Shown here: positions 1 to 64,000 of the stretch, in pieces
How positions within the stretch are numbered: the stretch's first letter is position 1
Layout: each line of letters starts with the position of its first letter
NCBI GenBank assembly: GCA_036924085.1
Contig: JAVGWX010000011.1
Location: 20,755,955 to 20,819,954, forward strand
Source: Ariolimax columbianus
Lineage: Eukaryota; Mollusca; Gastropoda; Stylommatophora; Arionidae
Direction of reading: 5' to 3'
Length of the DNA stretch: 64,000 nucleotides
Program-made: the position numbers and the translations under genes
The notes under the pieces: model-generated
The model's input: the letters and a program-made list of their open reading frames with translations, nothing else
Told to the model about the DNA's origin: nothing
Databases searched by the model: none

Positions 1-302
1 CTGGTCTGGCAACTTCTTGGTGTAAAACAAAATGCTATTGGTCACTGGACCTCAGAAATAGTTGAAGACCCTCATACAATGACGTATCCAACACTCCAAA
101 CCTTGGTGGTTGTACCTGCCATGATACATCCTTGACATTGATTAAGTCACTTTGTAAACTAGGCAGGAACGGCCACTGAAACTGGTTGTCTGATACACAA
201 ACTGAAATTGGATGTGAGGGTACACAGAGACAACAAAAAAACACACAGATTATGACAATAAAAGTAACTGCCAACAATCTGATTGCGCTGGAAGATACGG
301 TA
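1..302. other. No recognised feature
   Basis: I see no coding motif, repeat tail or tRNA-like box here. The minus-strand frame at 35-277 has no recognisable domain and is treated as chance. Confidence 0.5.
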
Positions 303-466
303 CTACGCTACCGAAGACGGATGTGTCGGACCGAATGGTGCAAATATCGCAGTCAATCTGTAAACTAGCGACACAGCGCATTCCGTTCACCCGACTACAT
401 TCTGCTACTTGCAATGCCCTGTTCAGAACTTTGTAGTGGGAGATTGAGAACGGACGAAGAAGAAGA
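303..466 (+). repeat. GAA-tailed retroposon, 5'-truncated copy
   Basis: This is the 3' part of a short non-coding retroposon found at least ten times in the window. Diagnostic pieces are GATGTGTCGGACC, the 'gcaaatatcgcagtcaa' block, 'ctgtaaactagcgacacagcg' and a terminal ACGAAGAAGAAG. It has no ORF. The tail matches those of the Nimb-like LINEs here, so it is probably mobilised in trans. It lies directly upstream of a LINE fragment. Confidence 0.7.
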
Positions 467-468
467 CG

Positions 469-713
469 GTACTACAAGAGATAGATTTATTCATATATCT
501 TGGTAGTAATATAGGTAGGGTTGAAGGCACTACAATACAAGATTTATTCATATATCTTGGTATTAATATAGACATGGTCGAAGGTACTACAATACAAGAG
601 GTAGATTCATTCATATGTCTTGGTAGTAATATAGACATGGTCGAAGGTACTACAATTCAAGAGGTAGATTTATTCATATATCTTGGCAGTAATATACTTC
701 TATACAGGGCCAA
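469..713 (+). repeat. ~60-bp tandem repeat built from an RT thumb motif
   Basis: Four imperfect units (period 57-63 bp) each begin GGTACTACAA and translate to GTTIQEVDLFIYLGSNI or a close variant. That is the conserved Y-L-G-S block of LINE reverse transcriptases. The repeat therefore arose by tandem duplication of one coding segment in the LINE fragment that continues downstream. Substitutions between units show it is not brand new. Confidence 0.7.
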
Positions 714-1215
714 AGGTACTGATATCCAATTAAGAAAACAAAAGGGGAAATGATCTTGTATTGCTTCAGAGAATTTGTGAAAAACCAGTCACAAAAATAC
801 AGATTTGCAACTTCAATGTAGTCCGTCTTATTGTATGGTTCTGTGACGTGATGAACAAAAAAAAAGTACAGCTCATAATGTCCCAGCTTTCATCAGTGAA
901 CGATTGCGACGAATTGATGGAACAAAATTGTATGGTTTTGTCACTAATAGCTGGAAATAATTGTAGAAAAGAAGCGGACAGATGTAAAGAGAACGAGTTG
1001 GCGATGGATGTGACACACATTAAACAAACCGGATGATAGCCTTACAAGGCAGTCACTGTTCTGGAATCATCATGGCTAGAGAAGCAGGGGCTGACCTAAA
1101 CATTCGCGAAGAAGGCAAGTCGAGACAAACCTAAAAACGTCGAGAAAGACGTGAGCGGGAACAATGTGGCGAGTATTTGATGAGGACCTATGCTCCGCAG
1201 GGAGTTGAAAAGTTT
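714..1215 (+). pseudogene. LINE reverse transcriptase C-terminus (WRWxGHTL family), degraded
   Basis: In-frame pieces with stops read GGTDIQLRKQ, then VTKIQICNFNVV (the 'KTKIRIFNSNV' block of this family). Near 997 comes W-R-W-M-stop-H-T-L-N-K-P, followed by LTRQSLFWN and a C-terminal W-R-V-F-D-E-D-L-C-S. This is the post-RT region of a non-LTR retrotransposon, truncated 5' and broken by stops and frameshifts. Related copies lie at 8846-9050, 24065-24830, 40276-40790, 49145-49565 and 50440-50655. No function is expected. Confidence 0.75.
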
Positions 1216-1224
1216 AGATTTGAT

Positions 1225-1997
1225 CGATTGACATAAATATTTACACGGAATCAAGATGCTGAGCAGTGTATGGGCTGTAGGAGTCAGCGACCCAAAGCTG
1301 ACTGCGAGCGTCAGAGTCAGCGACCCAGAGCTGTGAAGACCCTTCTTCTCCTCCTCGTGATGGTCCTGCAACAGGCCAGACTGGCTAAGGAGAAGGGATC
1401 GAAGAGGGAACGCTAACTCGGTACCCAGACTGGCTAAGGAGAAGGGATCGAAGAGGGAACGCTAACCCGGTACCCAGACTGGCTAAGGAGAAGGGATCGA
1501 ATAGGGAAGGCTAACCCGGTTCCCAGACTGGCTAAGGAGAAGGGATCGAAGAGGGAACGCTAACCCGGTACCCAGACTGGCTAAGGAGAAGGGATCGAAG
1601 AGGGAAGGCTAACCCGGTACCCAGACTGGCTAAGGAGAAGGGATCGAAGAGGGAACGCTAACCCGGTACCCAGACTGGCTAAGGAGAAGGGATCGAAGAG
1701 GGAAGGCTAACCCGGTTTCCAAAAATGGCATGATGAAGTCGAATGTGTCGGACCTCCTTCTTCTTATTTTCGCGTAGAAATATATTTGATTTTGTCTCTT
1801 TTCTTGCAATCGTCATAACTTCTGTTTTCTCTGGGTTGAATTTCACACCGGACCTAAAGGTGCAAATGTCGTAGTCAAACTGTAAACTACGACACAACGC
1901 ATGCCGTTCTCCGGACAACATCCTTCTACTTACAAAGCCCTTTTCGGGGCTTGATAGCGGGAGTTTGAGAACAAACGACGAAGAAGAAACATTCCCA
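1225..1997 (+). repeat. GAA-tailed retroposon, near full length, with internal minisatellite
   Basis: It starts near 'atcaagatgctgagcagtgtatgg', continues through 'cagcgacccaaagctgactgc' and ends GACGAAGAAGAAAC. It is the longest copy of this family in the window. Inside it, from 1377, part of the element has expanded into a 49-bp tandem repeat. It is non-coding; the frame at 1679-2038 (minus) is incidental. Confidence 0.75.
1377..1719 (+). repeat. 49-bp minisatellite, 7 units, inside a retroposon
   Basis: Units begin at 1377, 1426, 1475, 1524, 1573, 1622 and 1671, each starting CAGACTGGCTAAGGAGAAGG. Only single substitutions separate them, so the expansion is recent. Other copies of the retroposon carry this segment once (for example 33220-33270, and inverted near 34750), so the array grew after insertion. 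Confidence 0.9.
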
Positions 1998-2560
1998 TAA
2001 CCATATGATCCTCCTACTCGTACCAACCCCCATCCCACATTCTCTTGCGCATTTCTCTGTCACCATTAATACTGCACACACATTGTGTCTTCTACAGTCA
2101 AGATGGCCCTGTGTCATAATTTTTGTAACGCCTCTCTGTTATCCATCTGTCACGTCTCAACGCAAGAAATCTGTCTAACAATTTCACCCGAGGCTTATAT
2201 GAGAGAGGACAGGATCATCAGTATATTAAATGTGAAACTTGGGCAGACTCGGTGTGACACTCCGACCATCAAACCACAACACAGATCTATATAATGGGCT
2301 TGGGAAGTAGGGAGGCGGGAGGAAGGGAGGGAGAGAGAGAGAGGGAGAGAGGGAGAGAGGTAGAACACACACTTCATTAAAAGGCAGCGATCTGAATGAA
2401 AGGAAAACTATACTTTTATAAGATTAAGGCGTTTATCATTTGCATAGTCGCTTGCCCTGGAATGGAAGCGTAGTATGTTGTAATGTTTTTTTCTCACTCG
2501 CACATTTAAAGAAAAACAGGCATTCTAATATTGTCCAAGTGGAGGAAGTGTTATACACCA
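1998..2560. other. Unannotated stretch with a GA-rich low-complexity run
   Basis: Only a purine-rich (GGAGA)n run at about 2308-2363 stands out. No gene or element was recognised. Confidence 0.5.
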
Positions 2561-2775
2561 TCATACATCAATTTCTCTGAGTGATAATAATGTATTTGTT
2601 TTTGGTTTTTTATTTCTAAATGATGTATATGCTTATCGCATTTCACGCTGCTTCTTATTAAATATTCATTATCCCTATGGGTATAATTTCTATACCCCTC
2701 TTTAAGTATGAATTGATGAGAACCTCTGCTAAACAATTGCTAACACGAATGGTGAGATGCCCACAAGATTCTCAT
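2561..2775 (+). repeat. Duplicated segment, copy 1
   Basis: It shares an ordered set of blocks with 3170-3515: 'tctgagcgata', 'tttctaaat', 'cttatcg-atttca', 'cttattaa', 'attatccc', 'aagaattaaggagaacc' and 'acacgaatggtgagat'. The two copies carry different later insertions (a CR1 tail follows here; a SINE and a foldback mariner interrupt or follow the other). Confidence 0.6.
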
Positions 2776-3150
2776 ATATGTCATACCTGGTTGTATACAG
2801 ATTCTTTAGAGGTGACTTAATACAGGTTTATAAGATAATCAAAGGAACGGAAAAATTAAACTACAAAAAGTTTCTCAAAATACAACCACCTACAAGAACA
2901 AGAGGGCATAGCTACAAATTAATTAAAGAAAGGTCCAGATTATATATTAGGAAATATTTGTTTAGTCAGAGAGTGGTGAATAGGTGGAATGCATTGCCAC
3001 AGGATGTAGTGGTGACAAGGGTAATAATGCATTTAAAAATAGATTGGATGCGCATAGCTTTTAGAGCAAGGAAATGTAAATGAAACTGGTTGTATACATA
3101 CTCTGTAGAGTCTTCTAAACCAGTATAAAGACGTTAAGTTAAGTTACCAT
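2776..3150 (+). pseudogene. CR1-like LINE, truncated 3' end
   Basis: The frame contains RGDLIQVYKIIKGTEKLNY, TRGHSYKL and FSQRVVNRWNALPQDVV. These are the conserved C-terminal blocks of CR1-clade reverse transcriptases. After the stop come 'aaactggttgtatac' and 'tcttctaaaccagtataaag', then a GTTAAGTTAA tail. The 5' end is truncated, and the RT palm is absent. At least eight other fragments in the window share this 3' end. Confidence 0.85.
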
Positions 3151-3169
3151 GTCCGTTTCACCAAACCCA

Positions 3170-3515
3170 CATTTGTCTGAGCGATACTTATTTTGCTTCT
3201 AAATTATGTGTTTCTTTATCGTATTTCAGGCTGTATCTTATTAAACATTAATTATCCCCCGTAGCAGATTAAGGCTAGCATAGCACAATCGACTGGAGGA
3301 CCCCGGTTCATTTTCACCAGCACGCTCGAGGTGTATGGAAAGCCACTGCAACCTGCCACTCTTAGCCCCTTTCAATGCGCATAAAAAAGTAATTTTACTC
3401 ATTGTGGGCATTCAACAACAACAACAATAACAACAACAATAACGCGATTGTTTAAGTAAGAATTAAGGAGAACCTGAAGACACGAATGGTGAGATTCCCT
3501 TCAGAATTTCATATA
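3170..3515 (+). repeat. Duplicated segment, copy 2, interrupted by a CAA-tailed SINE
   Basis: The outer parts (3170-3260 and 3440-3515) match 2561-2775. Between them, about 3261-3440, sits a SINE-like insert with 'cgactggaggaccccggttca', 'cactcttagcccctttcaat', 'cattgtgggcattcaac' and an (AAC)n tail. The same SINE end occurs inverted at 46675-46790 and 56700-56740. Confidence 0.55.
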
Positions 3516-4212
3516 CGAGGAGTGTTCAAATGAAACCTGACCTAACTGCACCAAGTGAACATACGTACGAATGATGACGTCACTTCTGATGTAAACAGCA
3601 CATACCAATCGTCAAGTTTGCAAAATTTCATTATCCTCCGACTCGTCCAGAATTGATCAGCGAGCGGTGATTCGGTTTCTAACAGCTGAAGGATGTCGAC
3701 CAGTTGACATTCATCTCAGAATGCAGGCGGTGTATGGTGACAAACGTGTGGCGAACGTAAGCTCCGGCGACGGTCCACCCGAATTAGTGCATCAATTTTG
3801 GCGATGACATCTTCTGGTGCAACAATATACGCCAGACCTGGTCTCGGAAGATCTTTCGTTAACTCACGTCATTCTTTAAACATCGTTGTCCAGTTTTTCC
3901 ATTCTTCACTGTTGTCTTCGACACATTTTTGTCACCACACACTGCCTGCATTCTGTGATGCATATTAACTGGTCGACTTCCTTCAACTATTAGAAACCGA
4001 ATTACCGCTCGCTGGTCAACTCTGGACGGATTCCGTATCACACCCGCCATGTTTTCAACGGTCTTCTGAGGAAACTATGAATCGGAGGATAATGAAATTT
4101 TGCAAGCTTGATGGTTGGTATGTGCTGTTTACACCAGAAGTGACTTTATCATGTGCATCAAACGTATGTTCACTTGGTGCAGTTTGGTCTGGTTTCATTT
4201 GAATACGCCTCG
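3516..4212. mobile_element. Foldback (palindromic) mariner-derived element, copy 1
   Basis: Inverted ends of about 50 bp (CGAGGAGTGTTCAAATGAAA against its complement ending CGCCTCG) are flanked by TA on both sides. The inner arms are also inverted copies of one another and encode a mariner transposase N-terminus (minus: DQRAVIRFLIVEG). The element is therefore a foldback made from two head-to-head 5' ends, with no catalytic domain. A second copy lies at 44210-44842. It must be mobilised by a transposase from elsewhere, if at all. Confidence 0.8.
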
Positions 4213-4439
4213 TATATTTAATGGAGGTGTTCGTTTAACTTAATTCGCCTTTACTCATATGCTCGTATGCAAAGGCCTTGATAAAGGCATATTAAGGTCA
4301 GACAAATTATGTAAACGTCTGTTGCTGTTCTCGTGTACAGTTACTTTTAATATAAGCACCTATAACAATCCTGGTATCCAATCAGGCATATCAAACATAT
4401 GATGCCACTTGAGTAACTCAAAACCTCTCTGCATCTGAT

Positions 4440-4625
4440 TTGTGTAGACTAGTGTTAAACGAATTTCAGTCTTCTGCCTTGGTGTACCATGTTGGACCAA
4501 TGATCGTGCCATCTCTCCACCTTATTGGTGGACGTGTAAAGGTGTAGGGCCACCAGGACGTCACTTTTCGCATCCACCTGTTGTCAGGTATGCGCACAAC
4601 GTGCTCAGCCCATATGCATGTATAT
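4440..4625 (-). pseudogene. LINE C-terminal fragment (R-P-P-x-R-W type)
   Basis: On the minus strand the frames read HVVRIPDNRWMRKVTSWW, then RPPIRWRDG, GPTWYTKAED. This is the last 60-70 residues of a non-LTR reverse transcriptase of the kind often misannotated as a craniofacial-development-like protein. It is truncated and abuts the opposite-strand LINE fragment that follows. Confidence 0.6.
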
Positions 4626-4960
4626 ATGACGTCATTGGATGTGACAAAGAGACAGGTGGTAAATAGTATTTTTATACCAACTCCCTGCTACCAGTGTCAG
4701 ACATGGACATTCACCAAGGTACAAGAAAGAAAAATCATGGTATGCAAAATAAGGTGTTTGAGAAACGCTGGGGTTACACGGCTGGACAGAGTACGAAACG
4801 AAGAAATCAGTCACAATGTGAGTGCAACATCGTGCATGGAATAAATGGAATTGCAGAGAATAAAATGGTTCGGACACCTGACGTGTGCCGGCGCATCTGA
4901 CACACGAAAGAAAACTACATCTCCCCATGACGTCGCCGAAACCTATGGATAGACGATGAT
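4626..4960 (+). pseudogene. RTE-type LINE C-terminal fragment
   Basis: The frame has KRQVVNSIFIPTPCYQCQTW, TFTKVQERKIMVCKIRCLRN, GVTRLDRVRNEEI and, frameshifted, 'IKWFGHLT'. This is the post-thumb region of an RTE-type non-LTR retrotransposon, truncated at both ends and frameshifted after about 4840. It is a dead copy. Confidence 0.7.
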
Positions 4961-5056
4961 GATGAGCTCAGTTGCTGATGCTGTCAAAGCGAATGAAGTG
5001 TTAACATCTTCTTTATGTTACGTCATTAGCTTCCTATCTGTCTTATTTTCTAACAC

Positions 5057-5330
5057 AAAGCAGTCAGGGGGAGCTCAGTGGTCTCGAGGTCCGCCTCGGG
5101 TCGCGGGTTCGAATCACGGTGGAGACCTGGTAAAAATGCCCTTGATATCTGGGTAGTGAGATTGGACTCCCGTGTTTAGTGTCGAGCACGTTAAAAATCC
5201 ATTAGCAGTAAGAAATCGAAAAGAGAAGGATTAACGGCCGCTGCTCGAATACAATTCAAAATTCTAGTTGAAAATCTACCCAAATTATTTGTACCTTCCC
5301 CCAGGCTAGTAAGCCGTAGGAAGTTTGAAA
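5057..5330 (+). repeat. tRNA-derived SINE (family 1)
   Basis: A tRNA-like head carries a B box (GGGTTCGAATCACGG) after a degenerate A box (AGCTCAGTGGTCTCGAGG). The body has 'ctgggtagtgagattggactcccgtg' and 'cgagcacgttaaaaat'. The same head and body recur at 23487-23760, which supports a dispersed SINE rather than a tRNA gene; the head lacks a complete cloverleaf. Confidence 0.75.
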
Positions 5331-5540
5331 TACCTACTACGGATAGTCGATATCATTCGGCTACCTGGCAACAGACGTTAACATGTCTGTTTGAATACCA
5401 TGATTCAAAAGTAAGCAGTCAGATACCCCCATTTGCAGCTGGGTAAATAGCAACTTGATGGGACCATGTCTCTAACTAAATCCTTTCTTAATCACTTTAA
5501 CGGATTTGGAAAAAGTACAGCAATTCTCACATTTGCCTGC
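5331..5540. other. SINE-adjacent sequence with a short core motif
   Basis: It contains 'catttgcagctgggtaaatag', resembling the core motif of the SINE fragments at 24831-25150 and 57656-57795. Nothing else was seen. Confidence 0.4.
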
Positions 5541-5855
5541 CAAAATTGCTCAAAGTATTTATATTAGACGCAGACAAGGCAGAGCATTGCTGGGCTGGTG
5601 ACCTGCTTATGAGAAGTGATGACTGTTGGAACACAGCGACAGCAGTATGGTACTCACGAGACAGAAGACGGCCACGGGGAAGACCACCTACGCGCTGGAC
5701 AGACTCCCTCGAACTCAGAAACAACATCCACGATGCTACAGACGGGAACTTATCACCCACTGGTCCACCGTGGCCCAAGTTAGAAGACAATGGAAACGAA
5801 GTTTGGACACGCAGCGGCGTAACCGCATCTGAGGAACGGATCGTCCAGTAATATA
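5541..5855 (+). pseudogene. RTE-type LINE C-terminus, frameshifted
   Basis: One frame reads RPRGRPPTRWTDSL after a W-A-G-D-L...R block. An overlapping frame (5626-5832) continues with ITHWSTVAQVRRQWKRSLD. Together they are the terminal region of a non-LTR reverse transcriptase, interrupted by a frameshift near 5720 and truncated 5'. It is a dead copy. Confidence 0.75.
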
Positions 5856-6837
5856 ATATATATCACACGTACAAGCAAACCCCATGAAATCAATAACACC
5901 ATGGAAACACGAACCGAAAATTATCTTTGTTGGTGACCTAAAAATACGACATATTTACAGATTATATGAGAAAGTTTTCCAGACGTATTTAGACTTGACC
6001 GCTTATAATGCACTTTCTTGAAAGCTGATAGCAGCAAGCTGTCCAGATAAAGGCAAATGAAAGCTTCGGGTAAAGAGTATTGATCAGATCTTCAAAGGAC
6101 ATTCCCAATAACAGTATCGACTGTCTTTTCATTTGCTTTTCAACCATCAATACATACACAACCTTGCTTCCTTTGTTCATTTTATAAGGTCATTATTTAG
6201 TTTACATTATATGCCATAAAAGACTTTTAATAGCATATTCAGTTATATAAATTTAGCTTGGAATACAAATTTGGGGAGTCAAGTTTTCATTTCTTTTTGT
6301 GTTTTTACTCACTCTTTGCCTCATACATATATACTCCTACAATATTATGTTCTACTAACAATTGCATCTTGTTGTGCAATAATTTTACTATAATTTAATG
6401 TGTTATGACAGGTTATTATTTTTTTTAAACATAAAAGTTACAGGTGTGAAGTTGTTGACATCTAATTATTTAAAATCCAAAGTAAGATAACTCCGCCCAG
6501 ACTAGGAAAATAATGTTGAAGTTAAAGAGTAAATATCATGCTGAGTATAGTACTGTGATGTAAACACACTCGTCTAAATACAGGAAATGTAATTTCGGAA
6601 ATACACTAACCGATTAGACACACTGTTGATAATGGGAAAGGAAAGAGCAGGTCACTGCATCTTCATGAATTTTATCAGAAAGGAAAGTAAAAAGTGCTAT
6701 GCGTGAGTCTAGCAACATCGTCATGTAAAACTTTGCCACAGAAAGTACTCCGGCAAGAGCACATAGACACATACAGATTTGGTGCATGCTTTCTCTAAGA
6801 ACCCATATCCAGTATTAACCCTATGATTAGTAAGGAG
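5856..6837. other. AT-rich intergenic or intronic DNA
   Basis: There is no long frame with recognisable motifs, no element tail and no tRNA-like box. The frame at 5989-6180 (minus) is unsupported. Confidence 0.5.
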
Positions 6838-7090
6838 GGGGGATTCCGTGGCGAAGTGGTTAAGCCGTCGGCCTAGTGATCAGGTGGTGTGGGTTTGACT
6901 CCGGACTCCTGCATCACGTAGTCGCTCCCTAGTTGTCTTATCCTTGACTTGCCACTGAGGTCGGGCGGCTCAAGACGAGAGAGTGAGGATAAAAAGTAGT
7001 GCAGTTAATCCTTACTAAATATAGTGCATGCAAAATTAATTATGCCAGCATTGCCTACGATGGACGACGGCCTTTGCCTTGAGTAAGGAG
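6838..7090 (+). repeat. tRNA-Ser/Leu-like SINE
   Basis: The A box (TGGCGAAGTGGTTAAGC) and B box (GGGTTTGACTCC) resemble a type II tRNA (Ser or Leu). About 180 bp of unrelated body follows and ends 'gcctttgccttgagtaagga'. The lack of a paired acceptor stem and the long body argue for a SINE, not a functional tRNA. Confidence 0.7.
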
Positions 7091-7740
7091 GGAAGTGGAG
7101 AAGAATTATAAACACATACGCCGTCTAATATGAAAGGATGAATCATATCCAAATGGAAAGCCTAGAGAAAGTGACCGATTCCATTACGCTTATTATTGTT
7201 TAGATGTGTCTATTTTAACAACAAAATACCACCACATAAATTTAACTGATACTGCCCTTAAACAAGTCGATGAGTTCAGGCATTAGTTTGGCAACAAAGC
7301 AACAGTTTAAGTTAAACTGCTGGCTGGACTGGACATGATTCAACTGCTGGTTGGACTGGAAAGGGTTAAACAGTATATTTGTGCTGACTCTGTGCTACCA
7401 GTGCTAAATATAGTCCCTATCGAAGGCACGTGAGAACATAATTTCCAGTGTCAAATGATGTGTTTTGAGGAAATTCATCAGTGTTACCAGGTAAGACAGA
7501 CTGCGAAATGAAGACATTGGAAGTATGGTCGGCACTACATCTTGTTCAGAGCGCATTTCCAGGCAAAAAATATGATAGTTAAGCCATCTCATGAACTTTC
7601 ACTGATGGCTGAGTGCTTATGCAACGACACGGCTAACAACTGCAGACACAGCGCACTTGGCACAGGACAGACACCTAAGCTCCGTACTTCGTTCAACAGC
7701 TTAAGTGAAAAGAAAACTATCTAACTACTGTCATCACTGA
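7091..7740. other. No recognised feature
   Basis: Apart from a short direct repeat of 'ctgctgg(c/t)tggactgga' at 7317-7362, nothing stands out. Confidence 0.5.
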
Positions 7741-8010
7741 AATATGATATACTTAGTCTTAGTCGACCTGTACTTCTACAGGGGCAGGTGTACACGTTCA
7801 GGTCCCAGTTCTGACAGAAGCTGGATGTAGAAAGGAGGAGAAAGTCCTGCTTAGCGGGCTAGGCTCAAGCAGCTTATTACTCTGCTGCGATGGGACAAGT
7901 GTCGAGGAAAGTGGTTAACCAATGTGCGAGTCCATCTTAATAGACTCAAACACTAGAGCAAAGTAGACCCGCAGCCTTTTAGGCGCCATCTATGCAGCTC
8001 TTAACAAACC
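7741..8010 (+). repeat. Interspersed repeat, unclassified
   Basis: The block 'gcgagtccatcttaatagac' through 'aaagtagacccgcagcc' recurs inverted at 23790-23850, next to another SINE. It is non-coding, and the family is unknown. Confidence 0.5.
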
Positions 8011-8157
8011 AAATAACCATGGCCGGTGCTATGCTATGTCACACAGTTAGTCGCCTCTTACAACATGTTCTCCAGTGGTGCTATTCTTGTCCTTGTCATA
8101 CACAAATACCCAGGCGGACCACTGTGAAAAACATTGAGACCCTTGAAATGAATATAC

Positions 8158-8345
8158 TTAGTGGATGGAGTGGGCAAGTGGTTAAGTGACACGGCTCACA
8201 ACCCGAATGTGCTGGGTTCGCTCTCCAATCACAGAACCGACCGTTACCCCGGGGAAGCAAGCCCTTAGAAAATTCAGGAGGAAGCAGAAACCTTACATAA
8301 AATATATGCCAAAGTCAGATGCACTGGGTCGACAGGCGTAAAACA
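8158..8345 (+). repeat. tRNA-derived SINE (family 2)
   Basis: A-box-like TGGGCAAGTGGTTAAG and B-box-like GGGTTCGCTCTCC are followed by 'accgaccgttaccccgggga'. The same unit occurs inverted at 61835-62035, where the order is reversed with 'cttccccggggtaacggccgg'. Confidence 0.7.
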
Positions 8346-8845
8346 AAATCATAATGCAATGCACACTGTCTTAAGGAATAGAGAAATATAGAGAGAACGC
8401 AATAACAACCAAATTAATAATTTATTTTAATGAATACTTTTCCTGGCAAAAACATATTTTCTATTATTATTTTCTTTCAGTTGTGATGTTGACATTTCTC
8501 CTAGTCTAAGTAACGATGGAGAAAGGTCCTATGGCAAAAACTTATACAATAATAGATTATAGGTTACCAGAACCTTCAAAGGCAGAGTGAGTGCAAGTCC
8601 TATACTGATGGGCAGGCTAAATGTTGACAGGGAAAAAAACTTGGAGGCTAGATACCCCAGAGCTGCACTCTCCTCAGACATAGTAAGTCACAAGATGCAA
8701 ACCATCAACAAACTTACTAAGAATTGTCAAATGCGAGTCCTAAAGGCAAACCAGGGAAGACACGAGACGGCACCTTCTAAGGACCAATCAAATGGTTTTT
8801 AGGAAAACAATAAGTTTTTGCTAGCTGGCATTAGGCACTGATCTG
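8346..8845. other. No recognised feature
   Basis: A 71-codon plus-strand frame (8587-8802) has mildly basic composition but no motif I recognise. Confidence 0.45.
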
Positions 8846-9050
8846 ATTGAATACCAATGTTTCAGTATCGACTGGAGCAAAATGCTGCAAGTCACTCGTC
8901 ACCATTTCCTTAACAAGTCTTTTTTTTTATCTCCCCACTCTCTTCTTCTCCTGTGGGTTACAACTGAGTACATGCCTGTTTATATTGTTATGTTCCTTTC
9001 TGAGAGTATGTACAGTCCATCTCCACATTCTCTCCTTAACCTCCAGCTGT
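8846..9050 (-). pseudogene. LINE C-terminal fragment (WRWxxHTL family)
   Basis: On the minus strand the frame reads E-R-M-W-R-W-T-V-H-T-L-R-K, then INRHVLSCNPQEKKRVGR. This is the same family as 24065-24830. It is truncated on both sides. Confidence 0.7.
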
Positions 9051-9089
9051 ACTGGCTGTTTTTCAGTTGTTCTAAAATATCTTAAACAT

Positions 9090-9655
9090 ACGAAGCCCCT
9101 GGCTCTAACAACATCACTAGTGAAATGTCTCAGGCTCTAGAGGACTTTGGTCTGGATTTTATATTAGGCCTCCTAAACAACTTTCTTTCTTTCTCTTCGC
9201 TGTTTGTCCTGCTTGTGCCTTTCAGCGTTGAGTTATGTAGAGGTTTCTTGATCAGGCCCTTGTATATGCTTTGTACATGGGGAACTTTACTGCTTCTGTT
9301 ATTTCTTCTACCCATCTTTTGCATGGTCAGCCCTTGGCTTTGTATCAATTATATCTGTGCAGCATTGCTTTCTGAGGGATACTATCTGGTGTTTGACGTG
9401 GCACGTGGCCGAACCATTTAGTTTGCTGTTTCTTGATGGGTCTAGCACTGGTGTTGTACCTACTTGTCTCCTAATGTCTTAATTTCTGATTATATCTTGT
9501 CTTGTTACTCCAAGCATTCTGCGCAGGCATTTCATCTCTATTGTTACGATGGTTCTTTTATCTTTGCTTGTTATTTTCCAATTCTGGCAATGATAGCACA
9601 ATGTGGGTAGGAATATTGTGTTGTATAGCGTTCATTTTGCATCCATTGTCACATG
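9090..9655 (-). pseudogene. RTE-type LINE C-terminal fragment
   Basis: On the minus strand, pieces in different frames read IVTIEMKCLRRMLGVTRQDI, then TKWFGHVPRQTPDSIPQKA, then KRWVEEITEAVK. This order is typical of the region after the RT thumb in RTE-type elements. Several frameshifts and stops show it is dead. The plus-strand frames here are antisense shadows. Confidence 0.7.
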
Positions 9656-10109
9656 CTTACATAGTAATATAGGGGACTTTTGCCCACTCCTAAACAACAT
9701 TTATGAGAAAGTGCAAAACCCATTACGATATATTGAAATCAATTTTTAAGGCGATATCAAAGATATCCAGGTGCATATGGCTAGTGATCTCATCATGCAA
9801 AACAAATTGCTACAGCAACCACCACTGAAAAAACCCACAAAATCCTTTGGGGGGGGGGCTGGCTTCCTGAAGGAGGTCAAGTGTAGTGATGACCCTATAC
9901 TTCCGCTAGAATGAAAAAGGGACTAGAACAATCAAAGAAAGAAATTCAAAGTGATAAAGTGTGAGGACATGGAACAATTAGTATAGTGAGGCACATCACC
10001 AACATTCTTATGAAAATAATCACACTTAAAACAAAATAGGAGCACTGTTACCAATAGAAAAATGTGTATTTGTTGCAGGAAAAGAGACACCTGGTGCAAT
10101 ATATATATA
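9656..10109. other. No recognised feature; short G run
   Basis: A nine-base G run lies near 9849, and an (AT)n stretch at 10099-10111 precedes the LINE insertion that follows. Confidence 0.45.
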
Positions 10110-11530
10110 TATGTGCTCGAGTCTACCACAAGCTGTGTAAACAGATATGGCACAGTGCAGAGTGGCCAGAAGCATGGAAGAAATCAATTTATATTCCCCT
10201 CCCCAAAAAAGGCAACCTGAACTGTGCACGAACTACCGAACTATCGCACTGATCAGCCATGCTAGCAAGATACTCCTGCGAATCCTATTAAGAAGGATAG
10301 AGAAAAGGTTTGAATCTGAAATTCACGTAGTCCAGGCAGGTTTTAGGAAAGACAGAGGGACCCGGGACCACATATTCAATTTAAGGAATATCTATGAAAA
10401 ATGTAGAGAGTTTAATGTAGACCTGTACACATGTTTCATTGATTACACTAAGGCCTTCGACACGGTAAAACATCAAAATCTGTGGAGAATCATGAAGGAA
10501 ATGGGGTTTCCTTTGCATATAGTCCATCTCATTGAAACATTATACCAAGATCAACAAGCCGCTGTCCGAGTATCTGGGCAAACATCAGATTGGTTTGCAG
10601 TACAAAAGGGAGTCCGACAGGGATGTATACTCTCACCTTATCTGTACAACATATATGCGGAATGTATAATGAGAAATGTGCGAGAAGATGAGAACATTGA
10701 AAGTTTCGACCCATTTACGATTGGGGGGTACGAGATTCCAGAGTTACGATATGCAGATGACACAGTGATACTATCAAGAAGTGCGGAAGGGCTAGAGCAG
10801 CTACTTTCAGCCGTTAATGGACATAGTAAAGATCAAAATCTGTTCATAAACATAAACAAAACAAAGATAATGACCACCGATAAAACACAATGTCAGCATA
10901 CATTTACAGTGGGTGGTGAGGAAATAGATCAGGTTACACTTTTTGAATATCTGGGCTCCAGATTAACAAAAATGGTGACTGCTCGAAAGAAATCAGAAGA
11001 AGACTAGCTATGGCAATGGAGAGACTGAACAGCCTGAAGAAATTATGGCAGGGCACCAACAAAACGATAAAAGTAAAAGTCTTGAGAGCCTGTGTTTTTC
11101 CTGTGGCAGCTTATGGCTGTGAAGCATGGACGATTACCAAAACTTCTAGACAAAGAATCGAATCCTTCGAGTCAAAATGTTACAGAAAGATCCTCAGAAT
11201 ACCCGGGACAGAGAAAAGAACAAATGTAGACATTCGGCAAGAGTTGAGCATAGAGGAGAACTGGTTTATCAATTCCATTTTGGCTAGAAAATGCAAATAC
11301 TTTGGTCACATCAAGAGACACAACGGTTTTGAGAGAACGGTGATGGAAGGTATGGTGCCAGGCAAAAGAGGAAGGAGTAGACCAAGAAGACGATGGCACC
11401 AAGATATCCAGGAGTGCCTGAGTATGACAGTGGCGGAAGCTGGAGTTTTAGCAAGGGAACGAGTTTCTTTCAGACAGACTGTGATGGGAGCGACGTTCTA
11501 CAAAGGACATGCTACATGATGATGATATAT
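10110..11530 (+). pseudogene. RTE/BovB-like LINE reverse transcriptase, 5'-truncated, two frameshifts
   Basis: The copy enters at the start of the RT domain (IWHSAEWPEAWKKSIYIPLP). It continues in another frame from about 10225 (YRTIALISHASKILLRIL, QAGFRKDRGTRDHIF, FIDYTKAFDTV, GVRQGCILSPYL) and reaches the catalytic LRYADDTVIL. A one-base loss in an A run near 10970 breaks the frame before the thumb/C-terminal part (LAMAMERLNSLKKLW, AAYGCEAWTITK, KYFGHIKRH, RPRRRWHQDIQE), which ends at 11519. The endonuclease is missing. The order and wording are those of RTE/BovB-like elements. The 3' end is ATGATGATATATAT. Apart from two indels it is well preserved, so the insertion is fairly young. A relative lies at 51958-52430 on the minus strand. 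Confidence 0.9.
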
Positions 11531-11689
11531 ATATATATTTACATTGAAGTTAATACTAGAAGAAAAGGCAGCAATAAAGGGAGCTGGTCACACCATTACA
11601 TACACAAACTGTGGCCTCGTTCAATGAAGTCCCTAACACTCCATCCCAGACAACAATGTCTGCTATAGGACTTTCTATACAATAATAGA

Positions 11690-11795
11690 AAAGGTCTCTT
11701 GAGATGTGCAAAGAGCTGCATCTGTGCTTCATCAACTACACAGATGCTTTCAGTAGTTTGATATGAAGATATGAGACTGACACTTAGTGAATTCA
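11690..11795 (+). pseudogene. Tiny reverse-transcriptase remnant
   Basis: The frame reads CKELHLCFINYTDAFSSL, matching the catalytic-D block (FIDYTKAFDTV) of the nearby RTE-like copy. No other part of the element can be recognised. Confidence 0.5.
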
Positions 11796-11799
11796 ACAC

Positions 11800-12534
11800 A
11801 AAATGATAAGGTCTAAGAGTCACCTGGAATATGTACTGGCAACATTTAGCTATAGCTAGACAGCACAATCAGAGAGCCCATTTAAATTTTTTTTAAATAG
11901 CAATATTGATGCAGAAGATCTGCCTGGCAATCAAACTGTATAATAACAAAAAAACCTGCAGCAGTTCAACCATTTTTGGACATCCTGCACCATAATCCTG
12001 CCTCACATCTCCCATCTCTACAAACATCACCCCCCCCCCCCCCCCCCCCTCCCATAACAATAATAACATTTTGTTTTGAAGATCCAATCAGACGCTCACA
12101 TTGAAATTTCAATGTACCATGGATAACATTCCAAATGAAAAAGTTCTGTTTACATTTCAAGGCTCCAAGGACCCTGGGTTCACTAATTATTAAATGTGCA
12201 ATGTAATCTGCTGAGCTGATTGTAAGTGGCATATCAAACTATCAAAATTATGTGTTACTAAGTGACGTCAGTATTAACATGTTGACAATTTGCAAAGTTA
12301 GTTGTGAGAGTAATCCACAATTTGATAACATTTGACACTGGTAAGTCACAAAAGATATACAGGAAACCAAACCTAAAGAATCTATTCAATTAGATATAGT
12401 AAGACACAAATATGTCCTGTCACCAGGTCTAATTAATATGCATATAGTGACACAGCCGTATAGATCTTCCATGTGATATGAGGCACAGGAATAGTATGAT
12501 GATAGTAGATAGATTGATTGACACAGTCATGAGT
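11800..12534. other. No gene; poly-C tract
   Basis: A C run at about 12030-12049 is the only notable feature. Nothing else was recognised up to the minisatellite. Confidence 0.5.
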
Positions 12535-13412
12535 AGTCTGAGGGGGGTGGATGGTCTGAGACACAGTCATGAGTAGTCTGAAAGGGGTGGGTGTAGGCGG
12601 TGGATGGTCTGAGACACAGTCATGAGGAGTCTGAGGGGCTGGAGGTGGGGGGTGAATGGTCTGAGACACAGTCATGAGGAGTCTGAGAGGGTGGATGGTC
12701 TGAGACACAGTCATGAGTAGTCTGAAAGGTGTGGTGGTGGGGGGTGGATGGTCTGAGACACAGTCATGAGGAGTCTGAGGGGGTGGATGGTCTGAGACAC
12801 AGTCATGAGGAGTCTGAGGGGGTGGATGGTCTGAGACACAGTCATGGGGAGTCTGAGAGGGTGGATGGTCTGAGACACAGTCATGAGTAGTCTGAAAGGG
12901 GTGGGGGTGGATGGTCTGAGACACAGTCATGAGGAGTATGAGAGGGTGGATGGTCTGAGATACAGTCATGAGATGTCTGAGGGGGTGGATGGTCTAAGAC
13001 ACAGTCATGAGGAGTCTGATGGGGTGGATGGTCAGAGACACAGTCATGAGGAGTCTGAGGGGGTGGATGGTCTGAGATACAATTATGAGGAGTCTGAGGG
13101 AGTGGATTGTCTTAGACACAGTCATGAGGAATCTGAGGGGATGGATGGTCTGAGACACAGTCATGAGGAGTCTGAGGGGGTGGATGGTCTGAGACACAAT
13201 CATGAGGAGTCTGAGGTGGCGGATGGTCTGAGACACAGTCATGAGGAATCTGAGGGGATGGATGGTCTGAGACACAGTCATGAGGAGTCTGAGGGGGTGG
13301 ATGGTCTGAGACACAGTCATGAGGAGTCTGAGGTGGTGGATGGTCTGAAATACAGTCATGAGGAGTCTGTGGGGGTGGATTGTCTGAGACACCGTCATCG
13401 GCAGTTAGAGGA
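12535..13412 (+). repeat. 39-bp minisatellite (left part)
   Basis: About 22 units of a 39-bp repeat (GGTGGATGGTCTGAGACACA, then GTCATGAGGAGTCTGAGGG), with some insertions near 12590-12740. Because 39 is a multiple of 3 and the unit lacks stops in several frames, both strands show long frames with a 13-residue period (plus VDGLRHSHEESEG, minus PHDCVSDHPPPQT). The array resumes at 20824, so the LINE-18S insertion landed inside it. Confidence 0.95.
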
Positions 13413-13424
13413 GGTGGCTGGTCT
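13413..13424. repeat. Target-site duplication, left
   Basis: GGTGGCTGGTCT here is repeated exactly at 20812-20823. Joining the two flanks gives an uninterrupted minisatellite unit, so this is a genuine duplication made on insertion. Up to two bases could belong to the GAA tail. Confidence 0.9.
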
Positions 13425-13446
13425 TCTTCTTCTTCTGCGTACACAG
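13425..13446 (-). repeat. LINE 3'UTR with (GAA)n tail
   Basis: On the minus strand, after the stop codon, the sequence is GTGTACGCAGAAGAAGAAGA. A trinucleotide GAA tail at the 3' end recurs in the other Nimb-like copies (22265, 28064, 47533) and in the short retroposon family, and marks the priming end. Confidence 0.85.
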
Positions 13447-16400
13447 TCAGACAGTAACCATTATTTTTTCGAAAAAAGCAGCGGTCATCCTGAGACTCTC
13501 GCCACTACCATACAGCTTGTCTTGCAGTTCCACTGGCAATGGCCACATCTGCTCTCTCTGATCCTCGTATGTCGGGCAGTTCTGCAGCAGATGTTCAGTG
13601 GTCATTTTACCAGTACCGCACGGGCATTCGTCGGTACACCCTATCTTCAGTTTGTTGAATAGGTGGTACCTCAGTCTGTTGTGGCCAGTGCGAAGTCTGA
13701 AGACAACGACCTGCTCTCTTCGGTTCAACTGGTAATAGGCATCGTTTTTGGTGTAACCAGTATGTTCGGTTTCCCATTTGGACATGTATCTGGCTTTGAT
13801 AAGCCGTTTTGACTCTTCGTACGTCATACTGGTATCTGTTTGTGGTAGTCTTGCACCTTCTTTTGCCAGTCTATCGGCCTCCTCGTTTCCTTGGATGTTG
13901 CAGTGTGACGGAACCCACTGTATCACCACCCTTTTTGGTGCGGACTGCTGGCACAGTTTGCAGAGTGCTGCTCTTAAGTCATTAAGCTCAGTGTTCTTCT
14001 GGCTTTTTAGCGCTGTGACTACTTCGAGAGCATCTGTCAGCAAGACTATATGGCTCTCATTTTCACTGTGTGTTGCCATTTCTTCCACTGCCGCCCTCAG
14101 TGCCTCTGCCTCTGCTCTGAAATTGCTTGTGTACTTACCAGTAGCGAATGACAGTGTTATATTTGTGCCATTTGGTAGGTTCAGGAATGCTCCTGCCCCT
14201 CCGTTCTGTGTAGTGTTTGTTACAGAACCGTCGGTGTATGCATGGGTCCAGTCCATGCTTGGGTAGCTTTTCGTTATGAAGCTTAGGGTAGTGTCTCTCC
14301 TTTCTTTCTCACTCTGGCAGTTTTTGTTTGCAATACCTGGTATATTTTCTACCACCTCTGGAAATATATCCTGCCTCCAAGTAGGTTTTCGTACAGTAGT
14401 GATGGGTTTTGGTGTTGTTAGTGCGTTTGTGGGATCTTCGTGCATCTTTGCTTTGGCTATTTCTGCAAAGTTTCTCCGCTTCAGTTTCCCATTTCCCAGA
14501 TTGTTTAGTCTCTGGTACATTGGATGGTCCGTCAGTCTTCGGAGTTTCTCTGACTGCAGCTGGGCTCTGCAGTCTCTTCTATCGGTCATGGATTGCAGTC
14601 TTGTAATCTTTTCAAGTTCTACAATTGGCGTTGACTTCATGCCACCTGTTATGATTCTCATGGCTTGGTTTTGAAGTTTGTTAACTTTATCGAAGTTCGC
14701 CTTCGCTGCTGTTGTCCATGCCGCAATGCCATACTCGAGAACTGGTCTCACTCTTCCAGTGTACAGTTTCTTTAGTATGCTTTCGTCTGCTCCCCAGCTT
14801 GTGCCAGCAAGTTTCCTCATGATCGCCATTCTTTCTCTGGCTTTCATTCGGTTTCTCTCAATCTGACTTTTCCATGTCATGCGCCGATCAAATGTGACTC
14901 CCAGATAGGTTGGGTTGTCGTTTGGCTGCAGGATTTTGCCGTTTAGGCTTAATTTGGTACTTTGGGGTTTTAATGAGAGCGAGAATATTGTGCACGTGGT
15001 TTTCTCCTCGTTTATTTTTACCAGCCATGAGTTCGCCCACTCTTCCAGCGATGTTAGGGCCGTTTGCATCCGGTTTCTTGCTATGGTGAGATTCTTTTCA
15101 GAGGTCCACATAGCCAGATCGTCTGCAAACATTGAGCTATGGACTCTTCTTGGTATATTCTCTGTAATATCGTTTATATATACCAGAAAGAGTGTGGGTG
15201 ACAGTACTCCCCCTTGGGGTACTCCCTGCTCGAGTGTCACCTTTTTGCTCATCTGCCCTTGTACTTGGACTCTGGCCGTTCTTTGTTTGAGGTAGTGGTT
15301 GATCCACTTGTACATCTTCCCACAGACATCACTTCTTCTCAGCTTGACTCTAAGTCCGTCCTTCCAGACTTTGTCAAATGCCTTTTCCAGATCCACCCAG
15401 ACAGCTACTGTGTGCTTCTGTGCCTGGTAGGCATCTTCTATCTCCTGGGCTATGAGGATGACCTGGTCCTCAGTGGATCTGTGCTGTCTAAAGCCGGCTT
15501 GCTGTGGGATTAGAATTCGTTTTTCTTCCAGATGCCACATCAGTCTGGTGTTTATCATCCGTTCCATCAGCTTGCCGACACAGCTCAGTAGGCTTATGGG
15601 CCTGTATCCATTCGGATCTGTTTTATCTTTTCCTGTTTTTGGTACTGGTACCAGTATTGCATCCTTCCATGCCTGGGGTACAATACCCCTTTTCCAGCTT
15701 TGGTTCAGGACTGATAGTAGTTTTTTCTTCGCTGTTTGGCCCAGCCCCATCAGCATTTCGTTTGTTATCCCGTCTTTTCCGGGAGATTTCCTTTTCTTTA
15801 GTGTTCTCATAGCCTCTTCCATTTCACGCATGGTTAGTTTGGCCATCATGTGCTCTTCAGGAGCCGTATTTATGTTTTCGTGTCGCTTTAGCTCTTCGCT
15901 AATGTCTGTATGCTTATCTGCAGGGACCTCGATGTGGTTTGCTCTGGCATAGTGATCGACAAAGGCGTTTGCTGCTTTCTTACCTGTGATCAAGTTCTCG
16001 CCCTGCTTGATAGTAATTTGTTTATTTGACGGGGTTTCGTCGTTCATGGCTCTGACTAGCTTCCATAGCTTGTTCCCTTCTTTGTCCAGGTTTAAACTTT
16101 CCGTTTTGTTTTTCCAACTTTCTCTTGCTGTTTGCTTGAGAGCGTGTTTGTACTTCGCCGTGGTGGCTTTGAGGGCGATGTTCGCCTCCATGGATTTTTC
16201 ACGTTCTGCCACGTTCCTAGCATTTGTTACTGCATCTTCCACTTTCTGTAACTCATCATTCCAGTAGGGCTTATAGTTTTTCCTAGCTCCTCTTGGGATG
16301 GTTTCAGTGGCGGCTTGCATTATTGCCTTGCTTAGGCTCTCTACCATGGGCTTCATTTTGGTGTTTCGTGTGTTGATGGTTTCACACAGCCCATCTGTCA

Positions 16401-17355
16401 GGATTGCAAATCTGTCCCAGTCGGCTCGTTTGTAATTCCAACGTGGGAGCGGTTTTGTTTCCTGTGGGCCTACTTCCATGTCAATGGTTAGCCTGATCGG
16501 CCTGTGGTCGCTACCTGCCAGTTGGTTTAGCACCTGGCGGTCTATTTTATAGTGTATGTCCTGTGTGGAGAAGGCCAAATCCGGAGTCGAGGTGGTATGC
16601 CATGTTCTTGAATAGAAGCTAGGGCTATCCTCCGGCCTATTGATTAGGGAGAGATTTGCATCTATCTCCCAATCTTCCACTTCGTCACCTCTGCTGTCTG
16701 TGTCAGAGTAGCCCCATCTCTCCGAGTGGCTGTTGAAATCTCCAACTACTATGCAGTTGGAGTCTCTGACCTCCATGCTCGAGAGCGATAGGTCTCTGTT
16801 TGGTGGTCCGTACAGATTGAAAATGCGGAGCTTCGTCTCTTGAGCCATTATGTCAACTCCTACAATTTCTGCTTGTCCGGTGTGATTGACAGGTACCGCG
16901 CTACTCGGTATGCTGTTTCTGGTCAGTATCAGGACCCCTCCTTTGTGGCCTTCTCTATCTAGACGGAAGGTCTGGTATCCTCTGATTGAGAATTTATGGA
17001 TACTGTTGAGGTGCGTTTCTTGGATACATGCCACGTCAATCTTACCTTCATGCAGGTGGTGTGTAAGGGAAAGTTTTTTGTTAATGACTCCCTCCGCATT
17101 CCACTGTAATATTCTGAGGGTCTTGAAGTTTTGGCCAATAGACGTTACCCCATAGCCATGTGCCTTGACTCCACGACACATGGGTGGGTGACCACCAGTA
17201 GTCAAGGGTGGGCCCCTTTGAGGCGTGAGGCCCGGCGCTATCGCTGCCTGGCGGGTCTCCTCAGGATGAGCGCCATACGTTTTTCGAATAGGTTGTGCTG
17301 CCATCATACTGTGATTTACGTTGCACTGTTTTGTTAGGCTTGCGGCCCCGTGCAT
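13447..17355 (-). CDS. LINE ORF2-type polyprotein: endonuclease, reverse transcriptase, RNase H
   Basis: A 1302-codon uninterrupted frame. APE-type endonuclease, about residues 79-300: E113 in CIQETHL, LYGPP, D206/N208 in VVGDFNSH, and SDHRPI (D283, H284). Reverse transcriptase, about 520-830: D655 in VDLEKAFD, GVPQGGVLSP, FADD at 743-746 and YLGVTFD. RNase H, about 1038-1170: D1042 in TDGS, acidic residue(s) at 1082/1084, D1108 in LLTDALE and D1161 in NEEADRLAKE; all four catalytic acids are present. A C-terminal zinc-knuckle-like C-x-C-x8-H-x4-C follows at 1244-1260. This architecture is that of I-superfamily LINEs (Nimb/Ingi-like). It nicks DNA and copies its own RNA at the nick. No ORF1 was found upstream. 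I used the first Met of the open frame; the true start may lie further in. It looks potentially active. Confidence 0.93.
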   Translation of the reverse strand: MHGAASLTKQCNVNHSMMAAQPIRKTYGAHPEETRQAAIAPGLTPQRGPPLTTGGHPPMCRGVKAHGYGVTSIGQNFKTLRILQWNAEGVINKKLSLTHHLHEGKIDVACIQETHLNSIHKFSIRGYQTFRLDREGHKGGVLILTRNSIPSSAVPVNHTGQAEIVGVDIMAQETKLRIFNLYGPPNRDLSLSSMEVRDSNCIVVGDFNSHSERWGYSDTDSRGDEVEDWEIDANLSLINRPEDSPSFYSRTWHTTSTPDLAFSTQDIHYKIDRQVLNQLAGSDHRPIRLTIDMEVGPQETKPLPRWNYKRADWDRFAILTDGLCETINTRNTKMKPMVESLSKAIMQAATETIPRGARKNYKPYWNDELQKVEDAVTNARNVAEREKSMEANIALKATTAKYKHALKQTARESWKNKTESLNLDKEGNKLWKLVRAMNDETPSNKQITIKQGENLITGKKAANAFVDHYARANHIEVPADKHTDISEELKRHENINTAPEEHMMAKLTMREMEEAMRTLKKRKSPGKDGITNEMLMGLGQTAKKKLLSVLNQSWKRGIVPQAWKDAILVPVPKTGKDKTDPNGYRPISLLSCVGKLMERMINTRLMWHLEEKRILIPQQAGFRQHRSTEDQVILIAQEIEDAYQAQKHTVAVWVDLEKAFDKVWKDGLRVKLRRSDVCGKMYKWINHYLKQRTARVQVQGQMSKKVTLEQGVPQGGVLSPTLFLVYINDITENIPRRVHSSMFADDLAMWTSEKNLTIARNRMQTALTSLEEWANSWLVKINEEKTTCTIFSLSLKPQSTKLSLNGKILQPNDNPTYLGVTFDRRMTWKSQIERNRMKARERMAIMRKLAGTSWGADESILKKLYTGRVRPVLEYGIAAWTTAAKANFDKVNKLQNQAMRIITGGMKSTPIVELEKITRLQSMTDRRDCRAQLQSEKLRRLTDHPMYQRLNNLGNGKLKRRNFAEIAKAKMHEDPTNALTTPKPITTVRKPTWRQDIFPEVVENIPGIANKNCQSEKERRDTTLSFITKSYPSMDWTHAYTDGSVTNTTQNGGAGAFLNLPNGTNITLSFATGKYTSNFRAEAEALRAAVEEMATHSENESHIVLLTDALEVVTALKSQKNTELNDLRAALCKLCQQSAPKRVVIQWVPSHCNIQGNEEADRLAKEGARLPQTDTSMTYEESKRLIKARYMSKWETEHTGYTKNDAYYQLNRREQVVVFRLRTGHNRLRYHLFNKLKIGCTDECPCGTGKMTTEHLLQNCPTYEDQREQMWPLPVELQDKLYGSGESLRMTAAFFEKIMVTV

Positions 17356-18300
17356 CCGATTTCAACAGGCGTTTCTGTAGGGATGCCCTCCTTAGCCTTT
17401 GGCTGTCCCCAGCCTATCTGCAAGGCAGCAGTTGTTTACGATCAGAGTTTTCTCTCCTATGGAAGTTGTCTTACCAGACTATCGAGTCTTCACTACTCGT
17501 GTCTATAGGGTGCAATGATGATGATATATGAGATGGACTGGTTTACCCGGAAGAGAGGCAGTCCAGTGTGTCTGTATCCCAGGATCGTCACGTCCTGCCA
17601 GAAACGTAGCATTTGCATTTGAGTGGGGTATCTCTTTTTCCCTTTATTTTCTTGGCTTCTATGCAGGGATGGTACGCCTAGCATTCCCCGCCACCTGGGG
17701 TGTTGACACAGTGGGGCAGGTGTGCAATGCCCGCTGGTCTGCATCTCTTCTGCGTCCAGTATGATAGTTATATGGCTGATAACGTACAGAGGTAGATATC
17801 GTAGCCGGAGTGCATTCAGCCAGAGGACAAGCCTGGTAATGTCACCGAGATGTTGTTCGCCTGGTGTGCGGACAACTCTCATGGTCGGTGGTTGAGTCTT
17901 GACAGTTCACAGTGAGGTGGCTGCTCTACTGTTTTCGACACCCCGACCAGGTACTAAGTCTTTGGTTGGTGTTTTTTCGCACCCCATCGCCGTATAGGGT
18001 GAGTATCAAGCAGTTGTCCGCCCGCTTTGACTTGCGGGCGGCAAGGACCTCTTACTGTGGCTCTACCTGATAGGGCTGGGGCGCAAGCCCCAGGTCCCAA
18101 GCATGTAGGAGCCCCCCATTGCAGTGGTGCTGAGATTTTGGGCGGGATTGCGGCTTACAAGGGTTCGGTCGCAATCCCCCACATGGTAGCCTCGCGCCCT
18201 TGGCTTATCAGCCTGGTACGTGAACCAAAGTGTCTGCGGCTCCTCTCGATTTGAGCTGGTTTTCCGTAGCAACGCCCAGTCATTTGTAGGGTAAAACTGA
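17356..18300 (-). other. Proximal 5' leader of the LINE
   Basis: About 0.95 kb between the ORF start and the hairpin units has no convincing gag-like ORF1. The frame at 17493-17882 lacks a zinc knuckle or RRM. The sequence is moderately GC-rich, with several self-complementary runs (for example 'gggcgcaagcccc' near 18078-18092). It is presumably the untranslated leader, perhaps with internal ribosome entry, but that is inference. Confidence 0.6.
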
Positions 18301-18930
18301 CCTGTCTTCAGATGATCTATTTCCAGCACCCGTTCACTATTTGGTCAGACGAACTTATTGAGGGCTTTTGTTTGTCAATGACCAGGTATTTGAAATCTGC
18401 GGTTTCTGCAGAGTTAAAACACGATTTTCGTAGCGTTCTTTCATTTGAGTGTTTGAGAGCTGACTTGTCATCCGTGAGTCTAATACCAGCGTACGTTCAT
18501 TATTAGACCCAAACGGCAGTGCTCTCGATTTGTCAGTTGTTCTACAGTATAGGCGTGTTCAGTCAAATTTAGCCGCAGATTCCACACCTGGTGGTGCCCT
18601 TCCGTCAATTCCCTGAGCGAGACAATCAAGTTTCTTAGGGGGTAGCCCCAAAATTGTCGAGGGTCTAATTCCAGCACATGTTCTCTATTAGACCCCGCGA
18701 AGGTGTACTTTTTGATAGTCATTCCGCAGTGTTGGCGTGGTAAGTTAACTTAGGTCTCAGGCTCCACTCCTGATAGTGCTCTTCCGTCAATTCCTTTATC
18801 ACACACTGGATGCAGACAGAACCGAGCCACAGGGGCATAACCCCAGAATTCTGGGGGTCTAAGTCCAGCACCAGTTCCATATTAGACCCCAGAAGAGTGG
18901 TCTCGGCATGTCACTCATTTCAGTGTTGGC
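18301..18930 (-). repeat. Tandem hairpin plus 18S-derived units (3-4 copies, ~160-195 bp)
   Basis: Units recur with hairpins at about 18313-18350 (weak), 18475-18510, 18661-18695 and 18854-18890. Each of the last three pairs GGGTCTAA-type and TTAGACCC-type arms around 'tccagca'. To the right of each hairpin lies a decayed copy of one 18S segment containing the universal CCGTCAATTCC site (18602, 18784; the intact 18S has it at 18979). Similarity to 18S falls with distance from the real 18S. The junction word between 18S and the hairpin block (minus CACG-GCCAACACTG) is reused. This is the 5' leader of the LINE and may be promoter-like or ribozyme-like. Confidence 0.75.
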
Positions 18931-18953
18931 CGTGTTGAGTCAAATTAAGCCGC

Positions 18954-19002
<49 letters not shown>

Positions 19003-20168
19003 TTTGCAACCATACTTCCCCCGGAACCCAAACACTTTGGTTTCCCGGAAGCTGCCCGCAGAGTCATCGAAGCAACTCCTGCGGATCGCTAGTCGGCATC
19101 GTTTATGGTCAGAACTACGACGGTATCTGATCGTCTTCGCGCCTCTGACTTTCGTTCTTGATTAATGAAAACATTCTTGACAAATGCTTTCGCAGTAGCT
19201 CGTCTTGCGGCGATCCAAGAATTTCACCTCTAACGCCGCAATACGAATGCCCCCGTTTGTCCCTGTTAATCATTACCTCCAGTTCCGAAAACCAACAAAA
19301 TAGAACCGAGGTCCTATTCCATTATTCCATGCACCATTATTCAGGCAGCCGAGGCCTGCTTTGAACACTCTAATTTTTTCAAAGTAAACGCGCCGGCCAC
19401 CCAGGACGCTCAGCGAAGAGCACCCGTGGGAGAGAGCCGGCAGACGGTAGGGCAGGAGACAACGGGCAGTGAACCGGCGCGAGCCGGACCGCCCGCCTGC
19501 GCCTGAGATCCAACTACGAGCTTTTTAACTGCAACAACTTTAATATACGCTATTGGAGCTGGAATTACCGCGGCTGCTGGCACCAGACTTGCCCTCCAAT
19601 AGATCCTCGTTAAAGGGTTTAAAGTGTACTCATTCCAATTACGGGGCCTCGAAAGAGTCCCGTATTGTTATTTTTCGTCACTACCTCCCCGTGCCGGGAG
19701 TGGGTAAGTTGCGCGCCTGCTGCCTTCCTTGGATGTGGTAGCCGTTTCTCATGCTCCCTCTCCGGAATCGAACCCTGATTCCCCGTTACCCGTTACAAAC
19801 ATGGTAGGCATGTCACGTACCATCGACATTTGATAGGGCAGACATTTGAAAGATGCGTCGCCGGCACATGAGGCCATGCGATCAGCACAAAGTTATCCAG
19901 AGTCACCAGTGGGGACGCCGCAACCCCGCGAGGGGAAACGACGATTGGTTTTGAACTAATAAAAGCGCTCTTTCCGCGAGGGTCGGAGCTTGGTAAGCAT
20001 GTATTAGCTCTAGAATTGCCACAGTTATCCAAGTAGGATCGTGTCATCTAAGGAACCTCGACTGATTTAATGAGCCATTCGCGGTTTCACCGTGAGACAG
20101 TGTGAACTTAGACATGCATGGCTTAATCTTTGAGACAAGCATATGACTACTGGCAGGATCAACCAGAT
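18931..20168 (-). rRNA. 18S rRNA, 5' two thirds (nt 1 to ~1238), retro-inserted copy
   Basis: The minus strand starts at ATCTGGTTGATCCTGCCAGT. It contains the universal 18S landmarks in order: GTCTCAAAGATTAAGCC, CAGCAGCCGCGGTAATTCC, AGAGGTGAAATTCTTGG and AATTGACGGAAGGGCACCAC. It stops just after TTTGACTCAACACG, where a real 18S would continue GGGAAACTC. I see no indels in the conserved cores, so the copy is recent. The variable regions fit a mollusc, probably a gastropod. It is not a functional rRNA gene: the 3' third, 5.8S and 28S are missing and the flank is minisatellite. Confidence 0.95.
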
Positions 20169-20811
20169 ATCTGTCGGAGACGTACGTACTGCGCACACCG
20201 GTCGGCGGAGGAAGGGTGTGTAAAAAGCCTCACTGGGACGGCCGCAGGGACCGACTGACGGGACGGACGAACGGTTGTTCCACCCGTCCCTCACTCCGTC
20301 GACCTAGGACCGCCTGACAGGGGCCTCCCACACGCACCAGACGACCGACCGACCGGGCTCGCTCGAGGAGGGATGGCAGCGCTCTGTGCAGAACGGATCC
20401 CAACGACCTCGGCGACGAATTTCACTGGGACTAGAGACACCATTTGGCCTGCCCTTCTCCCCTTCTCCGTAGGGAGAGAGAGAACGCAGGGCCTCGAGGC
20501 AACGATTCCTGCTTTCCATTTGCCGGTCACAAGCTCTTTGCGAGAGTCGGACCACCAGCGAGACGTACTGTCGAGCTCTGCTATAAGCCTTAGAGAAATC
20601 ACCACGGACGGACCACGTTTCCTGATACGGACCAGACTAGGGCACCTCGGTGGAGGAGCCACTACCACAAACCGCACCCAATTCGCACTACGGGGAAAGG
20701 CAGGCGAGCGTTTTCCGCAAGCCCGCGCTATCGCTCCGCCTGGCGGGACTGAGATCGCTTTACCAACACTGGTTGAAATTGAGTCGCTGCGGCGAGACAA
20801 CTACCCCAGAT
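20169..20811 (-). other. rDNA 5' external transcribed spacer, possibly from the Pol I start
   Basis: GC-rich sequence immediately upstream of the 18S start and inside the target-site duplications. It is expected to be the pre-rRNA 5'ETS. Its outer end (minus ATCTGGGGTAGTTG) abuts the duplication exactly. If the inserted RNA was full length, this marks the Pol I transcription start, giving an ETS of about 643 nt. This is inference from position; the frames at 20291-20838 are not genes. Confidence 0.75.
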
Positions 20812-20823
20812 GGTGGCTGGTCT
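20812..20823. repeat. Target-site duplication, right
   Basis: GGTGGCTGGTCT, identical to 13413-13424. The minisatellite resumes directly after it. Confidence 0.9.
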
Positions 20824-20935
20824 GAGACACAGTCATGAGGAGTCTGAGGGGGTGAATGGTCTGAGACACAGTTATAAGGAGTATGAGGGAGTGGATAGTA
20901 TGAGACACAGTCATGAGAAGTCTGAAGGAGTAGAA
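20824..20935 (+). repeat. 39-bp minisatellite (right part)
   Basis: About three units of the same repeat as 12535-13412 ('gagacacagtcatgaggag'). They were separated from the main array by the 7.4-kb insertion. Confidence 0.9.
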
Positions 20936-21180
20936 CTATCTGCCAGGAAAAATATTTGTATGATATAGGATTAAGAGTATGTGTTATGTAAATGATAGTT
21001 GTATAATATAGGATTTGGGGGTCTCCATGGCAAAGTGGTCAAGCCGTTTGTCTCATGTTCAGACAGGCGTGGTTTGAATTCGAGCTGTGGTGATGAAGTC
21101 GAACCCTCGCCTTTAACCTTTATGATATAGGATTACGAGTGTGTGTTATGTAGATGATCTGGTGTCTAAAAGCTCAAAAT
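20936..21180 (+). repeat. tRNA-like SINE (about 21022-21118) between near-duplicate flanks
   Basis: The head has TGGCAAAGTGGTCAAGCC (A-box-like) and GGTTTGAATTCGAGC (B-box-like), and the end reads 'gaagtcgaaccctcgccttta'. The same end word occurs at 38432-38450. The flanks 'atgatataggatta' + 'gtgttatgta' recur at 20955-20990 and 21122-21150, which suggests a local duplication around the insertion. Confidence 0.6.
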
Positions 21181-21774
21181 GAATAAAATTTAGAGAAAGT
21201 GTTGACACAATAGAGTGTCTCTGTATATAAAAGAAATGAGCAAACTAATGCGTGAAAAAGTCTCGCAAGTTTCAAGCAGCCACTGGTCTCAAGACGAGGT
21301 GAGATCAGCCTCTAGTATTATCGGAGATGGATGACAAACTCAGATATCCAGTGTACATGCTGTGCACATAATAGACCCTTTTGCAGTTGAAAATCTAAAA
21401 GAGCAGGTTCTTAGCTGATGTCCAGGCAAAAATTCTAAAGGTAACGCAATTCCCACACAGTAGTGGGCACCATGAAGGCCAAAAGGAAGTAGCTCCTCCA
21501 TTATGCAAAGACACAACATGCCAATCACCGGTTTTTCTGCACACTCATTGTCAAGTATTATTAAAAAAACTGTTGTAGGACTTTTATTCTCATTGTTTGG
21601 GTAGTCGAGAGGTTTTAAAGGCTAAGGACTACAGGCTGCTTCACCTCTGCTGTCATTGTGATGAGTCATGTGCTGGCTTTGTTTGTTTATGACACCCCTA
21701 ACAGAAAAACAACATATGCCATACCGGGAACTCGACCTACTGCCTTAGGAGGCAGGCATTGAAACCATTCATAA
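21181..21774. repeat. Unclassified repeat piece, otherwise empty
   Basis: The segment 21325-21445 ('gatgacaaactcagatatccagtg', 'ctgtgcacataatag', 'gttgaaaatct') is repeated at 23027-23130. No coding sequence was seen in the remainder. Confidence 0.45.
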
Positions 21775-22265
21775 AAGCATAGTCCAGAAGATACCTGCTG
21801 ACTGCAACATCCCAGGCAATGAGGTGGCAAACAGACTCGCCAGAGAGGGAGGAACACTGCAGCAGAGTGATACCGCAACCATATTCGATGAGACAAAATT
21901 AGCCATCAAGGCTACATACAGAGCAAAATGGAAAAAAGACCACCCTGGCCACATAGAAAATGATGCCTACCACCAACTTTCCATGCCAGATCAGGAGATC
22001 ATTCTCCAGATACGCATAGGACACAATAGACTGAGATGCCATCTCTACAATAAGTTCAAGATTGGCACTACAGACCTTTGTGTCTGCGGCACAGCCCCCA
22101 TGATTGCAGTCCTGCCCATTGTATACCAACAAAAGAAGTAGCATTTGGCAACAACCAGTGTCCTTCCAGGGAAAGCTGAACGGAAGTGCATGGAGCCTCA
22201 AGTCGACTGCTGCCTTCGTTAAAGTCATTGAAGTCAAGGTCTGAAGACTAATGAGGAAGAAGAAG
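21775..22265 (+). pseudogene. Nimb-like LINE 3' end, 5'-truncated, one frameshift
   Basis: The frame starts in the RNase H end (NIPGNEVANRLAREGG) and runs through DETKLAIKATYRAKWKKDH, HNRLRCHLYNKFKIG and CVCGTAPM. It shifts frame near 22105 and continues to the stop near 22242. The tail is GAGGAAGAAGAAGAAACC. It is closely parallel to residues 1155-1302 of the intact LINE at 13447-17355, but not identical, so it belongs to a related subfamily. Confidence 0.85.
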
Positions 22266-22581
22266 AAACCATTCAAGAAAAAAGGACCTCTACAGACCCA
22301 GGGGTAGACGATGAGGAGCAGATAAGAGAAGAGAGGATGAAACAATAAAAAGAGCAATGAAGAAAAATGGCTACATCTAATAAAACATGGCTAAAATGAA
22401 AACAACTATTGTAAGACAATGAAAACGCAAACAAATATGTGATTTAAGCAGAAGGGGAAATACAACAAAATTATGATACATAGAGAGCATCATAATAAAC
22501 CACAGAAGATGACAACAGATCAAATATTTAAGAGAATTATATTAGCTGAAGTAGGCTTCTAGAAAATAAGAATACTACAAA
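22266..22581. other. No recognised feature
   Basis: A-rich sequence with no motif, tail or tRNA box. Confidence 0.45.
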
Positions 22582-22604
22582 TTAAGAGAGAGAGCGAGAG
22601 AGAG

Positions 22605-22647
<43 letters not shown>

Positions 22648-22730
22648 AAGCTTTAGAGAGAACAAGCAAGAGAGAAAAAGAGAGAGCAAGCAAGAGAGAG
22701 AGAGCGACCAAGCAAGAGAGAGAGGGATCA
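22582..22730 (+). repeat. (GA)n microsatellite
   Basis: A long, slightly interrupted GA array with AAGCAAGA interruptions. Confidence 0.9.
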
Positions 22731-23135
22731 TCCTGCAATGTTATTTTGAATCAATATTACTTGACGAATGCCAGTCCAGGAGAATGAATAAACAGAGAAA
22801 TGCATTGGCACTACAGAAATGTGGTGCCTAGGAAGAATACTATTTATACCAATGGCAGCTTAGAAATCCAATAAAGATATTGTTGAAGAAAACAATATTA
22901 AAATTTCACTACTAATGAGAATTTGTTGTGTTCATTAGATATGCACTCAGAGAGTGGGTCTGGTAATTCTTGTAACAATGGGAAAGATTGAAGTGGGGAA
23001 GCTAGGCACAGGAAGTCAGAACAAGATGGATGATAAACTCAGATGTCCAGTGTTCAAGCTGTGCACATAATAGAATGCTTGGCAGTTGAAAATCTACAGT
23101 TAGTCACTGTCCAGGCACAAATTATAAAGGTAACA
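22731..23135. repeat. Unclassified; second copy of a local repeat
   Basis: 23027-23130 repeats the block at 21325-21445. The remainder shows nothing. Confidence 0.45.
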
Positions 23136-23345
23136 AGTTAATTAAAGAAAGGTCCAGATTAGATACCAAGAAATATTTTTGTAGTCAGGTGACTGCTTGT
23201 AATGCATTGCCACAGGAAATAGTAAAGGAATGGTCAATTAATGCATTCAAGAATAGATTGGGTGCACATAGTTAGTTTTTTTAAGATCAAGTGAATGTAA
23301 AAGGAACTGATTGTATACAGATTCTAGAAAGTCTTCTAAACCAGA
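23136..23345 (+). pseudogene. CR1-like LINE tail
   Basis: It contains 'aaagaaaggtccagatta', 'aatgcattgccacagga' and 'aagaatagattgggtgcac', the DNA for the FSQRVVNxWNALP end of CR1 elements. The shared 3'UTR words follow. It is truncated and frameshifted. Confidence 0.7.
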
Positions 23346-23486
23346 AATAAAGATGTTCTGTGCTGTAGTGGCAAATGAAATAGTAAAATACAGAGTATCC
23401 AAAGTTCTGATATGTTCAAAGATAGATGGTTAAGAGAGAAATTTGTTGTCATTGTCACCTGATTGCTTGTTGATTTCTTCTCCATT

Positions 23487-23760
23487 ACAAGTGGAGACTC
23501 AGTGGTCTCGAAGTAAGGTGTCCACTTCGGTGCTGGAGGTCGAGTATTTGAATCATGGTGGAAACCAGGATTCTTTTCATGTGGATATTCTGGTAAACAT
23601 TCCTTGATCTCTGGTTAGTGAGATCAGACTCCCATGTTAAGCGTCGAGCACATACAAAAATTTCTTGGCAGTTAGAAATCGCAAAGAGTAGGCTTAACCG
23701 GCCACAGCCCAGACAAAATTAAAAATTACCTAAGTTATTTGTACCTTTCCCAGGTGGTTT
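23487..23760 (+). repeat. tRNA-derived SINE (family 1), copy 2
   Basis: It matches 5057-5330: 'gagactcagtggtctcgaa', B-box-like TATTTGAATCATGG, 'ctggttagtgagatcagactccc' and 'gcgtcgagcaca'. It is more diverged, with an insertion in the head region. Confidence 0.7.
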
Positions 23761-23869
23761 GTTAAGAACAGCTATAGATGGATCCTAACTGGCTGCGGGT
23801 CTACTTAGCTCTAGTGCTTAAATCTATTAAGATGGACTCGCACACCGGTAAAAATCACCCTACAAGAAA

Positions 23870-23935
23870 CTGGTTGTATACAGACTCTGTGGAGTCTTCT
23901 AAACCAGTTTAAACACATCAAGTTAAATAAAGTTG
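23870..23935 (+). repeat. CR1-like 3' tail fragment
   Basis: 'gaaactggttgtatacagac' followed by 'tcttctaaaccagt' and a TTAA-rich tail. Confidence 0.7.
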
Positions 23936-24064
23936 TTTATATTATTACATCTGATCACGTGATGCTAGAAATGTAAGAGAGACATCTTTAGGATGATCTG
24001 CTATTCTTAGATACATGCCTCGTTTCTGAACCATATAGTAGAACTGTTTATACAAATCTGTTCT

Positions 24065-24830
24065 CTCTTTTGCCTTCTATCACCCAGGGGTGCATAGGCC
24101 AACGGATGAACCAACCCTTACCAAGCAGATCTGTCCTGTGCAAACTTTCCCACTTCTTTCCAGCTTTTTCCTTTCTTTACTTCCGTCTCCAGATCTCGTC
24201 TTAATGTATTCCTTGGTCTGCCTATGCCTCTCCTTCTCTGGGGGTACCATGACAGGGATTGCCTGGTCATACTGGCCTGGAGCTTTCTTAATGTATGACC
24301 CATCCATCTCCACTTTCTTCCTAAGATTTCCTGTTCCAATTTACCTTGTCCTGCTCTCTCCCACAGTCTGTCGTTTGAAACTTTGTCGAACCATTTTATA
24401 CCAAGAATATTTCTCAGGCATCTGTTGACAAAACCCTGCAGTCTCCTGTCATTGCCTTTGGTCATCCTCCAGATTTCCACTCCATACAGCAGGACTGGCT
24501 TCACATTTGAATTGAAAATCCTTATTTTTGTCTTCCTTCTTATTTTCTTGGAGTTCCATACGGGTTTCAACATTCAGAATGCAACTCTTGCTTTTGGTAT
24601 TCTTGTTTTTATATCCTCATCTGTCCCTCCTTCCTTGTTGATGATACTTCCTAGGTATGTAAATACTTCAGTAAAGAATCCAGTCCACTGCCAGGATGAA
24701 CAGGAAAAGTGACAGTAGACAACCCTGTTGTACCCCTGATTTAATTATGAATGGCTCTGTGAGTTGTCCTTCGTGTATAACTCTATAACGAATCTGATCA
24801 CCAGCCTAATTTGATAAAGTTAGGTAACAT
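24065..24830 (-). pseudogene. LINE reverse transcriptase, WRWMGHTL family, internally deleted
   Basis: On the minus strand a degraded RT palm piece (YNRV...FSCSSWQW, corresponding to the G-x-R-Q-G-C block) is followed directly by FTYLGSIINKEGGTDEDIK. The YADD-bearing segment has therefore been deleted. An open frame (24573-24118) then gives TKIRIFNSNVKPVLLYGVEI, LRNILGIKWFDKVSNDRLWE, KWRWMGHTLRK, TRQSLSWYPQ and GRPRNTLRRDLETEVK, ending AQDRSAW. The 5' half is missing. It is the best-preserved copy of this family in the window. Confidence 0.85.
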
Positions 24831-25150
24831 TTTTATACATGTGAATAAAGGTAAGCTAAAGGTCACTCCCACGGCAACAACTGCCATTGGGGATGAATAT
24901 ACCCCTTCATGTACGACGCCGCAGCCTATGTGAGGTGGGATAGCCAGTTCCCTTCCTTGCTGTTTATACCTTCCCCAGCTCATACATTAGGTAGCCATTT
25001 ACAGCTGGGTTGACCGAAGGAGCAGTCATATCAGGAACGAACAACGCCTGGATTTTTTCTGTCCATCTGTGATTTCAAACTCTGGTTACGCTGTAATCCC
25101 CCTTTTAACAAGCAAGCTCACTGTCAACTAGGCTACACACTCCCCCAATA
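24831..25150 (+). repeat. SINE-like repeat with a conserved core
   Basis: The core 'ggtgggatagccagttccctt' plus 'ggtagccatttacagctggg' recurs with variation at 32480-32640, 46950-47090 and 57656-57795. It is non-coding. Confidence 0.55.
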
Positions 25151-25369
25151 AAGGTAGGAAAACTAATTGTATTACTTTTACGTGAGAATAAATACAAAAA
25201 CAACCTACATTACAACAAAAGGTCTTCATCTGAGACTAAAGACAACACAACTAAGAATCTGTAACAAATATAAACAATAAAGAAAGATGGTAAGGGAAAT
25301 CTTCACAATTTGGATGTCAGCTGACCCTAGGTAGACATAGAGGTAGGAAGAGACAAATCTTCACTAAAA

Positions 25370-26165
25370 CAGAATGCATGTCAATGGCAGTAAAATAAAT
25401 ACAGGATTAAATGATGAATTTGTAAACAATCTTTGCCCAATTTGTATACTAGATTGCTCGGCGGATGACATTAGAATGATACAAAAGAAAAGAGACCTAG
25501 GGGTTATAATAGATCATATAGGTAAGGTGAGGGGGCAAGTCCAGGTAGCAGTGAAAAAGGCATATGCAATGTTAGGTATGATAAAAAAAGAAATACTAAA
25601 CACAGGAGCAAGGAAGTGATAGTCAAACTGTATAAAGCATTAGTTAGACCTAGATTGGAGTACTGTGTACAGGTGTGGAGTCCTCATCGTAGAGGGGATA
25701 TAAACTTGATGGAAAGGATACAAAAAAGAGTGAAAAAAACTGATAGTAGGATTCCAGAATTACAGTTATGAGAAGAGACTCAGAAAAACCGGCCTTCAGT
25801 GTCTAGAAAAGAGAAGAATTCGAGGTGACTTAATACAAGTTTATAAGATGATCAAAGGAACGGATAAATTAAACTATAACAAGTTTCTCAAAATACAACC
25901 AGCTACATGAACAAGAGGGCATAGCTACAAATTAACAAAAGAAAGGTCCAGATTAGATATCAGGAAATATTTTTTTAGTCAGAGAGTGGTGACTGCTTGG
26001 AATGCATTGCTGCAGTAGGTAGTGGAGGCAGGGATAATTAATGCATTTAAGAATAGATTGGATGCGCATGGTTTTTAGAGCAAGAAAATGTAAATGAAAC
26101 TGATTGTATACAGACTTTGCAGAGTCTTCTAAACCAGTATAAAGATGTTAAGTTAAGTTAAGATG
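25370..26165 (+). pseudogene. CR1-like LINE, thumb to 3' end
   Basis: The frames read KKRDLGVIIDHIGKVRGQVQ, VAVKKAYAMLGMIKKE, then (shifted) VKLYKALVRPRLEYCVQVWS and PHRRGDINLMERIQKRVKK, and later RGDLIQVYK-like and FSQRVV-like blocks. The tail has 'cttctaaaccagtataaagatg' and GTTAAGTTAA. This is the longest CR1 copy here; it begins after the YADD motif and carries multiple frameshifts. Confidence 0.88.
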
Positions 26166-26424
26166 AGAATAAAGCCACTGCACAATGAGATCATGCCCGA
26201 AAGAGGCAACTAAAAGTTGGATCTAACCCTTCTAGACTAGAAGACTTCAAGTCACAGCAATGCACAACTGCCATTCACACAAGTCAAAAGTCTACTGTGT
26301 GTGAAGTAGCCTTAATGGATTCAAACAAAGTTCTAGAAACAATACCAAAAATTTGCAGAAAAAAATTAAAGAATACTTTATTTTCCTGAGGAGGAAAAAG
26401 AGGAAGTGAATTCTGATATGTTGG
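26166..26424. other. No recognised feature
   Basis: Nothing supported. Confidence 0.4.
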
Positions 26425-26800
26425 GTAGATGTTAGAATGGGCGCCTGTTTTTCTCCAATACTCAATCAATCAATTAAAACCTCTGAGCTCCATGTGAAGC
26501 ATAGGTCTTCAACAAATATTCACCATGACTATCAATATTGTGCCAACTGCCCAAGCTCTGGCCAGGACCTCCTTTCCCACAAGTTTGCCACAACCTCCAA
26601 TTTCCCTTTGTGCCTTGGTCTGCCCCTGTGTCTTCTGCCTTACTGATTCCAGAACAGGGACTGTCTGGTAATACAATCATTGGGTTTCCTTTAAAATGTG
26701 TGCCCAACGAAATGTCAGCATGTTCACGTCACATCAAATGTCGTTGGAGTCTGTCCGGTTCTCTGTACATTTGTGACTTTATCATACTATTTCAAACCCT
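26425..26800 (-). pseudogene. LINE 3'-end fragment with (TTGA)n tail
   Basis: Read on the minus strand it ends 'ttgaagacctatgcttcaca', then 'ggagctcagaggttttaatt' and GATTGATTGA. The same 3' word occurs at 28480-28560, 52990-53060 and 57896-57925. Upstream frames are too broken to assign. Confidence 0.55.
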
Positions 26801-26884
26801 CTATTCAACACGGACACACATTGATTAAATATTGGTCTTAGTATATTTCCTCAAGTCTGATAAATGTAACCATGAGCCTCTCTT

Positions 26885-27490
26885 AAAATGATTTTAGTAT
26901 AATCTGGAAAGTCTGGCTGATGTTAGAGTGTGGGTCTTGTTTCCTGTATTGATTTTAGTGTAATCTGGAAAGTCTGGCTGATGTTAGATTGTGGGTCTGT
27001 CTTGTTTCCTGTAAATATTCTAGTATAATCTGGAAAGTCTGGCTGATGTTAGAGTGTGGGTCTGTCTTGTTTCCTGTAAATATTCTAGTATAATTTGGAA
27101 AGTCTGGCTGATGTTAGAGTGTGGGTCTGTCTTGTTTCCTGTAAATATTCTAGTATAATCTGGAAAGTCTGGCTGATGTTAGAGTGTGGGTCTTGTTTCC
27201 TGTACTGATTTTAGTGTAATCTGGAAAGTCTGGCTGATGTTAGATTGTGGGTCTGTCTTGTTTCCTGTAAATATTCTAGTATAATCTGGAAAGTCTGGCT
27301 GATGTTAGAGTGTGGGTCTGTCTTGTTTCCTGTAAATATTCTAGTATAATTTGGAAAGTCTGGCTGATGTTAGAGTGTGGGTCTGTCTTGTTTCCTGTAA
27401 ATATTCTAGTATAATCTGGAAAGTCTGGCTGATGTTAGAGTGTGGGTCTTGTTTCCTGTACTGATTTTAGTGTAATCTGGAAAGTCTGGT
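26885..27490 (+). repeat. ~62-bp minisatellite, about 10 units
   Basis: Units carry 'ctggaaagtctggctgatg', 'ttagagtgtgggtct' and 'tgtttcctgta'. Two alternating unit types differ by a 5-6-base insertion (TGTCT) and by ATTTTAGT versus ATATTCTAGT. This higher-order alternation points to unequal exchange of blocks. It lies about 250 bp 3' of a CREB3L-like exon, in the presumed intron. Confidence 0.9.
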
Positions 27491-27743
27491 AAATATCATT
27501 GTGGGCCAATTTCTACACAGAATGCCCACAAAATGACTACCAAAGTCTGGAAGATACTAAAGTGTATATTGTGCCTGCCTTATTTCCAGCATTAGTTTTA
27601 GTGTGTCCCTTACAGTCTTGTAGATGTAAGTATGAGTATCTGGTGTTTCCTATTGTGGATTAAAGAATGCAAAAATGTAAAAAATGTTACCTTTACTTAA
27701 TAATGAATGTAAAAAAGAAGTACAATAAACTATGGTTACTTAC

Positions 27744-27928
27744 TGGACTGAGAAATAATGGCTGAGTGAATGCTTTGTCTGAGACTGGAGACAATGAAGA
27801 TGAATGTCTATAAGATGCTTGTCGGATGGGGCTAGAGGGAGCAGACTGCTGAGGACTCTGGCTGCCCTCGCTGTCACTGCCTGAGCTGCCAGGTGGAGTT
27901 GGGGGCAGGACAATAGACTCATGACTAA
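27744..27928 (-). CDS. CREB3L: CREB3L/CrebA-like transcription factor, exon (PPTP-GSDSEGS region)
   Basis: A 185-nt internal exon on the minus strand. The acceptor (TTTTCTCCCCACAG) ends at 27929 and the donor GTAAGTAACC starts at 27743. Its first two bases complete a codon split from the exon at 29802; it ends in phase 0. It encodes IVLPPTPPGSSGSDSEGS followed by a Ser/Pro-rich stretch (APSSPIRQ). This is the conserved segment that precedes the bZIP domain in CREB3L1, CREB3L2 and Drosophila CrebA, which are ER-anchored regulators of secretory-pathway genes activated by regulated proteolysis. The bZIP exon should follow at lower coordinates but was not found in the window. Confidence 0.9.
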
Positions 27929-28061
27929 CTGTGGGGAGAAAACATAGAATCAAACAAAATGAGGGTGGACAATCAATCATGAATTGTTAGAGGCAGCTGC
28001 CTCAAGGATCTCCTAATGCAGAGTTTACTTATTTAGATGTTGGTAGTAAACATTTCAATCT

Positions 28062-28455
28062 TCTTCTTTGTTCATCCTCAGATCAAAGTCCTGGTTTCTC
28101 TTACATCCTCAGATCAAGGTCCCGGTTTCTCTTACAAAGGACACCGTTGTTTATAAGGCTATTTTATCTCCATACAGCTTTTGTCTCATATCTGTATCAC
28201 GAGGCCAGTATTGTTCTCTCTCTTCCTGCGTGAGCATGCAGCTTTGTAGGATGTGTTCCACAAACATGGTACGCTCCCTACTTGGACACCTATCACCTTT
28301 CACAATCCTCATTTTGTTGTAAAGATGGCCCTTGAGTCTGGTATGCCCAGTTCTCAGTCTGAAGATGATGACTTGCTTTTCTCTAATTAAATTATTGTCT
28401 TCTTTTCAGAAGAAGTAGTGTTGATCCGCCAATTTTCTCTTGGAGTTGGCTTTAA
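28062..28455 (-). pseudogene. Nimb-like LINE 3' end, intronic
   Basis: On the minus strand: REKQVIIFRLRTGHTRLKGH, LYNKMRIVKG, a zinc-knuckle-like remnant and QKLYGDK, then a GAAGAAG tail at 28064. A 30-bp direct repeat ('catcctcagatcaa' twice) lies near the tail. It is truncated and frameshifted, and lies in the intron between the CREB3L-like exons. Confidence 0.8.
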
Positions 28456-28479
28456 TTATGGTCTTGACCTCATTAAAAA

Positions 28480-28560
28480 TACATTTCAATCAATCGCTCA
28501 ATCAATCAAACCTTTTCAGCTCCCTGTGGAGCATAGGTCTTCAACAAATAAATGCCAAAT
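28480..28560 (-). repeat. LINE 3' tail with (TTGA)n
   Basis: The minus strand shows 'gaagacctatgctccacagg', then 'gagctgaaaaggtttgattg' and (ATTGA)n. Confidence 0.6.
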
Positions 28561-28890
28561 CATCAAATGTTGACGTGTCCATATCGAGTGAAGTTTTCAC
28601 AGTTTAAAATTTCTACATGATGGGGTATAAAGCCATATGTCCAACCCTCCATAGTTATTTTTTACAACCTGCCTGACAGGTTACAGTGTTACTATTCTTT
28701 ACTCCCATTTCAGACCCTGCTAATACTCAGTCAAGCAAACATTTAAATTGATACATTTTCTTCTTCTCTGTATCTTCATGTGTCAAATTCTATGTATGTA
28801 CAGAACACAATTATCATATTACTAATTTTTTCCACCACATTCTCATCGAAAGAAAACATGCTATGCTGTTCTGATAGCTTCACTAGTTCT
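28561..28890. other. Intron sequence, no feature
   Basis: Nothing was recognised. Confidence 0.45.
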
Positions 28891-28894
28891 TGTC

Positions 28895-29450
28895 AAGTTA
28901 TTTGACACAATGACTACATCAGTTCAACAGATATCCTACAAGAACATTGAACTGAGGGCAGCCTTGGCAAACATGTCTTACGGGTTCCAGAAAGCAGTGA
29001 TACAGTGGATACCATCACAGAGTAACATTTTTAAAAATCAGGAGGACGACAGTCTTCCAAAGAGGGAGTGAAAGTGATACAGGACGAATACCTGGTCAAC
29101 TATGAAGAAGCAAAAGCCATAATAAAAGGGCAATATAAGATAAAGTGGGAGGAAGAACACCTCAAACACTATGCAGATGATGGATACTACTAACTGTCCA
29201 GAAAAGAACAAGTTATCAAACTACATCTCCAAACTGGCCACATCAGAATGAGGCACCATCTGTAACCAAATTCAAGATAGGTACCACCAGCCTATGTTAC
29301 TGGCGCCTGGCAAGCATAACAGCAGAACATGTACTTCAAGACTGCACCCAGCACACAAATCTGAAGAGAACGATGTGGTCTACACCGACTCCCCACTAGA
29401 AGAAATTGTATGGCAGTATTGAGACCCTGAAAAAGACAGGGTAATTTATT
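28895..29450 (+). pseudogene. Nimb-like LINE, RNase H to C-terminus, degraded
   Basis: Frames read NIELRAALANMSYGFQKAVI and QWIPSQSN (RNase H end), then YLVNYEEAKAIIKGQYKIKW, then LSRKEQVIKLHLQTGH, a zinc-knuckle-like end and CTQHTNLK. Several stops and frameshifts are present. It is parallel to residues about 1115-1290 of the intact LINE and lies in the CREB3L-like intron. Confidence 0.8.
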
Positions 29451-29565
29451 GAAAAATCTGGTCCCACTCTAAATGAGCAATTATCGCAGAAGAATTCAAC
29501 TAATATCAAGTGTGAAATTGAGAAAAACAATGTATGGTCTAACCAAATTTGGAACTCTTTTGGAA

Positions 29566-29660
29566 GGAGACTGCATGGTCTAGGGGTGAAGCATCCGCTA
29601 CACAATTCCAACACACCGGATTCAAATCACGCTTGTGTCCCGTTTGAAATATGGGTTTTA
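29566..29660 (+). repeat. tRNA-like SINE head
   Basis: TGGTCTAGGGGTGAAGC (A-box-like) and GGATTCAAATCACGC (B-box-like) are followed by 'ttgtgtcccgtttgaa'. A related head lies at 54390-54480. No cloverleaf closes, so it is not a tRNA gene. Confidence 0.6.
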
Positions 29661-29801
29661 TTTTCTCCTCCACGTATGGAAAGTAATCACAATCTACTGT
29701 ACTACATTTTTGCAAAGAAACTTATAACAGCCAGTTGGCAGTTGTAAGAAAGGACATGCTACTTACTTTACTATTAACAGAAAAACTTTAAATGTACTCA
29801 C

Positions 29802-30095
29802 CAGTTTGTTCATGTAAGTGGTCTTCTAAATAGTTGACCGGCTCCTGTTTAATCTGGATGGTTGGGAAGTTGATGGTCTCAGTGGTAAAGAAGGAAGATG
29901 TTGAAGATGCTGTGGATGTTGATGCTGTGGTAAAGATGATTGTTGGCTGCCGTGTGATACTTAGCGTAGAAGCTGTAGTTGTCAATTGTAAGAAAGTTTC
30001 TTGGTTGGTTGTTTCACATTTGACAGGAAATGTGGACACAGATTTCATGGTCAGATCCAGAGCTGAAGTGTTTGAGAACATATGTGAGTCCATGT
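29802..30095 (-). CDS. CREB3L: CREB3L/CrebA-like transcription factor, exon (Ser/Thr-rich region, IKQEP)
   Basis: A 294-nt internal exon on the minus strand: acceptor TTATTCCTCAG, donor GTGAGTACAT. Both junctions are phase 1 and join in frame to 45305-45491 upstream and 27744-27928 downstream. It encodes DMDSHMFSNTSALDLTMKS, a long Ser/Thr-rich tract (FTTASTSTASSTSSF) and PTIQIKQEPVNYLEDHL. The IKQEP sits where CREB3L1/2 have a conserved I-K-x-E-P motif, a psi-K-x-E sumoylation consensus. The open frame runs into the intron on both sides, so splice sites define the ends. Confidence 0.88.
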
Positions 30096-30439
30096 CTGAG
30101 GAATAATGAATGTCAAAGACATTAACATTAAAATCTTGGCAAGAATTTAATAGAGATTCTAACACAAAAACAAACATCTTAAACTTCAATGTCAAGTCAA
30201 TCCTATTGTATTGTTCTAAACATGGAGAATAACCACAACAACAAAAAGCAAATAAATGAGCACTTCTGCAGTTCATGCCTTGTTCACTTTGAGATGGAGC
30301 GTATTGTACTGTGTTTTACACCTGAAAGGTACGGTGCATGCAACTTCAGCATGATTGTTTTTAATGGGTGTAATTCCAATAGTGGCACAACTTTGTTGTT
30401 TTATTTATCTGAATGTCAACAAGTTTGGATTGCGAAATG

Positions 30440-32260
30440 TATGAGGTGTGCTCTGAAAGTAATGCCCATTTTATTCAATGAAAACCATATAAGATTTTTT
30501 TTAAAAAAAGTGAACAAGTGAACAAAAACACCATTTGATAGAGTAATGTCTTGCCTTCAAAAAACTATTTTTCAACAAATCACCACTCTTGACTATACAT
30601 TTTCTACAACGATGAATAAGAGCATACACGCTGCACTTGTTAAAATCTGCACCAGTGGAAGTAACCGACTGTTTCTCAGCTGCTATGACGTCATTGTTGC
30701 TGGGAAAATGTTGCCCACGCAGTCCACCTTTCAGTGGCCCAAACAGATGATGATGCAACCCAGGAAACTGTCACTTTCATCTTCATAATGTTTCAAGAGG
30801 TCATGACAAACTTGCATGTGATGATCTTTCTGTTCCTGTATGAGCATTCATGGTACACACCTGGGGCAAACTTTGTGATATTCCAATGTTGCCACCATCG
30901 TTTTCAACGCATTGAAGCCCATATCCAGCTCCATAGCAGTTCCCTGGTTGCAATCCGATTTGCGCGGATGAGATGACCGGGACATTCTTCAGTGCATGGT
31001 GTGACACCTTTACATGGCCATCCAGAACATGGCTTGTCCTTCATGTCGTTTTCACCACTGCTGAAATGCTGTCGCTTTCACCACTGCTGAAATGCTGTCG
31101 TTTTCACCACTGCTGAAATGCTGTCGCTTTCACCACTGCTGAAATGCTGTCGCTTTCACCACTGCTGAAATGCTGTCGCTTTCACCACTGCTGAAATGCT
31201 GTCGCTTTCACCACTGCTGAAATGCTGTCGCTTTCACCACTGCTGAAATGCTGTCGTTTTCACCACTGCTGAAATGCTGTCGCTTTCACCACTGCTGAAA
31301 TGCTGTCGCTTTCACCACTGCTGAAATGCTGTCGCTTTCACCACTGCTGAAATGCTGTCGCTTTCACCACTGCTGAAATGCTGTCGCTTTCACCACTGCT
31401 GAAATGCTGTCGCTTTCACCACTGCTGAAACGCTGTCGCTTTCACCACTGCTGAAATGCTGTCGCTTTCACCACTGCTGAAATGCTGTCGCTTTCACCAC
31501 TGCTGAAATGCTGTCGCTTTCACCACTGCTGAAATGCTGTTGTTTTCACCACTGCTGAAATGCTGTCGCTTTCACCACTGCTGAAATGCTGTCGCTTTCA
31601 CCACTGCTGAAATGCTGTCGCTTTCACCACTGCTGAAATGCTGTCGCTTTCACCACTGCTGAAATGCTGTCGCTTTCACCACTGCTGAAATGCTGTCGCT
31701 TTCACCACTGCTGAAATGCTGTCGCTTTCACCACTGCTGAAATGCTGTCGCTTTCACCACTGCTGAAATGCTGTCGCTTTCACCACTGCTGAAATGCTGT
31801 CGCTTTCACCACTGCTGAAATGCTGTCGCTTTCACCACTGCTGAAATGCTGTCGCTTTCACCACTGCTGAAATGCTGTCGCTTTCACCACTGCTGAAATG
31901 CTGTCGCTTTCACCACTGCTGAAATGCTGTCGCTTTCACCACTGCTGAAATGCTGTCGCTTTCACCACTGCTGAAATGCTGTCGCTTTCACCACTGCTGA
32001 AATGCACAATCCACCGCCTCACTGTGCTAACATTCACTGTGTGGTCTCATGTTCAGCAAATATTAAATAAAGTACTTCTGTTTATAACGCACTTCTATGG
32101 CACATGCCATTTTGTCAAAATGCTCCACCACTGCCACCTGTTGGACGGAAACAAAATTTTACAGATATTGGCAGGAAGGTTATAACTATACTGCCATACT
32201 TCCAAAATCGATGGACATCATAATAAAATAGAAGACATTACTTTTGGAGCACCAGTCATA
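30440..32260 (-). pseudogene. mariner transposon, minus strand, disrupted by a minisatellite
   Basis: Inverted ends (TATGAGGTGTGCTCTGAAAG on the left, its relative inverted at 32245-32260) are bordered by TA. On the minus strand the N-terminal HTH region gives TVRRWIVHFSSGESDS, and NDMKDKPCSGWPCKGVTP and HLIRANR lie past the array. The C-terminal end reads HLFGPLKGGLRGQHFPSNND near 30750. The frame is broken by stops, an internal deletion (catalytic Asp residues not found) and a 26-bp tandem repeat grown from the HFSSGESD codons. It is dead and lies in the CREB3L-like intron. Confidence 0.85.
31045..32005 (+). repeat. 26-bp minisatellite, ~37 units, inside the mariner ORF
   Basis: The unit CTTTCACCACTGCTGAAATG + CTGTCG repeats nearly perfectly for about 960 bp. 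Only a few variant units occur (GTTTTC for GCTTTC, one AAACGC). Because 26 is not a multiple of 3, the array destroys the transposase frame. The high homogeneity implies recent, and probably length-variable, expansion. Confidence 0.95.
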
Positions 32261-33060
32261 CATTTCTTCAAAACAGCACAAACTAAGAACAGATGGAGAG
32301 TACTGTTGCTGCCCTATGTTCCAAGTGGAACCAGGCGGATAGAATATGATTGTCTTCTTTATGTCTGTAACTGATAAGTGTTGTGTTGGCTAAAGATAAG
32401 ATAAGTGTAGCTCCATAGTAGACACTGTTACTGGTGGTGAAGTGTTTAATACTTCATTGTATTAAGCCACATTTTTATATGAGGTGGGGGTGACCAGGTC
32501 CATTCTTTGCTGCCCTTTCTTTCTTAATATTAATCCAGGCACCCATTTACAACTAGGTGGACTTGAGCATGTCAATAAGAAGGTTAGAACTCTCTCCCTT
32601 TGTCATGAGAAATGAGAGTTGTTCTGCTACTCAGACAAGCTTATCTAAAACTATTTGATGGGACCAAACATTTTTACATTACTAAGGAAATATGTAGTTC
32701 AGTTATATGTTACAAAGAGTCACACAGTTACTGTTTTAATTATTGATATCTGAAATAAAGTTTCACTGCCGCCTCTCTGATTTTATATTACTGTAAAGTG
32801 ATAGAATCATGATAGGAGACACACTCCTTAAGAATAAGGCAGAGATGTTGATTATCTATATACAAACAAATGACACAGTCCAGGCTGAATCTCAACAGTT
32901 TGTATCAACTGTTCGATGATGAGGTATTTGCTATTGCCAACAAAAAAAATAAGATTCCAGATTTGTATGCTTAGAGCACTAATTTTTCAATTTTGATTTG
33001 CAACTGATATGTTCGTCTGCACAGTCAAATTTAATGCATTCTAATCAGGCTTGCAGTGCA
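32261..33060. repeat. SINE-core piece (32480-32640), otherwise empty
   Basis: 32530-32640 carries 'ggcacccatttacaactagg' and 'tggacttgagcatg', the core shared with 24831-25150. The remainder shows nothing. Confidence 0.45.
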
Positions 33061-33064
33061 AATG

Positions 33065-33390
33065 AGGATTGTATTAAATATAAGAGATCAAGATACTGAG
33101 CAGTGTATAAGCCATAGCGGTCAGCAACCCAAAACTGACTGCCAGTGCCAGGGTCAGCATGCCAGAGCTCCCAATCCCTTCTCCATCATCACATGGTGAT
33201 CCTGGATAACAGGACGCAACATGACAGACTGACTACGGAGGCAGGATTGAAGAGGAAAGGCTAACCTGGTACCCAAAAATGTGTCAGACCAAAATATGAA
33301 AATATCGCAGTCAAGGTGTAAACTATGACACAGCACATTTCGTTCTCCAGACTACATCCTGCTACTTGCAAAGCCCATTTCAGGAGTTAA
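33065..33390 (+). repeat. GAA-tailed retroposon, tail lost
   Basis: It runs from 'agatcaagatactgagcag' through 'aacccaaaactgactgcc' and 'ggctaacctggtaccc' to 'cctgctacttgcaaagccc', where a CR1 tail in the opposite orientation abuts it. Confidence 0.75.
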
Positions 33391-33575
33391 CTTAATGTCC
33401 TTATACTGGTTTAGAAGACTCTGCAGAGTCTGTATACAACCAGTTTCTTTTACATTCACTTGATCTAAAAATACCTATGCACACCCAATCTATTTTTGAA
33501 TGCATTAATTGACCCTGCATCCACTATTTCCTGTGGCAATGCATTCCAAGCATTTACCACTCTCCTACAGAAATT
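33391..33575 (-). pseudogene. CR1-like LINE tail, inverted
   Basis: The minus strand shows 'ggtaaatgcttggaatgcat', 'tgccacaggaaatagtgg', 'gactctgcagagtcttctaa' and a TTAAGTT end. It encodes the WNALP block of the CR1 C-terminus. Confidence 0.75.
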
Positions 33576-33790
33576 GTTGCCTTGGGACTGACCTTTACCT
33601 TTATCTTTTACAGTCATTGTTCATAAACAGTGTGTTTTATATTTGTTGAGCACTGAAACTTTATGTCTGTCAATGATCGTAAAAATGATAGTTTTAATCT
33701 ACGATAAATGCTGTGTAAATTGTGGAACGTTATTATCTTGTCAAGTGATATTAACTATTAAAAGTCTATTTTTATATTAAAATATCTTTC

Positions 33791-34070
33791 TTATCCCATC
33801 TTTCCCATAATTGTACATCTCACTACTGCTTCGTGAACCATTCATCACCACTTCTGTCTGCCCATCACCATTGCCTAGATCTCTCTCAAGGTTTTGTCTG
33901 TCCAATTTCTAGCATCATCTGTCCAGTCCTTCTTGGGACAGTCTCTCTTTCTCTTGCCTTGACTGTGTCTTTGAGTATCTTGTTTTGTAGTCCACTCGTT
34001 CGTATTACATGGCCATACCATTGGAGCTTGCATGTTTTTATCACGACGTTCTGCGAAGGACACGCTACTT
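33791..34070 (-). pseudogene. RTE-type LINE C-terminus
   Basis: On the minus strand: KRKRDCPKKDWTDDARNWTD, KTLREI-stop-AMVMGRQKW. This is the terminal 60 residues of a non-LTR RT; a stop splits it. Confidence 0.65.
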
Positions 34071-34565
34071 ATTTATTTAATACAGATTACAATTTTGGCA
34101 GGTAATATTGTCCCCATTTTAAGTTTGGTTATTTTTATATTGCCAATTAAACTACATTTGTACTTGACAAATTGACTGAACAGTAAATAATTATGGCAAA
34201 GCAAATTTTAATTGAAGCAAAATGTAGAAATAAACAAAGATTTACAAACATTTTTATTTGATTTAACATCTATTAACTTTGGACTAAATGTTGAAAATTG
34301 CATTTGATTTGTTGTTTTTATGCTTATGATCTACAGGATATGCCATGTTCAGAATTAATTCATGTTTTTACTTATTTATGTATTGTTCCTATTTGTGTCA
34401 TCTGTATTCTGCACTGCTATTTTGTTAAATAGTATGTAAATAGTCTGATCTACATAACATAGTCATGGCCCATTCAGCACCAAATTATGAGATTTGCACA
34501 TGCTTTAACCAACTACATTCATATTTTAGCTTTCATGAAAGCTACAATGCTGCATCACTTATCTT
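34071..34565. other. AT-rich intron, no feature
   Basis: Nothing was recognised. Confidence 0.5.
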
Positions 34566-34915
34566 AATTTTCTTCTTCTTTTACGTTCATTCTCAAACTC
34601 CCGCTACGAAGTTCTGAAAAGGGCAAGTAGCATCATGTAGACCGGAGAACGGATTATGTTGTGTCGCAGTTTACAGCTTGACTGTGATATTTGTGTTTTT
34701 CGGTCCGACACATCTGACTTCATTTTTGGGTATCGGGTTAGCCTTCCCTTTTCAATCCCTTCTCCTTAGCCAGTCTGTCTGGTAGTAGTCTGTTACCTAG
34801 GATCACCATGTGTTGGTGGAAAAGGGTCTGGATCGCAAGCCATGCTGCTAGCAGTCAGTTTTAGGTCACTGACCACTACAGCTCATGCACTGCTCAGCAT
34901 CTTGATTCAACTTAT
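34566..34915 (-). repeat. GAA-tailed retroposon, near complete, inverted
   Basis: Plus strand: TTCTTCTTCTTTTACG tail, 'ctcaaactcccgctacgaag', 'ccgacacatctgacttca', 'tcgggttagccttcc' and 'gctcagcatcttgattcaac'. It is full length relative to the 5' end at 1225 and carries the 49-bp segment only once. Confidence 0.8.
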
Positions 34916-35640
34916 CTAAATATTGCTACTGTGTTAACTCAATTTATCTTATCAAAATTTTCCTTTGGTCCCAAAATAGTAACACACCCCAACATTTGAA
35001 AACCCTTAATATTGAGCCACACTTAAATATCATTATCTCCATAAGTAATTGGCTGTTTAGTGCATAATTAGACACTGCTTTAGAGCTGCCTTGTTATATC
35101 ATTTTAGGTAAGTTTCAATAACAGACATCAAGGATTTTGCAGCCCTATTAAATTCACAGTTTGATGACTTATATGTCCTTTGGTAAAGTAATTGGAAATA
35201 AGGGGAGATAGGTTTAACTTTTTTTTAAAAACAACTCAAAGTTCATGGAAAAAACCCTGTGTGATGTGATTAAACAGAGCATGCCCCAGTTGATCTGAAG
35301 CTTCAAATTTGACTCGTTCGAATGAGAGAAAATGTATGTATGGAAGGCAAAGATGGCCAACTACTTTGGATCTCATAACTCTGGAATTGGCTTGCTGTTA
35401 TGAACTCTTGATGGCAACCTTACATAAAAATACTGGTGAGCACTTTTGAACATCTTAACCTGTGCACATCACAGAGGTAAACAATATCATCATGATCAGC
35501 ATCCCATTCTGTCTGTAAAAAAATTGTGAAACTGTCGGGGCTCCTTACTCAAATTCACATCTGTGATAACTTTTATGACATTTTCAAAATGAGAAATTTG
35601 GCACACACATTTTCTGAATGAATGATACAACAATGTTTGA
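34916..35640. other. AT-rich intron, no feature
   Basis: Nothing was recognised. Confidence 0.5.
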
Positions 35641-36180
35641 TGTTGTTGTTATTACAGATCTAGCAGCATCTGGTCTCTCGCCCTTTAGCCTAATGCCATG
35701 TAATGGTATCTGCACGTTTTTACCAGTTGTTGTCTAGTGCCATACAAAACATACAGTGTTCCATTTATCTGGCTTCGGAGGAAGGAGCATTTTCCTAAAA
35801 TCGTTGAGCACTCAAAGAAATGATGATCAACGGTTTTATACAAGTGTGTACACAGCTGGCACCCAGGAGTATATTGTGGTTGGATTCTGTTCAGGTGATT
35901 GTTTAGTGGGATGTGTTGGGTGCTCAGCCGGAAAATGGTGCTCTGATCCTTTCTTGTGAGTTGATTTATACTGTTTTTTTTGGATTAGGGCTTGTCACAT
36001 GTTTGTGGGGTTCTCTCCACGTGTTTGTTTCTAATAGTCTATCTGTTTAGCCAAGTATCTTTGTTTGCTGTTATGAGCTGTTTGTAAAGTAGTTGTTGTG
36101 TGTAGCTGTTCTTGTATTGACCCCTTCTTTGCTATTCTGTCTGCCTTGTCATTGCCAGGTGTGTTTGAGTGTCCAGGGAT
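35641..36180 (-). pseudogene. I-group LINE, RNase H to C-terminus (second subfamily), degraded
   Basis: On the minus strand: WIPGHSNTPGNDKADRIAKK (RNase H end with its last Asp), then KQRYLAK, a frameshifted zinc-knuckle-like region and an end near 35650. A parallel copy lies at 56005-56470. The order matches the RNase H-zinc knuckle arrangement of the intact LINE, but the wording is distinct, so it is a different subfamily. Confidence 0.7.
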
Positions 36181-36184
36181 CCAC

Positions 36185-36860
36185 TGTTGCTGAAAAATCT
36201 GCTAGTATTTATTTCTTTTTAAAAAAGTCATTTAGCTTCCACAATGTATGTTCAATTCGTAGTTTGTTTCAAGGAACATTAAGCCAGAAGTTCTTCAAAA
36301 ACTTTAATTTGTCATTGATCACAAGAATGAAAATAGTCAACTGAGCTGTATCAGTTTAATTTTGTACTTTCATCCAAGGACAATGAGTAGGATTTACATG
36401 ATAGCAGCTTTGTTTTCAATGTACCTTAACAATGAATGTCAGTTCTTCTACCCTCCTAGTAAGCCATTCGAGACAAGCTTATCTTTTTGAAGGTATCAGC
36501 TATATTTGGGTACACAACTTCAGTTGCTGCAACAAATTCTCTGTCAGAAAATGGTTTGGAATTTTCACAGCAATGATTTAACTAGCTTTCACATAACTCT
36601 CAGCATACTCTGACACTTTTTTAAAACTGATTGTAGTGATTTCAATGATTCTTTTTAGGGTTCAGTTTGTCTGTGTATAGCTGACTCCAGAGACTGGTGA
36701 ACTTGTCATGTTTTGTGTTATAATGTATTTTCAAATTGTATTTCTTGACAGGAGATATTGATTTCTGACATCTCAAACAAAGAGACTTTCCATAATTTTC
36801 CATAAAGAAGTATAAATCAGTCAATTTTTCATTGAAATTGCAAACAACATCATTGTAAAA
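36185..36860 (-). pseudogene. hAT transposase remnant with BED-type zinc finger
   Basis: On the minus strand: TDLYFFMENYGKSLCLRCQK, then SISPVKKYNLKIHYNTKH. This is a C-x2-C...H-x4-H BED finger of the ZBED5/GTF2IRD2-like hAT group. Downstream, broken frames read LSLDESTK-like, DTAQLTIFILVINDKLKF and LKNFWLNVP, the catalytic-Asp block of the same group. Stops and frameshifts throughout make it dead. Confidence 0.75.
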
Positions 36861-36944
36861 GTGTTTTTTGCTATTATTTCTAATTTATTAGTTCTTCCAT
36901 TAATATAGCTTAATTTTTACAACACTACAAAAAGGTGAATGCTG

Positions 36945-37205
36945 AAAAGGATGTTAGATGGCGCGTTGCAATAAGTTTCCTTACATCTCGAGTGTGCTGA
37001 TATAGATAGTCTGGGGTACTTCAAACTATTCTGCTATGACTGGATTCATCTGCGTGTTGCTCACTACTATGGGGATCACATCAATTCCTATCTCATCAGT
37101 CAGCTTGTCATCAAACAGATCTGTTTCCAGGGATAACAGCATGGAAGTGAGGTGGGGTCTTGGTCAGTATATATTTTACCTGACCCTAACTAACATTGTC
37201 TGATC
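36945..37205 (+). repeat. Dispersed repeat B, copy 1
   Basis: It shares 'catctgcgtgttgctcacta', 'ggggatcac', 'tttccttacatctcgag' and 'gtcagtatatattttacctg' with 56740-57045, and in inverted form with 51176-51480. It is non-coding. Confidence 0.7.
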
Positions 37206-38199
37206 AGTATGTTTTGTCTGGCCAGACGTTAGCCTCCACTCCCCAAATGTTTAATATATAATCATTAATAATCAAGATGAAATTATTACTGAATGCCTGA
37301 CTAAACTCCACGCTTTCACAAGTATGCATACCATGATAGTTTCTAGAAAGGTCTAGAGGCTCAAGAGTACTTTTCTGGTAAACATTAGAACTAGAATGTA
37401 AGCAAAAATGTAGCAATGACAGCTGTGCAAGTTAGTCAAGAAGCTGAGCTTTCTATATTTTACTTTGCACTATTTTATATATATACATACATATTTTTTT
37501 AAATATATTTTTTTGAAGTTGTGCATTCCAGGGCTATGATTAAGGATCTAGTGGTCCACAAATAGCTCACGTGACATGATTTGGGAACCCCTGGCTCAGA
37601 ATATGGTTAGCAATAGAACAAATAAACAGTACTATGCAACCCACTTGGCATGACACAGAGGATGATGACGGCAGCATGTTGAGCAAAGCTGTGCTAGATC
37701 TACAGAAATTGTGACATGCTAAGGATATTTTATTTATAAATATTTATGCCATATGTTGCCAATTGGCCAGCCACTCATTTAACAGTCTTGGTATATTTCC
37801 AGTATAAATCTCATGCTTTCATCTAAACCAGGGATTCTTAACCTGGTGTCCACAGACCCCAAGTATATTGAGTTGAGAGTGTTCATGAACTATGATGGGA
37901 AATAAATGGCATCCTTATTTCCACTAACCTCTAACATAAGTTTGTTTTTCAGTTATGAATGTGAACAACAAACCACAGTAGCATTACTGTATGTTTGTCC
38001 CCAACAGAAATTCTAAGAATTATTAGCTTTGCTGCAAGTTCACACATTATAATTAAATTACTTTGTAATCATAAAAATCTTATTTTATTCAGTTAAAAAT
38101 ATTATTCTTAGAAAGACCTTTAGGATTTACCAGTCCAGGTAAAAATGTCCAGGTAATCCTAAAGCAAACACCGCCATCAGGTTAGAGACTTCCCGGTTT
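37206..38199. repeat. Possible hAT-like MITE termini, otherwise empty
   Basis: 'tttgggaacccctgg' (ending 37594) and 'ccagggattcttaacctgg' (starting 37827) look like outward-facing termini of hAT-type MITEs. I could not define a complete element or an 8-bp duplication. Confidence 0.3.
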
Positions 38200-38455
38200 T
38201 AGCTTTTTCTGAGATGAAGTCGTCAAGCCATTTGCCTTGTGTTCAGACGGTCGGGGTTCAAATTCTAGCTGCAATGTTCGGTTCATAATGTAAATTTTTC
38301 AGGAGATCCCTGGGTTCATCACTGGAGCTACGGAGTTCATACTTTGTGCGATGCTCTTGGCAGGTGGGATACAATCCTGCTGAGAGAGACTGAGCCAAAT
38401 GGGGAAACCTGAGGCGATGAAGTCGAGCCCTCGCCTTTAACTTTAAGCATCTTCT
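38200..38455 (+). repeat. tRNA-like SINE
   Basis: 'gatgaagtcgtcaagccat' (A-box-like), GGGGTTCAAATTCTAGC (B-box-like), and the end 'gatgaagtcgagccctcgcc' shared with 21022-21118. Confidence 0.65.
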
Positions 38456-38514
38456 GAGGTAGTGTTTAACAGTTCTTTCTTCCTTACCTTGCCTTCTCTA
38501 ACCGTAAGTTAGAT

Positions 38515-39215
38515 ATGCCTTAATAGTGATGTCGAATGGAGCGTGTCGAGACAGAGATTTGAATTTGATTCGGGGTCGAAGTTGCAGTAAATCAGATGAC
38601 AGCAGTCAGTGACTGCTTGCATCAAGGTCAGCAAACCAGAGCTGCCCTAGACCTATTCTGCCTTTGAATGGAGTCTAATAGAATTTCTTAGTCAAATAAC
38701 ATCTTCAAGAAGGCACGAACACTACCATAATCGGTCGACACTGGAATTGGATAGGCAGTCTTAAGAAAAGAAGAACCAGATACCATCACCATAACTGCCT
38801 TAGTATGAACCCTAGAGGGAAGGCGAAAGATAGGTCGACCTAAGACAACTTTGTGAAAAACCATAAAAGCCAAAATAAAAATCATGAATCAGAGCTGGGG
38901 TACTGTAAAAAAGTTGGCTGCAGACGAGTTAAGTGGAGGCAGTTTGTTGTTGCCCTTAAAGACGCCATCAGATGTCACAGTCACTGACTAAGGAACTAAG
39001 AGGAAGAGAAACAATTGAGCCTCTGAAAACATGCTGCATCTGAGATAATTGCGGTTAAAGAGGAAAGGCCAAACCCTGTCACAAAAATGTGCCATTCTGA
39101 AACCAGATGTATTGGGCTGAAAGGAACAGATATCGCAGGCCCGATGTAAACTATGGTACAGTGTAACGAAATGTTATTTTCAGGATGGACGATGAAAAAG
39201 AACATAATCTCATTG
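38515..39215 (+). repeat. GAA-tailed retroposon split by an unclassified insert
   Basis: 38515-38665 and 39040-39215 together carry the family's ordered words ('atcaaggtcagcaaaccaga', 'aaaggccaaacc', 'agatatcgcaggc', 'aactatggtacag'). About 370 bp in between (38670-39035) is foreign. Its minus frame 38688-38885 is not recognised. Confidence 0.6.
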
Positions 39216-39539
39216 CTCTGTGAGAAGCAAGTGCACTAACCATGATCTGCCTATCAAGGGAGAAGGCAGAAAAAAGGTTTAGAGCCCCTGATTTAATCTG
39301 ACATGTAAAATATTACATATGGATTACCAACACAACATAAATTAGTTGCAAGTTGGCCCTTATAAAATAGTTAACCCAGCAACCATAATCAATATCAGGC
39401 TCATCAGGTGGTTGTCTTCAGAGACCCATTATTTGTACATAACCCTGGTAAACTTCTACATCTGAAGAATGAGCTAAGCAGGATTAGCTTCCAGCAGATG
39501 TATCATACTTCAGTAGTTATCATCTTGGGTATGGCCAAG

Positions 39540-40060
39540 ATGGTAGTCAGCAACATGTAACACATACTGACATCTAAACAGATAAATCATAAACTGAAAA
39601 TGAGAATTGTCAGGTGTTATGTATACTTGTCACTACTTTATAGTGCAGAAACAAGGACACTGAATAACAAGTTGGATACTGCAGAAGACGGATGTGTTGG
39701 ACTGAAAGGTGTAGTCAAGCTGTAAACTAGCGATACAACGCATTACATTCTCCTGACTACGTCCTGCTACTTTCAAAGATTGAGAAGGAACGCAGAGAAG
39801 AAAAACAACAAGTTGGAAGAAAATAGTACTGAAGTCTTCAAAATGTGGGTATATAGAAGATTGGGTCGCATTTCTTGGAAAGAGAAGAAAACAAATGTGG
39901 AGGTATTGAAAAAGTTGGGGGGTGAAAAGAGAATTAATGACTGAAATCAGGGATAGACAGTTTTAAGTTATTTTGGTCATATAACAAAACATACATGGAA
40001 GGCAGTAGTTCAAGAGGCAGACAACATTATAAGTGGTTGGATAACATCAGGACTAAAAAG
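39540..40060 (+). pseudogene. RTE-type LINE C-terminus, interrupted by a retroposon
   Basis: Frames: LKMRIVRCYVYLSLLYSAET, [retroposon], EVFKMWVYRRLGRISWKEKK, TNVEVLKKLGG, VLSYFGHITKH. This is the conserved thumb/C-terminal region of an RTE-type LINE. The insertion at 39677-39806 postdates it. It is truncated at both ends. Confidence 0.8.
39666..39817 (+). mobile_element. GAA-tailed retroposon with 11-bp target-site duplication
   Basis: A 130-bp truncated copy (39677-39806) ends 'cgcagagaagaaaaac' and is flanked by AACAAGTTGGA at 39666-39676 and 39807-39817. Removing it restores the LINE reading order. This shows directly that the short family moves by target-primed reverse transcription. 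Confidence 0.88.
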
Positions 40061-40069
40061 AGGACCAGA

Positions 40070-40275
40070 TTTGGAAATATATTTTTAGTCAGAGAGTGGT
40101 GAATGATTGGAATGCATTGCCACAGAAAGTAGTGAAGGCAAAGAGAATTAATGCATTTAAGAATAGATTGGATGCACATAGCTATCAGAGCATGGAAATG
40201 TAAATGAAACTGGTTGTATACAGACTCTGCTGAGTCTTCTAAACCAGTATAAAGACGTTAAGTTAAGTTAAGCGA
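40070..40275 (+). pseudogene. CR1-like LINE tail
   Basis: 'ttagtcagagagtggtgaat', 'ggaatgcattgccacag', 'aatgaaactggttgtatac', then GTTAAGTTAAG. Only the last ~45 codons and the 3'UTR remain. Confidence 0.8.
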
Positions 40276-40790
40276 TCCGATTACGATAGGTGGGGAAGTT
40301 CTACATGACGATCAATCCTTCTTGTATCTGGGAAGCAATACCAATAAATAAGGATAAATTGATAAGGATATATAAATTAGGGTGTGTGGATCTGAAACCT
40401 GGAGGACAGCAAAAATGGCTATCAAGACAGTGCAGATTTTCATTAATAAGTTCATGTACAGAAATGAGGGCTTGAAATGTTATGAAAAGGTCCCAAATGA
40501 TGAACTTTTAGAGAGGAAAAGTCAAATTTATGTTTCTCAAGACATTAAAAGAAGAGGATAGGGTATACACTAAGGAGGTCACAAGATAGCATTATGAGAC
40601 AGTGCCTATTTGGACACTTAAGGGCAAGAGAGGTAGAGACAGACTGAGACACTCTTGGTAAAGAGAACTAGATTTGAACGTCAAAGAAATAAGACCATTT
40701 TGGGCAAATCTGAAGAATATTCACTGGATAGGTTGACTTTGTGAAGGTTAGTTCAGGGCCTATGCTCCACAGGAAACATAGGTTGTTGTT
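40276..40790 (+). pseudogene. LINE C-terminus (WRWxGHTL family), degraded
   Basis: Frames: ITIGGEVLHDDQSFLYLGSN, GSETWRTAKMAIKTVQIFIN, KVPNDELLERKSQ. The 3' end reads 'agggcctatgctccacagga'. It is 5'-truncated with multiple stops; the WRW motif itself is lost. Confidence 0.7.
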
Positions 40791-40814
40791 GATGTGCTCG
40801 TCAAGAATGAAACG

Positions 40815-40875
40815 GTAGCTGATACACACACACACACACTTACATGTATATATAATTGGTGTGTGTGTGTGGTGA
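40815..40875 (+). repeat. Paired (CA)n and (GT)n microsatellites
   Basis: 'acacacacacacac' at about 40823-40838 and 'gtgtgtgtgtgtg' at about 40859-40871 face each other across 20 bp and could form a hairpin. Confidence 0.75.
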
Positions 40876-41036
40876 AACAAATCTTTGGCAATGGAAAGAG
40901 AAGTCAAGAAAAAAAAAGCACACAAAAAAACACCAAAATCCCATTATCATATAATCCCTGTCTTGAGATAACTGAAGTTTGAAAAAGCGTTCACTGCTCA
41001 GCTGCAGTGAAGCTAAGTGGGCTCAGTGAAAGTATG

Positions 41037-41047
41037 AATAAGAGAAA

Positions 41048-41113
<66 letters not shown>

Positions 41114-41125
41114 GAGAGAGAGGTA
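41037..41125 (+). repeat. (GA)n microsatellite
   Basis: A GA array with occasional T interruptions. Confidence 0.9.
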
Positions 41126-41954
41126 TTATAATGAGCTGAAATAGCTGTACTGGCAGTAATGTGTTCTTAGCAACTTGTCTTTCGTTTTCCCAACTGATCA
41201 AACCACAATACTCTGCAATCATCTTTTGAATTCTATCAATGTCCATTGTGTTTTGAATTTTGTGCCATCTGTTGGTTACCATATCACCCAGTTCATAACA
41301 TTAAGGACCATTTTTGAAGATAGTAGTTTGTGACACTGTTTTCTAAAGTTTTGCTTTTTTTTTTAAATGAAGGTGTCTTTTTTTTCCACATCAAGTAGTT
41401 TTGGTTATAACAAAGCATATTAATAAGACAAAATTGGTTTCTTTGCCTGAACTCTGCATCAGAAAGCACAATGTCAAAAAAAGGGCTGGAAATTCGAGAA
41501 AACAATAAGATTGTTGACAGATAAAGAAACTTGACACACTTCAGTCTACTCAACTATAAATGGGTACCTGGAATATTCTTAAGTAAGACAAGCTATTGTG
41601 GAAAAGAACTGGCCACCCTACCCCATAAAAAGCTGAGACTTAGTCAAATGAAATCAGTAACACTTCACCTACAATGAGACTGGGATCACCTATTTTACAA
41701 ATAATGAATCTCATGCTTTGTTGACAATGATGTAGAGCTTTATAAAATTATTGAACAATTGTTTTACAAATGTCTCTGGCATTATACGCTCTTGAAAATG
41801 TGCAGTTAAGGCACAATACGCAGGCATTGATTTTCACCACACCTAGTGCACAGAGGTGATCCGCTGCACACTATGCCCTTATCTGAGTTATGATCTTTAA
41901 TTGCTTAATGTTCATGCATTCTCTTATCTCCTTAAACAAACCACTTTGTTGATG
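41126..41954. other. Intron sequence, no feature
   Basis: Nothing was recognised; the frames at 41013-41553 are unsupported. Confidence 0.45.
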
Positions 41955-42145
41955 GATCATATTCTTCTTCTTCATCGTTAACTCTCAAAGAATCGCATAT
42001 ATTTTCCTCATAAGCTTGGCAGTTCATCTTAGATTTCTCTCATCGCCATACAGTTTACACTAAATTGGGTTGGAGAGGGCCATGCTGTCACACTGTTCCT
42101 CTCATGAAGTAGACTTTGGTTGTAAACAAAATATCCCACTTAAAT
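41955..42145 (-). pseudogene. I-group LINE terminal fragment with GAA tail
   Basis: Plus strand: TTCTTCTTCTTCATCG, then 'tctcatcgccatacagttta', 'ttggagagggccatgctg' and 'cctctcatgaagtag'. A parallel, better-preserved copy at 59270-59500 encodes LHAKLRGKLFGGEERLRRTL on the minus strand. Confidence 0.6.
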
Positions 42146-42534
42146 AGGCTCTATCAATAGTAGGTTTTTCCTATTCTGTTCCAACATGATCTCAAGGTCA
42201 TAACATCGCAACTAAAGCTTCTTTCAGGACTCCAATGTAAAAAAAATATATGAGCTCTTCTAACTATGTTTTACGTGATCAGGTCACCAGCCATATGCAC
42301 AACTCTCCTCAGTTCCCTTTTACAACATACATAGCAGAATACAATTGATTTATTCTTTCATTTCTAACAAGGAGACCCAAGATTCACACATGGAACTTGA
42401 ATGGGTCTGTTTTGCTGTAATGATTCATTGAAAAACACATACATGTCAAAAATGTCTCAAATTTGGGGCATAAATTGACAGGCAGTCTTTCTTCATGCAC
42501 TGAAAAAATTAAAATGAATTAACCGCGCGAACGA
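42146..42534. other. No recognised feature
   Basis: Nothing was recognised. Confidence 0.45.
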
Positions 42535-42805
42535 GGAAACAGCAACTCAACTGACTACTTGCATCAGGGACAGTGAACTGGAGCTGGTCAAGACCCTAAT
42601 CTGCTTCCAAGTGGCATTCCTGGAAACAGGCTGCATCCATGCAGTCTGGCTTAGAGATTTGTGGATTAAAAAGAGTAGGCAAACCTGGTCGCTGAAACCG
42701 AATGTGTCTGGCCAAAAGATACAGATATTGCAGCCACACTGTAAACTACAACACACTTAACAAAACAAGCTTTTCCCTTTGCAGGACGAACAAAGAAGAA
42801 TTAAC
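42535..42805 (+). repeat. GAA-tailed retroposon (subfamily B)
   Basis: 'ctgactacttgcatcaggg', 'ccaagtggcattcctggaaa', 'gaatgtgtctggcc', 'cacactgtaaactac' and the end 'ggacgaacaaagaagaatt'. It shares the CTGGAAACA-type insert with 60472-60712. Confidence 0.7.
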
Positions 42806-43149
42806 CATGCACCCAACTGTTAATGAGTAACTGAATTACAGTAAGGTAATGACAGGGAAATGGTCACTATCTCTTCGAAAAAGCAGAGATATAATACAAT
42901 TATGGTGTCTCGAACACTTCATCCCTAACAGCACTGTCTGCTATGAGACCACTGTAATTTTACAGTAGCAGTCATATCTTTGAAAATAATAAATACACTA
43001 ATGCTATTGAGTTTATCCTTGTAGCAATACATTTTGTGGAGAAAAGGGTGAAAACTCGACAATCCTAGGGATCTGAGAACAAAGTTATTCTTTATGTTTT
43101 CTTTACATTTTCAGGTTGGTTGATGAAAGACATGCAAGTTCAAACTGCA
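42806..43149. other. No recognised feature
   Basis: Nothing was recognised. Confidence 0.45.
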
Positions 43150-43262
43150 CTTTTACATCAGAATAATAATAACAACATGACAATAATAACAACATGAGAA
43201 TAATAACAACATGAGAGTTATAACAACATGAGAGTTATAACAACATGAGAATAATAACAAGC
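43150..43262 (+). repeat. Short minisatellite (16-18 bp units)
   Basis: AATAACAACATGAGA-type units repeat about six times with GTTATAACAACATGAGA variants. Confidence 0.8.
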
Positions 43263-43287
43263 ATATACAAGTGTTGCTACCTAAATA

Positions 43288-43665
43288 CAGTGGCTGTCAA
43301 AAAGTATATGACCTGAGGCTGCAACAAAAAGAAACTAACTGACCTATTTAGTTCAAAACCTAATTGCCTTTAAATTAGATCCCTTACAAGCTGACACCTT
43401 TCTCCCAGTGGTGGTCCCATTGCTAGAAGTATTTGTGGAATTAATTTTTTAGAATCTCCATCAAGTGATTTGTTGAATTTGGCTTGATTTCTTCTATGTC
43501 CCGAAATCTCGTCCCTTCAAGTGACATCTTGAGTCTTGAAAAGAGCCAATAGTCACCTGTGAGTCATATCAGGGGAGAGTTCTAAGCTTGTCTAATATCG
43601 TGTTTCAGCGAAAAAGTGTGATGTGTGGGTCAGAGCAGATCCACCACAATACTCCTGAGTTCAGG
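43288..43665 (-). pseudogene. mariner-like transposase C-terminus
   Basis: The left end (TA, then CAGTGGCTGTCAAAAAGTAT) looks like a terminal inverted repeat. On the minus strand the frame gives LFSRLKMSLEGTRFRDIEEI, then KPNSTNHLMEI and QWDHHWEKGVSACKG. This is the end of a mariner-type transposase, after its third catalytic Asp. The right end was not found. Confidence 0.7.
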
Positions 43666-44207
43666 AGTGAACTTAATAGGTAAGTTGTTTTTTTTCCAGT
43701 TTAAAGTCGGATACTTTTTTATCAGCTCTCATGAAGCACCGTTTAAGCAGAAGGCACCCACTGCAGATGGCTCCTTATAGAAAACCAGTACCAAATTCGC
43801 AGTGTGTGCTCCTACAGTGGTGGTCTTTAGTAATGTTTTTTTTACATGATGAAGCTGCTAGCCTAATGCACAACTCTCCAGTGGCCCTATCCCTTCTGCA
43901 CCAGTAATGGGTCCACACAGGACTGGCACATGCCCGATACAGTTCACTTGTCGAACTTGAACTTTTTTTTGGGTGTTATTTAGTCAGTGATAGTATTGAG
44001 TTTTTCTGCAGTCCTTCAAATATTCTGCTCTCATATTCCAGTTAGTGTGAATCAAGGTGGAAAAAAGAACATAAATCCTAAAAAATCTGAACTCTATAAT
44101 AACAGTGTTGACAAGTGAAGGAAATGCATAGATTGAGATGAAAAACTGGTTGTTAACTGCTGTGACAGGAATATAATCTGTCACTGCAGCCTTGTACTCT
44201 CCAAATA
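43666..44207. other. No recognised feature
   Basis: It may include more of the decayed mariner, but no motif supports that. Confidence 0.4.
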
Positions 44208-44209
44208 TA

Positions 44210-44842
44210 TGAGGCGTGTTCAAATGACACCTAACTAAACTGCAACAAGTGAACATACATACAATGCATATGATGAAGTCACTTCTGGTGTAAACAGCAC
44301 ATACCAACCATCAAGTTTGCTAAATTTAATTATCCTCCGACTCAGTGTTTCCTCAGCAGACCGTTGGAAACATGGCGGATGTGATACGGAATCCATCCAG
44401 AGTTGATCAGCGAGCGGTGATTCGGTTTCTAAAAGCTGAAGGATGTTGACCAGTTGACATTCATCAATATGCACCTGACCTGGTCTCGGAAGATGTTTTG
44501 TTAACTCACTTTCTTCTTTAAACATTGTTGTCCAGTGAATGTTGTCTTCGACACACTTTTGTCACCATACACTGCCTGCATTCTGCGATGAATGTCAACT
44601 AGTCGACGTCCTTCAGCTGTTAGAAACCGAATCACCGCTCACTGATCAACTCTGGACGGATTCCGTATCACACTCACCATGTTTTCAACAGTCTGCTGAG
44701 AAAACTATGTGTCAGAGGATAATGAAATTTTGCAAACATGACAGTTGGTATGTGCTGTTTACACCAGAAGTGACATGATCATGTACATTGTACGTATGTT
44801 CACTTGTTGCAGTTTGGTCCGGTTTTATTTGAACATGCCTCG
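44210..44842. mobile_element. Foldback mariner-derived element, copy 2
   Basis: Ends TGAGGCGTGTTCAAATGACA and ...TTTGAACATGCCTCG, with TA on both sides. The arms are inverted repeats carrying the same transposase N-terminus in both orientations (minus VDQ...; plus VIRNPSRVDQRAVIRFL). The structure matches 3516-4212, with an inner deletion on the left arm. Two copies with one architecture mean the foldback form itself has transposed. Confidence 0.8.
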
Positions 44843-44932
44843 TACAAGTGCTTTTCCCATTAAATTCCAGAGAACTGGACTTAATGTGTGGACATGACTT
44901 ACAAAATGAAGGGCTAGGATAGTGCTGGACTA

Positions 44933-45245
44933 AAATGGTGTAAGATGAGAAAGGAAAACAAGAAGATGGAGGGATATAACTGTGGTGGTGGACCAAAATG
45001 GTGTAAGATGAGAAAGGAAAACAAGAAAATGGAGGGATAAACTGTGGTGGTGGACCAAAATGGTGTGAGATGAGAAAGGAAAACAAGAAAATGGAGGGAT
45101 AAACTGTGGTGGTGGACCAAAATGGTGTAAGATGAGAAAGGAAAACAAATAGATGGAGGGCCAACTCTGGTGGCAGACCAAAGTGTTGAAAGGTGAGAAC
45201 AGAAAATAAGAAGCTAGAGGGCCAACTGTGTGGTGGCCCTGTGCC
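44933..45245 (+). repeat. 62-bp minisatellite, 5 units
   Basis: Units GGTGTAAGATGAGAAAGGAA + AACAAGAAAATGGAGGGATA + ... end GGTGGACCAAAAT. The array ends 59 bp from the donor site of the CREB3L-like exon. The minus-strand frames here are produced by the repeat. Confidence 0.92.
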
Positions 45246-45304
45246 CCTAACAGAGTAAATAGGGGAATGTGCTGATCAAGTAGGAGCAAATGAAACATAC
45301 GCAC

Positions 45305-45491
45305 CTTCTTGGCTGTGAAGTTCCAGTGAGGACTCTAGCTCATTGTCATTGATACTGTAGCTGTGCTCAGATTTAATGCGGGGAGGCTGCATGGCATCTG
45401 TCATCATCTTGTCATTCAGGACTGGGTCATCCAAGAAGGAGTTCAACCAATCACTCTCAAACCCTTCATCATCAGGTGCTGGGAAGCTAGT
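45305..45491 (-). CDS. CREB3L: CREB3L/CrebA-like transcription factor, exon (acidic N-terminal region)
   Basis: A 187-nt internal exon on the minus strand: acceptor TATTTTACCTCAG, donor GTGCGTATGT. It starts in phase 0 and ends with one base of a codon completed at 30095. It encodes FESDWLNSFLDDPVLNDKMM followed by RIKSEHSYSINDNELESSLE. The D-D-P-V-L-N-D-K and I-K-S-E-H-S-Y-S blocks are the conserved transactivation-domain motifs of CREB3L1/CREB3L2 and of Drosophila CrebA. It is followed by a 15.2-kb intron. The first coding exon should lie at higher coordinates; I could not identify it in the window. Confidence 0.92.
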
Positions 45492-45655
45492 CTGAGGTAA
45501 AATAATAAGAACACATTACAAATAATACGGAATTGAGACATTTTAAGTTTTCATCTGGTCATAAGGGTGCTTCAGCCCCAATCTGTAGAAATCTTACTAT
45601 CATCCCGTTCTCTGCCAGATGACATAAGTAATTATTGATATTCATAAGAGGATTA

Positions 45656-45940
45656 AGCTGCAGCAGTGTATGAGCTGACAGCAGCCTGCGACTCATTGTT
45701 GGTAGCTTGCACCACGGTCAGCGAACCAAAGCTGACCAAGACCCTGTTTCATCTCCATGTGAAGACACTAGTCACTAGTGTAATCTGGCCAAGGGATATG
45801 GATCACAGTGGGAAGGCAAACCCGGTTCTCAAAAAAGCCAGTTGAAATCGGATGTGTCAGGCCTAAAGTCACAGATATATCATCCCCTCTGTAAAATATG
45901 ACACAGCGTCCTTTTCAGTACAAACGTCAAAGAAGAAAGA
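45656..45940 (+). repeat. GAA-tailed retroposon
   Basis: 'cagcagtgtatgagctgac', 'cagcgaaccaaagctgacc', 'gaaggcaaacccggttctc', 'atcggatgtgtcaggcc' and the end 'cgtcaaagaagaaag'. It lies upstream of the exon, in the preceding intron. Confidence 0.75.
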
Positions 45941-46139
45941 TCTCCATAATGTCCTGCACTAGCGCTGTTTATCAATTCTATGATTGACTGTTCAGTGCCA
46001 TAATGTTAAACTGTCCATCATGCTTTCTCTGTAAATTCCTAAAATTGTACCTACTGTTTCAGTGTTTTCTGGCTCTTCATTTCACAAAGCTGCTGCTACA
46101 TTTTCTCACCTCACAACGCGTGTTTGGAAGTACTAGAAA

Positions 46140-46665
46140 CTGACAATTAAAACCAATGCCATGGTATACAATGCATGTGTTGTAAGCACACTTCTCTTTA
46201 TGGCAGCGAGACTTGGACAACTTATACCAAACAACAGCACAGGCTTAACACCTTCCACCTATGGCACCTGCGATCCTTTCTCGGAATTACATGGAGGGAC
46301 AGAGTGACAAATGCAGAGGTGCACTCACGCTGGTCTTGCAAGCATGTACATTCTACTTAGACAGCAAAGACTATGATGGCTTGGTCATGATCGTCGCATG
46401 GAAGATGGCCGCATTCCCAAAGATTTCCTCTACAAATGGCAAATGGCACGAGATCAGTCGGGCGACCACTGTTGAGGTTCAAAGATGTGTGCAATCTTGA
46501 TATGAAGTCCTGGACATAAGTCTGACATGCTGGAAAGATGAAGCTGTACACTGATCCAGGTAGAGATGTACCCTGAATGGCCAACTCACGCTTGGTGAAG
46601 CGAAGCTCTTGCAACACAAAGAAGTGAAAAGACAGCGCCTCAAGGAGAAAGAAAACAAAAGCTAA
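46140..46665 (+). pseudogene. RTE-type LINE C-terminus (G-R-P-x-L-R-F-K-D-V-C type)
   Basis: Frames: SLYGSETWTTYTKQQHRLNT, FHLWHLRSFLGITWRDRVTN, then (shifted) KMANGTRSVGRP and RFKDVCNLDMKSW. This is a common non-LTR RT end. It begins after the YADD region and carries frameshifts. Confidence 0.8.
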
Positions 46666-46674
46666 GTATACATT

Positions 46675-46790
46675 TTGTTGTTGTTGTTATTGTTTTTGTT
46701 TTTCCCCCACTACAAGTCATATCCTCCTATAGTCAGTCATGATTGAAAGGGGCTACTAATTTCACAAAAGAAACACACAGAACAGACAAT
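46675..46790 (-). repeat. CAA-tailed SINE end, inverted
   Basis: TTGTTGTTGTTATTGTT, then 'cagtcatgattgaaagggg'. The 'cccctttcaat' and (AAC)n end match the insert at 3261-3440. Confidence 0.5.
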
Positions 46791-46949
46791 TTGCATTTTT
46801 CTTATACATGCATTAAACTGCCATTACACAGGCTTGTAAAAGTGTACAATTATTCCTTTAAAAAAGGAATCGCAGTGAATGATCTAAGAATGGCATTTAG
46901 ATAATTTAATATAGCTTACTTTGGTAATCATACTTAACATACAATGCAC

Positions 46950-47090
46950 AATATTGCTGCCTTTTTCTTCCCTAACAGTAAGCCAGGTACTTATTTACAG
47001 CTAGGTCGACTAGAGCATACCAGTAATTGGAGTTGAAGCCAGTACTTTTGTCATGAAAAGCAAGTCCTCTAACACTATGCTAATCAGACA
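46950..47090 (+). repeat. SINE-core piece
   Basis: 'taagccaggtacttatttac' and 'agctaggtcgactagagcat', the same core as at 24831-25150. Confidence 0.5.
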
Positions 47091-47532
47091 AAGGTCTTGG
47101 TAACAGATTATGGGGGATAGCACCCTCCCATTGTTGTTAATGAGTATAAAATTATATTAATTTTCCTTCTCTCTTCTTGTCTTCCTAATAAAGCCTGGCA
47201 CTCCTACAAATGGCTCTGTACTGGAAGCTTGCTTATTTACGTGGGGGAACATGAAATTTGTAATTAACACAGCAATTGGACACCCCCTGGAAATAACTTT
47301 TCAGTCAGCCAATTCTTTCACTACCAAAGCCTCATGGATCATAAATAGCTCTCATGTTGAGTTCAATCAACATTGAAGAGCTCTCAGCACCCTGAGCATC
47401 TGATGATCTGCTTAAGCCTTCTGGAAAAATGCAATATGGATGACATGAGGAGGAATGACAAGGCAATCTTTGTGGCCGAACATTGGAAACATTATGTGTG
47501 ACGTAGTGCTCAGGATACAGAAAGTAAATAAG
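47091..47532. other. No recognised feature
   Basis: Nothing was recognised. Confidence 0.45.
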
Positions 47533-47840
47533 TCTTCTTCTTCTTCTAATTTGCTGTTTTATTACGTCTACAGGTAAAGTTCAGTTCTATAAAAAAAATA
47601 TTAAGTTGCTGTAAGGGAGTTTTCCCAAATGCTTTCATACAGCTTTGTGTGGTGTGGAGGTTCATTTCTGTTGGCCAGGGCTCAGTATACAAATGGTTAA
47701 GCATATAACAGTCTTGTAGGAAATGTTTGGATGTCTGTGCTGCCTGCCGGGACATACAAATCGATGATGGATCCAGTTTTAGCCTGTGTAAGTGACCATT
47801 CAATCGGTTATGTTTCATTCTCATGCAAAACAAGATCACC
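47533..47840 (-). pseudogene. Nimb-like LINE 3' end
   Basis: On the minus strand: MKHNRLNGHLHRLKLDPSSI, CMSRQAAQTSKHFLQDC, WPTEMNLHTT. These match the HNRL...zinc-knuckle...WP segment of the intact LINE, but with cysteine losses in the knuckle. The (GAA)4 tail is at 47533-47546. The frame is open for 97 codons, so it is comparatively young. Confidence 0.85.
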
Positions 47841-48064
47841 TGCTTTGCTCAATCAAGACAGTGATAGTTGTCTCTTGTTTGGTCGACTTTCCTTATGGCT
47901 TGAATAAGAATTTTCTTGTCTTGGAAGGTAGGCGTAAGCAACAACCACGTGATATAACGGATGCAGTTGTTCTATTCTTTGGTTTAAAATCAATTACATT
48001 GTATAAGGTCTTTGCCATAATGAAAACCATTTGGAACTCTCAATTATCTAAAAAATTAAAAGCT

Positions 48065-48560
48065 TAAAACCATAAACTCCAATGTGAAGTCTGCCTTTTA
48101 ATTGTCCTGGGACATATTATTTCCAGGATGTAGTCTCCATTATGGCAGCATTTAACATATCCCAGTTTAGGGCAAGTTGACCAAAGGATATCTTCAAACT
48201 GCCAGTAATATCTTAATATCATCTTCTTCTGGGTCGCATTCTTCCTGGACACCCTGCCTTAAACTATCAGCCTCTCCAGATCAGTGATTCTTTTCAATTG
48301 ATCGAAACATCTTAGTTTCTTTTCTTTTTTTGTTTATAAGGCAATTTTTCTTTCAATCATTGCATAATTTCTGTATCTTCTTCTCTGCCCAACGATATTT
48401 ATCAACATCCTTCTATAGCACTTCATTTCAAAAGATGTTAAGTTTTTTACAATTGCTCTGTTTAATAAAGTCTGTGTCTCGCAACCATATGTTGCCACAG
48501 AGAAAATACATGTCTTGATAAGAACAGCAGAGATGGTGCCTAACAGGCAGCCAGACCAAT
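48065..48560 (-). pseudogene. RTE-type LINE C-terminus, degraded
   Basis: On the minus strand: SVATYGCETQ-like, KKLNIFEMKCYRRML-like (frameshifted), CFDQLKRITDLERLIV. The order matches the fragment at 39540-40060. Multiple frameshifts. Confidence 0.6.
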
Positions 48561-48987
48561 TTTGCTCTTGTGATTTAGTCTACCATGGATGCCGCCAGGC
48601 GACGATTTGACTGGAATTCACATTAATTTGACGACTTACACTTGTGTCCACAGAAACGTGTTGCGATTTTCCATTTGGATTAGTTGGTCCGTTCCTTTTG
48701 CAGTGTTTTTTTCCCTCCAGTTGTCCTGACATGGTCATCAGCTATTTCAAATAGTATTTCAGTTACCCTGTGTTATTTTCCATGGTGTAGTGCAGATGAA
48801 CTTCACGAGATTAGCGTCCCTATCCCTGTTTGCTGACTTTGATGTGGCTAGGAAATGCACACACAGGTTAATAACAGACTAATCACATCGCCTGTCCGGT
48901 TAGCAAGATGCCCAAATTACATCGATCACACACTGAGTTAGACCACTATGACCTCTTGGGATTATGGGAAGGACAAGACAATGAGTA
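48561..48987. other. No recognised feature
   Basis: Nothing was recognised. Confidence 0.45.
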
Positions 48988-49055
48988 GAAGGAACTGGTT
49001 GTTTAAAAACTCTGTAGAGTCTTCTAAGCCAGTATAATGACGTTAAGTTAAGTTG
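48988..49055 (+). repeat. CR1-like 3' tail
   Basis: 'gaactggttgtttaaaaac', 'tcttctaagccagtataatg', GTTAAGTTAAG. Confidence 0.75.
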
Positions 49056-49144
49056 GATCTTCATCTTTTGCTTGAGCCTGTTATAAATCTTTCTTCTACA
49101 TTTTATTTCTGGTAGGTACTTCAAATCAAATTTCTGATTTCTAC

Positions 49145-49565
49145 TGGAGTCGCCAGAATTGTCATTCTATATGGAACTGTAACATGATGAATGACCAAAT
49201 TCAATATTAAAAGATTACAAGGGCGTTATCAACAAATCCCTGAGAAAGATTATGGACCTGCAGTGGTTTGACAAGTTGACAACTGCTTTAGAGAAAGAAC
49301 AGGACAAAGATTGCTGTAACAGAAAATCTTTAGGAAGAAGGTGGCGCTACATAGACCATACATTGAAAAAGCATCTAAGCACTATCACCAGCAAATCTCT
49401 GTTATGGAACCTGCAGGGAAAAATAGGCAAAGGGAGGTCAAAGAACAAACGGAGAAGAGACCTAGAGACTGATACAAGAAAAAATGGAAGAAGCTGGAGA
49501 GCATAACCCAGCTATGTTTGAACAGAGTACGGAGTACTTATGGGAATGTCCTCTGTGTGATGATA
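49145..49565 (+). pseudogene. LINE C-terminus (WRWxGHTL family)
   Basis: Frame 49252-49506: MDLQWFDKLTTALEKEQDKD, RRWRYIDHTLKKH, STITSKSLLWNLQGKIGKGR, RRRDLETDTRKNG. The 3' end has 'gggaatgtcctctgtgtgat'. It is 5'-truncated. Confidence 0.8.
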
Positions 49566-50309
49566 TTAGTTACATTTGATCTGCTGTTGCTCTTTCAATT
49601 ATGGCATAGAACTACCTCCACAATGACCGTCTTTGTATGTCACTTTATGTCAATTATCTTACATATGCACCTGTTAACGAAGGACTGGCGTCTTTGGTAT
49701 ATCGCCTTGGTCTTTTTCCATGTTCCTGCTCCATACAACATCATCATCAATCTCATAACCTGAAAGGTCAATGGGGCACCAATACTGCAGATTGTTGAAT
49801 CAGTTTCTGCCACTCCACTCAGTTTTGTGCCAGGATATCAAATTTTTCGTGTCTGGATGAGCTATCCTCAGTTGTGTGATTGTCATTGTTGTGTATTGAG
49901 ACGGCTGGAGCATTTCTGATTTTTATCAATGCTTTCTGCAATATCAGTGTGTCTTGGGCCGTTAGACACCTGGCGAAGCCCATCTCTCTTCAGGCAACAT
50001 GTCCCTCCACATTGTGAGTTTTTCTATGATCTCCCTGTCTACTCAAGCATGGAGTCACAGGTTTACTCTGAAGGTTATGCCTTTCCATATTTTTTTTCTG
50101 CCTCGTTTTCATCTTCGCTGTTTGCTTTTAATCGCTTTTGTGTATTCTGTGTTCTACTTTATCCTTTAATATGTTCATTGAAATACATCTTGGCGTTTTG
50201 ACGGGCACAAGTCCAATTAGAAAAACATAAAACATGTTATCCAAGAGGAATCTGTAACACTGCAATTGTAGACCCAAAGATCACATAAAAACACACATGA
50301 TTGCTTTTA
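49566..50309. other. No recognised feature
   Basis: Frames of up to 90 codons occur, but none carries a motif I can name. Confidence 0.45.
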
Positions 50310-50395
50310 GAGCAATGAAATGTAAATGAAACTGGTTGTATACAGACTCTGCAGAGTCTTCTAAACCAGTATAAAGATGTTAAGCTAAGTTAAGG
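50310..50395 (+). repeat. CR1-like 3' tail
   Basis: 'aatgtaaatgaaactggttg', 'cttctaaaccagtataaaga' and GTTAAGCTAAGTTAA. Confidence 0.8.
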
Positions 50396-50439
50396 AGAGC
50401 ATCAGATCAGCAAACATGTTGGCGCTCGACCCGGAAGGA

Positions 50440-50655
50440 TACTTACATACAACAACACTGACTCCATAACATTAGCATTAAATATTATTACTTTGGTGTG
50501 AATATTGATTTCTATGGATCTCGATATGTTGTTTAGTGTCAGGAATGCCATTCTTGTATTTCTAATTCTGGCCTTTACACTCCACCTGTACCCTCTGACA
50601 TGTCAATTGTGATGCCCAAATAGAAAAAGGCATCATAGCCAAGTAATAATATTTC
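50440..50655 (-). pseudogene. LINE thumb fragment (WRWxGHTL family)
   Basis: On the minus strand: YDAFFYLGITIDMSEGTGGV, then in the next frame ARIRNTRMAFLTLNNISRSI and FNANVMESVLLYV. These are the YLGS-to-LLYG blocks of this family; one frameshift. Confidence 0.7.
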
Positions 50656-51007
50656 CCAGAGTTGTGCTTCCTGATGTCAGATGGTGATCACATACGCACT
50701 CATCGATTGCTAAGTGATATGTATGTCATCCATGTTGCATATACATGACATTAAAATGTGTGAACAGCACCGTAACAACAAGCTGACCCTTATTGGACAA
50801 TATTGATTCTCTGTTCAGGTCATCTTGCATCCATCATTAAAACAATGCTGTACGAGTTATTTTAAACAGAAAATCTGACACAAATACAGCTTGAGAGGAG
50901 AAAGGAAAATGCAGCATGGAGTAATGTACGGGAGAGATAGGGGAATTTATCTACAGCTACAATTTTCTATGTGCATACTTCCATTAGTGTTGAAGAAAGT
51001 GAATGTA
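50656..51007. other. No recognised feature
   Basis: Nothing was recognised. Confidence 0.45.
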
Positions 51008-51175
51008 TTCTTCTTCTTCTTCAGCATTCGCAGTGAGCATTGAAAAAGATGTTTCTGACAATATGTGGTGTAGTTTACAGCCCAGCTGCAACATCTGTGT
51101 CTATCAGCCTGACACTTCTGATTTCAGCAAGCCATTTTATGGACAAAATTTGCCATTCTTCTTCTATCCTTAACC
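51008..51175 (-). repeat. GAA-tailed retroposon end, inverted
   Basis: TTCTTCTTCTTCAGC tail, then 'gtagtttacagcccagctgc' and 'cctgacacttctgatttca' (the inverted GATGTGTCGG... region). Confidence 0.7.
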
Positions 51176-51480
51176 TCTTAGCTAGGTTGCATGGCTACAG
51201 TCTGTTTCCAGGGCTGCCATCTGAAGGTGGAGTGGGGTCTTTGAGAACAGAGACAGTAGTCCAGTTAGGCACAACATACTGATCAAGACCACAATCTCTC
51301 TTCCATGTAGGATTCCCTGGAAACAGGCTGTTTTCAAGGCAGTCTGGCTGGATGTGATACTCATAGTAGTGAGCGTCATGCAGATGAAGCCAAGCACATC
51401 ACAACCACCTGGAGGACGGCAGATCACCAGAAACACACTCAGGATGTGAGGAAAGCTAATACAAACCGCCATTTAATATC
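51176..51480 (-). repeat. Dispersed repeat B, copy 2, next to retroposon sequence
   Basis: Inverted relative to 36945-37205 and 56740-57045 ('cctcacatcctgag', 'gcttcatctgcatgacgctc', 'cactactatgag' on the minus strand). 51290-51330 also carries the CTGGAAACAGGCTG segment of the retroposon. Confidence 0.6.
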
Positions 51481-51957
51481 CTTTTCATGGCGCACAAAAG
51501 AGTTGCTCAGAAGAGAGGCCTACCATCTTCTTGACATGCAATACTAAATGTGAACATTTAAAAAAAACATCCTGGGCACTGATCAATCCCGCAACAAACG
51601 TGAAGAATAAATTTAGTTTCATTGGGTCCAAATGGTGCTCCAACCGGTAGTTTTTCTTCAAAATTTCATTTTTTACCTGTATCCCTCGTGGAAAGATGGA
51701 AACCTGAGCTTGCAAATGAGGGTCAACATAGGAACAATGAATAGTGCCACTGTGACCGGCCAGACATGTCAGAGCAAGAGACGACTAAGTAGGACATGGG
51801 ACTGACTATCACATCCTATAGAAACTATAAGATATAAGAAAAAATAGAGGGCTCCCCAACTGGTGGTAGAGAAGAAGTCAGTCAGATCAAGTGAATGGAG
51901 GTGTTTTATCGTGAGAGAGTTACACATTTTGTTTTCTTCTAAAAAATGCTGTACGAT
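51481..51957. other. No recognised feature
   Basis: The minus frame 51485-51715 (76 codons) has no motif I recognise. Confidence 0.4.
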
Positions 51958-52430
51958 AAAATGCATCTCATCATCATGTAGCATGTCCTTTGCAGAATGT
52001 CACTTCCACAACAGCCGGTCTGTAAGACTCGATCTCTAGCCAGAAATCCCACCTCTGTCGCTGTCATCTTCAAAACCTCTGTGATGTCTTGTGTCCATCT
52101 TCTCCTCTGTCTGCCTCTGCCCTGCTTTCCAGGAACCATACCCTCCAGTATTGTTATCTCCAGACCATTATGACATTTGATGTGGCCAAAATATTTTAGC
52201 TTTCTGGACAAGATATTGTTTACTAACCAATTTTCCTCGTTATCCAGTTCTTGTAGGATATCTGCATTTACCTATCCATGGTATTTTGAGCATCATTATG
52301 TAGCATTTTATTTCAAAAGATTCAATCCTTTCTTAAGTGTTTGTGTGGTGGTCCATATTTCCCATCCGTATGTTGCCAGCGAGAAGATGCAAGTTCACAG
52401 GATTTTTATGTTTATGATTTTATTAGAGTT
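51958..52430 (-). pseudogene. RTE/BovB-like LINE 3' end
   Basis: On the minus strand: MSRKLKYFGHIKCHNGLEIT, EGMVPGKQGRGRQRRRWTQD, LQRTCY, then an ATGATGATGAGATG tail. It is parallel to 11280-11530 at about three residues in four and the same family. Upstream frames to 52430 are broken. Confidence 0.85.
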
Positions 52431-52989
52431 CTTCTATAAGTCTCTTCCAAATTAATCTAAGCAACGAAAAACAGCTACACATTTTTCTCTTCTCCAAATC
52501 CTATATTACGGACATAACTGTACTCTGGGCTTACCCATAGATGTTCATTATCTCAGAAAAAGGAGAAAAAGTATGGATATTGATGGTTCACGTAACTTAT
52601 TGATCGTAAACACTCTTGCACCACCCTCGAGTGTATCTCTCCTGACTCGATCCTGTCTGATCACAAACTCGTACATGCTGTGAATTGTTGATCCATCAAC
52701 TGATATATCATTATCTAACAGGTGGTCATTGATTACTCTCAGTATGCACCCCATCACTCTTATCCACATGTAATGTCACCACAATTGGTATGATTGAAAT
52801 CAGGATGTCAGCTCTGTCATTGCCATCAACCTAATCATAACCACGACTATAGATCCCCACCAGTCCTATTTAAATTACGACCAACTAGGAGCAACTGGAC
52901 AAAAACATATTTGCTCGACAACTTAAAAGGGAGGCATGTCAATTTCATCAGCTTGGTGAAAATCAGTTCTGAGTTCAGTGAAAGGTCAC
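52431..52989. other. Unrecognised; one 73-codon minus frame
   Basis: The frame 52548-52769 (minus) reads evenly, including YEFVIRQDRVRRDTLEGG. I recognise no family, and no splice signals or neighbours support it. Confidence 0.3.
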
Positions 52990-53060
52990 AACATTTTCAT
53001 CAATTAAAACCTGTCAGTCCCCTGCAGAGCATAGGAGTTCAACAAATACACACCATTCAT
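52990..53060 (-). repeat. LINE 3' tail ((TTGA)-type family)
   Basis: The minus strand has 'gaactcctatgctctgcagg' and 'ggactgacaggttttaattg', the same end as at 26425-26540. Confidence 0.55.
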
Positions 53061-53263
53061 TTTGTCCTGAGCCATTCATTCTAGATCTATCCATGGCTTC
53101 CCTGTTGCCATTATCTTCATTGTAAACGCGCACCTGTATAAGTGTATAAGTGCCTCTAATTGCATTGATTATTATAAAACAGTATGTCTTGATTTGCTAT
53201 CAACTTTCTGCAATATGTGTTCTATCCTATGTCATGCCAACTCTGTTCATTGCCACAAACACA

Positions 53264-53264
<1 letters not shown>

Positions 53265-53347
<83 letters not shown>

Positions 53348-53350
53348 AAT
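53265..53350 (+). repeat. (TA)n then (AAT)n microsatellite
   Basis: About 34 TA units, then AATAATAATAATAATAAT. On the minus strand it forms the (ATT)n(AT)n tail of the adjacent LINE, so it probably grew from a retroposon tail. Confidence 0.9.
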
Positions 53351-53900
53351 TCGTCCATTGTCATCGATGAGGACCACCAACATCCTCACATGTCATAATG
53401 CAACCTTGAATATGTGTGTGTGCCCATGACTGATCAAGTCAATCCGAGCCTGCAAAAAGTCTGTGAGACGACTGGCAAACATAGTCATCAGTTGTCTCTG
53501 GTCTTGACTTCCTCATTACACTATCCTACGCTGCCTGGATACAAAGACCCTCACTGAGTTCAACGCCATTGTGACCGTGCTCTTCCGTGTTGAGCAATTT
53601 TTGAGCCAGGTTCTCCCAGGTGTTAATGTCTATTTGACAGCCCTTAAGGGACTCCTTCAGACTGTCCTTGAAACAATTTTTCGGACGTCCTTGAGATCAT
53701 TCTCCTTCACTTAGTTCGTTATACAGGAGGCTTTTTGGAAGACTTTCGTTTGACATTCGGGCAAGGTGGTCAGCCCATCTCAATTGAGATTTTTGCAAAA
53801 GTGCATGAATATTTTGCATGTTGACTCTGGACAGCACTTCAGTACTTGTGATATATATACATACATAACACATAAGAGGAAAGGTCATCAAGTAAAAGAA
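53351..53900 (-). pseudogene. RTE-type LINE C-terminus with zinc-finger-like end
   Basis: On the minus strand: STEVLSRVNMQNIHALLQKS, QLRWADHLARMSNESLPKSL, GRPKNCFKDSLKESLKGC (frameshifted), and near the end DDYVCQSSHRLFAGSD. This is the C2H2-like terminal module known from this LINE group, here with the first half decayed. The tail is (ATT)n(AT)n. Confidence 0.8.
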
Positions 53901-54375
53901 ATAGTATTAATAACATTTCTACAAGAGTGCGAACCAGAAAATTTGTGTCTTATTTTTGGACATAGTCTCCGTGCCTGGAAACACACTTTATTCACATGCC
54001 CACTAGATTGTGAATGTCCTCTATAAAAAAGTCTTTTGGTGTGACCTTTAATCAATTTTGCACCGCCTCCATTACTCATTGTCAGTTGCCTTGGGACCGA
54101 TCTGCTACTCCCTTTCCTATAACCGAAGTCAACATGGACAATTTTGTGTGCATCGACATGACTCAATGTTGAAATTTATGGCTATTTCATCAATTGTGAC
54201 TTGCCTGTTGCCTCGAACTAGCTGGTTGAACTGCTGTTTCACTGTGTCAGTTGCCAGGCTTGTTGGTCACCTATGCCGCAGATCATCAATGACATTTTGT
54301 CTTCCGTTTTGAAATTGTTCTACTGATTCATACTCTCCTCTGAATCAAACTATTGTCTCCATACGTTAAATAAAG
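53901..54375 (-). pseudogene. mariner remnant, internally deleted
   Basis: On the minus strand: broken frames for the HTH region (VWRQ...FDSEE), then AHKIVHVDFGYRKGSSRSVP and RQLTMSNGG (the linker of mariner transposases). The text then jumps to a C-terminal piece (HSQSSGHVNKVCFQARR). The whole DDD catalytic core is missing. Confidence 0.65.
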
Positions 54376-54389
54376 TTTCACAATCCCAG

Positions 54390-54480
54390 TGCACAGGGTT
54401 CGAATACCGTTGTGTCCAATTTGGCAGACACGAGTTTGTTTTCAGGTACAGAAATTACTGACAACCCATAGTACTGCACA
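54390..54480 (+). repeat. tRNA-like SINE head
   Basis: B box GGGTTCGAATACCGTTG followed by 'tgtccaatttggcagacac'. The A box is poor. Related to 29566-29660. Confidence 0.5.
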
Positions 54481-54549
54481 CCTGCCAAGAAACTTACAAT
54501 GACATCCTACTGAAGTTTACACACACACACACACATATATATATATAAA

Positions 54550-55821
54550 TATGAGGGATATTTGAAAAATGTTGCCTTTAATGACATAATTTCATTCAAA
54601 AAAGATTTACACATGAGCTATACATTTTCTTAAAGCTTGGAAAGTCATTTAGATGAGTGTCATTATTATTTTAACGTGATCCTGATCCATGCACAAACGT
54701 CAACGTCAGAAAAGTTGTTGCATCCCGTCCAGTAAAAAAAAATCAGACATCTTCTCCTGAGACTAGACACCTACAGCTGCTTGCATCTCCTCATCAGAAA
54801 CGTAATGGTGTCCCTTGAGATGTTGATTCAACTTCAGGAAGAGGAAGAAGTCACAGGGTGCCAGATCGGTGCTGCATGATGGGTGTGGTAAAATATCAAA
54901 CTTGAGACGCTTTAATGCAACTACTGTTTATCGGCTTGTGTGTGGGCGAGCATTGTCGTGCTGAAGAATTGCATGCATGCCCACACGTACACGCAAAAAT
55001 CCTGCTCGAAGTTGCTGCAAAGTTTTCACTTATCGTTCAAAGCTGATGGTATTGTCGTGTCCCAAAAACAAAGTAGACAAAAAGTCAACGCAGTCCAAAA
55101 AGAAGGTTATCGTCATTTTTCCCATCGAGGTAACAGCCTTGAATTTTTTTGGGGTAGATTGAGTTCTTATGTCTGTACTCCATAGACTGACACTTGTTTC
55201 CTGGGTCATAATCGTGTGCCCATGACTCACCACCAGTGGCAATTCGGCAGATAAGGCATCGCCTTCTTGTTCATATCGAGTCAGAAGTTGCCAGGAACCA
55301 TTTCGCATACACTTTCTTATACCCAAGCACTGCATGGATAATGCGATGGCTCAATAGAAATCATAAGAATTGTGGTGTTATCATTCTGCTTGATAAGGCG
55401 ATTGGCACAAATCAATTTGTCTACGCGAGCTTGATACTATCCATCCACAGCTGTGATCGGTCGTCATGCAGGTTCATCGTGGCTGGAGTGTCGCCTTTTA
55501 CAGTCCATGCCCACCTCCTGACAGTACTGACACGGACACAGGTGCCACCATATACCACAGTCATTCTTTGATGGATGTCGATGAGCACACAACCTTCTGT
55601 TGTCAGAAATTCATCCATAGCACGATGTTTCGATCGCATTTTCACGAAGACCGCATTTTACTGCCTGCTGTGTGTGTGCGTCACATTCCAGGAGCATGCC
55701 ACTACATATCCATATAGTCACTTCATTCATTAGAGATTATTTTCACATAGGTGTCACATGGCTCTGAGCACTGTTGTCATAGTTATGGCACAGGATGCAA
55801 CATTTTTCGAATCGGCCTCTA
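54550..55821 (-). pseudogene. mariner transposon, near full length, decayed ORF
   Basis: Ends TATGAGGGATATTTGAAAAA (left) and, inverted, TAGAGGCCGATTCGAAAAAT (right) have TA borders. On the minus strand: HTH region MRSKHRAMDEFLTTEGCVLI, DIHQRMTVVYGG, VSTVRRWAW; then middle region LLTRYEQEGDALSAELPLVV, SHGHTIMTQET (the first catalytic block, where the usual G-D-E is lost), PKKFKAVTSMGKMTITFFLD. Stops separate the parts. It is a degraded relative of SETMAR-type mariners and of the element at 30440-32260. Confidence 0.85.
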
Positions 55822-56004
55822 TTTAGGGTTTGATTTCCACACCGGCTTGAGTAGTCTCGTGTAAAACTGACGGTGCGCTAAACCCAATGGTTTCAATGTA
55901 TAAGTCAGCCCAGCTGTAAATTGGTACATAACTTTAATCAAGTTGACAAAGCTAAATAGTAAGCAGAAAAGTCGACCCTGCTGTAAATTGGTACAGAACT
56001 TTGG
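55822..56004 (-). repeat. SINE-core-like sequence with a short duplication
   Basis: 'cagctgtaaattggtacat' and 'gctgtaaattggtacagaac' occur 76 bp apart; inverted, they resemble the 'acccatttacagctggg' core. Confidence 0.45.
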
Positions 56005-56470
56005 TTATTGATCCAACAGAATGTGGGTCCCTGCGCTTTGGCTCAATGCCATATAGTGGTATTTGCAAGTGTTTGTGAGATGTTATCTAGTTTCACACAG
56101 AGTGGTCCATTTGTCTGGCCAAGAATGAAGAAACTCTTTCCACTCGAAAAGATCGTGTTCAACAGTTTCGTAGGGATGTGTGCACAGCTGGCACTCCAGA
56201 GTCTGTTGTGGTTGGATTTTGTTCTAGCGATTGTTAATTTGTATGTGTTGAGTACAAAGACGGAAAATGGTGCTTTGATCTCTCATTTTCAGGAGGTTCA
56301 TGTTGTATGTTGTATGCCATATGTTTGTAGGTCTCTCTCCCAGTATTCCCCATTGCCTCAAGCCTCTTTGTTCGCTGTCTTCAGTAGTTGTTGGTTTGTA
56401 TTTTTGTTCTTGGCTTGATCCCTTCTTTACCAGCATATTTGCCTTGCCTTGTCTGGTGTATCTGAGTGGT
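56005..56470 (-). pseudogene. I-group LINE, RNase H end to C-terminus, second subfamily
   Basis: It runs parallel to 35641-36180 along its whole length ('tgccatatagtggtatttgca', 'gtccatttgtctggcc', 'gtgcacagctggcactcc', 'ggaaaatggtgct'). It is read on the minus strand and highly decayed. Confidence 0.65.
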
Positions 56471-56699
56471 TAGATATCTATTCTAAAACTATTCTGACTT
56501 CATGGGATGGCATAACCAGGTATGTATGTTGGGATATTTGGGTTAAGTTCAGGCTTACAATTACCACCCTTTTCTAGAGCTTGAAGGACGGACAATGAGT
56601 CTGCAAAGATAACTGTGTTTGTTTATTTTAATGAGAGAGCATAAAATAGTCTTCAAGTGGGACAACTTTATCTGTTTAGTACATTTAAAGATGTGTTGT
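56471..56699. other. No recognised feature
   Basis: Nothing was recognised. Confidence 0.4.
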
Positions 56700-57045
56700 T
56701 GTTGTGAATGCCCACAATGAGTATGTTTACTGTTTTGCAAGCCCTCAAAAGGACATTTAGTGGCGGCTTGCAGTAGCTTTCCTCGCATCCCGAGCGTGCT
56801 GATGAAGGTGGAACGGAATCCTCCAGGCGGTTGTGCTATGATTGGCTTCATCTGCGTGTTGCTCACTACTACGGGGATCACGTCGATCCCCCGTCTCGTT
56901 AGCCAGACTGCCAATAAGAACAGCCCGTTTGCAGGGAGGACTACATGGAAGTCGAGGTGTGGGATCTTGGCCAGTATATTTTGCCTGAATTTGACTGATC
57001 TTGGTCAGTATATTTTGCCTGAATTTGACTAACATGTCTGATCAG
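56700..57045 (+). repeat. Dispersed repeat B, copy 3, with inverted SINE end
   Basis: 56700-56740 is the inverted CAA-tailed SINE end ('gttgttgtgaatgcccacaa'). From 56750 the repeat matches 36945-37205 and inverted 51176-51480. A 32-bp direct repeat ('cagtatattttgcctgaatt') lies at 56971-57030. Confidence 0.7.
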
Positions 57046-57655
57046 TAACACTTTAAGATAATTATGATTTTTATTAAGCCAAAAATAACAATAAATTAAT
57101 AAAATCGTTGCTCGAAAAACGTTAACCAAAACCATTTGTAATGAAGAGCTGGAACAAAGATAATACAAAGACACGACAACATATACACACGCATACCAAT
57201 TTCATTATTTGTAAATTCTCCATTTAAAAGAGCATCTGTGTCTTCCTTCTCGTGTATCTATCCATCTCTTACTCACATTCACCTAGCTCTGCCAGTCGCT
57301 CATTCCGAATAAAAGACAGCGGTGTCCAGAAAATCAAACCTGTTTATCCATCAAAGAAAGACAGGTTGTTCCGGTCTGCGTCACGCCCATTTATTCAGAC
57401 GTCTATCAGCCATCTTTTTAGCGGGAGAATCAATATTAAAACTTCCTGCTACTTTCTCTGACCACTGTTCCATGTTTATCTCTGCATGTGCCATTATTAC
57501 ATAGTTAAAGCACATCTCGCCCAGAGCAAAGGGACCGTGTTCGTGACCACACCGTAACATGACCCAGTATTTAATAAAAGGATAAAGTTCGTCCCATGAC
57601 ACGCTAGCATCAAGAATGAAATATAAGAAACGTCACGTAAAATGTCTCCGCTTCG
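57046..57655. other. No recognised feature
   Basis: The minus frame 57381-57602 is unsupported. Confidence 0.4.
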
Positions 57656-57925
57656 AGAGGTGGGATGCCGAGTTCCCTTCATTGCTTTCCCTAACTGCAA
57701 GTCGGGTGATCTTTACATATGGGTAGACTGGAGCGGATTCGGTACCTTTACCGTGAGAAGCAAACGTTCTAACTATGCCACTACAACGCCATCCTTCATC
57801 CGATTGTAAAATCAGTACACGACTGTTCTAGATTATAGAAGATATGGCAGCGAGTAAAGTAAACAGTTTCCCACCTTATAAAGATAACATCATAACCGTT
57901 CAACTCCTTATGGAGTAGTTTGTAA
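57656..57925 (+). repeat. SINE core and LINE tail scrap
   Basis: 57656-57795 carries 'gaggtgggatgccgagttcc' and 'atatgggtagactggagcgg'. 57896-57925 is an inverted (TTGA)-family LINE end scrap. Confidence 0.45.
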
Positions 57926-58127
57926 CAAATTAAAGATATACATTGCGCTATTCAATAGTTACTATTCAAAAAAAAAGCTGTGCATTCATTTCCCTCCCCA
58001 CCCCGAGCCTCTTTTATCGCGGTGGTAGTTACGCCACTGGGTGTAACATTTTAAAAATAATTACTTCTCATTGCGGCAGTAACTTACTTTCTGTGTTTTG
58101 GGTACTACGTCAGACAACTTGTTTCCA

Positions 58128-58440
58128 ATGTTCTTCTTCTGGTTCTACGAGGCCATGAAAAGGGCTTTACGGATATTGTACAGAGAACGGAATGCGTTGT
58201 GTCGTAGTTTACAGTTTGACTGGGATATTTGCACCTTTCGATCCGACACATCCGATTTCAGCAAGTATTTTTGATGACTGAGTTGGCCATCCCTCTTCTA
58301 TCCATTCCACTTGGCCAGTCTGTACTGCTGCAGTCTGTTGTCCAGGATCACCGCGTGGCAGTGTAGAAGGGTCTTGCCAGCTCTGGTTTACTGGCCCTGA
58401 CGCTAGCAGTCAGCTCAGCATCTTGATCCCGTTTTAAATA
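58128..58440 (-). repeat. GAA-tailed retroposon, inverted, near complete
   Basis: TTCTTCTTCTGGTTCT tail, 'gcgttgtgtcgtagtttaca', 'tcgatccgacacatccgat', 'cacttggccagtctgt' and 'gctcagcatcttgatcccg'. Confidence 0.8.
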
Positions 58441-59127
58441 TTCAGCCACGTGGATTGCCTTGTCGTTCCCTATCAACTTGTTATCCAAAATGCATGTATC
58501 CAGAAGGTTTGGGCAGACCATCAGGTGGCCTGGGTCTTGTGTTGCTCTAAAGTCATTGCTCTATCTCCATCGCTTTAAATTCGTCCTGGATGGTAATACA
58601 CCTGCCCTTAAGCCCTTTAGTGACTTCCATGTTGCGTAAGGCAAGTTGTGACAGGCGCAGCTTCCTCTAGATTTCAGTCTTCTGCACTGCACCTTGTGTC
58701 AAAACATAGGGTGCATTGTGCAGTTTGTCTGTTTCTCTCAATTACTGATACGACACTTCGTCGTGTCTCAGGTGGTGCTACGCTGATTATGGGATATATT
58801 TTGTGTATTTAGTTGCAGTATTCTTTAGACAACCTGTAACTATCCGGCCAGATCCATTTAATTGCTGTATCGATAAGTTTGACATTTCCATTTTTTTTTC
58901 TAAACTGAAACGGAAAACTCAGCTAGGAGAAACACGGAGCGAGTGCTGATGTTTGAAGGTTACCTGGTTATGCTTCACATATTGCGGCAGAGCTGAGTGC
59001 TGTATCTCCCCCCCCCCCCCCCCTCGTCTTTTCATCTTGCCGTGGTGAGGAACATGTCACTACGACGAACCCCATGAACAATGCCGACGATAACATGGTT
59101 ACCAGGCAGGGTCGCTTAAGACGGGCA
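58441..59127. other. No gene; poly-C tract
   Basis: A C run lies at 59008-59023. Otherwise nothing was recognised. Confidence 0.45.
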
Positions 59128-59262
59128 GGTCCAAAGGTTGGTGCCAGACGAAGCAACCTACTGCCCTGAATGCAGGATGGGGACACCCATTGCCAAAGGA
59201 AGCATCGAACCGGGAACATATGCCGCAAGAAGAAAGCTCTCTACCATTCTGCTACTGTGACG
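59128..59262 (-). repeat. tRNA-derived SINE, inverted
   Basis: The minus strand has AGAATGGTAGAGAGCTTTC (A-box-like) and CCCGGTTCGATGCTTCC (B box), followed by 'ggcaatgggtgtccccatcc'. No closed cloverleaf, so not a tRNA gene. Confidence 0.6.
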
Positions 59263-59269
59263 TTCTCTG

Positions 59270-59500
59270 AGAGAGTACCTTCTTTTTCTTCATCTTTCTT
59301 GCCATTCGCTCTCAAATAATCACATCTATTTCCCTCATATACTTTAGGGTCCGTCTCAGACGTTCCTCTCCGCCAAACAGTTTACCCCGCAATTTGGCAT
59401 GGAGAGGGTCACTCTGCTTCCCTCGTGAAGCAGGCTTATCTAGAGAACATGTTCCACCGTTTGTTTGTTTAGAAAGAGTATGAAAAAGAAATGTCGCCAG
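59270..59500 (-). pseudogene. I-group LINE terminal fragment with GAA-type tail
   Basis: Minus frame: ACSLDKPASRGKQSDP-like (no zinc knuckle visible), then LHAKLRGKLFGGEERLRRTL and KYMREIDVII, then a tail of GAAAGATGAAGAAAAAG. It corresponds to the last ~40 residues of the intact LINE (LQDKLYGSGESLRMTAAFF). Confidence 0.65.
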
Positions 59501-60471
59501 AGCATGCCTTGCATAAAGCACGCGTTTAAATGGTTACTTTATGTGCACAATCTCCTTCCATAAAGTAGGTCAAGGCAGCACGTATGGTGTTTAAAGAGTG
59601 GACGTAAAATTGTGGGAAAACAAGTGTACGCCAAATACGGTGATAGAGCCAAACAAAATATTTATTCAAAGGGAGTACATGTTGATGGTGAAAGTGTATA
59701 TAATTTCCATAATTTTCAATCCAAAAGAAGTTTAGGGACGCTATTGCGTTGACCTCTGCAGAGGTGGTGGTTTGGGGGGGGGGGGGGGGGGGGGGAGGGG
59801 GGGGGGGGGAAATTGATAAAGAACAGAGGCGACATTTTCAAGTTGGCCAACAACTGCCTTTTGAATGAAAATACTGCAGTCGATGAACCAGAAATGCACA
59901 GTTTGCAGGAATGTGAAATCAAAGAATGGTGTCGGAGATGACGAGCAGGAGTGTGTACAACCAGCGAGCTACAAGAACCATCCGTTTCTAAACTTCACTG
60001 AGTAGAAACTGAGCACCTGTAGGACAGCCCGGAGTGCAGTTACCTTGATTTTTACCGGAACGAAGAACCCAGCGACAATTAATGTATGTGTTTTGCAGTG
60101 ATGAAGATGAGTGGGCATCGGCTGAAATGCTATGGCATGGTACCGAAATCGAACCACTGAATGAGTTTCTTAGATGTTAGCCTCACTAGATTCTACAGGC
60201 GGAGGCACGCCCTTTTCCACCCCAGACCGTAGTCAATTTGGCGATACCAGGACGCATAAACCAGCGCTTGGATGCATGTATGTACCTAAACTAGTGTTTC
60301 AGTGATGTACAAATGTTTCATGCCATTTGTTGATCCTCTTGTTAATTTTTCTTGTCGGTGATACGTGGTCTCCAATTTTTTTTATTTCTTTTGGTACCCT
60401 GTCCGGCTACGGGGGTCAGATATGCTGACTTTGAATTCCGGGGATGGGGATGAATGAGCTGACAGCAACCA
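59501..60471. other. No gene; poly-G tract
   Basis: A G run of about 39 bases (one A) lies at 59774-59809. The remainder shows nothing. Confidence 0.45.
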
Positions 60472-60712
60472 TAATTTTATAGCTGACTGCTCGCATCAGG
60501 GTTAACGCATATGAGCTGACCAAGATCCCATTCAACCTCCAAGTGGCGTTCCTGGAAACACTGCACCCACGCAGACTGACTCAGAGAGCCGGCATAGAAG
60601 ACGGAAATCAAACCTAGTTCCAAAAATGGATTGCTGAAACCGATCATGTCGGGCTGACGAGGCAGCCTTTCTATAGACTTCGACATCACGTAACAAAAAG
60701 TTCTTTTGAGGA
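60472..60712 (+). repeat. GAA-tailed retroposon (subfamily B)
   Basis: 'gctgactgctcgcatcaggg', 'cctccaagtggcgttcctgg', 'gaaaccgatcatgtcgggc'; the 3' end is replaced by the minisatellite that follows ('cttttgaggaagaatgcag'). Confidence 0.65.
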
Positions 60713-61762
60713 AGAATGCAGAGTCAGAAACAGTGTAGTACTTGTTCCTTAGTCTGAAGGCAGAGTCAGAAACAGTATAGTACTTGTTCCTTAGTCTGAA
60801 TGCAGAGTCAGAAATAGTATAGTACTTGTTCCTTAGTTTGAATGCAGAGTCAGAAATAGTATAGTACTTGTTCCTTAGTCTGGATGCAGAGTCAGAAATA
60901 GTATAGTACTTGTTCCTTAGTCTAAATGCAGAGTCAGAAATAGTATAGTACTTGTTCCTTAGTCTAAATGCAGAGTCAGAAATAGTATAGTACTTGTTCC
61001 TTAGTCTGAATGCAGAGTCAGAAATAGTATAGTACTTGTTCCTTAGTCTGAATGCAGAGTCAGAAATAGTATAGTACTTGTTCCTTAGTCTGAATGCAGT
61101 CAGAAATAGTATAGTACTTGTTCCTTAGTCTGAATGCAGAGTCAGAAATAGTATAGTACTTGTTCCTTAGTTTGAATGCAGAGTCAGAAATAGTATAGTA
61201 CTTGTTCCTTAGTTTGAATGCATTCATAAATAGTATAGTACTTGTTCCTTAGTCTGAATGCAGAGAAATAGTGTAGTACTTGTTCCTTAGTCTGAATGCA
61301 TTCATAAATAGTATAGTACTTGTTCCTTAGTTTGAATGCAGAGTCAGAAATAGTATAGTACTTGTTCCTTAGTTTGAATGCATTCATAAATAGTATAGTA
61401 CTTGTTCCTTAGTCTGAATGCAGAGTCAGAAATAGTATAGTACTTGTTCCTTAGTTTGAATGCATTCATAAATAGTATAGTACTTGTTCCTTAGTCTGAA
61501 TGCAGAGTCAGAAATAGTGTAGTACTTGTTCCTTAGTCTAAATGCAGAGTCAGAAATAGTATAGTACTTGATCCTTAGTCTGAAGGCAGAGTCAGAAATA
61601 CTCAAATAGTATAGTACTTGTTCCTTAGTCTGAATGCAGAGTCAGAAATAGTATAGTACTTGGCCCGTAGTCTGAATGCAGAGTCAGAAATAGTATAGTA
61701 CTTGGTCCTTAGTCTGAATGCAGAGTCAGAAATAGTATAGTATTTGTTCCTTAGTCTGAATG
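60713..61762 (+). repeat. 42-bp minisatellite, ~25 units
   Basis: The unit ATGCAGAGTCAGAAATAGTA + TAGTACTTGTTCCTTAGTCTGA. A deletion variant (ATGCATTCATAAATAGTAT) recurs four or five times, spread through 61219-61490, indicating block conversion. The first unit begins at the GAGGAAGA tail of a retroposon. The minus frame 61184-61387 is an artefact of the repeat. Confidence 0.93.
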
Positions 61763-61834
61763 TACGGGATCAAACACCGAGAAAGAAGTTGTTTTTTTTT
61801 GCGTTCGCCCAATTTCTCTAATCCCCAAAGCGGT

Positions 61835-62035
61835 GTGCGTTGCACTGTGGTTTTTATTTTGCGCCAGTGCATCCGACTTCAGCATTCATTTTATGTTAGG
61901 GCCTGCTTCCTCCTGCATTTTCTAAGGGTTTGCTTCCCCGGGGTAACGGCCGGTGCTGTGATGGGGATCGAACCCAGCACTTTCTGGTTGTGAGCCGTGT
62001 CATTTAACCACTAGCCCACGCCGTCCCCTAGAAGT
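61835..62035 (-). repeat. tRNA-derived SINE (family 2), inverted
   Basis: It is the inverse of 8158-8345: 'cttccccggggtaacggccg', 'gatcgaacccagcac' (inverted B box) and 'catttaaccactagcccacg' (inverted A box). Confidence 0.75.
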
Positions 62036-64000
62036 TTTAAAACGGATGACCTAAAACATGCCTTGGCACTAGGTCACGTGGTTTGTATTATTGACCTAAC
62101 TTATTTATACTGGTTTTAAAAAAGAAAACTCTAACACGCGCCTTTGGTGTGAGGCCCTTCAATTGCACTTTGGTTGGATTGACATATTGATAGTTTGTCC
62201 ATCACAAGTGATGAAGACCACTCTCTTTGTTCAGCCGTGTGGACAGTCGTATCTCTTGCTGTGTCCGCTGAAATGGGTGACTTGCGCGGAGATTTGGATT
62301 AAAGTGAGGAAGAAACTGCGCCTTTTGTCAACCTCACTCACAGATCCTAAGCTACCTTTTGCCAGTGGCATGACATTCATCGAGACGACTGGAGATAGCA
62401 TAGGATGCAGATTTTGCCTAAGTGTTACCACCGAAGCCTTTCCGTAAACATGTAACCCGCAGGGTAGAAAGGTGGGAAGGCTGAGTTTGTCGTGCCTTTT
62501 CGATAACCACAAGAGGTCGTATGGACAACACTCAGCGTGTGAGTGAGTCTGGCATCTCTCCCCAGCTGTATTCAGTTCATCATAGTAGCATCTAAAATTC
62601 CCACACGCCAAATTCGTGAAGGTGAACCGGCAGAGCTAACCCGTGAGATACGACACAGGTATAACTAGTTTAAGCGTAGCGCCATTCAGCCGACGTCCAG
62701 ACCAGGATAAACGGATGGAAGAAATCACAAAAAAAGAACGAAATAACAAGTCCAGACGGTAAACAACTCCACGTATCCGTGAACACAAGTGTAAGTCGTC
62801 GACTAGTGTGAATTCCAGGCAAATCCGTGGTCTTGCGGCATCCATAATGATCCAAAACAGTAGAGAAATGTAGACTCGCAGCCAGTTACGGCGCCATCTT
62901 TGCCAGATTGACATATGAGATCGTCTTAACTATCATAGGAACATACAGACGCACACACGCATCCAAGCCCTTTTAGTACGTCCAAACATCGCCCAAAGTA
63001 CTACGGTCCTGGGTGGAAATGCATGCTCTCCGCCAGTAGAATACAGAGAGGCAAACCTTTTACGAATTACCAACCAAAAAAAAAACTGTAGAATCTGTAG
63101 ACAACCAGTTTCCACCACATAACAACCAAAAATAACCGTCCTACTTAATGAAATTATGTGCATAGTTCAACAGTTCATAATTGACTCGGTCTTCGAACAG
63201 GTAGTCAATCTTGCGTGGGTCTCAACCCCGTCTGTTAAGATTTTTCTCAAAGTGACCAGTGGACGATCGGATGATTCATGCATACATGAGTCGTCCCAGT
63301 TCGGTCTTACTGGCGCTGTAGGGGGTCTGCGTTGATTGATCTGGGGTTGAGATTGACCACCTCTTTCCTGATCACAGGGCCACTCCTCAACAGGTTCGCT
63401 GGTTTCACTACTTCTGTCCAGCTGCTGCACTGCCCCCTCCGCCACCAGATGCTTACTTGTAAATTGGCTGCAGTTTGAGTAGTGCACTAATGAGGATGCT
63501 GAAACGTGGTTTTCTGCAGGATATCTCCATGAAAATTGGATGTGTATAGAATATTGATAGTAATATTGACGGAAAGGCAGTATTCCTAACCTCCATAACT
63601 GTGAAAATCAGCGTATTGCGCCAATGGCCTCGTCTGACATCGTGGTTAAGTTCCTTAAAACTACGACTTTAACTGAAACAGCGCAGGGGTTTTGTTCACG
63701 CAGTGCATTTCTGGCCCACATATTCTAACCACCCACGATTCGCTACAGATGTTTTAATGTCAGCACTATCGCCATCTTGTTGTTTCAAACAGTCAAATAA
63801 ACATAGCGCTTTTGCCTGTACGGACAGCATTGAACATGGAGTCACGCGGATGTTGATCCACCCACCATCCAGATGTTTAACACAATCTGTCCATATTCTC
63901 CATTATGCCACTTGTGTTACGAGTTAACTTTATAACAGGTAATGGAGTTACACTTTGAAGACATAATAATTTAATTTGTTCTGCATTTCCACGGATTATT
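62036..64000. other. Unassigned right end of the window
   Basis: No element tail, tandem array or known domain was found. Two minus frames (62231-62611, 126 codons; 63167-63487, 106 codons) are open but carry no motif I recognise and lack splice support. Because the CREB3L-like gene runs right to left, its 5' exons could lie here or beyond, but neither frame resembles the CREB3L N-terminus. Confidence 0.4.

What the first reader, a model, noticed from the sequence alone, without database searches (positions are those of the whole stretch)
13413..20823. A single 7.4-kb retro-insertion joins an rRNA promoter-side transcript (5'ETS + 18S) to an intact LINE
Seen: identical 12-bp duplications (GGTGGCTGGTCT) border a continuous minus-strand order of ETS, 18S nt 1-1238, leader, 1302-codon LINE ORF and (GAA)n tail, all inside one 39-bp minisatellite. 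Known: LINEs integrate by target-primed reverse transcription and leave such duplications. Inferred: the integrated RNA began at or near a Pol I start, ran through 18S and into a LINE. That means either the LINE resided in an 18S gene and borrowed Pol I transcription, or the RT switched template onto pre-rRNA. Known rDNA-targeted LINEs use different clades (R1, R2, R4 and the 18S-targeted R7, R8); an RNase H-bearing I-group element in 18S would be new to my knowledge.
Basis: partly seen in the sequence, partly recalled or inferred. Interest (0 to 1): 0.93.

Follow-up and report, generated by a model that had tools for sequence, protein, structure and literature searches.

The report
A LINE that rides ribosomal RNA transcripts
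In what looks like a sea-snail genome, a LINE retrotransposon appears to sit inside 18S ribosomal RNA genes, to be copied out from the ribosomal RNA start site, and to have scattered near-identical copies, each headed by ribosomal RNA sequence, across the chromosomes.

Summary
Confirmed, and larger than reported. The 7.4-kb insertion (12-bp duplications; ETS, 18S nt 1-1239, leader, 1302-codon APE-RT-RNase H ORF, (GAA)n tail) is one retrotransposition event. The leader is itself old rRNA: three ~190-bp units, each an 18S piece (nt 1177-1239) plus a 28S piece, then a diverged 28S 3' domain. It is not a one-off: 40 places were scored (window included), all ~100% identical in the leader, and 26 of 30 fetched run through 18S into the ETS. 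Of 39 other copies with 5' flanks fetched, 29 start at the same nucleotide or the next; none was seen to reach further. Other copies join the same pre-rRNA start to the LINE at other 18S points: of 18 copies of one class, 16 end at nt 1394-1397, seven of them joined to the element's first base. A predicted 3' junction was then found once: LINE tail, 18S nt 1386-1396 repeated, then the rest of 18S and ITS1. Best reading: an RNase H-bearing LINE living in 18S genes, transcribed from the rRNA start without 5' release, with progeny dispersed genome-wide. Resident copies in rDNA were not seen directly, and the 3' junction for the window's own site (1239) could not be searched.

The parts
20812..20823 (.). 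target-site duplication at the element's 5' end (AGACCAGCCACC in element sense)
   Evidence: exact 12-mer at both ends
20170..20811 (-). 5' external transcribed spacer (ETS), 642 nt; its first base is element position 1 (el1), the shared start of full-length copies
   Evidence: position directly upstream of 18S; common start in 29 of 39 other copies with 5' flanks fetched
18931..20169 (-). 18S rRNA nt 1-1239, gene-like
   Evidence: RF01960 950 bits; 99.84% to the 18S in L059; consensus of window-type copies shows no substitution against the consensus of 8 copies with other junctions
18799..18993 (-). unit A: 18S nt 1177-1239 (shared with the row above), linker CCAACACTG.., 28S piece
18613..18798 (-). 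unit B: same order, 18S part with 10 differences of 63
18430..18612 (-). unit C: same order, 18S part with 7 differences of 63
17874..18341 (-). diverged 28S 3' domain (D), starting at the same 28S nucleotide as the 28S piece of the units
   Evidence: RF02543 64.5 bits, model 3007-3399; extends upstream to the unit motif
17356..17873 (-). rest of leader, no rRNA similarity found
   Evidence: z -1.0 and 0.3
13447..17355 (-). LINE ORF, 1302 aa: APE-type endonuclease, reverse transcriptase, RNase H
13425..13446 (-). short 3' UTR ending in (GAA)n
13413..13424 (.). target-site duplication at the element's 3' end

Best explanation
A non-LTR retrotransposon lineage with an APE endonuclease and RNase H (probably Ingi-like, I superfamily) inserts into 18S rRNA genes. 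It has no visible 5' release step, so the rRNA promoter makes one RNA that starts at the pre-rRNA start, runs through ETS and 18S up to the insertion point, and on through the LINE to its (GAA)n tail. The LINE protein then reverse transcribes that whole RNA at new places, in 18S and all over the genome. The window holds such a full-length copy, from an element at 18S nt 1239, put into a minisatellite. Shown: dispersed copies, their common start, 18S junctions, duplications, the 1396 3' junction in a read-through copy, intact ORFs. Inferred: Pol I, the resident masters, cis preference. The 18S and 28S pieces of the leader are relics of older captures; the 18S piece may serve as a homology arm when the 5' junction forms (inferred).
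For: (1) 40 of 40 scored places, of 2454 first-look candidates, are ~100% identical over the 1067-nt leader; of 30 fetched (one is the window's own copy) 26 run through 18S into the ETS. (2) Start at el1 or el2: 15 of 20 window-type copies, 9 of 9 copies with other junctions, 5 of 10 of the 1396 class. (3) Target duplications of 9-16 bp in 4 of 6 further copies. (4) 18S in window-type copies equals the consensus of 8 copies with other junctions, no substitution. (5) In 25 copies, columns with a variant shared by two or more: ETS 9 of 271, 18S 0 of 1239, LINE 12 of 2557: the pattern of rDNA, where spacers vary and 18S does not. (6) ETS and LINE variants reassort: all four combinations in 63 of 104 ETS-LINE pairs, 8 of 78 LINE-LINE, 6 of 28 ETS-ETS. 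(7) 16 of 18 copies of one class end at 18S 1394-1397; LINE side el1 in seven, el1867 in three, others elsewhere. (8) Those three share both ends yet are only 78-88% alike in the LINE and 56/56 in 18S. (9) In 30 of 30 joins the LINE begins upstream of the ORF. (10) The pattern tail-to-18S, chosen beforehand, gave one match and none in the reversed control: tail, then AATAGTTCGCC = 18S 1386-1396, then 18S to 1849 and ITS1.
Against: No resident copy in an rDNA array was seen, and no genuine rDNA unit was found; the ITS1 query did not complete. The 1396 3' junction was found once, in a dispersed copy with its own 15-bp outer duplication, so it shows a read-through RNA, not the gene. The 3' junction at 1239, the window's own site, is untested. 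Junctions elsewhere in 18S, in 5.8S and 28S are less tidy than one target site. The window copy went to a minisatellite and all copies listed lie outside rDNA as far as seen, so specificity is loose. Copies 27 of 39 in (2) do not all share unrelated flanks: L054 and L076 look alike by eye, unexplained. Two of six copies gave no duplication (one had none, one fetch missed the end).
Confidence: 0.75

Rival explanations
1. Template switching: the LINE's reverse transcriptase, on reaching the end of LINE RNA, jumps onto pre-rRNA and copies it to its start; homology of the 18S pieces in the leader guides the jump.
For: Joins to pre-rRNA are many and varied. L064 has an 8-nt overlap at its join. LINE-1/28S rRNA chimeras are described, 18 loci (PMC13174262, passages).
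Against: Needs one exact 18S end (1396) in 16 of 18 copies, with the LINE side at its very first base in seven; needs the same double join three times in elements 78-88% alike; does not predict the 3' junction with 18S 1386-1396 repeated; LINE-side ends would be expected inside the ORF too, yet 30 of 30 lie before it.
Confidence: 0.12
2. The family owns its promoter: an ancestral copy captured ETS plus 18S, the ETS carries an internal start-site promoter, and dispersed copies make new copies without rDNA.
For: High-copy, near-identical, full-length family with a fixed 5' end; three further copies have the ORF open.
Against: 18S has no shared variants and matches the host-like consensus while the LINE does not stay so uniform; ETS and LINE variants reassort; copies with other 18S junctions have the same start. 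Homologous template switching in 18S could mimic part of this.
Confidence: 0.1
3. Assembly artefact or chance join of rDNA and LINE.
For: rDNA is often misassembled (general knowledge).
Against: Target duplications at outer ends in the window and 4 of 6 further copies; same structure on many contigs.
Confidence: 0.02

Closest known systems
R1 of Drosophila (R1 clade, 28S)
   Same: Copies outside rDNA of the melanogaster type carry upstream 28S sequence, 7-28 bp, ending at a fixed position; the upstream rRNA on the transcript is proposed to anneal to the target (PMC2718515, passages). Here three copies begin with 15 nt of 18S (el1867).
   Different: Here the rRNA head is the whole ETS plus 18S nt 1-1239, the target is 18S, and the protein has RNase H.
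R7 (R7Ag) and R8, LINEs of 18S genes
   Same: 18S target (R8 in hydra: PMC5035012, passages; R7Ag: PMC7265360, passages and a reference title).
   Different: R8 belongs to the R2 superclade and R7Ag to the R1 clade in those passages; this element has an APE endonuclease plus RNase H. Their exact 18S sites were not found in what I read.
R2 families with 28S-derived 3' UTR
   Same: rRNA-derived sequence became part of an untranslated region of an rDNA LINE (PMC5035012, passages).
   Different: There 28S in the 3' UTR; here 18S and 28S pieces, repeated, in the 5' leader.
LINE-1/28S rRNA chimeras of mammals
   Same: rRNA fused 5' of a LINE in sense (PMC13174262, passages).
   Different: 18 loci, fragments of 50-482 nt there; here a high-copy family with one start and full-length rRNA head.
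Ingi elements of gastropods
   Same: I superfamily; 273 sequences listed for Batillaria, whose protein P0087 is 49% identical (PMC11203168, passages).
   Different: No rRNA link is mentioned in the passages seen; clade placement not tested by a tree.

Membership tests
rDNA-resident LINE (R element) | inserted in an rRNA gene, with duplication or deletion at a defined site | tested here: inconclusive
   5' junctions at 18S 1396 in 16 of 18 copies of the class and one 3' junction with 18S 1386-1396 repeated, but in retrocopies, not in an rDNA array
rDNA-resident LINE (R element) | co-transcription with rRNA | tested here: inconclusive
   shared start at the head of ETS-18S in 29 of 39 flanks; no RNA data
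I superfamily / Ingi clade | APE endonuclease, RT and RNase H in one ORF | tested here: met
   Pfam PF03372/PF14529, PF00078, PF00075
I superfamily / Ingi clade | RT phylogeny with Ingi references | not tested
   no named reference set at hand
R2 superclade (R8) | restriction-like endonuclease, no APE domain (recalled) | tested here: not met
   APE-type endonuclease at residues 83-288
R1 clade (R7) | RT phylogeny | not tested
   no reference set; R1-clade elements mostly lack RNase H (recalled)
LINEs with HDV-like ribozyme at the 5' end | ribozyme that frees the RNA from a co-transcript | tested here: inconclusive
   no Rfam match; home-made descriptor found none, but it had no positive control

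The most novel reading that the evidence does not exclude
A high-copy LINE lineage that lives at preferred sites of the 18S gene (nt 1239 and 1396), uses the rRNA start and never trims the rRNA off, so that its transposition RNA is a true pre-rRNA/LINE hybrid; its leader, made of repeated 18S and 28S relics, keeps target-homologous arms that guide the 5' join and perhaps helps translation of an uncapped RNA; its progeny spread functional-looking 18S and ETS sequence over all chromosomes.
Probability: 0.5. Interest if true: 0.92.

Novelty: new variant of a known kind. Interest (0 to 1): 0.87.

Why it matters
It would place an RNase H-bearing LINE in 18S genes, show a LINE whose replication RNA keeps the whole 5' part of pre-rRNA, and give a case where rRNA-gene residence feeds genome-wide spread. 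It also seeds a genome with near-perfect 18S and ETS copies, which matters for rDNA assembly and 18S barcoding. I found no such case in nine full-text searches; the library lacks most subscription journals.

Tried and rejected
Chance similarity of leader units: rejected; 28S scores of A, B, C, D and 18S scores of A, B, C were reached by 0 of 1871 background windows each, while a fourth 18S piece at D was not there (1774 of 1871 windows score as well). HDV-like ribozyme: none found, weak test. Similarity between the minisatellite target and 18S near 1239: script mis-joined the 18S, result not used. IMG/VR scans for the junction, the LINE, 18S and the unit hairpin: nothing; a 28S pattern gave one contig, L008. 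In one search L067 could not be placed and does not count. In one search I dropped four truncated loci, the window's duplicate L010, and, for totals, L038, an outlier seen first. In one search unit A served as the 18S reference, so its zero differences are by construction; the support is. The p-value 1e-9 treats inherited variants as independent; by variable columns it is 0.0019.

The list of 40 scored places is capped, so copy numbers are lower bounds. The 18 copies of the 1396 class were picked from 28 short matches in a capped list of 42; that 28S/18S query came from L007, and short matches end near there partly because L007 diverges, so class ends were read against the host-like 18S of L059. 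Flanks were compared by eye.

Full report
What is there. On the minus strand, between two copies of a 12-bp duplication inside a 39-bp minisatellite whose register is restored when the flanks are joined, lie 642 nt of ETS, 18S nt 1-1239, a 1575-nt leader, a 1302-codon ORF with APE endonuclease, RT and RNase H, and a (GAA)n tail. The best named protein matches are from Littorina saxatilis and Batillaria attramentaria, so the host is probably a caenogastropod (inference).

The leader is rRNA too. Three units of about 190 bp (self-match E 4e-42; profile) each hold an 18S piece, nt 1177-1239, a linker and a 28S piece (z 6.2, 7.5 and 5.5 against L008). A fourth 28S piece starts at the same 28S nucleotide and runs on as a diverged 28S 3' domain (z 23-24; RF02543). 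Background windows never reach these scores, 0 of 1871. Against unit A, unit B differs at 10 and unit C at 7 of 63 18S positions with no shared change, while the rest of the units is far more diverged. The 28S-like stretch folds more stably than 99 of 100 shuffles (z -2.87).

It is a family. The window lies in a 2.29-Gb assembly of 401 contigs. The leader matched 40 scored places out of 2454 candidates, window included, all ~100% identical. Of 30 fetched, 26 run through 18S into the ETS at 98.9-100% identity and 4 are truncated in 18S. Of 20 5' flanks, 14 start at el1, one at el2, five are truncated. Target duplications were found in 4 of 6. Three further ORFs are open over 1304 codons.

Other joins. 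Twelve loci found by 18S downstream of the junction all carry LINE sequence after 18S, joined at different points: 18S nt 1590, 1645, 1663-1670, 1739, 1799, or beyond 18S, one through 5.8S, one with a 28S stretch. Nine of these whose ETS was fetched all start at el1 or el2, with an ETS 89-97% like the window's. Of 18 further copies, 16 end at 18S 1394-1397 (L091 and L083 do not); seven are joined to el1, three to el1867, six elsewhere. Of ten of this class, five start at el1 and five showed no element match in the 401 nt fetched. In 30 of 30 joins the LINE begins before the ORF.

Why residence in 18S. Seven copies read 18S to nt 1396 and then the element from its first base, as if a full-length element had been put into 18S there. 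Residence predicts a 3' junction with the duplication ending at 1396. One pattern search gave one match: LINE tail, AATAGTTCGCC (18S 1386-1396), 18S to 1849, ITS1. That locus is a dispersed copy with a 15-bp outer duplication, a LINE part at each end: a copy of a read-through RNA of an rDNA unit with a LINE in 18S and another LINE part in ITS1. Three copies with the same two ends are only 78-88% alike in the LINE but identical over 56 nt of 18S, as expected of elements long resident in genes that stay uniform. In the young copies the ETS varies most, the LINE less, 18S has no shared variant, and ETS and LINE variants are reshuffled across 18S.

Limits. No resident copy or genuine rDNA array was seen; most genome requests did not complete. 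Site 1239 lacks its 3' junction. Pol I is inferred from the start position. Function of the leader modules is speculation: homology arms as proposed for R1 (PMC2718515), or translation aids.

Noticed in passing
window 20720-20750 and 17229-17258: A ~28-nt stretch near the start of the ETS resembles one in the LINE ORF near its start (local score above 200 of 200 shuffles, but close to the best shuffle).
   Followed up: partly
window 21773-22244, 28136-29456, 10142-11007: Other degraded LINE parts similar to the ORF by tblastn; no rRNA match there.
   Followed up: no
L069 about 1120-1215: A LINE tail joined directly to 18S near nt 884, then 18S to 1645 and another LINE; another possible 3' junction or a nested insertion.
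   Followed up: partly
L054 and L076 5' flanks: Two copies on different contigs have similar sequence just upstream of el1, perhaps insertion into the same repeat (by eye).
   Followed up: no
L060, L065, L067, L096, L100, L101: The LINE side starts at el1865-1869 (15 nt of 18S before the leader) with several different 18S ends: a recurrent second 5' end.
   Followed up: partly
L001-L007; plasmid record NZ_CP050525.1; L008: Eukaryotic rDNA sits in bacterial genome bins, 18S-like sequence in a record filed as an Acinetobacter plasmid (80.5% over 99% of the query), and a 28S fragment at the edge of an IMG/VR contig.
   Followed up: no
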